Assembly: GCA_946699065.1 (NCBI GenBank) | Contig: CAMPDV010000109.1 | Coordinates: 682,001-746,000 of the forward strand | DNA length: 64,000 bases | DNA from: Loxodes magnus | Taxonomy: Eukaryota > Ciliophora > Karyorelictea > Loxodida > Loxodidae | Direction: 5' to 3' | Translations under genes and position numbers: made by a program | The notes under the pieces: generated by a model | The model's database searches: none | The model's input: the letters and a program-made list of their open reading frames with translations, nothing else | What the model was told of the DNA's origin: nothing | Shown here: positions 1-64,000 of the stretch, piece after piece | Position numbering within the stretch: position 1 is the first letter of the stretch | Layout of the letters: every line of letters begins with the position of its first letter

Positions 1-165
1 TTTATAAGTTTTGTGGGAATGATATGAATCACTATATTGCTTATAAATTAATAATAGTTTATAGTTCATAAAGTTAAATTATTTAAAGGAAATATAAAAT
101 ATAATAGCTAAGTCTAGCATCAACTAAAAGGAAAATCGACAAAAAAATCTAAAATTGAAATGTTA

Positions 166-335
166 TTCACATAAATTCTTTTTTGCCGGAGAAGTCTATT
201 TCTTGGGAGCGAATTTTTTCTTTGCTGGTGTAACCTCCTTCTTGGAAGCGAACTTCTTCTTTACTGGTGCAGACCCTTCTTTGGTGCAATTGTATAAAAG
301 ATCCATACTTATTTGAATTTTTGTAAAAGTTTCAT
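166..335 (-). pseudogene. Lysine/alanine/proline-rich C-terminal coding remnant
   Basis: On the minus strand one frame reads as a basic, low-complexity tail in which a KKKFA-type motif recurs three times (PVKKKFASKK, PAKKKFAPKK, SPAKK), preceded by a more ordinary stretch (TFTKIQISMDLLYN). Such Lys/Ala/Pro repeats are typical of histone H1-like or other nucleic-acid-binding tails, but no globular domain is visible, so the function is not assignable. The reading uses TAG as Gln once. No start is visible and no TGA closes the frame nearby, so this is probably a decayed or partial exon. The higher G+C of this stretch compared with its flanks supports coding origin. It could also be a chance repeat. 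Confidence 0.35.
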
Positions 336-692
336 CTTGATAAATAATATTCTATGTAAAAATTTTGAGTTTAAAATGAAAGAAAAAATAATTTTTTAAA
401 TTTCATTAAATATGATAGTTGATTTATGTTTTTAGTAATAAAAACATAAATCTAAAGATAAAATCATTTAAAGGGAATATTTTCTATAAATTTTTTGCAT
501 AAAAAAATCTAAAGATTTCATGAATAAAAAATAGAAATAAGAATTTCCAGGAATAATGAATAAAAAGTATGCATTTGAAAAACATTTTTAGTAACAGAGT
601 TTCTAGTTTGACCGAACATTAATTTTACATAAAAATATCGAGAATAAAAAATAAAAAGTAAATATTTAAGAAATTAAAGTAATAAAGAATAA
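336..692. other. AT-rich intergenic stretch, nothing recognised
   Basis: Very AT-rich sequence with no convincing frame, repeat or structural RNA on either strand. Confidence 0.5.
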
Positions 693-735
693 GCCCGGCT
701 AGCTCAATCGGTAGAGCGTCAGACTCTATACTGAA
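693..735 (+). tRNA. 5' half of a tRNA-Lys-like sequence (truncated)
   Basis: The sequence starts with GCCCGGC (acceptor 5' strand), TA, GCTC, an AATCGGTA D loop, GAGC, G, and TCAGA (anticodon 5' strand). This is the classical eukaryotic tRNA-Lys 5' half and includes the A box. Counting from base 693, the anticodon loop would be 724-730 (CTCTATA), placing CTA at positions 34-36 instead of the CTT or TTT of tRNA-Lys. After the loop only CTGA resembles an anticodon 3' strand. No variable arm, T arm (GGTTCGA) or acceptor 3' strand follows within the next 200 bases. It is therefore a truncated pseudogene or the tRNA-like head of another element, not a functional tRNA. Confidence 0.6.
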
Positions 736-959
736 ATAAAGTTGAAAGAAGTTTTAGTTAAGTTATCATAATCTCAAATGAGTCTAAAAATAAATTTAAG
801 TATAATCTTTTTACTTTTTGATCGTTCAAATTTAATTATTTTAAAGAGTAAACTTTGAAGATTTTTAATACTAAAGCTTTTTAAATAATATTCAGTTAAA
901 GCTTAATGGAAAATGATTAATATGTAGTCTAGAATCTTCATAAACTTGAAAATCTAAAA
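736..959. other. AT-rich stretch between the tRNA-like half and a LINE fragment
   Basis: No recognisable gene. It may be strongly decayed continuation of the minus-strand LINE fragment that starts just downstream, but I see no motif. Confidence 0.35.
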
Positions 960-1640
960 AATCATATTAGTCTGAATGCTAGTTGCTCATATGTAGTCAT
1001 TTAAAACATTAGTTAAAAGCTCTACGAATGAATGTCTTAGTTTGTTATCGATTCAAAATGGCTAATTCATTTCTGAAATAAAATCTAGAAGTCTTTATAT
1101 AAAACTATTTTATTGATATAAGTTTATACCATTATTAGGAAGTAAGCATTAAATTCACCACAAAGAATAATAGGTATTTGACTTATATAATTTTTTATTA
1201 TTATGGAATTATAAAATCATTGTGCAATATAAATTATTATACGGATTTTTATTTGCTAGGTTTAGATTTAATGTTTATATGTCCTATATTTATTTTTCTT
1301 AATTTTAAGATTCTCCAAGAAGTCCTCCTTAATAAATGCATATGTTTAATACCTTTTTCATTCTTTAATATGTACAAATTCTCTTCTATATTCAGAGTGT
1401 TAATGATAAAACTAAATTAAAATGCAAATAACTTAAATTATATATTATTCTAGTAGTATTTTATCAATTTTTATTTAATTTTAGGTATTATCTATTGTTC
1501 CTTTAGTTAATTCCTCATTAATTGCTATAAATCTTCCTTTAGTATTGTTCATTTCATATTAGTTTCTCCTTCAGGAGCATTATCTGATAAAATTTAAAAG
1601 TTAAGGTGCTTCTAAATTAAAATCATGTTTTTTTAATTAC
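960..1640 (-). mobile_element. Decayed LINE fragment, 5' end and endonuclease region
   Basis: Read on the minus strand, this matches the 5' part of the LINE at 18,243-22,128 block by block. Positions 1,500-1,600 correspond to about 22,010-22,120 (TATCT..CTGTTC / AATTGCT..TCATTT / TCTGATAAA). Positions 1,290-1,400 correspond to about 21,810-21,930. Positions 1,020-1,175 correspond to about 21,290-21,420. The endonuclease motif read here is ILCGEFNA, against ILCDDFNA in the longer copy. No reverse transcriptase part is present, so the 3' portion has been lost. The copy is more diverged than the 18-22 kb element, hence older. Confidence 0.7.
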
Positions 1641-1673
1641 TATATTAGTTTATATTTTTTAAAACCGCCATAG

Positions 1674-2150
1674 TTGTTCGAAGCTGAACAACAAGGTCAT
1701 CTTCATCAGAGGTTGGGGAAGTTAAGTACCCATAATCGACTTTGTGTCTTCCTCTGCTTGGTTTGGCCTCGCGACATAAGATTCTTAGACCTTCGACACT
1801 GGCTTAGTTTAGATTTAATTCTGGAACGAAAAAGAAATAATATTGCGAGCTTCATCAGAGGTGGGGAATTTAAGTACCCATAATTGACACATGTCGTCCT
1901 CTGCTTTGGTAATGAAATGAGACACAATCCTGACATGTTCTTGGACCTCCAACAAGTAGAAAAGATTACGAGTATTCTTAAATTATATCAGTATTGAACA
2001 AGGTCTACCAGTATCTGATAATTTTATCAATAACAAACATTCTTGTCAGTATGAAACTTTTTTTTAAAGAGCTGCGCACCAATGAGAGTGCTACGCGCTC
2101 TATAATAAAATTTATTTATTTATTATTTATTATTTATTTATAGAGTTTTA
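1674..2150 (+). mobile_element. SINE-like element S1, two internal copies, 3' hairpin and ATTT tail
   Basis: A G+C-richer island in AT-rich DNA. Two related stretches of about 60 bp lie 149 bp apart (1,701-1,760 and 1,850-1,909). Each runs from CAGAGG to CCTCTG, which can pair, with an inner GGG/CCC stem. The 3' end has an imperfect hairpin at 2,068-2,101 (AGAGC paired with GCTCT, inner GCGCAC with GTG..CGC) followed by a run of ATTT/TTTA units to about 2,150. The same hairpin and tail occur at 13,963-13,995, 16,473-16,506 and 22,177-22,210, next to different bodies. A hairpin followed by a short-repeat tail is typical of a SINE or LINE 3' end. The 5' boundary is approximate. Confidence 0.55.
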
Positions 2151-2198
2151 TAGTTAGTTGTTAATCGTTTGTCTGGATGCAAGCTGTTTGTTTCTTCA

Positions 2199-3290
2199 TC
2201 ATGTTTCTTTTGAGAGAGTTTGAATTTGCAAAAAATGATTTAGTCTAATTTTAAATTAAATTAAAATTTGTCTAACTTCGCTCGTTTATTAACCAAGGTT
2301 TTGTAGCTTATTCAAATAACTATTAATTTAGTTTTTGGATTATTGATTAGATTTTATTTATTTCTCTATTATTTCGGATTGCTTAAAATTAAGTCTAAAT
2401 CCAATTGTGGATAGTATTATTCAAGTTTTAACCAACTTTAATCGTCTATATTTGCTTAAAATATTACTCATTTAACTAATATTTAATTGTGCTTACTGAA
2501 ACTTCTAAATATTATGTTTAAGCTTAATTCCTTGGTCTTTTTGTAAATAAACAGTTTAAATAAGTTTATGATAAACTGAACAATTTGATTAAAAGTTTAA
2601 GAAGATGCTTCTTAAATATTTATTGAAGCTCTTTGATCTTTTATTCATAGCATATTGTTAGTTCTGAGATTTATCTATATTTAAAATTTATTTTTCTTTG
2701 ATATTAATAGTTTTTAATGCTAACTAGTCTTATAATTAAACTAATCAGATTTCTTATTAAATATATAGCTAAAAATTAGAAATTAACTTTATAGTATTTA
2801 GAACTAATTATCTTTAAGATTTCAGTTATTTATTTATATCCAAAATCATGTTTAATTCAAGTTCTAAGTTTGTTTTTTATTAAGAAACTTATAAATATAG
2901 TTATCATGTATGCTCTTATCTAGATAATTATTACTATTATTCTAATTAAAATTAAATTCTTTATATACTCCTATTCTGCATGACTAAAATAATCTTCAGT
3001 TTTAGTTTAAATTTTAGAAATCATTTATTTTGTCTGAACTGTTTAATCAGCAAACACCTAAATAATTCAGTTTAATTACTTATTTCTTCATGCTAGTTTA
3101 GTTAATTTGTATAGTTTATCATTTGCTTGCAGCATGATTTATAAACTATTTGATTTTAATTTAAGATTATTTTAGTAATCTACTTTTAGTTTACAGTTTA
3201 TTTTACTTTTTCTTTGTTTTCTTATAAGCTTTATAAAAAGAAGCTGAATTCTTTCTATATCTGTCTTATAAGCAAATTAGATAATTTTTA
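2199..3290 (-). CDS. Unrecognised Gln/Lys-rich helical protein, C-terminal part
   Basis: On the minus strand a long frame has protein-like texture (for example SEIIEKQIKSNQQSKNQI and YLNKLQNLGQQTSEVRQI) and ends at TGA TGA (2,199-2,201 is the first of the pair). The last 150 or so residues hold together best. Further upstream, above about 2,900, two frames are equally plausible, so a frame change or an unseen intron may exist. Heptad-like spacing suggests coiled coil. No family is recognised. TAA and TAG must be read as Gln about twenty times. No start codon can be chosen. Confidence 0.4.
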
Positions 3291-3309
3291 GTTACTTTAT
3301 TATGTTATT

Positions 3310-3621
3310 CGCTAATATTAATTATTTTCGCTATAGAATATCTTTTTCTAGAGGCTATATTGTAACTACTTTGGAGGTATTTACAGAAAGAAGCTGATAT
3401 TAGATGATTCAAGTGTGACACTAATCAAACAGGATCTTGGTAATTAATAGTAGCAGAATAAATAGCTTTAAAAGGACAACAATGACCTTAGAATTTGTTT
3501 AGAGAAGCTGGAGAAAAATTACAAGAAGATGGAAGAACAATTCTATGAGCTTATTGAAGAGAAGAAGAATTATCTCAGTTTGAAATTGATTCAGATGAAG
3601 ACATGTACAGTTGAGTATTGA
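3310..3621 (+). CDS. Coiled-coil protein, C-terminal exon
   Basis: A plus-strand frame shows a clean charged coiled coil (CLEKLEKNYKKMEEQFYELI followed by EEKKNYL). The last 50 or so codons use no TAA or TAG at all, and the frame ends at TGA 3,619-3,621. Before this lies a short Gln run (NQQQQNKQLQ) and a less certain segment starting about 3,310. No start codon or domain is recognisable, so this is probably the last exon or a surviving end of a longer gene. Its end overlaps by about 30 bp the end of the minus-strand frame at 3,591-4,415, so at least one of the two stops may be misplaced. Confidence 0.5.
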
Positions 3622-4415
3622 ATATAAAAACTTTTATTTTCTTTAAATTGAGGAAACATTTCCTCTAATTAAAGATGCCCCTAACCCTTATAGTTAAAAT
3701 TAATTAATTAATTAATATCTTTTTCTAATTGTAAGAATTTTAATATTGGAGTTTTGTTTTTCAATTTAATTAAATGCTTAAATTTAGATTGATAAAGTCT
3801 CTTAGATATATTTTATATTTCTATTTTTAGTTTTATAAATTCCTCTTATAAAAACTCATTTTTACATGAGATCATTCTAATATTTACTTAATGAAACTTC
3901 TTATTATTGGGTATGAATTAGCTAATAAGATCTGTACTACTATCGATTGATTTAATTTTCTATAAATAATGCCGAAAATGTATTTTAAGTTTAATTCGTT
4001 ATTTTAATTAAATTTGCTCTTCCATTTTACTTTTTAAATGCTTAGTATCTTAAATTTCTTAAATATCTTTATTATTGTCTAAAATATTAATATTTTCTAA
4101 GATATTTTGGATACTGTTTGCATGACAATCTGGTTCTTCTGACTATAACTATATTTCTAAGTTTTTAGTATTCTCTATTTAGTATCCATGTTTTACAGAA
4201 TTACGTAATTATTTTAAAGGAATTGAAAGAATCTGATTAATTGATAACTAACTACTATTTTTCAATTAACTCCTTAATAAACTTATAATCCTTTTACTGC
4301 TTTAAGTTGTATTTAGTACTAATTTATCTTTTAAAAGTTATCAAACACCTGCCTATACTCCGTCTATTTGAAAGTAGCCTTTTTATTCCTGGATAAAGAA
4401 GATTCACCAAGAGTA
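3591..4415 (-). CDS. Unrecognised Gln/Lys-rich helical protein
   Basis: A single minus-strand frame stays open for about 275 codons with convincing texture: GYFQIDGVQAGVWQLLKDKL near its upstream end, then LENINILDNNKDIQEIQDTK, then NEFLQEEFIKLKIEIQNI. The first TGA that closes it is at 3,591-3,593. One in-frame TGA near the start (in GVWQL) reads naturally as Trp. The upstream limit is unknown because beyond 4,415 no frame is preferred. No domain is recognised. It lies tail to tail with the coiled-coil exon at 3,310-3,621. Confidence 0.45.
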
Positions 4416-4449
4416 TATTCTTGCTTATTCTTCCTTTTTTTATATAAGG

Positions 4450-5250
4450 TTTATATGAAAGATTTATATAGAGATAATGTAGAAAGATAGTTAATAAATC
4501 AGATGAAATTAATAAACTAAATTATTAGACCTTCTAACTTGAGTAGTTAATACAGCTTACAAACCAATGGTAAAGCATTTAAACTTACTACTCTTAGTTA
4601 AATATAGCGATATAAGTTAAAATAGTTCAAGATTAGTAAAGAGATAGCATAGCTTTATAAATGTTTGGATTAATTACTGGAAGAGAATTGAATTTAAAAA
4701 AGAGCAAATTGTGTCTTTACTTTTCTTGATTCAATTTAAATAAAATTATCTACTTTGTCAAGCAAATAAATAAATATACTCTCTAAAAGTAATTCCTTAG
4801 ATGTATTTAATTTCTGCCTATTAGCTATACTTTTGAAGTTTATCTAAAAAAGTATTTTTATCGGCAGATTCTTTTATCTAATTGATTAGATATATGCCAA
4901 AGGTCTTTCAAATGTTCTTTGAATCTTCTTTGAAGAAGAATAGTTAAAGTAGAAATAAATTTAGCATAGTTTATAATATCTAAGAAAAGTATATCGTATC
5001 CAATAAAATGCAAGAATAGATAATATAATCAATAAGAATGAAAGCAGGTTTATTAAAAGCATAGTTAAGCATTAGTGGTAATAATAGCTAAATCATAAAA
5101 CTGCTTAAGGAATTTAAAAGCTAGCAAGATGAGATTATACTATAAAATTTTTAAATAGCATAGGAAGAAGAAATAGTTAAGTCTCAGAAACTATTGATTA
5201 GTAAATTCTTTAATAGCAATTATTTTTATTAGCTATATAGCAGAAATAAA
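4450..5250 (+). CDS. Unrecognised helical protein segment
   Basis: One plus-strand frame (containing ATG at 4,912) reads as a protein for about 265 codons: an upstream hydrophobic part (IVSLLFLIQFKQNYLLC), then SADSFIQLIRYMPKVFQMFF, then a charged helical end (IIKLLKEFKSQQDEIILQNF). It fades where the ORF1-like gene begins at 5,265. It may therefore belong to the same retroelement, upstream of ORF1, or be an unrelated gene end. No start, stop or domain can be fixed. A 17-bp stretch near its end (TATATAGCAGAAATAAA at about 5,234) recurs at about 6,082, after the ORF1. Confidence 0.4.
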
Positions 5251-5264
5251 GTAATCAAAAAAAA

Positions 5265-6035
5265 ATGGAATAATCTATTCGCCTTTCCAAAAACCAAATT
5301 AAGAACGCAAAAAGGAAAGCTGCGAAACTAATACAGAAACAATAACAAGAAGAAGATAAATCAAGTTCCTCATCTGAAGGAAAAGTTATAATTGGAACAA
5401 TAGAGACGAATCCAGTAAAAGTACAAAAATAATCAGAAATCTAAATATAAATTGACTAAATGAAAACAATAATACAAAATTATTAGGAAACAATTTACAA
5501 TCAAGGGGAAAAAATAAGAGAACTAATGAATACTATCGAAGATTAAAACAACGAGCTACTAATAATAAGACGACAATTAATTTAAAATAATTTAGTCACG
5601 GAATAGTAACTATATGAATAATCTCAATCGAATTTTAAGCAAGAACAAAATATGATTATTGAAAAAGTTTCTACATAAACAAACATCCAAGAAAAATAGA
5701 ATGACGAAAAGATTAATATAGAATTACTCCAAAGAATCGATTAACTTGAAAAAAAAGTATTTCTGAAGAGATTCAAGAAAAGACCGATCAAAAATTGCTA
5801 TTATTGCAAATCAAAGTGACACCTATTACAAAATTGCGATCAGTGAAGATAAATTTAGATGAAAGAACAACAAAGAACGTTAAGAATGCTTAGCAGACTC
5901 TGAATCACCGAAACGGGAATTTACAAGAAGAAGATATTCGTATAAAAGACAGAAGATTCTCAGTGGTTCCATCCACAAAAAAAAATGGCGTGGTATCCAT
6001 CCACGCTAAAAAAATGGTAGCAAAAACCTGGTTGA
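5265..6035 (+). CDS. Retroelement ORF1-like protein with coiled coil and CCHC zinc knuckle
   Basis: The frame starts at ATG 5,265. It encodes a basic N-terminus, a Ser run (SSSSSEGK), a long Gln-rich coiled coil (residues about 65-165, for example NTIEDQNNELLIIRRQLIQN) and, at about residues 177-190, a zinc knuckle CYYC-x4-H-x4-C with the C-x2-C-x4-H-x4-C spacing of nucleic-acid-binding knuckles. Such proteins bind element RNA in LINE and related elements. The residue before the His is encoded by TGA (5,817-5,819). In most knuckles this position is Gly (GGA), so TGA may be Trp or a point mutation. After the knuckle the frame continues with several Trp codons to TGA 6,033-6,035, chosen as the stop. 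It is followed by a LINE C-terminal remnant at 6,120. Confidence 0.55.
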
Positions 6036-6119
6036 AAATCCAGGGAACGCTAAACTTTAATTACTTTTAGTTTACTATATATATATATAGCAGAAATAAA
6101 AAGATAATTTAAACTTAAA

Positions 6120-6560
6120 AATGATTGATTTGAAAAAATGGATAAGGTAAAAAGTTCGCTGATTTAAATCCCTAGCGACTCTTCTTAATTTAAAATTAAA
6201 GCAGCTACAAATATATAAACGATGCATAGACTTGAGAACGAAAGTCTCTAAGAAAATAAATTGAAGGTACTACAGGTGAATAAGCTTAAAGAAATCTTGA
6301 ATTGCTTAAGATTTTGCAAAAAATAAATAACAAATAGAATTAAAAAAAGGTTATAAAAGTACCTCTAAAATTGCTAAGAATCTTTTTAGATCGGGGAAAA
6401 CAATTATAGCGTAAATTGATGCTTGAAAAGCTAACTTACAGGTAGAAAAGTAAGTAAGCTGCTAAACTCAAATAAAAAGATACTTAATATCTTTGTAAAA
6501 ATAAGATTGATGATAAAAGGATACTTCGTAAGATAGAAACTAAATTTAAAATGATAGTAA
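6120..6560 (+). mobile_element. LINE remnant E, region C-terminal to the reverse transcriptase
   Basis: The plus-strand reading is homologous to the LINE at 12,640-13,945. KVPLKLLRIFLDRGKQLQRK here aligns with RIPFKLLRNSLRTGNQLTRI there, and RLFLIQNQS aligns with RLFFTQKQR. The upstream catalytic reverse transcriptase motifs are absent, so only the downstream part survives. Its position directly behind the zinc-knuckle ORF1 suggests that both belonged to one element with the middle deleted, but this is an inference. Confidence 0.5.
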
Positions 6561-8140
6561 AAAGTAATGATAATCAATGGGTATAAAAACTAAATATTTA
6601 TGCTTTACTACTAACAAGCAGTAAGCAACATAAATATCATGTGAGTAAATGCAATTTTAATTAAGGAGATTATTATAATATTTAGTATATGTAAAATAGT
6701 TATATAAATGATATTTAGAATCAAAACGATAACTTACAAAATAATTGTATTACATAAAACTTTAAATTTAAAATTATAAGAACTAAAATTAGACTCATGG
6801 AAACCATTTACTAATGAAATAAAAGCAACGTTACTGTGTCATATAAATTTTGACATATAAAAATAAAAATTTCAACAATAATTGAAAAATAATTTTGGAT
6901 TTGAAAAAGATTATTATGAACAAGACTAAGCAGGAATAATAGAACAAGATAATCAAAATAAAACTTAACTCTATATTTTAGATTATTCAATTAAAGATGT
7001 AAAAGAGCAATAAAATGATAAATTTTGCTAAGTAAATTCGTAAGACTAAAGCTTTTAGAATTTCTTGTAATATTTTGTTGGAATAAGCCAGAATTACATA
7101 AATAACATTACAAAATCAGAGAAAAACGAAAAAGAGTTCTTAAGAATTAATATATAATTAGTGGAATAATTATATACAATTAAAACTATACTTTGATCCA
7201 AAGATAATAGGGTTAAACTAACTAGACTCAAGCTTAAAAGTATATACCAATTTTATATTTTATAAAGAATTAAATCCCTTAAAAAGAAATAGGATTATGA
7301 TAAAAATATATTTTCTACAGTTAAGCGCAGAACTATATAAAAAATGTAAAGAAGAAAGAATTTTAATAGATTTAAATTATGCTAGAAGATTTTGATCCAT
7401 TATTATAAAATAAACTAAATCATTCTGGAAACAACTAGGATAAATAAAAAGTAGAAATGATAGATATCTATATATAATCTGTAATTAATGAAATTTTTAA
7501 CTAGTCAGTTTAAACTGAAACAAGTTTTGATAAAATAGAATGTTGGAACTAGCTTGAAATTAAAATAATAACTTGATTTTTTTCTTAGAATTATAAAATT
7601 TAAGATAAAATGATTCCAAATTGAAAGAAGCTTATAATACCTTGAATATTTAATTTTCTTAGTTGACTTAAGATTATGGATGTGAAAAAGAACGAAATAT
7701 TGGTATTTTTGCCAAACCATTGGAACTTTAGAAATAAAAGTAAGAAATTGTGATTCAAAATTTTTTTTAAAACCTGTAAAAAAATTCAGTCACTTAGAAA
7801 ATTCAATTCAATGAGTTATAAGAAAAACAAGACGATCATATCATAGAAACATAAGACTTAATGATTAGAAATGATAAAATTCTATCTTATTCACCTATTA
7901 AATTATACTAACACAAAATGGGAAGGCAAATTTAAAAGAGATCTAATTAAATTAAGAAATTTTTAGTCCAATATTTAACATAATGTTTGACTGTAAAATA
8001 TTGATTCGAAGAAATAATAAAAAAAGATTCTTTAAAAGAGAAAAATTCATTTAATACATGAAATAAAACATAAATAAAAATAAAATCTCTTTGATATCAA
8101 TGAAATAGATTTATATCGCTCTTTTGTAAATTTAATAGGG
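6561..8140 (+). pseudogene. Unrecognised coding-like region, probably frame-shifted
   Basis: Plus-strand frames have protein texture over most of this stretch (for example DNQWVQKLNIYALLLTSSKQ, then in another frame KDYYEQDQAGIIEQDNQNKT and NEKEFLRINIQLVEQLYTI). The preferred frame changes at about 6,850 and again near 7,400, so the region is either broken or interrupted by short introns. It may be the tail of the LINE remnant just upstream, since LINE tails elsewhere in the window are also helical and Gln/Lys rich. It could instead be a host gene. No domain is recognised. Confidence 0.35.
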
Positions 8141-9903
8141 CTACTTGTTTTGGTTAGTAAGTATCAATTAAAATAGATAGGAATCTAGTATAAGAGTATT
8201 AAAATCGAGTAAAATATTCACATTTTTTCAATAAATATGACTAAGCAGACTAAAGACTTTGCTCCTGCAAAATTATAGTAGCAAAAACTTTTTTTAAAAA
8301 CTGAGATGAAATCCAAAAGATATTTTATATGTTCTTTATTTCTTCAGCCTTCTTTAAGTTGCAAACTCAAACTAATTTAGATTTCTTCTCAAAAGATTGA
8401 ATGATTCTTTTACAAACTTATCTTCAAAATATTTTATCTATAATAAGAGTTTTTGCCTTACTTCTTATCATTGAAATTTAATATGTTCAACTTATTTTAA
8501 GTATTTTTTGCTTAAAGAGTATCTTATCTAAAAAGGAGATAAAGTTTATAGAATTTTTTCGATAAAAATTTTGGTTTCTATCATTAGATTACGCTAATTG
8601 TATTAAAGATAAAGACCAAAGTGATTTTATTTCCATCAAATTATAGATAGTAAGCAAGTAAGTAGTATAGTAAGAGCAATTTCTTTCTTATCCTTCAGTG
8701 TAGGGGTAATTTTTCCCTTCCAAAATATTTTGGAAAAATTCGAACTTTGAAAATTTTAGCAAATACTAGCAGATAGATAGATTGTTTTAATCTTTTGTTA
8801 TCTTTCTTATCTTCAAGCAGATTTTTTTAATTCTTTTGGCTTAAATTTACAAAATAATTTTTAGGATTTATATAAATGTTGAGATAATAAGATTTAGACA
8901 GACAAGGTCCATTTTCATTTTCATTTTCATTTTGTATTAGCAAACTAAATGTTGCATTCTTCTGAGCTAAAAAGAAAAGATCGATCCTTAGTACGTAAAA
9001 GAACAGCTAGCTAAGGTGAATTTTAGATATTACTTTACAAGGTTACTTTCCACTGAGATGGAATAATACCTTTTATACTTTAAGAAGTAAAAAAATTAAA
9101 ATACTAAGTTTACTCTTACTTCTATTCAAATTACCTATTTTTTATTGATTATTCTTCTCATTTCCATAAATATCCTGCTGCTAAACCTCTAACGTCAAAT
9201 GCTAGTTCAAACTATTATCATTATCAGATAAGCATCAAATTTGATTAAAATGGCTATATCTTAATTTATCAATTGTATCTTTTTTATTCCTAAGAGTACT
9301 TACTTCTAGTTAGAATCATAAGCAATCACATATATCTGCTTCTAAATAAATTAAGCTATTCTCTTAAATCAATTAACTCTAAATAATCTAATCATTTCTT
9401 TTAGTCTCTCATCTCTGAAAACATAATTTTCGAAATTTTTATTTAAATCTTCTAAATGAAAACTGAACTAAAAAAGCTAGCTTAGTGTAAAAACCTTAAT
9501 TAAAAAAAATAAAAAAGAATTAAGGAAATAAAATAATCAATTAAAATAGCTAAAAATAGTAATTAAATTTATCCTTCCTTTTATTACTAAAGCCTTTATA
9601 TATAACTAGCTTCCATTATCCACTTCATTTGTTCTATTAACTTATAAATAAAGACTAAATAATTATAGAACTATACTAGCTAATTATTAAACCCATTTAG
9701 ATTTATATAGTAAAAGAAAATAGTTATTTAAGTTACCTTAGTACGTTTTAATTTATATGAGCTTTTGAATAATAGTTTTGAGACTAGTTTAATAGCTGTC
9801 TCATAATAAATAACTAATGTATTCTTAAGCTTTCGTTGAAGGTTAAAGATAAATGATTTGTTTATTTTAGTTTAATTTAATTCCATTTTTAATTATAATC
9901 AAA
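8141..9903. other. AT-rich stretch without a confident gene
   Basis: Both strands contain open, weakly protein-like frames between 8,230 and 9,300 (a plus-strand ATG at 8,231 reading MTKQTKDFAPAK, and a minus-strand frame through 8,900-8,350). Neither is clearly better, and open frames are cheap in this code. From about 9,480 to 9,903 I see only AT-rich sequence, presumably the upstream region of the RING gene. Confidence 0.4.
8911..8936 (+). repeat. CATTTT hexanucleotide repeat
   Basis: Four near-perfect copies of CATTTT in tandem. Confidence 0.85.
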
Positions 9904-11229
9904 ATGGCTGAATCCTACAGGTGCAACTCATGCTAGTGTAATTTCGACTCTTAAATAGTCATTCCCGCTACCCTTCCTTGCAAACATCAAGTTTGCCAAA
10001 CTTGTTTTCTTGAAGAATAATAAAAAGAAGGTTCTAGCCAGTGCTCAAAAGGAAAGTGCCAAAATGTTTCATTTGATGATCCAAAAAGTTAAATAAACTA
10101 AAAAAACTAATAAAGTGAAAGTAAATAAGAGTACTAATAACTTCATCTTGAAGAAACTAAAAATGAAATATCTTTATACTAACAACTTAAACTAATAAAA
10201 GTTTAGATTTTAGCAGAAAATAAAGAAGAAATAAGCTTAATGGTAGAGGAAGGAGGAACAATTGATTAACTGAAATAAAAAATAGAAAGAAAAGAAGGAA
10301 TTGATTCTGGTTTCTATGAGCTTTATAAAAAAGAAGGAAAATTAGATAGTTAACATAAAATAAATAAAATGGAGAACGAAGAAGAAGTTTAGTTAGAGCT
10401 AAAGTTGAATGAATGCAATAAATATAATTTTTAGGAAGTGAGAAAAATTAAATTATACTTAGAAGGTAGAAAATAAATATAGAAAGTAATTAATAAAAAT
10501 TAGTTTACGAGATAATAAAAATATAATATAGTAAATAATATAATAATAGAACGTAAAGTTTTAGCATAAATTAGAAAGTAAAATATCCAAAATAGGAGAA
10601 AGTAAGAAAATATAAAAGAAGATTAAAATGAATTCAATCAAAGTTAAGAATAAATATTCAGGAGGTAAATTTTAAAAAAGTGTGTAATATATTCAATAAA
10701 AGGGAGTAATGCCTTAAAAACTAGAAAGTATTAAAATTAATTTTAAGAATGTAATAAAATAAATAAGATTGTAAAAATACTAAGAAAGGAAGTAAAAATT
10801 AAATATAGAATGTAAAAAATAAAGAAGATTGTAAAGTAATAATAAAAAGATGGTAAATAATCATATCAAGAAAGTAATATACTTAGTGTATAGCGAGTAA
10901 AATTAATAAATAAAGGAGGTAAAAATTAAAATGAGAGGGTATTTCTATTTAAAGCAGAATGTAAGAAATATTAGATGCTTATAGATGGTAAGATTTTTTA
11001 TATATTTATAGTGGGTAAGATTATTTTAAATATTTAAAGAATGTAAGTTATTTTAAATTTTTTAGTGAGTAAGATATTTTTAAATATTTATAGAATGTAA
11101 GATATTTTTAATATTTTAGTGAGTTAGATATTTAAAATATTTATAGGGGGTAAGTTATTTTAATTATTACTAGATGGTAAGGTATCTAGAATATTTGTAG
11201 AATGTAAATATTTTTAATTTTTATAGTGA
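9904..11229 (+). CDS. RING-finger plus ubiquitin-like domain protein with 9-residue repeats
   Basis: The frame opens at ATG 9,904. Residues 7-52 form a RING-like module: C7-x2-C10, C26-x-H28, C31-x2-C34, then C47 and C52. Residues about 97-170 look like a ubiquitin fold: IKVQILAENKEEISLMVEEG, then GGTIDQLKQKIERKEGI, which parallels ubiquitin's TIENVKAKIQDKEGI, then YELYKKEGKLD. RING proteins usually act as E3 ubiquitin ligases, and a ubiquitin-like domain would suit proteasome or ubiquitin-system docking. Both roles are inferred. From about residue 175 the protein is basic and built from degenerate 9-residue units (E-C/G-K/R at the start of each). These merge with the 27-bp tandem repeat downstream. 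There is no TGA before 11,227-11,229, taken here as the stop. Since TGA can be Trp the protein could be longer. TAA and TAG as Gln are frequent. Confidence 0.65.
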
Positions 11230-12260
11230 GTAAAGAATTAAAAATATTTATAGAATGTAAGAAAATAAATATTTATAGATTGTAAGTATTTTTAATTTTA
11301 ATAGAATGTAAAATATTTAAAATATTTATAGGATGTAAAACATTCTTTATTTTTATAGTGAGTATGATATTTAAATATTAATAGAGAGTAAGATTATTTA
11401 AATATTAATAGAGGGTAATTATTTTAAATATTTATAGATTGTAAGAACCTTTTTACCTTTATAGTGAGTAAAATATTTAAATATCTATAGAAAGTAAGAT
11501 ATTTTTAATAATTTAGTGAGTAAAATATTTTAAATATTTATAGAATGCAAGATATTTTAAATATTCATAGTGAGTAAGATGTTTTAAATATATATAGGGT
11601 GTAAAGCTTAGCTATTTAAAGTGGGTAAATATTTAAAATATTTATAGATAGTAAGATATTTTAATTATTTATAGAGGGTAAGATAATTCAAATATTTATA
11701 GCATGTAAATATTTTTAATTTTTATAGTGAGTGAGATATTTTAAATATTTTAGATGGTAAGATATTTTAAATATTTGTAGGGTGTAAGACATTTTAAATA
11801 TTTATAGTGTGTAAGATATTTAAAATATTTATAGAGAGTAAAAATTTTTAATTATTTATAGTTGGTAAATATTATAAATATTATAGACGGTAATATTTTA
11901 AATATTTATAGAGAGTAAGACATTCTAAATATTTACAGAGGGCAATCATTTAAATATTTACAGCTTGTATATATTTTTATTTATAGTCTGTGATAAAAAT
12001 TATTATAGTTGGTATCTTTATATTGATAATAGATGGTGTTAAATTACTTCAGGCGGTAAGAATTTACTTTAGGTATTTTTTAATTTTTGATTGTAAGAAA
12101 TAATTATTAGATGGTTTTGATTTTATTGCAGCTTGTATTTATTTATATGAGTTTGTAATTTTTAAGTTTAGTCAGTAAAAAATTATTTAGAATGTAATAT
12201 TTTTAATATCTATAGGGGGTAATAATTCATTTTCAAAGAAAGTAATGTCTAATAATAGGT
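10980..12260 (+). repeat. 27-bp degenerate tandem repeat
   Basis: The word GTAAG (or close variants) recurs at 10,988, 11,015, 11,043, 11,069, 11,097, 11,123, 11,150, 11,177 and 11,204, giving spacings of 26-28 with a mean of 27. This continues to about 12,260 with increasing decay. The unit is roughly GTAAGATATTTT followed by AAATATTTATAGAAT. Read in frame it gives a 9-residue unit ECKIFQIFI. Weaker 9-codon periodicity extends upstream into the RING gene to about 10,430. Paired 28/26 spacings restore the frame, but many units do not, so most of the array is probably non-coding. Confidence 0.8.
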
Positions 12261-12639
12261 AATTTATTATTAAAGAATGTACTGTAATGATTAATTCTAA
12301 ACAGATTATTTATGCAAGGTTATTTTTCTATTTATAGGATGTAAAGAATTTTATCATCAGTAAGTTTCTTATTATAGAGTGTAATTTTTTATTTAAGCTG
12401 AGATCGAAATAACATTTGACTCTTTTTAAATTTTTATCTTAAATTACTCTTTTTTATTTTAATTTATTATTATTTGAGGCTTTAGTTATTTTTAGTTAAT
12501 AAGCATATTAGTTTCTTATTTTTAAGATCTTTAATAGGGGTTTTTCTTACTCTTTCACTTAGAGAAATAAGTTTAGATTCTTATAATAAGATATATGACA
12601 TTGTAGCCCTGGTAATACTTGAATTATTCTTAGACTAGT
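12261..12639. other. AT-rich stretch between tandem repeat and LINE remnant
   Basis: No gene, repeat or structure recognised beyond residual GTAA words from the preceding repeat. Confidence 0.4.
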
Positions 12640-13945
12640 TTTTACTTGGCTAGTAGAGTTGTTAGTAGTTTTACTTTTATATAATTGCTACCTTAATAGC
12701 TTAACAAGGAGTTAATATTTAGAATGATTAAGGAAGAAATGGCTAAGGTAATATTAGTCCTTATCAGCAAGATTTAAGATCTTTAAAAATAAGTCGATTG
12801 TCTTGTTCAAGATCATGAGGAAATAAGGGTAATAAGGCAGAAATTCATTTTACACGAGAGATACGACGAAATCTGCATGGTGAATAGATAAGCGAAGGAA
12901 GAGTGTTATTATAGGTAGACATATTTTCTGCCGATTTAATGATATTCGAACAGAAGCAAGATATGTAGTCACCCTAGCATATGTTGATGATATTGTACCA
13001 TTAATTCATCCAGATTAACTAGAAGATATAACTTCACACTATAATAATGATCATAACGCTATAATTTATAAATTGCAGACAAAGCAAAATGAATGGTATG
13101 AAATGGTAATGCATTACAAAATTAAGAGATAATCATGATAAATGGTATAGTAGAAGAGAAAGTAAAGTAATTTAAGTATTTGGGTCATTGGATTTAAGAA
13201 AATATTTAATATTAAAAATATCTGGAGTCAAGAATCTAAGAATGCCAGAAAACCCAAGCATGCATTTTAAGCAAATTAACAATTTAGAAAAGAATCACTC
13301 TATATAATATATCTATAATAATAAAAAACTTTATAAATCAAATATTTGGTTATGGAAGCGAGTTTATTCCATTCATAGAGGAAGCTATAGGAAATAACTC
13401 TTTAAATAAATTGGAAATATAAAAAGATTAATGATTTATAAATATCGCAGGATTAAAATCTTGACGACTCTTCTTTACCTAAAAATAAAGAAGCTGCCAT
13501 CTAATTAAATGAGCATAGGCAGATGCTTGACTACTTTCTAAAAATTGATCCTGATTCATTTCAACTTAAATCCGTAAAGCATATTATAAACTTGTTAAGA
13601 GCTTTACTAAATAGTTATAGTTAATCTCTAGTTAACAAGTTCCTTCGAATTCCGTTTAAATTACTTCGAAATTCCTTAAGAACTGGAAATTAACTAACAA
13701 GAATTCTAAAGATTCAAAAATATATTTATAGATAAAAAAACTATATTGGTGCCTCAGTCTCAACACTCGTATCAAAAATATCCTCTACATAGTAAGATAC
13801 TTTTGATAATTCATTCTCTAATCAGTTAAAAACAGTAAATAATACTATGGATATTTAAGATACTCTTTAAGTTGAAAAATAAAATGAAATGCTTCTAAAT
13901 GAAGTAAAAGAACTCAAGATTAAAATATAAAGATTAACAGATAAA
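12640..13945 (+). mobile_element. LINE remnant D, reverse transcriptase to C-terminus
   Basis: On the plus strand the reverse transcriptase core motif reads VVTLAYVDDIVPLI at about 12,970-13,010 (catalytic YVDD). It is followed by KYLGHWI, the typical motif after the palm, at about 13,180, and by the downstream LINE signature with YGSEF, LNKLEIQK and INIAGLK at 13,340-13,460. The rest (RIPFKLLRNSLRTGNQLTRI at about 13,650) matches remnant E at 6,120. A helical tail (NEMLLNEVKELKIKIQRL) ends at about 13,940, beside an SINE-like element. Motifs lie in at least three frames, so the copy is dead. In-frame TGA reads as Trp in KSWRLF. Confidence 0.7.
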
Positions 13946-14360
13946 TAAATAAAAATGATTATAGAGCGTATAGCACCTCATTGGCACTCAGCTCTTTCAA
14001 TATTAATATTTAATATTAAGAAAAATGTTCTCATGTTTCTTGCTAAATTCTAGAGGTCCGATGAGTCATGTCAGCTTCTCCAAATGGGGAATCTTCTTAT
14101 TAAAATTTATTCTTAAATCTTGAGTCAAATGCTTCAGTCTTCTTGAATAAGGTCCAAATAAGAATTAGTTATTAAGTTGGTAATTAGAAAGCCCGTCAGT
14201 CAAACTTTCATACTACTAGAAAGAATCCTCGGGGTAAGTTAGGTATGTCTCAACGGAGCTTATCCACCCTTCCTGTGGTGGCATCTAGTGCGAGATTACT
14301 CGCAATGCAGTATACTCCGAACCAGATTACCTACTATCTTGTCTGACGCGGTCGATATCC
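13940..14360 (-). mobile_element. SINE-like element S2, structured body, 3' hairpin and ATTT tail
   Basis: A G+C-rich island read on the minus strand. It starts near 14,358 with AAAATGGATATCGACC and ends with the AGAGC..GCTCT hairpin (13,995 to 13,963) and an ATTT tail (about 13,940-13,958). The body folds convincingly: TAGGTA 14,240-14,245 pairs with TACCTA 14,328-14,333; CGGAG 14,254-14,258 with CTCCG 14,315-14,319; TGCGAG 14,289-14,294 with CTCGCA 14,299-14,304; and a CCACC/GGTGG hairpin lies between them. A diverged copy of the first 130 bp lies at 23,034-23,165 on the plus strand. The strand-reversed word GGTTCGGAGT resembles a pol III B box, but I see no clear A box. Confidence 0.6.
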
Positions 14361-14444
14361 ATTTTATATTTTTTTATATATAATAAAAATTCTTTAGAAA
14401 AACTAAACACTATTCTTACATAAAATAATCAAAATATTTGAGTC

Positions 14445-15590
14445 ATGAAAAGCTCTTATGAAGCAATTTTTGAATAAAATAAGACTTATATAAATAAAAT
14501 TACTAAGAAAATCAAGGAAATCAAAAATGAAAAATGAAAATTAGATGCTAATTTTAGATCTATAAGAGTAATAATAATTAAAAATAAGGTCTAAACAGTT
14601 AAATTTTGCAACCAAATAAATACAATTTTAGATAAAGAAGATTAAGCAAATTTCTAAATTTGCCTTATTAATTAAATTGTCTAGACTGGTATAAGCATTT
14701 CTGCAAGAAATGAATAATTAATATAAAGAAATTATGATAGCTCAAAAGAAGAGTTAATTTAAACAGATGAAATAAAGAAATATATTGAATAAACTCTTAG
14801 TAATGAATAATTAAATTAAACAGAACTAATTAAAAGTCATAAATAAACACAAACTAATTTATAATCTAGTGATATACTAACCCATAAAGAAATAAATTTC
14901 ATGCAAGTTTAAATTGAATTATATAAATAATAAGAATAAGCATTAATGTATATCTAACAAGAACTTTAAGAAGCTTATTAATAAAAAATAAACACTGAAG
15001 CTTAATTATAAAATTACTAATATTTAAATCAATAATCTACTGATTAGTGTTTAATGCTAGAGAATTAAATTTTATATTTGAGTAAAGAATTAGAAAAGCA
15101 ATATTAAAATGGAAATAAGTAATATATGATGTTGAAAACAGAATTACAATGAAAATAAAATATCATTTAAGATATATTAATATAAAAACAAAGAGAATTA
15201 GAAAATAATGCAATCATTTATATTAATCAGTTACAAATACAAAAAATAATTCAAGTTGAAATGCAAACTTAAACGGAAGTAAATTCACATAAATTAGTCA
15301 AACTTAAACAGACAATATAAGTTAGGATAAAAAATATAAGTTAAAGTTTAACGTTCAAATGCTTTATCTAGTATAATAAAAATTGAATGATATAATCAAT
15401 TTTGCTAGACAAGTTTGCTTGATGAGAATTATATAAAACTCCAGTAATTCTATCATTAGCTAAATATTTAACTTCATTTGTAACAATTAAAAGTTTGAGT
15501 AAAACTTAAGAAAATAATAAGAAATTAATAAGTAATTAATGAAAGAATTATTTGATCTAAATACCAAGCCTTGATAAAAAGATTAAATGA
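14445..15590 (+). CDS. Gln-rich coiled-coil protein
   Basis: The frame starts at ATG 14,445 (MKSSYEAIFEQNKTYINK) and stays continuous for over 380 codons with strong coiled-coil character (for example QVQIELYKQQEQALMYIQQE and ENQILYLSKELEKQYQNG). TAA or TAG is read as Gln about 60 times. In-frame TGA codons occur in the body (ENEKWKL, ELQWKQN), where Trp is plausible. The stop is uncertain and I end it at TGA 15,588-15,590. The frame runs open to 15,860, but that part overlaps the 3' tail of SINE-like element S3 and is not protein. No domain is recognised. It could be the ORF1 of a LINE or a host coiled-coil gene disrupted by the neighbouring insertions. Confidence 0.5.
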
Positions 15591-15739
15591 GCTAAACAAA
15601 CATTAATTATATTGAAAACTAGAATCGCACTGTTATTTAATAATCAAATCCTCGCAAAAGAAAACATTAAAAAGATGGAATTTAAATTCCTCCAGCTAAA
15701 CGCAATATTAAATGTAAAAATGAAAGAGAAAGTGAACAG

Positions 15740-16138
15740 ATAATACGATAAATAAATTAATTAATTAATGTGGGTCTGCCATTATAGGCTATCCACGGAT
15801 TAATGTTTTAATAATAAAGTCTTGATACTCTTTTCTGCTTGTTTTAATTCACAAATGTGAAACCTTCTTCTCTCTATTCTTGTGACTCTGTCTAAGGACG
15901 GAGTTTAAGTTCTTAAGGAATTCTCATTCTAGTACAAAAATCAGTCTTGAGTATCTTCTATAGTTAGAAATCTTAGTTTATTTTTGCCTCAGCTATGCCT
16001 TGCTTTTCACCAAGCTACTATCCAAATTGACGGCATAGTGAATAGGAGAGCTTCTGAGGCCCAAACTACAGAATAAGACTCGCTTTTTCTGATATTTAGT
16101 CTCAAGCTAGAGACTAGCTTAAGACTCACCGTCCATAT
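15740..16138 (-). mobile_element. SINE-like element S3 with LINE-type 3' hairpin and ATTA tail
   Basis: Read on the minus strand from about 16,138 (ATATGGACGGTGAGTC). The body is densely self-complementary: GTCTCAAGCTAG and CTAGCTTAAGAC form a hairpin at 16,099-16,125; GCCTCAG 15,986-15,992 pairs with CTGAGGC 16,054-16,060; inside it CTATGCC 15,993-15,999 pairs with GGCATAG 16,032-16,038; and ACTCTGTC/GACGGAGT forms another near 15,890. The 3' end is a GTGG..CCAC hairpin (15,770-15,796) and an ATTA/ATTT tail (15,740-15,768). That 3' end resembles the 3' end of LINE fragment C at 16,985-17,038. This is consistent with a SINE borrowing a LINE 3' end. Confidence 0.6.
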
Positions 16139-16167
16139 TTTAAATTATTATAATATATATAATTTAA
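16136..16167. repeat. AT palindrome between head-to-head SINE-like elements
   Basis: TTTAAATTATTATAAT and ATATATAATTTAAA form an almost perfect inverted repeat of about 30 bp between the 5' ends of S3 (minus) and S4 (plus). It could be a junction product or a shared AT-rich promoter. Confidence 0.55.
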
Positions 16168-16556
16168 ATAGGGTGGAAAGCCCTTTCCTTCGGATGTTGC
16201 TTGGAGGCCAGCAAGGCAAATAAAAAATAAGCGCAGACGGAGGATAAATCGAGAAAGAGAAATCAATGACAAGAGAGAGCCGATGTAACAAGCTGAAGAA
16301 CTCTGAATGCCAGGAGGAAACTTTCTTCATTATAGGTCGGAGAAATGTAACCGTAATCGCATATTGCATTCTATGCTTTGGAGGGTTAAATTGCATGCTC
16401 TCACTGCAGGAAGGGAAAACAGGGACAAAGAGATATAAAATTTTTTTTCGACATTAAATATAATTAATTTAAAGAGCTGCGCACCAACGAGAGTGCTACG
16501 CGCTCTATAATCCAATTTATTTATTTAACTAAAAAAATAACAATAAAACTTTACTC
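16160..16556 (+). mobile_element. SINE-like element S4, copy of S5
   Basis: About 390 bp at high identity to the reverse complement of 22,130-22,515. It runs from TTTAAATAGGGTG to ACAATAAAACTTTACTC, beyond which the two copies part. The body contains pairable segments, for example TCCTTCG near 16,187 with CGGAGGA near 16,238. The 3' part has the AGAGC..GCTCT hairpin at 16,473-16,506 and an ATTTATTTA tail. A 63-codon standard-code frame (MTRESRC..) is present in both copies. Its differences are a mix of silent and replacement changes, so it is unlikely to be a gene. Confidence 0.65.
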
Positions 16557-16984
16557 CCATTAAAGAAAATTAAATACTTTTTGAAGCGCTTCATAAGATC
16601 AGACTATCAACACTTAAAGCATGTAAGCAAATCAGATAGAAATTAATACAAGACCACAAAAAAATAGAAAATAAGCAATAATTATAAATTCAAATGGCTA
16701 TAATAGAGAAAAAGCAGAAAAAATGATGATTGAAAAAGGAAATTATCAGAAATCTTAAAAGAAAAAGAAATAAACAATAAAAAAATTAAATCTGTTTTAG
16801 ATGATAAAAGGCATATAAATCGACAACATAAAAAAGTTATAAATGAAACGGAAAAAAAATCGAAGTTTAAAAGTAAAAGAAAAAAAACAAGTGTAGAAAT
16901 GAACAACCGATTAAGATCTAAAAATCTAAAAATCAAAAAATCAAAAAAAAAACTATAAATGTTGAAGAAAGAGTTTATGAATGA
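16557..16984 (+). pseudogene. Short Lys/Arg-rich coding-like segment between insertions
   Basis: The plus-strand reading is strongly basic and helical (KKIKSVLDDKRHINRQHKKV, KFKSKRKKTSVEMNNRLR). It has no start and runs directly into the antisense tail of LINE fragment C. It may be the displaced end of the coiled-coil gene at 14,445, separated from it by S3 and S4, but nothing in the sequence proves that. Confidence 0.3.
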
Positions 16985-18242
16985 ATAAATTAACCAATCA
17001 ATTAATTTACGTGGTTTCACCATTGATATTTTGACCACAAATTAAGAGAAAATCAAAAGTAAGAGTATTCTTGGAAATTATCTTATCAAATCAAAATCTT
17101 CTAAATTTTCTTCCATTTATTCTAAATTTTCTTCCAATAGATTCATTATATCCCGATTTGAATAGTTAGAGTCAATCTCCATCATTAGGTCTTTTTAAAA
17201 CAGTAGAATTCTATTTCTATCTATTACTTTTCCAACTCTTTCATTTGTCTTTAGATAGTTAAGCTATCTGTTAGTCTTTTCTGAGGGCATCACAAGTTCC
17301 TTTCAACATTTTCTTAGAATTGTTATAAAGTTGCTAAATCGTATTTTTATTTTTGTCCTCTTGATAAATTATTATAAATTAAAATATGCTCGTTGGATCC
17401 TGCTCTATAGTCTTTACCATTTTTTTCTAATAAGGAAGAATTTTTTAAATATAACCCCATTTTCTTTTCTCTTATATATCTTTCAGAAAATTTTTAATGT
17501 GAAAATCTATTTCTTTTCTTTTGATTACTTGTAGAGTTCGTATCAGATTTTCGAATTTGTAATTTCCTCACACTATTTCTTCAAGCCTGAGTTTAAGAAG
17601 GCTTATTTTTATTAGTTATTACTGATAATTACGTTCGTGATATTTTCTATTAACTATTCTCTTTCTTCTTTGTATTATCTGCAATCTTCTATTATATGGA
17701 TCTCATCTACCTTTCTATAATTGCAGAATTAAAATGCTTCACTCTCTATTAGATTTTTTTCTTTCTTTTCATTGCTTATGCTGCTCCATTGCATTTGGCC
17801 CGTAGCCTAAATAAGTATCATATTTCCTGTTTTCTGTGTTTGCTGAATCTTAGATAGTTTGGTATTCCTTGTATGAATTGTTCCATTAATTCACTCTAAT
17901 TTTTTGCAGGTGATCATATTCTACATTCGTGTAATGGAATTTACATCATTATGGAACTTTATCGCTTTTTATCATTAATTTTCCATCTATTCCTTTTCAT
18001 TTTTCTTGTATTATTATTTCGTCATTGAGTATGTTTCAAATATAGAGTTATTCCTCTTTGCTAATTGACATAATCATCCATCCAATGTTGATTCTTAGTT
18101 TAGGAGCAATTTTCTTCTGAACATTAACATATGTTATCACATATAGTATTGTAGTTTAAGGAAATGCAGTTCAGTCTCCAGGATTTCGTTTTATGCGCAA
18201 AAAGATCCATCTATTACAGCTCTAAATGATCTAAGCAGCATG
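16985..18242 (-). mobile_element. LINE fragment C, C-terminal region and 3' end
   Basis: On the minus strand a LINE C-terminus is readable: GIPNYLRFSKHRKQEIWYLF at about 17,830, then FCNYRKVDEIHIIEDCRQYK at about 17,730-17,670, which matches the cysteine/histidine motif near the C-terminus of many LINE reverse transcriptases. A helical tail follows (ILLFQKDLMMEIDSN). It ends in a GTGG..CCAC hairpin (17,038 to 17,011) and an ATTA-type tail (17,010 to 16,985). The reverse transcriptase core is missing, as in typical 5'-truncated LINE insertions, and at least one frame change lies between the two motifs. Its 5' side is abutted by the tail of LINE B. Confidence 0.65.
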
Positions 18243-21200
18243 ATTTCCAATTTATTAATTAATTAAAATATAATAGTTTCAATATTTAAGAATAATGAGA
18301 CATAGTTGCAATAGATATAGTTTAGACTATAAATATTACGAATATGTTGAAAGATAAAAGTTTGTAAATTTCAATCAGTTTCTTCTTGTTCTTTCTCTAT
18401 CATATTTTTATTTATTTTCTTGATTAAATTTTTCTTTTTTTTCTTCTAGAAACTCTTCTAACAACTCATCTTGTAGTTTAAACATTTCAAGACGCTTTTT
18501 TAGTAATTTGGAATTAAAATTTTTGATTAATTTGTCTATTTTAGAAATTTGATTATTTGAAAGATGCTTGCTTATATAATTTTAATCATAAAGAATTAGT
18601 TTCTTTTTGTCTTTTTCTTTAAGAGCTTTATGACTTTCGAGATCCTCAATAATATCTGCATAGTATTAGCATTCGAAAATATGATCAGTTTCATCAAAGT
18701 CTTAGCCACATAAGCAAATAATGCTATATCTAACGTTAAGGTAGCGATTACTGAGTTCTTATTGAAAATTATAAGAAAAATTTCTTATAATATAGATGGA
18801 AATAGTCTCTCTAATATAGTGTTTATTATATTTGGTGTAAGTAATTTCAGGAAATACACTTTAATTTTTTTCTATTTAGTCTATAATTCTTTTTGCTGTT
18901 GGAATAAGTGTATTTCTATAGAGACATTCCATTAAGAATTTATGTTTTATTTTTTATTCTGTGAGTTTATAGAAATCCATATTATTCTAAACATGTGACA
19001 TGTCAAAATTATACAAATCGATACATTTCTTTATATGTTTCTAGTGTGGTAAATTAAATTTAGTGTCTTTTTCTAATAAAAAAGCAATGTCTGAGGTAGG
19101 ATTTTCTTTGCTGTATTATATCAATTTTTAATAAAAGTACGTTAACTTTTGAGTTACCTTATGTGTAAAAGGAAGCCAGTTTAGACCAATAAAGTATGAA
19201 TCATTGAATGTGAATTCTTAAGATCTAAACGCCTATCTTGAAATAAACTTTTACGATTTTAATATCTTGCTTTTTATTCCTTTAATTCCAGAAATAGTAG
19301 CTCACGAAGTAATATCAATTCCATATTAAACTTTAGGCAAAATAAAAGTTGTATAAAGAATTTTGAAGCTGAGAGGGGATACTAAAATATATTTAGAAAG
19401 TATTACAGTAGCTTTTTAAATAGCTATTCTGTGTTTGGTAGCTACTGCTGTACAATGTAATTTGTAATTTTATTTTATTCCTAACTAATATCCTAAATAG
19501 TTAACTTCATCTTTTTAAGCAATTGAAATTCCATTGAGCTTTAGAGTAATAGAAGGTTAGATTTCTTTTCATTTATTTTTTTTCAACAATTCTATTACTT
19601 CACATTTATCTACATTAATTGTAAGTTTTACTCAATCAAAAACTGTAGATGTAGCTTGTAATAATTTTTAGGCATTTTTCTAGTAAGAGGATATTTGATT
19701 AATTCGTCAGCAAAGGCACTTACTACTAAAGTTTTAGATAATATTTGAAATCCTAATTTCTTCTGATTATCTTCTAAATATCTTATAACAATATCATAGT
19801 ATAAAATTGCAAGTACAGGTGCATGGCTACTTCCTTATAATACTCCATTGTTATATTTAATTGTTCTTGTAAGATATCCATCAATTATAAACTTAGCATC
19901 AACATTATCGTAAAAAGATTCTAGTGCCAATATTAGGTCCAAAAGTAACCTAAGTCTTCTAAGATGATCAAAAAGTAATTTCCTAGATATGCTATCAAAC
20001 ATTTTTTCTACATCTATTAAAGTAGCAATTAATTACTTTTTATGAGATCATCTGCGATGCAAGTCTATAATTTAATAAATAGTTCAAATTTGCTAAGTAG
20101 TGGAGCGTTTACGAATAAATCCAAATTAGGCTGGATGTAAAGTGCTTCGTTCATAAATATAATGTTAAAATCTTTATGTTAGTGCTTTATCATAAATTTT
20201 AATTAGACAGTTCAATAAAGCTATAGGTCGTCAATTACATCAATTATTTTTGTTTCCCTTTTTGAAAATCGGAAGAATGTTTATTTTTTTCATTACATTA
20301 GGTGTTTTAAATGTTCTAAGCATTTTATTAATGAAACTTGTAATAATTTAATGCAAATCTTAATCTCCATATTTAATAAGCTCAGCTTTAGACCCTCATT
20401 ACCTGTAGTTTTATTATTTGCAAGCTAAGATATAACTTTTTTAATTTCAAATAATGTAAAAAGAGGCATATTTTATAAATAACTTAATTCCTAATTTAAG
20501 ATAAAAGATTTATTTCTAAATATTCCATCTTTTTCTCTATTTGAGAAGTAAAAATCTATCTTACTTATTTTAGAATGTTTATCAAAAACGTTGGTTTCTC
20601 AATTTTCAATAAATTGCTGTTTTTATTTAAAGCTAAAATTCATCTAATTAAGAATTTTTGGGTTTATTAGATTCTAAGCTTGTTTAAACATTATTTAAGC
20701 ATTTTTGTTAAGATCTTTATGTTTTTCCTTGCTTTTTATTTTTTTCATTTCCTAAATTTGTGAAGATAATGCTTATAAGATTAAATTTTAAGCTAGTAAA
20801 GTTTGGCAACTTCTCAATTATGACGTCCATGCAAAGCTAATGCGTTCTAGCATGCAATATTATCCTTTTTTGATTGAAAAAATAACGTAGTTAAGTAACT
20901 TGGCAATTGATAATAGATTTTTCTTTGATTTTAAGATTAAAGCGAAATCTCAGCATTATAGCTAATAAGATCGCAGATGAATTGATACTAATTTTCAACA
21001 TCTTTTTAATCAAGTTACTAGAATTGATAAAATTATCCCAAAAATAGTTTAATAATAGTTTCTCGTGTTCAGATCCTATAATTTGGAAATTTTAAAGAGT
21101 AATCGTTATTGTTAATCTTATTCACTTCTTTTTAAATTATAATTTAATGTAATACTTAGTGGAAAATTATCAGTATGCGAACCCGAATCTTGGATAATTT

Positions 21201-22128
21201 TATAGTAAACGAAATTATGAGAATTTAAATGCTAAGTTGCCAAGAAGTAGTCATTACAATAGCATTAATTATTCGCTCTATGAATAAATGTGTTGGACTC
21301 ATTATCATTTAAAATTATTAATTCATTTGCTTCTATAAAGTCTAGTAATCTTTAAGTGTTATTATTGATTTGTGATTAATTATTACCGTAGTTAGGATGT
21401 AAGGCATTAAAGTCGTCACAGAGGATAGTAGGGTTCTGGTCGCTATTATTTATTATATTATTAAGGTATTCATATGTAATGTCCTTAAAAATATTTGACT
21501 TTTCATTTGTAGGCAAATAACATGATGCAATTATTAAATTTCCAACTCTCACGCTTATAAAATGTCCAGGAAGATTTGAGAAATCTAATTCGTTTTAACA
21601 AGAATCAAGTTACTTTTTTACTAATAGACATACTCCACCAGCACGTTTATTTGCGTTTTAGTAATAGGTACGATATTGTTCTATAACAATTGGGCAATAT
21701 TTTTATTACGTTCATGTTTCATTTATTGAAAAAATGTCAAATTCATTATCAAGGATGAATTATTATAATGCCACCTGTTTACTAGCTAATGAGCTTATAT
21801 TTACATGTCCTATTTTTATTTTCTTAGATTCTTGCGCTTCACCAGGGAGTCCTCCCTAATATATGCAAATATATTTAGTCCCTTATAAATCTCTTTAGAT
21901 ATGTACCAGTTCTTTTTTATAATCAGGGTGTTAGTGGAAATATTAAATAAACGTAAATTACTTAGATCGAATTAGATTCTAGTAGTTTATTGTCTATTTT
22001 AATAACATTTTAGGTACTATCTACAGTGCCTTGAATTAAATCTTTATTAATTGTTATATACCTTCCTTGAAAATTGCTCATTTAATATTAGTTCCTCTTT
22101 CACGAACCTTCTCTGATAAAGTTTTAGA
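18243..22128 (-). mobile_element. LINE B, nearly complete non-LTR retrotransposon
   Basis: A minus-strand element of about 3.9 kb with an AP-type endonuclease, reverse transcriptase and C-terminal zinc motif in the usual order, ending in a TTAA-rich tail at 18,243-18,265. A short hairpin (TATAGT/ACTATA, about 18,320-18,335) precedes the tail. The SINE-like element S5 lies immediately upstream of its 5' end. Only a few frame changes are visible, so it is the youngest LINE in the window. Fragments of the same or related families lie at 960-1,640, 6,120-6,560, 12,640-13,945 and 16,985-18,242. Confidence 0.85.
18400..22085 (-). pseudogene. LINE endonuclease-reverse transcriptase
   Basis: This would cut target DNA and copy the element RNA into the genome. 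Endonuclease motifs on the minus strand: DIFSINETW (21,711-21,745; the Trp is TGA), GGVCLLVKK, IASCYLPTNE, ILCDDFNALHPNYGN (21,384-21,425) and GSHTDNFPLSITL (about 21,165). Reverse transcriptase: NNKTTGNEGLKL, ILPIFKKGNKNN then RPIALLN, motif A ATLIDVEKMFDS (19,995-20,030), motif B GVLQGSSHAPVL (19,811-19,850), motif C AFADEL (about 19,705; the usual YADD has become FADE) and VNYLGYQL. The C-terminal zinc motif is CLCG-x6-DHIFEC (18,671-18,725). ATG 22,085 (MSNFQGRYITINKDLI) is a plausible start. I see about three frame changes: near 21,900, between the reverse transcriptase N-terminus and the KKG motif, and just after motif C. Stop position is not fixed. Confidence 0.75.
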
Positions 22129-22129
22129 G

Positions 22130-22525
22130 TAAAGTTTTATTGTTATTTTTTTAGTTAAATAAATAAATTGGATTATAGAGCGCGTAGCACTCTCGTTGGT
22201 GCGCAGCTCTTTAAATTAATTTTATTTAATGTCGAAAAAAAATTTTATGTCTCTCTGTCCCTGTTTTCCCTTCCTACCATCCCTGTAATTTTTCCTTCCA
22301 AAACATAGGATGCAATATGCGATTACGGGCACATTTCCCCGACCTATAATGAAGAAAGTTTCCTCCTGGCATTCAGAGTTCTTCAGCTTGATACATCGGC
22401 TTTCTCTTGTCATTGATTTCTCTTTCTCCGATTTATCCTCCGTCCGAGCTCATTTTTTTTGTTGCTTTGCTGGGCCTCAAAACAGCATCCGAAGGAAAGG
22501 GTTTTTCACCCTATTTAAGTTTTAA
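22130..22525 (-). mobile_element. SINE-like element S5, copy of S4
   Basis: The reverse complement is highly similar to 16,160-16,556 over its whole length, including the AGAGC..GCTCT hairpin (22,210 to 22,177) and ATTTATTTA tail. It lies directly upstream of LINE B in the same orientation. It could therefore be either an independent SINE insertion or the 5' leader of the LINE. The S4 copy has no LINE after it, which favours an independent element. Confidence 0.6.
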
Positions 22526-23033
22526 TAGTTAATAATTCGATTATATTTTATTTAGTCAGCTATTAGTCTTTATAAATTCTTAATGTAAGTTAAACATGAA
22601 TCAAACTTTCTGTTTATATTTGTACTTTTTTTTTAAGTTGTAATTTCTTCGATTTATTGTGGTATTGTATTATTTTTTATGTTTTAAGCTTATTCTATAA
22701 TATTAAAGTTTCGAATATTCAAAAAGCATTTCATGTTTTTTTTCTAGTTAATTGGGAAGTTATTGTTAAGCTTAATAAGAATATTATATTTTTTAAAAGA
22801 TGATGTGATTATAAGTATAGTATTTTCATACTTATTCTTATAATATTTATGAGTTTTATAAAAGATGTTTTTGATTTTAGCCTACATTTTTTGTTTAATT
22901 TGTATTTTTTATTTTAAACATTTCTCATCGAATATTTAAAATATTATTTTCATAGATTAATTGATTTATTAATGTTTTTGCTGATAGTTATAATTTGTTA
23001 AATTTCCATAATCATCTTTTCATATTTTAAAAA
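22526..23033. other. AT-rich intergenic stretch
   Basis: Strongly AT-rich, T-rich on the plus strand. No gene, repeat or structure recognised. Confidence 0.5.
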
Positions 23034-23450
23034 AATGGATGTCGGCAGTTGTCAGGAAAACCATTGAACATTTGGTGAAGTGTATACTACATTGCAAGTA
23101 ATCTCTCTTAATAAATGTCACCACAGGAAAGGGTGGACAAGTTAGGAAGATATAAGTCTAACTTTTTTGAGAATATTCACAAGATATCTAAACGTTTTGC
23201 TTACGTGCCTACTGATGACTTAATAATCATTCTTATTCAAATTTTATCTTTCAAAAAAAACAAGTATATTTAATTAAAAATTTGAGATTCATTTGTAATA
23301 AAAAAGATTTCCCGTTTAGAGAAGGTGAAGCATCTCATTGTTTTATTAGAATTATAACAAGAAGCATATAAACATTATTCGTAATATAAATATTAATTAT
23401 AATAGTGCTGCGCGTAAAAGAAGTGCTAATAATTTTATTTATTTAAATTT
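23034..23450 (+). mobile_element. SINE-like element S6, diverged copy of S2
   Basis: The first 130 bp align with the reverse complement of 14,233-14,358. Shared words include ATGGAT-TCG, GTATACT-CATTGC, GTAATCTC, CCACCACAGGAA-GGGTGG and a terminal CTAAC. The 3' end (23,404-23,450) has a degenerate GTGCTGCGCG..AGTGCTA hairpin and an ATTTATTTA tail like S1, S2, S4 and S5. The base pairing is poorer than in S2, so this copy is older. The middle is AT-rich and unmatched. Confidence 0.5.
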
Positions 23451-23802
23451 TTTTATCTCTTTGTATTAAAGTCATTAATTTTTTATCATTATGGTTTGCA
23501 ATTTAATTGTTTTTTTAGTATTTAAGATTTTTTTTTCTTAAATTTAACATTTTCTCAGTATTCTTATTTCATTTCTAGTTATAATATTTTATCATTTACA
23601 TACATTTTATTTTTATTATTTGTTTTTATTTTTTTTTAATTCAAAATACTAAAATATTTCAAATAAATTTTAAGTATTTTATATCCTATTTTTTTAAATT
23701 TTTTTATGTTAATTTTAATTTTTAAATAATAAAAATATTTTATTAATTTTTATTTCAATATAATTAGTTTCTATATACTAAATTGTTTTTTAATCTTTAT
23801 AA
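23451..23802. other. AT-rich upstream region of the WD40 gene
   Basis: Almost pure A+T, T-rich, no coding signal. Presumably contains the promoter, but no element can be named. Confidence 0.5.
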
Positions 23803-26130
23803 ATGGATAGCAATCAGTGTCCAAACTGTAAAGAGCAATTTGATTAAGACAAGCGACTGTCTAAGCAATTACCTTGTAGTTGCATTTCATGTTTAAATTG
23901 TCTTAAAGCAATTTTTTAATTTACTAAGAAAATTGAATGTGTCTTACATAACTAAGTCTTTAACATTAATCCTGAAGAGTTACAAGGACATCAAGTTTAA
24001 GTATAAGTTCAGTAAGAAGTACCGCAACATTAAGAAACAATAATTGATCAAGTACTAATCAATGAGTAGTTCAAGTCGTTGAAAAGTTTTTAAGTCCATA
24101 AGTAAAATTATTTTACCACAATAAGAGAAATAATTGAGGACAGTTCTTAGCTTATAAAGCATATCCAATCGTTATCAGTAATTGAAATTTTTAAAACTTT
24201 AATAGATAAAATTTCTCTTAGTAACAACAAAGTTTAAAATTTAATATAACGATTAACTGAGCTTCTAGCAGCAAATCAGTTGCAATAAGATTAAGCCTAA
24301 AGAATGGGCTAATAGTAAGTAAACTAACAGTAAAATGGTCAAGCATAAGAATAGTTTAAGTAAATCTTACATGAGATAGACGAACTAAAGAGAGAATAAA
24401 ACTAACAAATGGACATTTAAATCTTGAGAACCAATATCTAACAATGCTTGTTCAACGTCTTCAATTATCTAAGAGAGAATGCCAATGGTCAGTAATTAAC
24501 ATTAAGTCAGGCAGAGTAGTTAGTATAAAAGTTTTTCGAGCAATTTAAGTTTATCAGAGGACATATTTAGTCATAAAGCCTAGTTGTGCAATAACAAAGT
24601 TAAATAAAATCGTAAAATACCGATCTCTAAATTAAAAAAGAAATTCAAAATATCTGTTAAGAATAATAAGAGCAAGAAATCACTTAAAAATAAAGAAAAG
24701 CTATAGTTCAAGCTAAAGAATCTTCTGTCTAGTTTGATATTTTGCAAAATCGAATAAAAATCATCGACGGCAAAACCTTAGTTTCTACAATGGAATAAAA
24801 GATAAAAAATATTTAAAATAGCTTCAATTTTGATAATCAAGTAATCTAAGTTTGCTAATAATAATCAAACTTAATCATGCCTATAATTCCAAACCCCTCT
24901 AATCTATTACTTAATAACTAACTATAGTACGCCAATTAAAGCTTCTCAAACATTGACTTAACTAACGCTGATATCTCTGACACCACATTCACCAACTGTA
25001 ATTTCTCCAACTCAAACCTAACATCAGCTAACCTGCGTAACACTAAGTTCCTCAATTGCGACCTCTCCAACGCTAACCTTACCTCAATCTCCTCCGAACA
25101 CCCTCACATATTCACTGGACACTCAAAATCAGTCACTTCCGTGGCCATCTCTTCAGATGCCAACTTAATCCTTTCTGGATCATGAGACTAAACCTTAAAA
25201 CTTTACAACATAGCTGAAGGTACCTGTAAGACCATGAGTGGTCACACAGGTTGTGTATCATCTGTGGCTATATCCAGTGATTCAGAGTTCATCGTATCGG
25301 GAAGTTGAGATAAGACGGTGAGACTATGGAACGTCAAGACAGGTACCTGTAAGACCATGAGTGGTCACACAGATTCTGTATCATCTGTGGCTATATCCAG
25401 TGATTCAGAGTTCATCGTATCGGGAAGTTATGATTATACGGTGAGACTATGGGACGTCAAGACAGGTACCTGTAAGACCATGAGTGGTCACACTAATTCT
25501 GCATTATCTGTGGCTATATCCAGTGATTCAGAGTTCATCGTATCGGGAAGTGTAGATTAGACGGTGAGACTATGGGACGTCAAGACAGGTACCTGTAAGA
25601 CCATGAGTGGTCACACAAATTCTGTATCATCTGTGGCTATATCCAGTGATTCCACTTAAATCATATCTGGATCGTATGACAAAACTATTCGTTAATGGAG
25701 CTCAAGAACATAATAATGTACCAAGGTCTTATCGGGTCACACCTCTTATGTCTTATCGGTAATATTCTCGAATAACAACAAGTATATCTTATCTGGATCT
25801 CATGACAAGACCATAAGAATCTGAAATATCAATAATGGTTAGTGTATCTGTGTACTATAGGGTCATACTGACACAGTGGGTAGTTTATCATTATCTAGGG
25901 ACAACAACTGGTTGGTATCAAGTAATGGATGCAAGTTTTCTCTTTATAACTAATCTTAAGATTACAACATTCGAAGATGGAATATAGGAAGGATATTGAA
26001 TGGATCTGATACTAACAGCTAATAATAGGTAAGTTTTAACACACCACATTTATATAGACTGACTGGAGCAAAGTATATGCTGACTATGGTTTAAGATTTT
26101 AGAACTGCGTAATGGCTAATACTACAATGA
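23803..26130 (+). CDS. RING-like, coiled-coil, pentapeptide and WD40 repeat protein
   Basis: The frame is unbroken from ATG 23,803 for about 775 residues. Residues 6-49 form a RING-like zinc module: C6-x2-C9, C25-x-C27, C30-x2-C33, C46-x2-H49. Residues about 55-375 are Gln-rich helix. Residues about 381-427 are pentapeptide repeats (NIDLTNADISDTTFTNCNFS and onward). From about residue 434 follow seven WD40 repeats that should close one beta-propeller. This architecture suggests an E3 ligase-like adaptor recognising targets through the propeller. That is an inference. Repeats 2-4 are 41 residues (123 bp) and almost identical. Three TGA codons lie inside the propeller (25,183, 25,306, 25,822). 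The last is at the invariant Trp of IRIW, so TGA is Trp here. I take TGA 26,128 as the stop, with 26,326 as the next candidate. From about 24,880 the codons are G+C-richer than in the N-terminal half. Confidence 0.85.
25234..25677 (+). repeat. 123-bp near-identical WD40 units
   Basis: Units start at ATG 25,234, 25,357, 25,480 and 25,603. The first three match at nearly every base and differ only at codons 5-9, 25, 27 and 33 of the unit. The fourth matches for about 50 bp and then diverges. Confidence 0.9.
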
Positions 26131-26455
26131 GTGTAGAGGACAGATAGAGATACATCAGGTGATCTTTATGAAGTTAAACTATTTAAACTATTTAATTTTT
26201 ACATTTAAGAATCTAAAATTGGTTAAGTCTTAATACTAATTATTTATGTTCACTTTCTTATTATTTGTATTATTTTAAGTAAAAAAAAGTTTTAAGATTG
26301 GCGATTTTTTTCTAAGTCTTTTTTCTGAACTTAGTAATTTTTATTAATAAAAGTTAAAATTTAAGTTAAAGCAAAGTCTTATATTAACTATCGAAATTTT
26401 TTTTAAGTAAGAATTATAAAAAAAGTAAAAGCAGAGTTAAAAAACAAAAAATATT
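26131..26455. other. 3' flank of the WD40 gene
   Basis: The first 60 bp still look coding if TGA 26,128 is Trp (DRDTSGDLYEVKLFK). After about 26,190 the sequence is featureless and AT-rich. Confidence 0.4.
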
Positions 26456-26790
26456 CTAGTGTTAGGAAAATTTTTTGAAGTATATACCATTTAAATAAAT
26501 TTTAAATTTTTCTAGCGTTAGAAAAATTTTGAAGTATGTACTAGAGACAAATAGATTTTAAATTTTCTGGCGTTAGGAAAAATTTTTGGAGTATGTACTA
26601 GAGTTAAAAGTATTAAAATTTCTGGTGTTAGGAAAAATTTTTGAAGTACGTACTAGAGCTAAAAAAATTTTAATTTTTCTGGCGTTAGAAAAATTTTAGA
26701 GTTATGTACTAGAGCTAATTTTTTTTAATTTTATAGTATGGCTTTAGAAATTTTTTTGAGTTACGTGACAGCGCAAAGTATTTTTAATTT
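26456..26790 (+). repeat. 55-bp tandem repeat, about six copies
   Basis: Units begin with CTGGCGTTAGGAAAAATTTT and contain GTATGTACTAGAGCTA. They start at 26,456, 26,512, 26,567, 26,622, 26,679 and about 26,734 (spacings 55-57). The last copy is strongly decayed. No coding frame is maintained. Confidence 0.85.
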
Positions 26791-27098
26791 GCTATAAAAT
26801 TTAATTACATTTGTTATAATTTTTATTTTTTTTACGATAGGAAAAATTTAGTATACTATATAATAAATGGACAGCAGATTAAAATTTTAATGAGTTAGAA
26901 GCCCTGAAAATGGCGAAAAGTGTCAAAGCCTTTTTTTGCTCAGCGTTTTACACTATAGGGCTGAGTTGGGACGGAACAAGCTGGGGGATTTCGGGATTAG
27001 TAGAGGGTCAGAAAGGAATAAATTTTTTAAGAACAAATTTTAAAATAAAAAAGGATTTTGAAAAAAAATGGGGAAAAATTTTTGAGGCAATTTTTTTG

Positions 27099-27267
27099 AT
27101 TTTGGTTTTGAAAATTTTGAGTTTGGTTTTGAAAATTTTGAGTTTGGTTTTGAAAATTTTGAGTTTGGTTTTGAAAATTTTGATTTTGGTTTTGAAAATT
27201 TTGAGTTTGGTTTTGAAAATTTTGAGTTTGGTTTTGAAAATTTTGAGTTTGATTTTGAAAATTTTGA
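27099..27267 (+). repeat. 21-bp minisatellite
   Basis: Eight copies of the unit TTTGGTTTTGAAAATTTTGA plus one base, nearly identical, nested between two copies of the 150-bp block. Confidence 0.9.
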
Positions 27268-27309
27268 TATTGGATTTTGATTTTGATTTTGATTTTGATT
27301 TTGATTTTG
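27268..27309 (+). repeat. GATTTT hexanucleotide repeat
   Basis: About six copies of GATTTT directly after the 21-bp minisatellite, probably grown out of its TTTTGA words. Confidence 0.9.
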
Positions 27310-27860
27310 CAAGTTTTTGTTTTTTTTGATTTGAAAATTTTCGATTTTGGTGCAAGACAAAAATTTTAAGAATTGGATTTTGGTATTTTTTTTTGATTTT
27401 TAGAGCTAAATGAAAGGCGAATAAGAGTATTTAAAGCATTAAATCGTGAAAAATTTAATTTTGTTTTTTTGCTCAGCTTTTTACACTGCAAGACTTTTTT
27501 CGGACGGAACAAACTGGGGGAAATCGGGATAGATAAAGGTCAGAAAGGAACAAATTTTCCAAAAAAGATTAAAAATATAAAAGGGTTTTGAGAAAAAATT
27601 GGAATAAAAAAAATAAAGGATAAAATTTTCGATTTTGGTTTCGAATCATATTGATTTTGGGTTGTTCTAATTTTTTTTTAATTGGGTTGTGATAATTTTT
27701 TTGATTTTTGGGTAATGAAAAATTTTTGTGATTTTTTAATTTTTGGAGTTAATAAAAGTATAAAAAGATCATGTTCAGCCTTACATTGTGAAAAATTTAA
27801 TTTTTTTTTTTGCTAAGCTTATTAATAAAATATCTTTTTCGGACGGAAAGAACTTTAAAA

Positions 27861-28621
27861 TATTTTTAAACTAAAGCTTTAAAAACGAATTCTTATTCGT
27901 TTAATGAATATACGATATCTGAAAAAATTTAAAATGTTTTCAAAATGAAAAAAGTGAAAATGCAATTTTGGCGTAAGAATTTAGTTCTACAGGAAAATTT
28001 TATAAGGAAAAAAGAAGGAAAATATTTAGGTATAAAAAAATTTAAAAACATAGTAAAAAAGTTTTGGAATATATAAATATAAAATTCTAAAAAAAAATAC
28101 TTAATATACTAATTTAAGTACTTATAGCTTTCTAAAAAGAACGAAATAGAAACAATTAATAACAAAAAAAATATACAAAGTTCTCATATAGAAAAAACAA
28201 AATAAAAAAAAACGAATCTTGTTAATTTCATTATTAAAAAGATAAAAATCAGAAAAGCATAAAAAACGTTTGATAGAAAAAAGAAAAAATTTCAATTTAA
28301 TTTATAAAAATATAAAATCCAATGCAAAATGAATAATTTCAAAAAAAATGATTTAAATAATAAAATGAATGTATGCATGAAAAGTAAGAAATAAATTTTT
28401 TGAAAATTAAAAAAAAGCAAACTAAGAATAGCAAGCAAAATTTTTAAGATAAATTTAAAAGATTATAAAATATCAAAAAAAAATTAGAATGATTTCTTAG
28501 TATAATGAATAAAAAAAATAATGAAGAGTAGCTTTTATAAAGTGATTAGGGATATTATATAAGTGTAAAAGAAAAGTAGGAAAAAGCATCTAGCGATCAG
28601 TAAGATATTTGTAAGTTTTTA
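27861..28621. other. AT-rich approach to the satellite
   Basis: A-rich on the plus strand, no gene seen. From about 28,515 words such as TTTTATAAAGTGA and AGAAAAGTAGGAAAAAG resemble the satellite unit, suggesting one or two decayed edge copies. Confidence 0.5.
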
Positions 28622-31600
28622 TAAAGTGAAGGAGTAAAGTAAGAAAAGAAGATAGAGTTTCAGTTTTAAGGAGTATGCTTTGAGAAGTAATAAGTATTTC
28701 GAAAAGTGAAGAAGTAAAGTAAGAAAAGAAGATAGAATTTCAGTTTTAAGGAGTATGCTTTGAGAAGTAATAAGTATTTCGAAAAGTGAAGAAGTAAAGT
28801 AAGAAAAGAAGATAGAATTTCAGTTTTAAGGAGTATGCTTTGAGAAGTAATAAGTATTTAGAAAAGTGAAGAAGTAAAGTAAGAAAAGAAGATAGAGTTT
28901 CAGTTTTAAGGAGTATGCTTTGAAAAGTAATAAGTATTTAGAAAAGTGAAGAAGTAAAGTAAGAAAAGAAGATAGAGTTTCAGTTTTAAGGAGTATGCTT
29001 TGAGAAGTAATAAGTATTTAGAAAAGTGAAGAAGTAAAGTAAGAAAAGAAGATAGAATTTCAGTTTTAAGGAGTATGCTTTGAGAAGTAATAAGTATTTA
29101 GAAAAGTGAAGAAGTAAAGTAAGAAAAGAAGATAGAGTTTCAGTTTTAAGGAGTATGCTTTGAGAAGTAAATAAGTATTTAGAAAAGTGAAGAAGTAAAG
29201 TAAGAAAAGAAGATAGAGTTTCAGTTTTAAGGAGTATGCTTTGAGAAGTAATAAGTATTTAGAAAAGTGAAGAAGTAAAGTAAGAAAAGAAGATAGAATT
29301 TCAGTTTTAAGGAGTATGCTTTGAGAAGTAATAAGTATTTAGAAAAGTGAAGAAGTAAAGTAAGAAAAGAAGATAGAATTTCAGTTTTAAGGAAGATGCT
29401 TTGAGAAGTAATAAGTATTTAGAAAAGTGAAGAAGTAAAGTAAGAAAAGAAGATAGAGTTTCAGTTTTAAGGAGTATGCTTTGAGAAGTAATAAGTATTT
29501 CGAAAAGTGAAGAAGTAAAGTAAGAAAAGAAGATAGAATTTCAGTTTTAAGGAGTATGCTTTGAGAAGTAATAAGTATTTCGAAAAGTGAAGAAGTAAAG
29601 TAAGAAAAGAAGATAGAATTTCAGTTTTAAGGAGTATGCTTTGAGAAGTAATAAGTATTTAGAAAAGTGAAGAAGTAAAGTAAGAAAAGAAGATAGAATT
29701 TCAGTTTTAAGGAGTATGCTTAGAGAAGTAATAAGTATTTAGAAAAGTGAAGAAGTAAAGTAAGAAAAGAAGATAGAGTTTCAGTTTTAAGGAGTATGCT
29801 TTGAGAAGTAATAAGTATTTCGAAAAGTGAAGAAGTAAAGTAAGAAAAGAAGATAGAATTTCAGTTTTAAGGAAGATGCTTTGAGAAGTAATAAGTATTT
29901 TGAAAAGTGAAGAAGTAAAGTAAGAAAAGAAGATAGAGTTTCAGTTTTAAGGAGTATGCTTTGAGAAGTAATAAGTATTTAGAAAAGTGAAGAAGTAAAG
30001 TAAGAAAAGAAGATAGAGTTTCAGTTTTAAGGAGTATGCTTTGTGAAGTAATAAGTATTTCGAAAAGTGAAGAAGTAAAGTAAGAAAAGAAGATAGAATT
30101 TCAGTTTTAAGGAGTATGCTTTGAGAAGTAATAAGTATTTCGAAAAGTGAAGAAGTAAAGTAAGAAAAGAAGATAGAATTTCAGTTTTAAGGAGTATGCT
30201 TTGAGAAGTAATAAGTATTTAGAAAAGTGAAGAAGTAAAGTAAGAAAAGAAGATAGAATTTCAGTTTTAAGGAGTATGCTTTGAGAAGTAATAAGTATTT
30301 AGAAAAGTGAAGAAGTAAAGTAAGAAAAGAAGATAGAGTTTCAGTTTTAAGGAGTATGCTTTGAAAAGTAATAAGTATTTAGAAAAGTGAAGAAGTAAAG
30401 TAAGAAAAGAAGATAGAGTTTCAGTTTTAAGGAGTATGCTTTGAGAAGTAATAAGTATTTAGAAAAGTGAAGAAGTAAAGTAAGAAAAGAAGATAGAATT
30501 TCAGTTTTAAGGAGTATGCTTTGAGAAGTAATAAGTATTTAGAAAAGTGAAGAAGTAAAGTAAGAAAAGAAGATAGAGTTTCAGTTTTAAGGAGTATGCT
30601 TTAAGAAGTAAATAAGTATTTAGAAAAGTGAAGAAGTAAAGTAAGAAAAGAAGATAGAGTTTCAGTTTTAAGGAGTATGCTTTGAGAAGTAATAAGTATT
30701 TAGAAAAGTGAAGAAGTAAAGTAAGAAAAGAAGATAGAATTTCAGTTTTAAGGAGTATGCTTTGAGAAGTAATAAGTATTTCGAAAAGTGAAGAAGTAAA
30801 GTAAGAAAAGAAGATAGAATTTCAGTTTTAAGGAGTATGCTTTGAGAAGTAATAAGTATTTCGAAAAGTGAAGAAGTAAAGTAAGAAAAGAAGATAGAAT
30901 TTCAGTTTTAAGGAGTATGCTTTGAGAAGTAATAAGTATTTAGAAAAGTGAAGAAGTAAAGTAAGAAAAGAAGATAGAGTTTCAGTTTTAAGGAGTATGC
31001 TTTGAAAAGTAATAAGTATTTAGAAAAGTGAAGAAGTAAAGTAAGAAAAGAAGATAGAGTTTCAGTTTTAAGGAGTATGCTTTGAGAAGTAATAAGTATT
31101 TCGAAAAGTGAAGAAGTAAAGTAAGAAAAGAAGATAGAATTTCAGTTTTAAGGAGTATGCTTTGAGAAGTAATAAGTATTTCGAAAAGTGAAGAAGTAAA
31201 GTAAGAAAAGAAGATAGAGTTTCAGTTTTAAGGAGTATGCTTTGAGAAGTAATAAGTATTTCGAAAAGTGAAGAAGTAAAGTAAGAAAAGAAGATAGAAT
31301 TTCAGTTTTAAGGAGTATGCTTTGAGAAGTAATAAGTATTTAGAAAAGTGAAGAAGTAAAGTAAGAAAAGAAGATAGAGTTTCAGTTTTAAGGAGTATGC
31401 TTTGAGAAGTAAATAAGTATTTAGAAAAGTGAAGAAGTAAAGTAAGAAAAGAAGATAGAGTTTCAGTTTTAAGGAGTATGCTTTGAGAAGTAATAAGTAT
31501 TTAGAAAAGTGAAGAAGTAAAGTAAGAAAAGAAGATAGAATTTCAGTTTTAAGGAGTATGCTTTGAGAAGTAATAAGTATTTAGAAAAGTGAAGAAGTAA

Positions 31601-34600
31601 AGTAAGAAAAGAAGATAGAGTTTCAGTTTTAAGGAAGATGCTTTGAGAAGTAATAAGTATTTAGAAAAGTGAAGAAGTAAAGTAAGAAAAGAAGATAGAG
31701 TTTCAGTTTTAAGGAGTATGCTTTGAGAAGTAATAAGTATTTCGAAAAGTGAAGAAGTAAAGTAAGAAAAGAAGATAGAATTTCAGTTTTAAGGAGTATG
31801 CTTTGAGAAGTAATAAGTATTTCGAAAAGTGAAGAAGTAAAGTAAGAAAAGAAGATAGAATTTCAGTTTTAAGGAGTATGCTTTGAGAAGTAATAAGTAT
31901 TTAGAAAAGTGAAGAAGTAAAGTAAGAAAAGAAGATAGAGTTTCAGTTTTAAGGAGTATGCTTTGAGAAGTAATAAGTATTTAGAAAAGTGAAGAAGTAA
32001 AGTAAGAAAAGAAGATAGAGTTTCAGTTTTAAGGAGTATGCTTTGAGAAGTAATAAGTATTTCGAAAAGTGAAGAAGTAAAGTAAGAAAAGAAGATAGAA
32101 TTTCAGTTTTAAGGAAGATGCTTTGAGAAGTAATAAGTATTTTGAAAAGTGAAGAAGTAAAGTAAGAAAAGAAGATAGAGTTTCAGTTTTAAGGAGTATG
32201 CTTTGAGAAGTAATAAGTATTTAGAAAAGTGAAGAAGTAAAGTAAGAAAAGAAGATAGAGTTTCAGTTTTAAGGAGTATGCTTTGTGAAGTAATAAGTAT
32301 TTCGAAAAGTGAAGAAGTAAAGTAAGAAAAGAAGATAGAATTTCAGTTTTAAGGAGTATGCTTTGAGAAGTAATAAGTATTTAGAAAAGTGAAGAAGTAA
32401 AGTAAGAAAAAAAGATAGAGTTTCAGTTTTAATGAAGATGCTTTGAGAAGTAATAAGTATTTAGAAAAGTGAAGAAGTAAAGTAAGAAAAGAAGATAGAA
32501 TTTCAGTTTTAAGGAGTATGCTTTGAGAAGTAATAAGTATTTCGAAAAGTGAAGAAGTAAAGTAAGAAAAGAAGATAGAATTTCAGTTTTAAGGAAGATG
32601 CTTTGTGAAGTAATAAGTATTTAGAAAAGTGAAGAAGTAAAGTAAGTAAAGAAGATAGAATTTCAGTTTTAAGGAGTATGCTTTGAGAAGTAATAAGTAT
32701 TTAGAAAAGTGAAGAAGTAAAGTAAGAAAAAAAGATAGAGTTTCAGTTTTAATGAAGATGCTTTGAGAAGTAATAAGTATTTAGAAAAGTGAAGAAGTAA
32801 AGTAAGAAAAGAAGATAGAATTTCAGTTTTAAGGAGTATGCTTTGAGAAGTAATAAGTATTTAGAAAAGTGAAGAAGTAAAGTAAGAAAAAAAGATAGAG
32901 TTTCAGTTTTAATGAAGATGCTTTGAGAAGTATTAAGTATTTAGAAAAGTGAATAAGTAAAGTAAGAAAAGAAGATAGAGTTTCAGTTTTAAGGAGTATG
33001 CTTTGAGAAGTAATAAGTATTTAGAAAAGTGAAGAAGTAAAGTAAGAAAAGAAGATAGAATTTCAGTTTTAAGGAAGATGCTTTGTGAAGTAATAAGTAT
33101 TTAGAAAAGTGAAGAAGTAAAGTAAGTAAAGAAGATAGAATTTCAGTTTTAAGGAGTATGCTTTGAGAAGTAATAAGTATTTAGAAAAGTGAAGAAGTAG
33201 AGTAAGAAAAGAAGATAGAATTTCAGTTTTAAGGAGTATGCTTTGAGAAGTATTAAGTATTTAGAAAAGTGAAGAAGTAAAGTAAGAAAAGAAGATAGAA
33301 TTTCAGTTTTAAGGAGTATGCTTAGAGAAGTAATAAGTATTAAGAAAAGTGAAGAAGTAAAGTAAGAAAAGAAGATAGAATTTCAGTTTTAAGGAGTATG
33401 CTTTGAGAAGTATTAAGTATTTAGAAAAGTGAAGAAGTAGAGTAAGAAAAGAAGATAGAATTTCAGTTTTAAGGAGTATGCTTTGAGAAGTAATAAGTAT
33501 TTAGAAAAGTGAAGAAGTAAAGTAAGAAAAGAAGATAGATTTTCGTTTTAAGGAGTATGCTTTGAGAAGTAATAAGTATTTAGAAAAGTGAAGAAGTAAA
33601 GTAAGAAAAAAAGATAGAGTTTCAGTTTTAAGGAGTATGCTTTGAGAAGTAATAAGTATTTAGAAAAGTGAAGAAGTAAAGTAAGAAAAAAAGATAGAGT
33701 TTCAGTTTTAATGAAGATGCTTTGAGAAGTAATAAGTATTTCGAAAAGTGAAGAAGTAAAGTAAGAAAAGAAGATAGAATTTCAGTTTTAATGAAGATGC
33801 TTTGAGAAGTAATAAGTATTTAGAAAAGTGAAGAAGTAAAGTAAGAAAAGAAGATAGAATTTCAGTTTTAATGAAGATGCTTTGAGAAGTAATAAGTATT
33901 TAGAAAAGTGAAGAAGTAAAGTAAGAAAAAAAGATAGAGTTTCAGTTTTAATGAAGATGCTTTGAGAAGTAATAAGTATTTAGAAAAGTGAAGAAGTAAA
34001 GTAAGAAAAGAAGATAGATTTTCGTTTTAAGGAGTATGCTTTGAGAAGTAATAAGTATTTAGAAAAGTGAAGAAGTAAAGTAAGAAAAGAAGATAGAGTT
34101 TCAGTTTTAAGGAGTATGCTTTGAGAAGTAATAAGTATTTAGAAAAGTGAAGAATTAAAGTAAGAAAAGAAGATAGAGTTTCATTTTTAAGGAGTATGCT
34201 TTGAGAAGTAATAAGTATTTCGAAAAGTGAAGAAGTAAAGTAAGAAAAAAAGATAGAGTTTCAGTTTTAATGAAGATGCTTTGAGAAGTAATAAGTATTT
34301 AGAAAAGTGAAGAAGTAAAGTAAGAAAAGAAGATAGAGTTTCAGTTTTAATGAAGATGCTTTGAGAAGTAATAAGTATTTAGAAAAGTGAAGAAGTAGAG
34401 TAAGAAAAGAAGATAGATTTTCGTTTTAAGGAGTATGCTTTGAGAAGTAATAAGTATTTAGAAAAGTGAAGAAGTAAAGTAAGAAAAGAAGATAGAGTTT
34501 CAGTTTTAAGGAAGATGCTTTGTGAAGTAATAAGTATTTAGAAAAGTGAAGAATTAAAGTAAGAAAAGAAGATAGAATTTCAGTTTTAAGGAGTATGCTT

Positions 34601-37600
34601 TGAGAAGTAATAAGTATTTTGAAAAGTGAAGAAGTAAAGTAAGAAAAGAAGATAGAATTTCAGTTTTAAGGAGTGTGCTTTGAGAAGTATTAAGTATTTA
34701 GAAAAGTGAATAAGTAAAGTAAGAAAAGAAGATAGAGTTTCAGTTTTAAGGAGTATGCTTTGTGAAGTAATAAGTATTTAGAAAAGTGAAGAAGTAAAGT
34801 AAGAAAAGAAGATAGAGTTTCAGTTTTAAGGAGTATGCTTTGAGAAGTAATAAGTATTTAGAAAAGTGAAGAATTAAAGTAAGAAAAGAAGATAGAGTTT
34901 CAGTTTTAAGGAGTATGCTTTGAGAAGTAATAAGTATTTAGAAAAGTGAAGAATTAAAGTAAGAAAAGAAGATAGAGTTTCAGTTTTAAGGAGTATGCTT
35001 TGAGAAGTAATAAGTATTTAGAAAAGTGAAGAATTAAAGTAAGAAAAGAAGATAGAGTTTCATTTTTAAGGAGTATGCTTTGAGAAGTAATAAGTATTTC
35101 GAAAAGTGAAGAAGTAAAGTAAGAAAAAAAGATAGAGTTTCAGTTTTAATGAAGATGCTTTGAGAAGTAATAAGTATTTAGAAAAGTGAAGAAGTAAAGT
35201 AAGAAAAGAAGATAGAATTTCAGTTTTAAGGAGTATGCTTTGAGAAGTAATAAGTATTTCGAAAAGTGAAGAAGTAAAGTAAGAAAAGAAGATAGAATTT
35301 CAGTTTTAATGAAGATGCTTTGAGAAGTAATAAGTATTTAGAAAAGTGAAGAAGTAAAGTAAGAAAAGAAGATAGAATTTCAGTTTTAATGAAGATGCTT
35401 TGAGAAGTAATAAGTATTTAGAAAAGTGAAGAAGTAAAGTAAGAAAAGAAGATAGAATTTCAGTTTTAATGAAGATGCTTTGAGAAGTAATAAGTATTTC
35501 GAAAAGTGAAGAAGTAAAGTAAGAAAAAAAGATAGAGTTTCAGTTTTAATGAAGATGCTTTGAGAAGTAATAAGTATTTAGAAAAGTGAAGAAGTAAAGT
35601 AAGAAAAGAAGATAGATTTTCGTTTTAAGGAGTATGCTTTGAGAAGTAATAAGTATTTAGAAAAGTGAAGAAGTAAAGTAAGAAAAGAAGATAGAGTTTC
35701 AGTTTTAAGGAAGATGCTTTGTGAAGTAATAAGTATTTAGAAAAGTGAAGAATTAAAGTAAGAAAAGAAGATAGAATTTCAGTTTTAAGGAGTATGCTTT
35801 GAGAAGTAATAAGTATTTTGAAAAGTGAAGAAGTAAAGTAAGAAAAGAAGATAGAATTTCAGTTTTAAGGAGTGTGCTTTGAGAAGTATTAAGTATTTAG
35901 AAAAGTGAAGAAGTAAAGTAAGAAAAGAAGATAGAGTTTCAGTTTTAAGGAGTATGCTTTGAGAAGTAATAAGTATTTAGAAAAGTGAAGAAGTAAAGTA
36001 AGAAAAGAAGATAGAGTTTCAGTTTTAAGGAGTATGCTTTGAGAAGTAATAAGTATTTAGAAAAGTGAAGAATTAAAGTAAGAAAAGAAGATAGAGTTTC
36101 AGTTTTAAGGAGTATGCTTTGAGAAGTAATAAGTATTTAGAAAAGTGAAGAATTAAAGTAAGAAAAGAAGATAGAGTTTCAGTTTTAAGGAGTATGCTTT
36201 GAGAAGTAATAAGTATTTAGAAAAGTGAAGAATTAAAGTAAGAAAAGAAGATAGAGTTTCAGTTTTAAGGAGTATGCTTTGAGAAGTAATAAGTATTTAG
36301 AAAAGTGAAGAAGTAAAGTAAGAAAAAAAGATAGAGTTTCAGTTTTAATGAAGATGCTTTGAGAAGTAATAAGTATTTAGAAAAGTGAAGAAGTAAAGTA
36401 AGAAAAGAAGATAGAATTTCAGTTTTAAGGAGTATGCTTTGAGAAGTAATAAGTATTTCGAAAAGTGAAGAAGTAAAGTAAGAAAAGAAGATAGAATTTC
36501 AGTTTTAAGGAGTATGCTTTGAGAAGTAATAAGTATTTCGAAAAGTGAAGAATTAAAGTAAGAAAAGAAGATAGAATTTCAGTTTTAAGGAGTATGCTTT
36601 GAGAAGTAATAAGTATTTAGAAAAGTGAAGAAGTAAAGTAAGAAAAAAAGATAGAGTTTCAGTTTTAATGAAGATGATTTGAGAAGTAATAAGTATTTAG
36701 AAAAGTGAAGAAGTAAAGTAAGAAAAGAAGATAGAATTTCAGTTTTAAGGAGTATGCTTTGAGAAGTAATAAGTATTTAGAAAAGTGAAGAAGTAAAGTA
36801 AGAAAAGAAGATAGAATTTCAGTTTTAAGGAAGATGCTTTGAGAAGTAATAAGTATTTAGAAAAGTGAAGAAGTAAAGTAAGAAAAGAAGATAGAGTTTC
36901 ATTTTTAAGGAGTATGCTTTGAGAAGTAATAAGTATTTCGAAAAGTGAAGAAGTAAAGTAAGAAAAAAAGATAGAGTTTCAGTTTTAATGAAGATGCTTT
37001 GAGAAGTAATAAGTATTTAGAAAAGTGAAGAAGTAAAGTAAGAAAAAAAGATAGAGTTTCAGTTTTAATGAAGATGCTTTGAGAAGTAATAAGTATTTTG
37101 AAAAGTGAAGAAGTAAAGTAAGAAAAGAAGATAGAATTTCAGTTTTAAGGAGTATGCTTTGAGAAGTAATAAGTATTTCGAAAAGTGAAGAAGTAAAGTA
37201 AGAAAAGAAGATAGAGTTTCAGTTTTAAGGAAGATGCTTTGTGAAGTAATAAGTATTTAGAAAAGTGAAGAAGTAAAGTAAGAAAAGAAGATAGAATTTC
37301 AGTTTTAAGGAGTATGCTTTGAGAAGTATTAAGTATTTAGAAAAGTGAAGAAGTAAAGTAAGAAAAGAAGATAGAATTTCAGTTTTAAGGAGTATGCTTT
37401 GAGAAGTATTAAGTATTTAGAAAAGTGAAGAAGTAAAGTAAGAAAAAAAGATAGAGTTTCAGTTTTAATGAAGATGCTTTGAGAAGTAATAAGTATTTAG
37501 AAAAGTGAAGAAGTAGAGTAAGAAAAGAAGATAGATTTTCGTTTTAAGGAGTATGCTTTGAGAAGTAATAAGTATTTAGAAAAGTGAAGAAGTAAAGTAA

Positions 37601-40060
37601 GAAAAGAAGATAGAGTTTCAGTTTTAAGGAAGATGCTTTGTGAAGTAATAAGTATTTAGAAAAGTGAAGAATTAAAGTAAGAAAAGAAGATAGAATTTCA
37701 GTTTTAAGGAGTATGCTTTGAGAAGTATTAAGTATTTAGAAAAGTGAAGAATTAAAGTAAGAAAAGAAGATAGAATTTCAGTTTTAAGGAGTATGCTTTG
37801 AGAAGTAATAAGTATTTAGAAAAGTGAAGAAGTAAAGTAAGAAAAGAAGATAGAATTTCAGTTTTAAGGAGTATGCTTTGAGAAGTATTAAGTATTTAGA
37901 AAAGTGAAGAAGTAAAGTAAGAAAAGAAGATAGAATTTCAGTTTTAAGGAGTAAGCTTTGAGAAGTAATAAGTATTTAGAAAAGTGAAGAAGTAAAGTAA
38001 GAAAAAAAGATAGAGTTTCAGTTTTAATGAAGATGCTTTGAGAAGTAATAAGTATTTAGAAAAGTGAAGAAGTAAAGTAAGAAAAGAAGATAGAATTTCA
38101 GTTTTAAGGAGTATGCTTTGAGAAGTAATAAGTATTTAGAAAAGTGAAGAAGTAAAGTAAGAAAAGAAGATAGAATTTCAGTTTTAAGGAAGATGCTTTG
38201 TGAAGTATTAAGTATTTAGAAAAGTGAAGAAGTAAAGTAAGAAAAGAAGATAGAGTTTCAGTTTTAAGGAGTATGCTTTGAGAAGTAATAAGTATTTAAA
38301 AAAGTGAAGAATTAAAGTAAGAAAAGAAGATAGAGTTTCAGTTTTAAGGAGTATGCTTTGAGAAGTAATAAGTATTTAGAAAAGTGAAGAATTAAAGTAA
38401 GAAAAGAAGATAGAGTTTCAGTTTTAAGGAGTATGCTTTGAGAAGTAATAAGTATTTAGAAAAGTGAAGAATTAAAGTAAGAAAAGAAGATAGAGTTTCA
38501 GTTTTAAGGAGTATGCTTTGAGAAGTAATAAGTATTTAGAAAAGTGAAGCAATAAAGTAAGAAAAGAAGATAGAATTTCAGTTTTAAGGAGTATGCTTTG
38601 AGAAGTATTAAGTATTTAGAAAAGTGAAGAAGTAAAGTAAGCAAAGAAGATAGAATTTCAGTTTTAAGGAGTATGCTTTGAGAAGTATTAAGTATTTAGA
38701 AAAGTGAAGAAGTAAAGTAAGAAAAGAAGATAGAATTTCAGTTTTAAGGAGTAAGCTTTGAGAAGTAATAAGTATTTAGAAAAGTGAAGAAGTAAAGTAA
38801 GAAAAAAAGATAGAGTTTCAGTTTTAATGAAGATGCTTTGAGAAGTAATAAGTATTTAGAAAAGTGAAGAAGTAAAGTAAGAAAAGAAGATAGAATTTCA
38901 GTTTTAAGGAGTATGCTTTGAGAAGTAATAAGTATTTAGAAAAGTGAAGAAGTAAAGTAAGAAAAGAAGATAGAATTTCAGTTTTAAGGAAGATGCTTTG
39001 TGAAGTATTAAGTATTTAGAAAAGTGAAGAAGTAAAGTAAGAAAAGAAGATAGAGTTTCAGTTTTAAGGAGTATGCTTTGAGAAGTAATAAGTATTTCGA
39101 AAAGTGAAGAAGTAAAGTAAGAAAAAAAGATAGAGTTTCAGTTTTAATGAAGATGCTTTGAGAAGTAATAAGTATTTAGAAAAGTGAAGAAGTAAAGTAA
39201 GAAAAGAAGATAGAGTTTCAGTTTTAAGGAGTATGCTTTGAGAAGTAATAAGTATTTAGAAAAGTGAAGAAGTAAAGTAAGAAAAGAAGATAGAATTTCA
39301 GTTTTAAGGAGTATGCTTTGAGAAGTATTAAGTATTTAGAAAAGTGAAGAAGTAAAGTAAGAAAAGAAGATAGAATTTCAGTTTTAAGGAGTATGCTTTG
39401 AGAAGTATTAAGTATTTAGAAAAGTGAAGAAGTAGAGTAAGAAAAGAAGATAGAATTTCAGTTTTAAGGAGTATGCTTTGAGAAGTAATAAGTATTTAGA
39501 AAAGTGAAGAAGTAAAGTAAGAAAAGAAGATAGAATTTCAGTTTTAAGGAGTATGCTTTGAGAAGTATTATGTATTTAGAAAAGTGAAGAAGTAGAGTAA
39601 GAAAAGAAGATAGAATTTCAGTTTTAAGGAGTATGCTTTGAGAAGTATTAAGTATTTAGAAAAGTGAAGCAATAAAGTAAGAAAAGAAGATAGAATTTCA
39701 GTTTTAAGGAGTATGCTTTGAGAAGTATTAAGTATTTAGAAAAGTGAAGAAGTAAAGTAAGAAAAGAAGATAGAATTTCAGTTTTAAGGAGTATGCTTTG
39801 AGAAGTATTAAGTATTTAGAAAAGTGAAGAAGTAAAGTAAGAAAAGAAGATAGAATTTCAGTTTTAAGGAGTAAGCTTTGAGAAGTAATAAGTATTTAGA
39901 AAAGTGAAGAATTAAAGTAAGAAAAGAAGATAGAGTTTCAGTTTTAAGGAGTATGCTTTGAGAAGTAATAAGTATTTAGAAAAGTGAAGAATTAAAGTAA
40001 GAAAAGAAGATAGAGTTTCAGTTTTAAGGAGTATGCTTTGAGAAGTAATAAGTATTTAGA

Positions 40061-43000
40061 AAAGTGAAGAAGTAAAGTAAGAAAAAAAGATAGAGTTTCA
40101 GTTTTAATGAAGATGCTTTGAGAAGTAATAAGTATTTAGAAAAGTGAAGAAGTAAAGTAAGAAAAGAAGATAGAATTTCAGTTTTAAGGAGTATGCTTTG
40201 AGAAGTAATAAGTATTTCGAAAAGTGAAGAAGTAAAGTAAGAAAAGAAGATAGAATTTCAGTTTTAAGGAGTATGCTTTGAGAAGTAATAAGTATTTAGA
40301 AAAGTGAAGAATTAAAGTAAGAAAAGAAGATAGAGTTTCAGTTTTAAGGAGTATGCTTTGAGAAGTAATAAGTATTTAGAAAAGTGAAGAATTAAAGTAA
40401 GAAAAGAAGATAGAGTTTCAGTTTTAAGGAGTATGCTTTGAGAAGTAATAAGTATTTAGAAAAGTGAAGAATTAAAGTAAGAAAAGAAGATAGAGTTTCA
40501 GTTTTAAGGAGTATGCTTTGAGAAGTAATAAGTATTTAGAAAAGTGAAGAAGTAAAGTAAGAAAAAAAGATAGAGTTTCAGTTTTAATGAAGATGCTTTG
40601 AGAAGTAATAAGTATTTAGAAAAGTGAAGAAGTAAAGTAAGAAAAGAAGATAGAATTTCAGTTTTAAGGAGTATGCTTTGAGAAGTAATAAGTATTTCGA
40701 AAAGTGAAGAAGTAAAGTAAGAAAAGAAGATAGAATTTCAGTTTTAAGGAGTATGCTTTGAGAAGTAATAAGTATTTAGAAAAGTGAAGAATTAAAGTAA
40801 GAAAAGAAGATAGAATTTCAGTTTTAAGGAGTATGCTTTGAGAAGTAATAAGTATTTAGAAAAGTGAAGAAGTAAAGTAAGAAAAGAAGATAGAATTTCA
40901 GTTTTAATGAAGATGCTTTGAGAAGTAATAAGTATTTAGAAAAGTGAAGAAGTAAAGTAAGAAAAGAAGATAGAATTTCAGTTTTAAGGAGTATGCTTTG
41001 AGAAGTAATAAGTATTTAGAAAAGTGAAGAATTAAAGTAAGAAAAGAAGATAGAGTTTCAGTTTTAAGGAGTATGCTTTGAGAAGTAATAAGTATTTAGA
41101 AAAGTGAAGAAGTAAAGTAAGAAAAGAAGATAGAGTTTCAGTTTTAAGGAGTATGCTTTGAGAAGTAATAAGTATTTAGAAAAGTGAAGAATTAAAGTAA
41201 GAAAAGAAGATAGAGTTTCAGTTTTAAGGAGTATGCTTTGAGAAGTAATAAGTATTTAGAAAAGTGAAGAAGTAAAGTAAGAAAAAAAGATAGAGTTTCA
41301 GTTTTAATGAAGATGCTTTGAGAAGTAATAAGTATTTAGAAAAGTGAAGAAGTAAAGTAAGAAAAAAAGATAGAGTTTCAGTTTTAATGAAGATGCTTTG
41401 AGAAGTAATAAGTATTTAGAAAAGTGAAGAAGTAAAGTAAGAAAAGAAGATAGAATTTCAGTTTTAAGGAGTATGCTTTGAGAAGTAATAAGTATTTAGA
41501 AAAGTGAAGAAGTAAAGTAAGAAAAGAAGATAGAATTTCAGTTTTAAGGAGTATGCTTTGAGAAGTAATAAGTATTTAGAAAAGTGAAGAATTAAAGTAA
41601 GAAAAGAAGATAGAATTTCAGTTTTAAGGAGTATGCTTTGAGAAGTAATAAGTATTTAGAAAAGTGAAGAAGTAAAGTAAGAAAAGAAGATAGAATTTCA
41701 GTTTTAAGGAGTATGCTTTGAGAAGTAATAAGTATTTAGAAAAGTGAAGAAGTAAAGTAAGAAAAGAAGATAGAGTTTCAGTTTTAAGGAGTATGCTTTG
41801 AGAAGTAATAAGTATTTAGAAAAGTGAAGAATTAAAGTAAGAAAAGAAGATAGAGTTTCAGTTTTAAGGAGTATGCTTTGAGAAGTAATAAGTATTTAGA
41901 AAAGTGAAGAAGTAAAGTAAGAAAAGAAGATAGAGTTTCAGTTTTAAGGAAGATGCTTTGTGAAGTAATAAGTATTTAGAAAAGTGAAGAATTAAAGTAA
42001 GAAAAGAAGATAGAATTTCAGTTTTAAGGAGTATGCTTTGAGAAGTAATAAGTATTTTGAAAAGTGAAGAAGTAAAGTAAGAAAAGAAGATAGAATTTCA
42101 GTTTTAAGGAGTATGCTTTGAGAAGTAATAAGTATTTAGAAAAGTGAAGAAGTAAAGTAAGAAAAAAAGATAGAGTTTCAGTTTTAATGAAGATGCTTTG
42201 AGAAGTAATAAGTATTTAGAAAAGTGAAGAAGTAAAGTAAGAAAAGAAGATAGAATTTCAGTTTTAAGGAGTATGCTTTGAGAAGTAATAAGTATTTCGA
42301 AAAGTGAAGAAGTAAAGTAAGAAAAGAAGATAGAATTTCAGTTTTAAGGAGTATGCTTTGAGAAGTAATAAGTATTTAGAAAAGTGAAGAATTAAAGTAA
42401 GAAAAGAAGATAGAGTTTCAGTTTTAAGGAGTATGCTTTGAGAAGTAATAAGTATTTAGAAAAGTGAAGAATTAAAGTAAGAAAAGAAGATAGAGTTTCA
42501 GTTTTAAGGAGTATGCTTTGAGAAGTAATAAGTATTTAGAAAAGTGAAGAATTAAAGTAAGAAAAGAAGATAGAGTTTCAGTTTTAAGGAGTATGCTTTG
42601 AGAAGTAATAAGTATTTAGAAAAGTGAAGAAGTAAAGTAAGAAAAAAAGATAGAGTTTCAGTTTTAATGAAGATGCTTTGAGAAGTAATAAGTATTTAGA
42701 AAAGTGAAGAAGTAAAGTAAGAAAAGAAGATAGAATTTCAGTTTTAAGGAGTATGCTTTGAGAAGTAATAAGTATTTCGAAAAGTGAAGAAGTAAAGTAA
42801 GAAAAGAAGATAGAATTTCAGTTTTAAGGAGTATGCTTTGAGAAGTAATAAGTATTTAGAAAAGTGAAGAATTAAAGTAAGAAAAGAAGATAGAATTTCA
42901 GTTTTAAGGAGTATGCTTTGAGAAGTAATAAGTATTTAGAAAAGTGAAGAAGTAAAGTAAGAAAAGAAGATAGAATTTCAGTTTTAATGAAGATGCTTTG

Positions 43001-44220
43001 AGAAGTAATAAGTATTTAGAAAAGTGAAGAAGTAAAGTAAGAAAAGAAGATAGAATTTCAGTTTTAAGGAGTATGCTTTGAGAAGTAATAAGTATTTAGA
43101 AAAGTGAAGAATTAAAGTAAGAAAAGAAGATAGAGTTTCAGTTTTAAGGAGTATGCTTTGAGAAGTAATAAGTATTTAGAAAAGTGAAGAAGTAAAGTAA
43201 GAAAAGAAGATAGAGTTTCAGTTTTAAGGAGTATGCTTTGAGAAGTAATAAGTATTTAGAAAAGTGAAGAATTAAAGTAAGAAAAGAAGATAGAGTTTCA
43301 GTTTTAAGGAGTATGCTTTGAGAAGTAATAAGTATTTAGAAAAGTGAAGAAGTAAAGTAAGAAAAAAAGATAGAGTTTCAGTTTTAATGAAGATGCTTTG
43401 AGAAGTAATAAGTATTTAGAAAAGTGAAGAAGTAAAGTAAGAAAAAAAGATAGAGTTTCAGTTTTAATGAAGATGCTTTGAGAAGTAATAAGTATTTAGA
43501 AAAGTGAAGAAGTAAAGTAAGAAAAGAAGATAGAATTTCAGTTTTAAGGAGTATGCTTTGAGAAGTAATAAGTATTTCGAAAAGTGAAGAAGTAAAGTAA
43601 GAAAAGAAGATAGAATTTCAGTTTTAAGGAGTATGCTTTGAGAAGTAATAAGTATTTAGAAAAGTGAAGAATTAAAGTAAGAAAAGAAGATAGAATTTCA
43701 GTTTTAAGGAGTATGCTTTGAGAAGTAATAAGTATTTAGAAAAGTGAAGAAGTAAAGTAAGAAAAGAAGATAGAATTTCAGTTTTAAGGAGTATGCTTTG
43801 AGAAGTAATAAGTATTTAGAAAAGTGAAGAAGTAAAGTAAGAAAAGAAGATAGAGTTTCAGTTTTAAGGAGTATGCTTTGAGAAGTAATAAGTATTTAGA
43901 AAAGTGAAGAATTAAAGTAAGAAAAGAAGATAGAGTTTCAGTTTTAAGGAGTATGCTTTGAGAAGTAATAAGTATTTAGAAAAGTGAAGAAGTAAAGTAA
44001 GAAAAGAAGATAGAGTTTCAGTTTTAAGGAAGATGCTTTGTGAAGTAATAAGTATTTAGAAAAGTGAAGAATTAAAGTAAGAAAAGAAGATAGAATTTCA
44101 GTTTTAAGGAGTATGCTTTGAGAAGTAATAAGTATTTTGAAAAGTGAAGAAGTAAAGTAAGAAAAGAAGATAGAATTTCAGTTTTAAGGAGTAAGCTTTG
44201 AGAAGTAATAAGTATTTAGA
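40061..44220 (+). repeat. Tandem duplication of a 26-unit (2,080-bp) block inside the satellite
   Basis: Unit variants in 40,061-42,140 recur 2,080 bp later in the same order: the AAAAAAAGATAGAG..AATGAAGATG units at 40,061, 40,541, 41,261 and 41,341 reappear at 42,141, 42,621, 43,341 and 43,421, and the GGAAGATGCTTTGTGAAG unit at 41,941 reappears at 44,021. A single-base difference is visible at 41,498 against 43,578. A further block (about 39,340-40,540) recurs 4,880 bp later at about 44,220-45,420. Confidence 0.85.
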
Positions 44221-47200
44221 AAAGTGAAGAAGTAAAGTAAGAAAAGAAGATAGAATTTCAGTTTTAAGGAGTATGCTTTGAGAAGTATTAAGTATTTAGA
44301 AAAGTGAAGAAGTAGAGTAAGAAAAGAAGATAGAATTTCAGTTTTAAGGAGTATGCTTTGAGAAGTAATAAGTATTTAGAAAAGTGAAGAAGTAAAGTAA
44401 GAAAAGAAGATAGAATTTCAGTTTTAAGGAGTATGCTTTGAGAAGTATTATGTATTTAGAAAAGTGAAGAAGTAGAGTAAGAAAAGAAGATAGAATTTCA
44501 GTTTTAAGGAGTATGCTTTGAGAAGTATTAAGTATTTAGAAAAGTGAAGCAATAAAGTAAGAAAAGAAGATAGAATTTCAGTTTTAAGGAGTATGCTTTG
44601 AGAAGTATTAAGTATTTAGAAAAGTGAAGAAGTAAAGTAAGAAAAGAAGATAGAATTTCAGTTTTAAGGAGTATGCTTTGAGAAGTATTAAGTATTTAGA
44701 AAAGTGAAGAAGTAAAGTAAGAAAAGAAGATAGAATTTCAGTTTTAAGGAGTAAGCTTTGAGAAGTAATAAGTATTTAGAAAAGTGAAGAATTAAAGTAA
44801 GAAAAGAAGATAGAGTTTCAGTTTTAAGGAGTATGCTTTGAGAAGTAATAAGTATTTAGAAAAGTGAAGAATTAAAGTAAGAAAAGAAGATAGAGTTTCA
44901 GTTTTAAGGAGTATGCTTTGAGAAGTAATAAGTATTTAGAAAAGTGAAGAAGTAAAGTAAGAAAAAAAGATAGAGTTTCAGTTTTAATGAAGATGCTTTG
45001 AGAAGTAATAAGTATTTAGAAAAGTGAAGAAGTAAAGTAAGAAAAGAAGATAGAATTTCAGTTTTAAGGAGTATGCTTTGAGAAGTAATAAGTATTTCGA
45101 AAAGTGAAGAAGTAAAGTAAGAAAAGAAGATAGAATTTCAGTTTTAAGGAGTATGCTTTGAGAAGTAATAAGTATTTAGAAAAGTGAAGAATTAAAGTAA
45201 GAAAAGAAGATAGAGTTTCAGTTTTAAGGAGTATGCTTTGAGAAGTAATAAGTATTTAGAAAAGTGAAGAATTAAAGTAAGAAAAGAAGATAGAGTTTCA
45301 GTTTTAAGGAGTATGCTTTGAGAAGTAATAAGTATTTAGAAAAGTGAAGAATTAAAGTAAGAAAAGAAGATAGAGTTTCAGTTTTAAGGAGTATGCTTTG
45401 AGAAGTAATAAGTATTTAGAAAAGTGAAGAATTAAAGTAAGAAAAGAAGATAGAGTTTCAGTTTTAAGGAGTATGCTTTGAGAAGTATTAAGTATTTAGA
45501 AAAGTGAAGAAGTAAAGTAAGAAAAGAAGATAGAGTTTCAGTTTTAAGGAGAATGCTTTGAGAAGTAATAAGTATTTAGAAAAGTGAAGAAGTAAAGTAA
45601 GAAAAGAAGATAGAATTTCAGTTTTAAGGAGAATGCTTTGAGAAGTAATAAGTATTTAGAAAAGTGAACAAGTAAAGTAAGAAAAGAAGATAGAATTTCA
45701 GTTTTAAGGAGTATGCTTTGAGAAGTATTAAGTATTAAGAAAAGTGAAGAAGTAGAGTAAGAAAAGAAGATGGAATTTCAGTTTTAAGAAATATGCTTTG
45801 AGAAGTAATAAGTATTTAGAAAAGTGAAGAATTAAAGTAAGAAAAGAAGATAGAATTTCAGTTTTAAGGAGTATGCTTTGAGAAGTATTAAGTATTTAGA
45901 AAAGTGAAGAAGTAAAGTAAGCAAAGAAGATAGAATTTCAGTTTTAAGGAGTATGCTTTGAGAAGTAATAAGTATTTAGAAAAGTGAAGAATTAAAGTAA
46001 GAAAAGAAGATAGAGTTTCAGTTTTAAGGAGTATGCTTTGAGAAGTAATAAGTATTTAGAAAAGTGAAGAATTAAAGTAAGAAAAGAAGATAGAGTTTCA
46101 GTTTTAAGGAGTATGCTTTGAGAAGTAATAAGTATTTAGAAAAGTGAAGAAGTAAAGTAAGAAAAAAAGATAGAATTTCAGTTTTAAGGAGTATGCTTTG
46201 AGAAGTATTAAGTATTTAGAAAAGTGAAGAAGTAAAGTAAGCAAAGAAGATAGAATTTCAGTTTTAAGGAGTATGCTTTGAGAAGTATTAAGTATTTAGA
46301 AAAGTGAAGAAGTAAAGTAAGAAAAGAAGATAGAATTTCAGTTTTAAGGAGTATGCTTTGAGAAGTATTAAGTATTTAGAAAAGTGAAGAAGTAAAGTAA
46401 GAAAAGAAGATAGAATTTCAGTTTTAAGGAGTATGCTTTGAGAAGTATTAAGTATTTAGAAAAGTGAAGAAGTAGAGTAAGAAAAGAAGATAGAATTTCA
46501 GTTTTAAGGAGTATGCTTTGAGAAGTAATAAGTATTTAGAAAAGTGAAGAAGTAAAGTAAGAAAAGAAGATAGAATTTCAGTTTTAAGGAGTATGCTTTG
46601 AGAAGTATTATGTATTTAGAAAAGTGAAGAAGTAGAGTAAGAAAAGAAGATAGAATTTCAGTTTTAAGGAGTATGCTTTGAGAAGTATTAAGTATTTAGA
46701 AAAGTGAAGAAATAAAGTAAGAAAAGAAGATAGAATTTCAGTTTTAAGGAGTATGCTTTGAGAAGTAAAGTATTTAGAAAAGTGAAGAAATAAAGTAAGA
46801 AAAGAAGATAGAATTTCAGTTTTAAGGAGTATGCTTTGAGAAGTATTAAGTATTTAGAAAAGTGAAGAAATAAAGTAAGAAAAGAAGATAGAATTTCAGT
46901 TTTAAGGAGTATGCTTTTAGAAGTATTAAGTATTTAGAAAAGTGAAGAAGTAAAGTAAGAAAAGAAGATAGAATTTCAGTTTTAAGGAGTATGCTTTGAG
47001 AAGTAATAAGTATTTAGAAAAGTGAAGAAATAAAGTAAGAAAAGAAGATAGAATTTCAGTTTTAAGGAGTATGCTTTGAGAAGTATTAAGTATTTAGAAA
47101 AGTGAAGAAGTGAAGTAAGAAAAGAAGATAGAATTTCAGTTTTAAGGAGTATGCTTTGAGAAGTATTAAGTATTTAGAAAAGTGAAGAAGTAAAGTAAGA

Positions 47201-47460
47201 AAAGAAGATAGAATTTCAGTTTTAAGGAAGATGCTTTGTGAAGTAATAAGTATTTAGAAAAGTGAAGAAGTAAAGTAAGAAAAGAAGATAGAATTTCAGT
47301 TTTAAGGAGTAAGCTTTGAGAAGTAATAAGTATTTAGAAAAGTGAAGAAGTAAAGTAAGAAAAAAAGATAGAGTTTCAGTTTTAATGAAGATGCTTTGAG
47401 AAGTAATAAGTATTTAGAAAAGTGAAGAAGTAAAGTAAGAAAAGAAGATAGAGTTTCAGT

Positions 47461-49060
47461 TTTAAGGAGTATGCTTTGAGAAGTAATAAGTATTTAGAAA
47501 AGTGAAGAATTAAAGTAAGAAAAGAAGATAGAATTTCAGTTTTAAGGAGTATGCTTTGAGAAGTATTAAGTATTTAGAAAAGTGAAGAAATAAAGTAAGA
47601 AAAGAAGATAGAATTTCAGTTTTAAGGAGTAAGCTTTGAGAAGTATTAAGTATTTAGAAAAGTGAAGAAGTAAAGTAAGAAAAGAAGATAGAATTTCAGT
47701 TTTAAGGAGTATGCTTAGAGAAGTATTAAGTATTTAGAAAAGTGAAGAAGTAAAGTAAGAAAAGAAGATAGAATTTCAGTTTTAAGGAGTATGCTTTGAG
47801 AAGTATTAAGTATTTAGAAAAGTGAAGAAGTAAAGTAAGAAAAGAAGATAGAATTTCAGTTTTAAGGAGTATGCTTTGAGAAGTATTAAGTATTTAGAAA
47901 AGTGAAGAAGTAGAGTAAGAAAAGAAGATAGAATTTCAGTTTTAAGGAGTATGCTTTGAGAAGTAATAAGTATTTAGAAAAGTGAAGAAGTAAAGTAAGA
48001 AAAGAAGATAGAATTTCAGTTTTAAGGAGTATGCTTTGAGAAGTATTATGTATTTAGAAAAGTGAAGAAGTAGAGTAAGAAAAGAAGATAGAATTTCAGT
48101 TTTAAGGAGTATGCTTTGAGAAGTATTAAGTATTTAGAAAAGTGAAGAAATAAAGTAAGAAAAGAAGATAGAATTTCAGTTTTAATGAAGATGCTTTGAG
48201 AAGTAATAAGTATTTAGAAAAGTGAAGAAGTAAAGTAAGAAAAGAAGATAGAGTTTCAGTTTTAAGGAGTATGCTTTGAGAAGTAATAAGTATTTAGAAA
48301 AGTGAAGAATTAAAGTAAGAAAAGAAGATAGAATTTCAGTTTTAAGGAGTATGCTTTGAGAAGTATTAAGTATTTAGAAAAGTGAAGAAATAAAGTAAGA
48401 AAAGAAGATAGAATTTCAGTTTTAAGGAGTAAGCTTTGAGAAGTATTAAGTATTTAGAAAAGTGAAGAAGTAAAGTAAGAAAAGAAGATAGAATTTCAGT
48501 TTTAAGGAGTATGCTTAGAGAAGTATTAAGTATTTAGAAAAGTGAAGAAGTAAAGTAAGAAAAGAAGATAGAATTTCAGTTTTAAGGAGTATGCTTTGAG
48601 AAGTATTAAGTATTTAGAAAAGTGAAGAAGTAAAGTAAGAAAAGAAGATAGAATTTCAGTTTTAAGGAGTATGCTTTGAGAAGTATTAAGTATTTAGAAA
48701 AGTGAAGAAGTAGAGTAAGAAAAGAAGATAGAATTTCAGTTTTAAGGAGTATGCTTTGAGAAGTAATAAGTATTTAGAAAAGTGAAGAAGTAAAGTAAGA
48801 AAAGAAGATAGAATTTCAGTTTTAAGGAGTATGCTTTGAGAAGTATTATGTATTTAGAAAAGTGAAGAAGTAGAGTAAGAAAAGAAGATAGAATTTCAGT
48901 TTTAACGAGTATGCTTTGAGAAGTAATAAGTATTTAGAAAAGTGAAGAAGTAAAGTAAGAAAAAAAGATAGAGTTTCAGTTTTAAGGAGAATGCTTTGAG
49001 AAGTAATAAGTATTTAGAAAAGTGAAGAAGTAAAGTAAGAAAAGAAGATAGAATTTCAGT
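47461..49060 (+). repeat. Tandem duplication of a 10-unit (800-bp) block inside the satellite
   Basis: Marker units GAATTAAAG (47,501), GAAATAAAG (47,581), GTAAGCTTTGAG (47,621), GCTTAGAG (47,701) and TATTATGTATT (48,041) reappear exactly 800 bp later in the same order. Part of the block occurs a third time another 1,360 bp on (49,661-49,900). Confidence 0.85.
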
Positions 49061-52000
49061 TTTAAGGAGTATGCTTTGAGAAGTATTAAGTATTTAGAAA
49101 AGTGAAGAAGTAGAGTAAGAAAAGAAGATAGAATTTCAGTTTTAAGGAGAATGCTTAGAGAAGTAATAAGTATTTAGAAAAGTGAACAAGTAAAGTAAGA
49201 AAAGAAGATAGAATTTCAGTTTTAAGGAGTATGCTTTGATAAGTAATAAGTATTTAGAAAAGTGAAGAAGTAAAGTAAGAAAAGAAGATAGAATTTCAGT
49301 TTTAAGGAGTATGCTTTGAGAAGTATTAAGTATTTAGAAAAGTGAAGAAATAAAGTAAGAAAAAAAGATAGAGTTTCAGTTTTAATGAAGATGCTTTGAG
49401 AAGTAATAAGTATTTAGAAAAGTGAAGAAGTAAAGTAAGAAAAGAAGATAGAATTTCAGTTTTAAGGAGTATGCTTTGAGAAGTAATAAGTATTTAGAAA
49501 AGTGAAGAAGTAAAGTAAGAAAAGAAGATAGAATTTCAGTTTTAAGGAGTATGCTTTGAGAAGTAATAAGTATTTCGAAAAGTGAAGAAGTAAAGTAAGA
49601 AAAGAAGATAGAATTTCAGTTTTAAGGAGTATGCTTTGAGAAGTAATAAGTATTTAGAAAAGTGAAGAATTAAAGTAAGAAAAGAAGATAGAATTTCAGT
49701 TTTAAGGAGTATGCTTTGAGAAGTATTAAGTATTTAGAAAAGTGAAGAAATAAAGTAAGAAAAGAAGATAGAATTTCAGTTTTAAGGAGTAAGCTTTGAG
49801 AAGTATTAAGTATTTAGAAAAGTGAAGAAGTAAAGTAAGAAAAGAAGATAGAATTTCAGTTTTAAGGAGTATGCTTAGAGAAGTATTAAGTATTTAGAAA
49901 AGTGAAGAAGTAAAGTAAGAAAAGAAGATAGAATTTCAGTTTTAAGGAGTATGCTTTGAGAAGTATTAAGTATTTAGAAAAGTGAAGAAGTAAAGTAAGA
50001 AAAGAAGATAGAATTTCAGTTTTAAGGAGTATGCTTTGAGAAGTAATAAGTATTTAGAAAAGTGAAGAAGTAAAGTAAGAAAAGAAGATAGAATTTCAGT
50101 TTTAAGGAGTATGCTTTGAGAAGTATTATGTATTTAGAAAAGTGAAGAAGTAGAGTAAGAAAAGAAGATAGAATTTCAGTTTTAAGGAGTATGCTTTGAG
50201 AAGTATTATGTATTTAGAAAAGTGAAGAAGTAGAGTAAGAAAAGAAGATAGAATTTCAGTTTTAACGAGTATGCTTTGAGAAGTAATAAGTATTTAGAAA
50301 AGTGAAGAAGTAGAGTAAGAAAAGAAGATAGAATTTCAGTTTTAAGGAGTATGCTTTGAGAAGTAATAAGTATTTAGAAAAGTGAAGAAGTAAAGTAAGA
50401 AAAGAAGATAGAATTTCAGTTTTAAGGAGTATGCTTTGAGAAGTATTAAGTATTAAGAAAAGTGAAGAAGTAGAGTAAGAAAAGAAGATAGAATTTCAGT
50501 TTTAAGGAGTATGCTTTGAGAAGTATTAAGTATTTAGAAAAGTGAAGAAATAAAGTAAGAAAAGAAGATAGAATTTCAGTTTTAAGGAGTATGCTTTGAG
50601 AAGTAATAAGTATTTAGAAAAGTGAAGAAATAAAGTAAGAAAAGAAGATAGAATTTCAGTTTTAAGGAGTATGCTTTGAGAAGTATTAAGTATTTAGAAA
50701 AGTGAAGAAATAAAGTAAGAAAAGAAGATAGAGTTTCAGTTTTAAGGAGTATGCTTTTAGAAGTATTAAGTATTTAGAAAAGTGAAGAAGTAAAGTAAGA
50801 AAAGAAGATAGAATTTCAGTTTTAAGGAGTATGCTTTGAGAAGTAATAAGTATTTAGAAAAGTGAAGAAATAAAGTAAGAAAAGAAGATAGAATTTCAGT
50901 TTTAAGGAGTATGCTTTGAGAAGTATTAAGTATTTAGAAAAGTGAAGAAGTAGAGTAAGAAAAGAAGATAGAATTTCAGTTTTAAGGAGTATGCTTTGAG
51001 AAGTATTAAGTATTTAGAAAAGTGAAGAAGTAAAGTAAGAAAAGAAGATAGAATTTCAGTTTTAAGGAGTATGCTTTGAGAAGTATTAAGTATTTAGAAA
51101 AGTGAAGAAGTAAAGTAAGCAAAGAAGATAGAATTTCAGTTTTAAGGAGTATGCTTTGAGAAGTATTAAGTATTTAGAAAAGTGAAGAAGTAGAGTAAGA
51201 AAAGAAGATAGAATTTCAGTTTTAAGGAGAATGCTTAGAGAAGTAATAAGTATTTAGAAAAGTGAACAAGTAAAGTAAGAAAAGAAGATAGAATTTCAGT
51301 TTTAAGGAGTATGCTTTGAGAAGTATTAAGTATTTAGAAAAGTGAAGAAGTAAAGTAAGAAAAGAAGATAGAATTTCAGTTTTAAGGAGAATGCTTTGAG
51401 AAGTAATAAGTATTTAGAAAAGTGAAGAAGTAAAGTAAGAAAAGAAGATAGAATTTCAGTTTTAAGGAGTATGCTTTGATAAGTAATAAGTATTTAGAAA
51501 AGTGAAGAAGTAAAGTAAGAAAAGAAGATAGAATTTCAGTTTTAAGGAGTATGCTTTGAGAAGTAATAAGTATTTAGAAAAGTGAAGAAGTAAAGTAAGA
51601 AAAGAAGATAGAATTTCAGTTTTAAGGAGAATGCTTTGAGAAGTAATAAGTATTTAGAAAAGTGAAGAAGTAAAGTAAGAAAAGAAGATAGAATTTCAGT
51701 TTTAAGGAGAATGCTTTGAGAAGTAATAAGTATTTAGAAAAGTGAAGAATTAAAGTAAGAAAAGAAGATAGAGTTTCAGTTTTAAGGAGTATGCTTTGAG
51801 AAGTAATAAGTATTTAGAAAAGTGAAGAATTAAAGTAAGAAAAGAAGATAGAGTTTCAGTTTTAAGGAGTATGCTTTGAGAAGTAATAAGTATTTAGAAA
51901 AGTGAAGAAGTAAAGTAAGAAAAAAAGATAGAGTTTCAGTTTTAAGGAGTATGCTTTGAGAAGTAATAAGTATTTAGAAAAGTGAAGAATTAAAGTAAGA

Positions 52001-55000
52001 AAAGAAGATAGAGTTTCAGTTTTAAGGAGTATGCTTTGAGAAGTAATAAGTATTTAGAAAAGTGAAGAAGTAAAGTAAGAAAAGAAGATAGAGTTTCAGT
52101 TTTAAGGAGTATGCTTTGAGAAGTAATAAGTATTTAGAAAAGTGAAGAATTAAAGTAAGAAAAGAAGATAGAGTTTCAGTTTTAAGGAGTATGCTTTGAG
52201 AAGTAATAAGTATTTAGAAAAGTGAAGAATTAAAGTAAGAAAAGAAGATAGAGTTTCAGTTTTAAGGAGTATGCTTTGAGAAGTAATAAGTATTTAGAAA
52301 AGTGAAGAATTAAAGTAAGAAAAGAAGATAGAGTTTCAGTTTTAAGGAGTATGCTTTGAGAAGTAATAAGTATTTAGAAAAGTGAAGAAGTAAAGTAAGA
52401 AAAAAAGATAGAGTTTCAGTTTTAATGAAGATGCTTTGAGAAGTAATAAGTATTTAGAAAAGTGAAGAAGTAAAGTAAGAAAAGAAGATAGAATTTCAGT
52501 TTTAAGGAGTATGCTTTGAGAAGTAATAAGTATTTCGAAAAGTGAAGAAGTAAAGTAAGAAAAGAAGATAGAATTTCAGTTTTAAGGAGTATGCTTTGAG
52601 AAGTAATAAGTATTTAGAAAAGTGAAGAATTAAAGTAAGAAAAGAAGATAGAGTTTCAGTTTTAAGGAGTATGCTTTGAGAAGTAATAAGTATTTAGAAA
52701 AGTGAAGAATTAAAGTAAGAAAAGAAGATAGAGTTTCAGTTTTAAGGAGTATGCTTTGAGAAGTAATAAGTATTTAGAAAAGTGAAGAATTAAAGTAAGA
52801 AAAGAAGATAGAGTTTCAGTTTTAAGGAGTATGCTTTGAGAAGTAATAAGTATTTAGAAAAGTGAAGAAGTAAAGTAAGAAAAAAAGATAGAGTTTCAGT
52901 TTTAATGAAGATGCTTTGAGAAGTAATAAGTATTTAGAAAAGTGAAGAAGTAAAGTAAGAAAAGAAGATAGAATTTCAGTTTTAAGGAGTATGCTTTGAG
53001 AAGTAATAAGTATTTAGAAAAGTGAAGAAGTAAAGTAAGAAAAAAAGATAGAGTTTCAGTTTTAATGAAGATGCTTTGAGAAGTAATAAGTATTTAGAAA
53101 AGTGAAGAATTAAAGTAAGAAAAGAAGATAGAATTTCAGTTTTAAGGAGTATGCTTTGAGAAGTAATAAGTATTTAGAAAAGTGAAGAAGTAAAGTAAGA
53201 AAAGAAGATAGAATTTCAGTTTTAATGAAGATGCTTTGAGAAGTAATAAGTATTTAGAAAAGTGAAGAAGTAAAGTAAGAAAAGAAGATAGAATTTCAGT
53301 TTTAAGGAGTATGCTTTGAGAAGTAATAAGTATTTAGAAAAGTGAAGAATTAAAGTAAGAAAAGAAGATAGAGTTTCAGTTTTAAGGAGTATGCTTTGAG
53401 AAGTAATAAGTATTTAGAAAAGTGAAGAAGTAAAGTAAGAAAAAAAGATAGAGTTTCAGTTTTAAGGAGTATGCTTTGAGAAGTAATAAGTATTTAGAAA
53501 AGTGAAGAATTAAAGTAAGAAAAGAAGATAGAATTTCAGTTTTAAGGAGTATGCTTTGAGAAGTATTAAGTATTTAGAAAAGTGAAGAAGTAAAGTAAGA
53601 AAAAAAGATAGAGTTTCAGTTTTAATGAAGATGCTTTGAGAAGTAATAAGTATTTCGAAAAGTGAAGAATTAAAGTAAGAAAAGAAGATAGAGTTTCAGT
53701 TTTAAGGAGTATGCTTTGAGAAGTAATAAGTATTTAGAAAAGTGAAGAAGTAAAGTAAGAAAAGAAGATAGAATTTCAGTTTTAAGGAGTATGCTTTGAG
53801 AAGTATTAAGTATTTAGAAAAGTGAAGAAGTAAAGTAAGAAAAGAAGATAGAATTTCAGTTTTAAGGAGTATGCTTTGAGAAGTATTAAGTATTTAGAAA
53901 AGTGAAGAAGTAAAGTAAGAAAAAAAGATAGAGTTTCAGTTTTAATGAAGATGCTTTGAGAAGTAATAAGTATTTCGAAAAGTGAAGAAGTAAAGTAAGA
54001 AAAGAAGATAGAATTTCAGTTTTAAGGAGTATGCTTTGAGAAGTATTAAGTATTTAGAAAAGTGAAGAAGTAAAGTAAGAAAAAAAGATAGAGTTTCAGT
54101 TTTAATGAAGATGCTTTGAGAAGTAATAAGTATTTAGAAAAGTGAAGAAGTAGAGTAAGAAAAGAAGATAGATTTTCGTTTTAAGGAGTATGCTTTGAGA
54201 AGTAATAAGTATTTAGAAAAGTGAAGAAGTAAAGTAAGAAAAAAAGATAGAGTTTCAGTTTTAATGAAGATGCTTTGAGAAGTAATAAGTATTTAGAAAA
54301 GTGAAGAAGTAAAGTAAGAAAAAAAGATAGAGTTTCAGTTTTAATGAAGATGCTTTGAGAAGTAATAAGTATTTAGAAAAGTGAAGAAGTAAAGTAAGAA
54401 AAGAAGATAGAATTTCAGTTTTAAGGAGTATGCTTTGAGAAGTAATAAGTATTTAGAAAAGTGAAGAAGTAAAGTAAGAAAAGAAGATAGAATTTCAGTT
54501 TTAAGGAAGATGCTTTGTGAAGTAATAAGTATTTAGAAAAGTGAAGAAGTAAAGTAAGAAAAGAAGATAGAGTTTCAGTTTTAAGGAGTATGCTTTGAGA
54601 AGTAATAAGTATTTCGAAAAGTGAAGAAGTAAAGTAAGAAAAAAAGATAGAGTTTCAGTTTTAATGAAGATGCTTTGAGAAGTAATAAGTATTTAGAAAA
54701 GTGAAGAAGTAAAGTAAGAAAAGAAGATAGAATTTCAGTTTTAAGGAGTATGCTTTGAGAAGTAATAAGTATTTTGAAAAGTGAAGAAGTGAAGTAAGCA
54801 AAGAAGATAGAATTTCAGTTTTAAGGAGTATGCTTTGAGAAGTAATAAGTATTTCGAAAAGTGAAGAAGTAAAGTAAGAAAAGAAGATAGAGTTTCAGTT
54901 TTAAGGAAGATGCTTTGTGAAGTAATAAGTATTTAGAAAAGTGAAGAAGTAGAGTAAGAAAAGAAGATAGAATTTCAGTTTTAAGGAGTATGCTTTGAGA

Positions 55001-58000
55001 AGTATTAAGTATTTAGAAAAGTGAAGAAATAAAGTAAGAAAAGAAGATAGAATTTCAGTTTTAAGGAGTATGCTTTGAGAAGTATTAAGTATTTAGAAAA
55101 GTGAAGAAGTAAAGTAAGCAAAGAAGATAGAATTTCAGTTTTAAGGAGTATGCTTTGAGAAGTATTAAGTATTTAGAAAAGTGAAGAAATAAAGTAAGAA
55201 AAGAAGATAGAATTTCAGTTTTAAGGAGTATGCTTTGAGAAGTATTAAGTATTTAGAAAAGTGAAGAAGTAAAGTAAGCAAAGAAGATAGAATTTCAGTT
55301 TTAAGGAGTATGCTTTGAGAAGTATTAAGTATTTAGAAAAGTGAAGAAGTAAAGTAAGCAAAGAAGATAGAATTTCAGTTTTAAGGAGAATGCTTTGAGA
55401 AGTAATAAGTATTTAGAAAAGTGAAGAAGTAAAGTAAGAAAAGAAGATAGAATTTCAGTTTTAAGGAGTATGCTTTGAGAAGTATTAAGTATTTAGAAAA
55501 GTGAAGAAGTAAAGTAAGAAAAGAAGATAGAATTTCAGTTTTAAGGAGAATGCTTTGAGAAGTAATAAGTATTTAGAAAAGTGAACAAGTAAAGTAAGAA
55601 AAGAAGATAGAATTTCAGTTTTAAGGAGTATGCTTTGAGAAGTATTAAGTATTAAGAAAAGTGAAGAAGTAGAGTAAGAAAAGAAGATGGAATTTCAGTT
55701 TTAAGAAATATGCTTTGAGAAGTATTAAGTATTTAGAAAAGTGCAGAAGTAAAGTAAGAAAAGAAGATAGAATTTCAGTTTTAAGTAGTATGCTTTGAGA
55801 AGTATTAAGTATTAAGAAAAGTGAAGAAGTAAAGTAAGAAAAGAAGATGGAATTTCAGTTTTAAGAAATATGCTTTGAGAAGTATTAAGTATTTAGAAAA
55901 GTGAAGAATTAAAGTAAGAAAAAAAGATAGTATTTCAGTTTTAAGGAGTATGCTTTAAGAAATAATAAGTATTTAGAAAAGTGAAGAAGTAAAGTAAGAA
56001 AAGAAGATAGAATTTCAGTTTAAAGGAGTATGCTTTGAGAAGTAATAAGTATTTAGAAAAGTGAAGAAGTAAAGTAAGAAAAGAAGATAGAATTTTATTT
56101 TTAAGGAGTATGCTTTGAGAAGTAATAAGTATTTAGAAAAGTGAAGAAGTAAAGTAAGAAAAGAAGATGGAATTTCAGTTTTAAGGAGTATGCTTTGAGA
56201 AGTATTAAGTATTTAGAAAAGTGAAGAAGTAAAGTAAGAAAAGAAGATAGAATTTCAGTTTTAAGGAGAATGCTTTGAGAAGTATTAAGTATTTAGAAAA
56301 GTGAAGAAGTAAAGTAAGAAAAGAAGATAGAATTTTATTTTTAAGGAGTATGCTTTGAGAAGTAATAAGTATTTAGAAAAGTGAAGAAGTAAAGTAAGAA
56401 AAGAAGGTAGAATTTCAGTTTTAAGGAGTATGCTTTGAGAAGTATTAAGTATTTAGAAAAGTGAAGAAGTAAAGTAAGAAAAGAAGATAGAATTTCAGTT
56501 TTAAGGAGAATGCTTTGAGAAGTATTAAGTATTTAGAAAAGTGAAGAAGTAAAGTAAGAAAAGAAGATGGAATTTCAGTTTTAAGAAATATGCTTTGAGA
56601 AGTATTAAGTATTTAGAAAAGTGAAGAAGTAAAGTAAGAAAAAAAGATAGTATTTCAGTTTTAAGGAGTATGCTTTAAGAAATAATAAGTATTAAGAAAA
56701 GTGAAGAAGTAGAGTAAGAAAAGAAGATGGAATTTCAGTTTTAAGAAATATGCTTTGAGAAGTATTAAGTATTTAGAAAAGTGCAGAAGTAAAGTAAGAA
56801 AAGAAGATAGAATTTCAGTTTTAAGGAGTATGCTTTGAGAAGTAATAAGTATTTAGAAAAGTGAAGAAGTAAAGTAAGAAAAGAAGATAGAATTTCAGTT
56901 TTAAGGAGTATGCTTTGAGAAGTATTAAGTATTAAGAAAAGTGAAGAAGTAAAGTAAGAAAAGAAGATAGAATTTTATTTTTAAGGAGTATGCTTTGAGA
57001 AGTAATAAGTATTTAGAAAAGTGAAGAAGTAAAGTAAGAAAAGAAGATAGAATTTCAGTTTTAAGGAGTATGCTTTGAGAAGTATTAAGTATTAAGAAAA
57101 GTGAAGAAGTAGAGTAAGAAAAGAAGATGGAATTTCAGTTTTAAGAAATATGCTTTGAGAAGTATTAAGTATTTAGAAAAGTGCAGAAGTAAAGTAAGAA
57201 AAGAAGATAGAATTTCAGTTTTAAGTAGTATGCTTTGAGAAGTATTAAGTATTTAGAAAAGTGAAGAAGTAAAGTAAGAAAAGAAGATGGAATTTCAGTT
57301 TTAAGAAATATGCTTTGAGAAGTATTAAGTATTTAGAAAAGTGAAGAATTAAAGTAAGAAAAGAAGATAGAATTTCAGTTTTATTGAGTATGCTTTGAGA
57401 AGTAATAAGTATTTAGAAAAGTGAAGAAGTAAAGTAAGAAAAGAAGATAGAATTTCAGTTTTAAGTAGTATGCTTTGAGAAGTAATAAGTATTTAGAAAA
57501 GTGAATAAGTAAAGTAAGAAAAGAAGATAGAATTTCAGTTTTAAGGAGTATGCTTTGAGAAGTAATAAGTATTTAGAAAAGTGAAGAAGTAAAGTAAGAA
57601 AAGAAGGTAGAATTTCAGTTTTAAGGAGTATGCTTTGAGAAGTATTAAGTATTTAGAAAAGTGAAGAAGTAAAGTAAGAAAAGAAGATAGAATTTCAGTT
57701 TTAAGGAGTATGCTTTGAGAAGTATTAAGTATTTAGAAAAGTGAAGAAGTAAAGTAAGCAAAGAAGATAGAATTTCAGTTTTAAGGAGAATGCTTTGAGA
57801 AGTAATAAGTATTTAGAAAAGTGAAGAAGTAAAGTAAGAAAAGAAGATAGAATTTCAGTTTTAAGGAGTATGCTTTGAGAAGTATTAAGTATTTAGAAAA
57901 GTGAAGAAGTAAAGTAAGAAAAGAAGATAGAATTTCAGTTTTAAGTAGTATGCTTTGAGAAGTAATAAGTATTTAGAAAAGTGAAGAAGTAAAGTAAGAA

Positions 58001-58565
58001 AAGAAGATAGAATTTCAGTTTTAAGGAGTATGCTTTGAGAAGTATTAAGTATTTAGAAAAGTGCAGAAGTAAAGTAAGAAAAGAAGATAGAATTTCAGTT
58101 TTAAGTAGTATGCTTTGAGAAGTAATAAGTATTTAGAAAAGTGAAGAAGTAAAGTAAGAAAAGAAGATAGAATTTCAGTTTTAAGGAGAATGCTTTGAGA
58201 AGTAATAAGTATTTAGAAAAGTGAAGAAGTAAAGTAAGAAAAGAAGATGGAATTTCAGTTTTAAGAAATATGCTTTGAGAAGTATTAAGTATTTAGAAAA
58301 GTGAAGAATTAAAGTAAGAAAAAAAGATAGTATTTCAGTTTTAAGGAGTATGCTTTAAGAAATAATAAGTATTTAGAAAAGTGCAGAAGTAAAGTAAGAA
58401 AAGAAGATAGAATTTCAGTTTTAAGTAGTATGCTTTGAGAAGTATTAAGTATTTAGAAAAGTGAAGAAGTAAAGTAAGAAAAGAAGATAGAATTTCAGTT
58501 TTAAGGAGTATGCTTTGAGAAGTAATAAGTATTTAGAAAAGTGAAGAAGTAAAGTAAGAAAAGAA

Positions 58566-58697
58566 TATCTAATGATAAGTTTTCGTAGCAAGCACTAAAA
58601 TATAAGTTAGAATATTCAAAATGTTAGTAATTATATAATTATTACGAATCTGTATTCGGTTTGTCAAGATATGCTTGTAGATGAAAGTTAGCCTATA
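58566..58697. other. 132-bp non-repeat interruption of the satellite
   Basis: Between AAGAAAAGAA and the next GAAAAGTGAAGAAG, the expected 50 bp of unit sequence are replaced by 132 bp unrelated to the unit (starting TATCTAATGATAAGTTTTCG, ending AGTTAGCCTATA). It has no hairpin ends, tail or coding signal that I can see. It is the only such break in 35 kb. Confidence 0.9.
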
Positions 58698-61600
58698 GAA
58701 AAGTGAAGAAGTAAAGTAAGAAAAGAAGATAGAATTTCAGTTTTAAGGAGTATGCTTTGATAAGTAATAAGTATTTAGAAAAGTGAAGAAGTAAAGTAAG
58801 AAAAGAAGATAGAATTTCAGTTTTAAGGAGTATGCTTTGAGAAGTAATAAGTATTTAGAAAAGTGAAGAAGTAAAGTAAGAAAAGAAGATAGAATTTCAG
58901 TTTTAAGGAGAATGCTTTGAGAAGTAATAAGTATTTAGAAAAGTGAAGAAGTAAAGTAAGAAAAGAAGATAGAATTTCAGTTTTAAGGAGAATGCTTTGA
59001 GAAGTAATAAGTATTTAGAAAAGTGAACAAGTAAAGTAAGAAAAGAAGATAGAATTTCAGTTTTAAGGAGAATGCTTTGAGAAGTAATAAGTATTTAGAA
59101 AAGTGAACAAGTAAAGTAAGAAAAGAAGATAGAATTTCAGTTTTAAGGAGTATGCTTTGAGAAGTATTAAGTATTAAGAAAAGTGAAGAAGTAGAGTAAG
59201 AAAAGAAGATGGAATTTCAGTTTTAAGAAATATGCTTTGAGAAGTATTAAGTATTAAGAAAAGTGAAGAAGTAGAGTAAGAAAAGAAGATAGAATTTCAG
59301 TTTTAAGGAGTATGCTTTGAGAAGTATTAAGTATTTAGAAAAGTGAAGAAGTAAAGTAAGCAAAGAAGATAGAATTTCAGTTTTAAGGAGTATGCTTTGA
59401 GAAGTATTAAGTATTTAGAAAAGTGAAGAAGTAAAGTAAGCAAAGAAGATAGAATTTCAGTTTTAAGGAGAATGCTTTGAGAAGTAATAAGTATTTAGAA
59501 AAGTGAAGAAGTAAAGTAAGAAAAGAAGATAGAATTTCAGTTTTAAGGAGTATGCTTTGAGAAGTATTAAGTATTTAGAAAAGTGAAGAAGTAAAGTAAG
59601 AAAAGAAGATAGAATTTCAGTTTTAAGGAGAATGCTTTGAGAAGTAATAAGTATTTAGAAAAGTGAACAAGTAAAGTAAGAAAAGAAGGTAGAATTTCAG
59701 TTTTAAGGAGTATGCTTTGATAAGTAATAAGAATTTAGAAAAGTGAAGAAGTAAAGTAAGAAAAGAAGATAGAATTTCAGTTTTAAAGAATAAGCTTTGA
59801 GAAGTAATAAGTATTTAGAAAAGTGAAGAAGTAAAGTAAGAAAAGAAGAAAGAGTTTTAGTTTTAAGGAGTATGCTTTGAGAAGTAATAAGTATTTAGAA
59901 AAGTGAAGAAGTAAAGTAAGAAAAGAAGATAGAATTTCAGTTTTAAGGAGTATGCTTTGAGAAGTATTAAGTATTTAGAAAAGTGAAGAATTAAAGTAAG
60001 AAAAAAAGATAGTATTTCAGTTTTAAGGAGTATGCTTTAAGAAATAATAAGTATTTAGAAAAGTGCAGAAGTAAAGTAAGAAAAGAAGATGGAATTTCAG
60101 TTTTAAGAAATATGCTTTGAGAAGTATTAAGTATTAAGAAAAGTGAAGAAGTAGAGTAAGAAAAGAAGATAGAATTTTATTTTTAAGGAGTATGCTTTGA
60201 GAAGTAATAAGTATTTAGAAAAGTGAAGAAGTAAAGTAAGAAAAGAAGATGGAATTTCAGTTTTAAGAAATATGCTTTGAGAAGTATTAAGTATTTAGAA
60301 AAGTGAAGAATTAAAGTAAGAAAAAAAGATAGTATTTCAGTTTTAAGGAGTATGCTTTAAGAAATAATAAGTATTTAGAAAAGTGAAGAAGTAAAGTAAG
60401 AAAAGAAGATAGAATTTCAGTTTTAAGGAGTATGCTTTAAGAAATAATAAGTATTTAGAAAAGTGCAGAAGTAAAGTAAGAAAAGAAGATAGAATTTTAT
60501 TTTTAAGGAGTATGCTTTGAGAAGTAATAAGTATTTAGAAAAGTGAAGAAGTAAAGTAAGAAAAGAAGGTAGAATTTCAGTTTTAAGGAGTATGCTTTGA
60601 TAAGTAATAAGAATTTAGAAAAGTGAAGAAGTAAAGTAAGAAAAGAAGATAGAATTTCAGTTTTAAAGAATAAGCTTTGAGAAGTAATAAGTATTTAGAA
60701 AAGTGAAGAAGTAAAGTAAGAAAAGAAGAAAGAGTTTTAGTTTTAAGGAGTATGCTTTGAGAAGTAATAAGTATTTAGAAAAGTGAAGAAGTAAAGTAAG
60801 AAAAGAAGATAGAGTTTCAGTTTTAAGTATTATGCTTTGAGAAGTATTAAGTATTTAGAAAAGTGAAGAATTAAAGTAAGAAAAAAAGATAGTATTTCAG
60901 TTTTAAGGAGTATGCTTTAAGAAATAATAAGTATTTAGAAAAGTGCAGAAGTAAAGTAAGAAAAGAAGATAGAATTTCAGTTTTAAGGAGTATGCTTTGA
61001 GAAGTATTAAGTATTTAGAAAAGTGCAGAAGTAAAGTAAGAAAAGAAGATAGAATTTCAGTTTTAAGTAGTATGCTTTGAGAAGTAATAAGTATTTAGAA
61101 AAGTGAAGAAGTAAAGTAAGAAAAGAAGATAGAATTTCAGTTTTAAGGAGAATGCTTTGAGAAGTAATAAGTATTTAGAAAAGTGAAGAAGTAAAGTAAG
61201 AAAAGAAGATGGAATTTCAGTTTTAAAGAATAAGCTTTGAGAAGTAATAAGTATTTAGAAAAGTGAAGAAGTAAAGTAAGAAAAGAAGAAAGAGTTTTAG
61301 TTTTAAGGAGTATGCTTTGAGAAGTAATAAGTATTTAGAAAAGTGAAGAAGTAAAGTAAGAAAAGAAGATAGAATTTCAGTTTTAAGGAGTATGCTTTGA
61401 GAAGTATTAAGTATTTAGAAAAGTGAAGAATTAAAGTAAGAAAAAAAGATAGTATTTCAGTTTTAAGGAGTATGCTTTAAGAAATAATAAGTATTTAGAA
61501 AAGTGCAGAAGTAAAGTAAGAAAAGAAGATAGAATTTCAGTTTTAAGGAGTATGCTTTGAGAAGTATTAAGTATTTAGAAAAGTGCAGAAGTAAAGTAAG

Positions 61601-64000
61601 AAAAGAAGATAGAATTTCAGTTTTAAGTAGTATGCTTTGAGAAGTAATAAGTATTTAGAAAAGTGAAGAAGTAAAGTAAGAAAAGAAGGTAGAATTTCAG
61701 TTTTAAGGAGAATGCTTTGAGAAGTAATAAGTATTTAGAAAAGTGAAGAAGTAAAGTAAGAAAAGAAGATGGAATTTCAGTTTTAAGAAATATGCTTTGA
61801 GAAGTATTAAGTATTTAGAAAAGTGAAGAATTAAAGTAAGAAAAAAAGATAGTATTTCAGTTTTAAGGAGTATGCTTTAAGAAATAATAAGTATTTAGAA
61901 AAGTGCAGAAGTAAAGTAAGAAAAGAAGATAGAATTTCAGTTTTAAGTAGTATGCTTTGAGAAGTATTAAGTATTTAGAAAAGTGAAGAAGTAAAGTAAG
62001 AAAAGAAGATAGAATTTCAGTTTTAAAGAATAAGCTTTGAGAAGTAATAAGTATTTAGAAAAGTGAACAAGTAAAATAAGAAAAGAAGATGGAATTTCAG
62101 TTTTAAGAAATATGCTTTGAGAAGTATTAAGTATTTAGAAAAGTGAAGAATTAAAGTAAGAAAAGAAGATAGAATTTCAGTTTTAAGGAGTATGCTTTAA
62201 GAAATAATAAGTATTTAGAAAAGTGCAGAAGTAAAGTAAGAAAAGAAGATAGAATTTCAGTTTTAAGTAGTATGCTTTGAGAAGTATTAAGTATTTAGAA
62301 AAGTGAAGAAGTAAAGTAAGAAAAGAAGATAGAGTTTCAGTTTTAAGGAGTATGCTTTGAGAAGTAATAAGTATTTAGAAAAGTGAAGAAGTAAAGTAAG
62401 AAAAGAAGATAGAATTTCAGTTTTAAGGAGTATGCTTTGAGAGGTAATGAGTATTTAGAAAAGTGAAGAAGTAAAGTAAGAAAAGAAGATAGAATTTCAG
62501 TTTTATTGAGTATGCTTTGAGAAGTATAAGTATTTAGAAAAGTGAAGAAGTAAAGCAAGAAAAGAAGATAGAATTTCAGTTTTATTGAGTATGCTTTGAG
62601 AAGTAATAAGAATTTAGAAAAGTGAAGAAGTAAAGTAAGAAAAGAAGATAGAGTTTCGGTTTTAAGGAGTATACTCTTAGAAGTATAAGTATTTAGAAAA
62701 GTGAAGAAGTAAAGTATAAAAAAAAGATAGAATTTCAGATTTATTGAGTATGCTTTGAGAAGTAATAAGTATTTAGAAAAGTGAATAAGTAAAGTGAGAA
62801 AAGAAGATAGAATTTCAGTTTTAAGGAGTATGCTTTGAGAAGTAATAAGTATTTAGAAAAGTGAAGAAGTAAAGTAAGAAAAGAGATAGAATTTCAGTTT
62901 TATTGAGTATGCTTTGAGAATTAATAAGTATTTAGAAAAGTGAAGAAGTAAAGTAAGAAAAGAAGATAGAATTTCAGTTTTAAGGAGTATGCTTTGAGAA
63001 GTAATAAGTATTTAGAAAAGTGAAGAAGTAAAGTAAGAAAAGAAGATAGAATTTCAGTTTTAAGGAGTATGCTTTGAGAAGTAAAAAGTATTTAGAAAAG
63101 TTAAGTAAAGTAAGAAAAGAAGATAGAATTTCAGTTTTAAAGAATAAGCTTTGAGAAGTAATAAGTATTTAGAAAAGTTAAGTAAAGTAAGAAAAGAAGA
63201 TAGAATTTCAGTTTTATTGAGTATGCTTTGAGAAGTAATAAGTATTTAGAAAAGTGAAGAAGTAAAGTAAGAAAAGAAGATAGAGTTTCAGTTTTAAGTA
63301 TTATGCTTTGAGAAGTAATGAGTATTTAGAAAAGTGAAGAAGTAAAGTAAGAAAAGAAGATAGAATTTCAGTTTTAAGGAGTATGCTTTGAGAAGTAATA
63401 AGTATTTAGAAAAGTGAAGAAGTAAAGTAAGAAAAGAAGATAGAATTTCAGTTTTAAGGAGTATGCTTTGAGAAGTAATAAGTATTTAGAAAAGTGAAGA
63501 AGTAAAGTAAGAAAAGAAGATAGAATTTCAGTTTTAAGGAGTATGCTTTGAGAAGTAATAAGTATTTAGAAAAGTGAAGAAGTAAAGTAAGAAAAGAAGA
63601 TAGAATTTCAGTTTTAAGGAGTATGCTTTGAGAAGTATTAAGTATTTAGAAAAGTGAAGAAGTAAAGTAAGAAAAGAAGATAGAATTTCAGTTTTAAGGA
63701 GTATGCTTTGAGAAGTAATAAGTATTTAGAAAAGTGAAGAAGTAAAGTAAGAAAAGAGATAGAATTTCAGTTTTAAGGAGAATGCTTTGAGAAGTAATAA
63801 GTATTTAGAAAAGTGAACAAGTAAAGTAAGAAAAGAAGATAGAATTTCAGTTTTAAGGAGTATGCTTTGATAAGTAATAAGTATTTAGAAAAGTGAAGAA
63901 GTAAAGTAAGAAAAGAAGGCTGAATTTCAGTTTAAAGGAGTATGCTTTGAGAAGTAATAAGAATTTAGAAAAGTGAAGAAGTAAAGTAAGAAAAGAAGGT

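Follow-up and report, generated by a model that had tools for sequence, protein, structure and literature searches.

How does a gene come to carry WD40 repeats that are alike letter for letter over most of their length and that differ at a few codons where nearly every change alters the protein? We addressed this question for a gene on the forward strand of a 64-kb stretch of the Loxodes magnus genome, referred to here as the window. The explanation that we consider probable is a receptor repertoire diversified by repeat exchange together with selection on the ligand face, whose blades have in places run away into satellite DNA.

Gene structure and genetic code

The gene runs from an ATG at 23803 to 26162 and encodes a protein of about 776 residues, laid out as a RING-like Cys/His cluster, a long linker that is rich in Gln and presumably helical, a run of pentapeptide repeats and seven WD40 blades (Table 1). 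Inside the gene TAA and TAG are read as glutamine and TGA as tryptophan, with a further TGA as the predicted terminal stop. This is the karyorelict code, table 27, given for the published Loxodes magnus MAC assembly, which is described as 706 Mbp in size and rich in tandem repeats (PMC11441545). The canonical tryptophan sites of the blades (GSWD, RIWN) are themselves encoded by TGA.

Table 1. Features of the WD40 gene, in window positions.
Feature	Position	Strand	Basis
Exon 1 (742 codons), RING-like/linker/pentapeptide/WD40 gene	23803..26028	+	translated reading frame
RING-like Cys/His cluster C6-C9-C25-C27-C30-C33-C46-H49	23818..23949	+	alignment; zf-RING_2 sub-threshold
Pentapeptide repeats, residues 375-429	24925..25089	+	Pfam
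WD40 blade 1, diverged, not homogenised	25111..25233	+	
Homogenised tract, period 123, 3.5 copies	25218..25652	+	TRF
WD40 blade 2, satellite-type unit	25234..25356	+	
WD40 blade 3, satellite-type unit	25357..25479	+	
WD40 blade 4, satellite-type unit	25480..25602	+	
WD40 blade 5, satellite-type in its first half, diverged in its second	25603..25725	+	
WD40 blade 6, diverged	25729..25851	+	
WD40 blade 7, limits approximate	25852..25992	+	
Intron, 29 nt, GT..AG, predicted	26029..26057	+	removal restores C-terminal frame of paralogs
Exon 2, conserved tail	26058..26162	+	predicted translation; paralog tails
TGA stop, predicted	26160-26162	+	position counted by hand

An earlier sequence-only reading had described the blades as fused to a RING-like and pentapeptide module. 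The pentapeptide part is real (Pfam E 4e-9), and a search with residues 1-430 returned 52 matches, every one with pentapeptide domains. The other part can be called RING-like only: its eight Cys/His positions, candidate metal ligands, are invariant in 11 of 11 aligned family members, while zf-RING_2 scores E 0.042 in the N-terminal scan, below the Pfam cut-off. Its profile also weakly matches the RINGs of TRIM23 and TRIM32 (E 0.13-0.51), and the finger may act as a ubiquitin ligase. For the RING-like/linker N-terminus (residues 1-362) no homologs at E<=0.001 were found among 4354 candidates, and no B-box appeared in the Pfam scan of the N-terminal part. Several top sequence matches of the protein are named NACHT or NB-ARC proteins; neither domain was found among 25 of the 40 Pfam families listed for the protein, nor in its N-terminal 436 residues. 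Rfam and tRNA scans of the window gave no matches (ARAGORN, bacterial code).

Three near-identical blades

Blades 2-4 of the seven are units of 123 bp, or 41 codons, starting at 25234, 25357 and 25480. The first and second differ at 7 nt, in codons 6, 7, 25, 27 and 33, each a replacement; the second and third at 8 nt, in codons 5 (silent, ACA/ACT), 6, 8, 9, 25 and 27; and the first and third at 10 nt, in codons 5-9, 25, 27 and 33. All remaining codons are identical letter for letter. Our recount bears out the sequence-only reading, which had given the same five replacement codons for repeats 2 and 3, had added codons 5 (with one silent change), 8 and 9 and again 25 and 27 for repeat 4, and had found the DNA otherwise identical, third positions included. 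Seven codons therefore vary by replacement (6, 7, 8, 9, 25, 27 and 33), alongside one silent change. The homogenised tract is slightly longer than three blades because blade 5 shares its first half.

Our chance tests are based on 13 minimal changes among the three units, counted by hand. Confinement of 13 changes to 8 or fewer of 41 codons has P=0.009, as does a single codon carrying 4 or more of them. Five of the seven replacement-variable codons fall within the 7-codon HET-E set (P=5e-4), and Paoletti's codons 7, 9, 25 and 27 are all four among the window's seven (P=3.5e-4). With 1 silent change in 13, the shortage within the three units alone does not reach significance (P=0.157), so this part of the claim needs the paralogs. 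Taken by itself it would suit plain recent tandem duplication within each gene under relaxed selection, without exchange between genes; recent repeat duplication is what Hu et al. invoke for the high internal identity of prokaryotic WD40 proteins (PMC5587647).

A large gene family

A search of residues 1-436 against the organism's own genome scored at least 96 places, the window gene included, among the best of 3294 candidates, all at E<1e-139; at least 95 N-terminal matches thus exist besides the window gene. The raw identities (54-78% for the other matches, 88% for the window gene against itself) are underestimates, TAA and TAG having been scored as mismatches; with the correct code ten family members are 77-90% identical to the window gene. 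A degenerate CNFxNSNLT pattern from the pentapeptide part has 349 matches in the genome and none in the reversed control. As this motif is present in 7 of 11 aligned family sequences, the family probably comprises several hundred genes, haplotype duplicates and fragments included. Both this large family and a genome-wide satellite of the blade unit had been missed from the sequence alone.

Blades were read in 12 genes (L029-L040, L029 being the window gene) and in some further genes. Nine of the 12 have seven blades, L037 and L040 have six, and in L030 blade 5 is interrupted by a frame break. Their common plan is a blade 1 that is usually diverged (framework identity 0.61-0.81, with L032 an exception at 0.95), two to six satellite-type blades, one hybrid, and two diverged blades at the end. 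Among the further genes L044 has ten blades, and the numbers seen overall are 6, 7, 10 and at least 18, counting the unlisted last blade where a gene was read to its end. Distances between the N- and C-terminal motifs give a similar picture: among the matches listed, 30 of 32 paired genes lie near seven blades and two near five. These pairs come from 35 C-motif places on contigs common to both listings, three of which have no partner within 60 kb, a limit at which long expansions would be missed. Every family gene that we read encodes a RING-like finger and a long linker, together with a short solenoid of pentapeptides and, as a rule, a single propeller of seven blades.

In the comparisons made here, L030, L037 and L040 were left out of one alignment and L037 out of a second, L030 was left out of another comparison, and a wider set of 18 genes was used without the contig duplicates L046, L048 and L050 and the array-bearing L042.

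Probable exchange of blades between genes

Comparing the 12 genes in all 66 pairs, we found median silent differences of 0.371 for the N-terminus, 0.406 for blade 1 and 0.262 for blade 6, as against 0.039 for the framework codons of the satellite-type blade units, a value that is also the mean within genes. The WD40 units of these 12 genes, the window's among them, are near-identical both within and between genes, with roughly ten-fold less silent divergence than the N-terminus, and the concerted evolution proposed by the sequence-only reading is supported. Plain duplication within each gene is largely refuted by this between-gene identity of units in genes whose N-termini differ by 0.371. It also sits poorly with the silent ACA/ACT polymorphism at codon 5, which is common to genes and arrays, with changes that fall at the sites known from fungi and with the apparently chimeric gene described next; we regard it as quite improbable.

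That gene is L037, which lies 28 kb from L036. The two show no differences over 1500 nt upstream and none over the 123 nt of blade 1, and 6 of 1308 in the N-terminus, all six at positions 1143 to 1175. Beyond that, starting at codon 25 of blade 2 and continuing over the remainder of the stretch, they diverge by 7-9%, and L037 has one blade fewer. This looks like a young duplicate pair in which L037 is a recombinant with its breakpoint inside the repeat, in blade 2. Within each of three pairs of near-identical contigs (C1169/C1788, C81/C449 and C1486/C2351), which may be allelic, the satellite-type blades are the same, so that comparing these copies reveals no change.

We propose that a common pool of 123-bp units supplies blades 2-4 as well as the satellite-type half of blade 5, and that recombination, either unequal crossing-over or gene conversion, keeps these units near-identical within and between genes. 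Such exchange would keep the framework alike while spreading variants. Selection would diversify codons 6, 7, 9, 25 and 27, and less so 10 and 33, since most of these are proposed to form a ligand-facing rim.

Variable codons and probable selection

The 18 genes hold 56 units with 52 distinct haplotypes at the variable codons. Ranked by amino-acid entropy, codons 25, 27, 9, 7 and 6 are highest, followed by 10 and 33. Minimum-spanning steps at the seven variable codons comprise 47 replacement and 5 silent changes, against 31 and 16 at the framework codons (Fisher P=0.003); the hypervariable set used for masking and for this Fisher test was picked partly after seeing the data, and a preset codon list was used only in the tests against fungal codons.

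In the NWD units of Podospora, codons 7, 9, 25 and 27 are reported to be under strong positive selection and codons 8 and 26 to be conserved (PMC1805685). The positions 10, 11, 12, 14, 30, 32 and 39 given in PMC12222747 are Paoletti's four with their numbers raised by five, together with three others. All four fungal codons are within the five most variable in Loxodes (P=5e-5), and Loxodes codons 8 (mostly Val) and 26 (Asp) resemble the conserved fungal sites. Judged by variability and replacement excess, codons 7, 9, 25 and 27 show diversifying change here as well. The resemblance to het-e noted from the sequence alone is accordingly upheld at the level of individual codons, with some departures from the fungal set: changes at codon 5 are mostly silent, 34 hardly varies, and 10 and 33 are variable.

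Propeller model

Folded from its sequence alone, the WD40 domain gave a low-confidence model (pLDDT 46). An AlphaFold2 model built on a 36-row alignment of 9 family members and 27 database proteins reached pLDDT 92 and pTM 0.90, and is closest to WDR5 and other seven-bladed propellers. Foldseek gave its best E-value for WDR5 (6BYN), with TMq 0.85 to PkwA (5YZV) and 0.83 to 2YMU. Units, model and Foldseek agree that the seven blades close one propeller.

In the model, strand a begins at codons 9 and 10 and is immediately preceded by codons 6 and 7, the b-c turn holds codons 25 and 27, and strand c ends at codon 33, which is off the top face. The loops before strand a and between b and c form the top face in established WD40 geometry (PMC1805685). 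Read from secondary structure and alignment, most variable sites of this confident model lie in the d-a and b-c loops of the top face and would be exposed rather than buried, in keeping with the earlier suggestion of diversification at the propeller surface. In the ranges aligned to WDR5 chain 2xl2, and assuming no internal gap, codon 9 corresponds to S91 and codon 25 to D107. In WDR5, S91 takes part in binding ligands of the WIN site, and an inhibitor at that site is contacted by D107 (PMC6859963). From the pattern of variation and the architecture, we infer that the propeller would bind variable ligands, in recognition of self and non-self, prey or parasites.

Satellite arrays of the blade unit

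The blade unit also occurs far outside the genes. In the assembly searched (705,730,643 bp, 7843 contigs) an exact 27-mer covering codons 16-24 has 374,649 copies, 165,005 forward and 209,644 reverse, with none for the control. If each marks 123 bp, the units take up some 46.1 Mb, which is 6.5% of the assembly. We took 20 stretches of 6-10 kb around blade matches; 19 are full of the 123-bp unit and L018 is about two thirds so. They hold 1532 units, of which 67 with framework identity below 0.93 were dropped, leaving 1465 that are at least 93% identical in framework, 559 of them distinct. The arrays vary at the same codons as the genes, with 403 variable-codon haplotypes in the 1465 units, formed by 354 combinations of 5' and 3' blocks. 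At 99 framework sites no consensus difference between arrays and genes was found.

Framework variants in the arrays comprise 33 silent and 89 replacement types, where 30.4 and 91.6 are expected from their own spectrum, and N/S by types is near neutral (0.83-0.91). By occurrence there are 296 silent and 637 replacement variants, with a normalised N/S of 0.66; this lower value indicates that some constraint or shared ancestry remains. With long head-to-tail arrays, very high copy number and no clear coding constraint, the arrays are satellite DNA. A clearly stronger constraint on the framework of genes than of arrays was considered and is weak: N/S is lower in the genes only marginally (P=0.048 by non-independent cells, 0.26 by types).

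We think that tandem expansion of blades would sometimes escalate into giant in-phase arrays, which make up the 6.5% given above and would then drift near-neutrally at the framework codons while retaining variable codons of the receptor type. The contig C1063 carries an apparently intact N-terminus and blade 1, then 17 units, with units again at 8 of 8 further points sampled over a distance of at least 56 kb, down to contig position 10,000, and one frame break. An N-terminus standing ahead of a unit run points to growth from gene to satellite. The opposite order, in which genes repeatedly captured a selfish 123-bp unit whose old subtypes, and not selection on a receptor, account for the variable codons, would fit the more than 99% of units that lie outside genes (assuming about three per gene), the wealth of array haplotypes and the shared framework variants. 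We nevertheless consider it unlikely, for at least this one unit run starts behind an apparently intact N-terminus, the unit has the form of a regular WD40 blade of 41 codons, with its variation concentrated at the sites selected in fungi, and neutral variation would not favour replacements at codons 7, 9, 25 and 27.

It might also be supposed that the arrays are giant genes encoding proteins with hundreds of blades. Their phase is kept over as many as 160 units in two adjoining stretches (L016/L017), the N-terminus on C1063 leads into units, and the sole stop, TGA, can also be read as tryptophan. Register breaks, mostly of 1 nt, nevertheless occur in many stretches, the framework variants are near neutral by types, and the C893 array stops inside a unit, near its end, and passes into DNA without further units, so that this end at least is not a gene. 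As a general account of the arrays we find giant genes hard to credit.

Least probable of all, in our view, is that collapsed or inflated repeats in the assembly mimic both homogenisation and giant arrays. Part of the size difference between MIC and MAC is ascribed by the genome's authors to misassembly of low-complexity repeats (PMC11441545), and the arrays probably exceed the read lengths. The assembly was, however, made from HiFi (CCS) reads, the family genes clearly differ outside their blades, unassembled MIC and MAC reads are given as similar in low-complexity proportion (PMC11441545), and 18 genes yield 52 haplotypes rather than one collapsed unit.

Genes and arrays share framework variants: of 47 types in the genes, 32 also occur in the arrays where 19.3 are expected (P=4e-5), although mutation bias or parallel mutation may lie behind part of this sharing. 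In array samples covering about 0.4% of the units, only 3 of 56 gene units were found letter for letter, and only 8 of 52 gene haplotypes occurred. Arrays may exchange units with genes today. A bolder reading, which is conceivable and which we hold to be doubtful, makes the giant arrays an archive of some 375,000 pre-diversified, in-phase blades from which blades 2-5 of several hundred genes would be renewed by gene conversion or crossing-over. If true, satellite DNA would serve as a variable-segment library for a recognition repertoire in a unicellular organism.

Comparison with known systems

The closest parallel to the repertoire that we favour is the NWD/HNWD genes of Podospora anserina (het-d, het-e and het-r), which likewise have near-identical WD40 units within and between genes (PMC1805685, PMC12222747), diversifying codons 7, 9, 25 and 27 on the propeller top (PMC1805685), and reshuffling of units with changes of repeat number. 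The fungal genes are described as NACHT NLRs, some with HET, ten in number with about 70 units and usually 11 repeats in functional alleles. The Loxodes genes, in contrast, have a RING-like N-terminus, are probably several hundred strong with normally seven blades, and are accompanied by a satellite of about 375,000 units; by the distances between motifs their blade number would be fairly steady, unlike that of the fungal genes, though genes of 6, 10 and at least 18 blades also occur. Because no NACHT domain was found in the Pfam families listed or in the N-terminal scan, we do not file the gene in the NWD family. The highly repetitive WD40 proteins of prokaryotes, cyanobacteria among them (2YMU; PMC5587647), share the fold and the high internal identity; the Loxodes proteins differ in forming a ciliate multigene family with another N-terminus.

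Two further likenesses concern single parts of the protein. The order of parts is similar to that of TRIM-type ubiquitin ligases, whose layout is a RING and a coil followed by a variable C-terminal recognition domain, and whose RINGs the finger weakly matches; the Loxodes protein differs in lacking a B-box in the Pfam scan and in having pentapeptide and WD40 repeats in place of the usual C-terminal domains. WDR5, the best Foldseek match by E-value, has residues at or near its WIN peptide pocket where Loxodes has codons 9 and 25, and is a conserved scaffold that is not known as a hypervariable family.

We found no joint treatment of Loxodes and WD40 proteins in the literature, subscription journals being mostly outside the search. 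For a coding-derived WD40 satellite only seemingly unrelated papers turned up, judged by title and abstract; none was found on a blade satellite as a reservoir, and for ciliate WD40, pentapeptide or RING proteins only work on peroxisome proteins. Homogenisation of repeats combined with selection on propeller codons is already known in fungi. Loxodes has the same evolutionary device in another receptor architecture, on a far larger scale and tied to satellite DNA: there are about 5,000 times more units than the fungal 70 or so, most of them in satellite arrays. With a family of probably several hundred genes and arrays making up about 6% of the assembly, Loxodes offers an unusual scale on which to study how receptors diversify through the shuffling of repeats. 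The system joins two subjects that are usually separate, satellite DNA and receptor repertoires, and offers a concrete setting for asking whether a satellite can serve as a donor library.

Place in the genome

Because many of its genes lie near contig ends and point outward, the family may also have a bearing on the chromosome ends of Loxodes, whose telomeres have eluded the genome's authors. We pooled the 96 N-terminal places with the first 100 of the 349 motif matches, giving 175 distinct loci. Among the matches listed, 66 of 78 loci starting within 60 kb of a left contig end are on the minus strand, toward that end, and on low-numbered contigs 34 of 35 such loci do so; on contigs of known length 11 of 12 loci point to the nearer end. 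Either these contig ends are chromosome ends or the assembly stops in satellites. The idea that the arrays point to contig ends as the genes do found no support, with 8 of 17 array places outward. The window gene itself adjoins an 80-bp satellite (28612-63998), one 40-mer of which has 81,570 copies in the genome, and on C5, too, this satellite separates the gene from the contig end.

Orientation of family genes and flanking satellite DNA

Among the matches listed, 66 of the 78 family genes starting within 60 kb of a left contig end point outward, as do 34 of 35 near the left end of low-numbered contigs; the places with WD40 arrays showed no outward bias (8 of 17 toward the contig end). In this species, in which the authors of the genome have not located the telomeres, the orientation may reflect how chromosome ends are built, or it may be a by-product of assembly breaks within satellites. 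An 80-bp satellite follows the window's family gene; the assembly as a whole contains a 40-mer from it 81,570 times, and on contig C5 this satellite again separates a family gene from the contig end.

Repeated sequences in the window
Feature	Positions	Copies and identity	Remarks
80-bp satellite	28612-63998	~442 copies, 95% matches	Shortly downstream of the family gene
AT-rich tandem repeat, ~27 bp	10961-11960		Near the family gene
AT-rich tandem repeat, ~55 bp	26449-26718		Near the family gene
AT-rich tandem repeat, ~21 bp	27094-27298		Near the family gene
Related repeated sequence	21479-22852; also ~1000-2000 and ~16000-16600		Recognised by eye

Translations of one copy of the related repeated sequence (PQSHIASY..LEGKITG, NFFSTLNKINLKSCAPTRVLRA) were found again upstream of the paralog L032, and the part adjoining the translated copy is present upstream of another paralog, L033. 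Because the element's translations recur in this way, the family genes and their upstream element may have been duplicated as one piece.

Stop triplets as variable codons

The three canonical stop triplets are all used as diversity codons at the variable sites of the blade unit in the genes and arrays sampled, with TGA (W) at codons 7, 9 and 25 and TAG/TAA (Q) at codons 7, 9, 25 and 27.

Other reading frames

A second reading frame in the window (9895-10450) is also RING-like and includes a stretch that resembles ubiquitin, both Pfam matches falling below the cut-off (PF00240, E 0.0018; zf-RING_5, E 0.019). Beyond the end of the WD40 array on contig C893 (sampled stretch L018, 6430-10000), translated stretches resemble, by eye, a reverse-transcriptase-type element.
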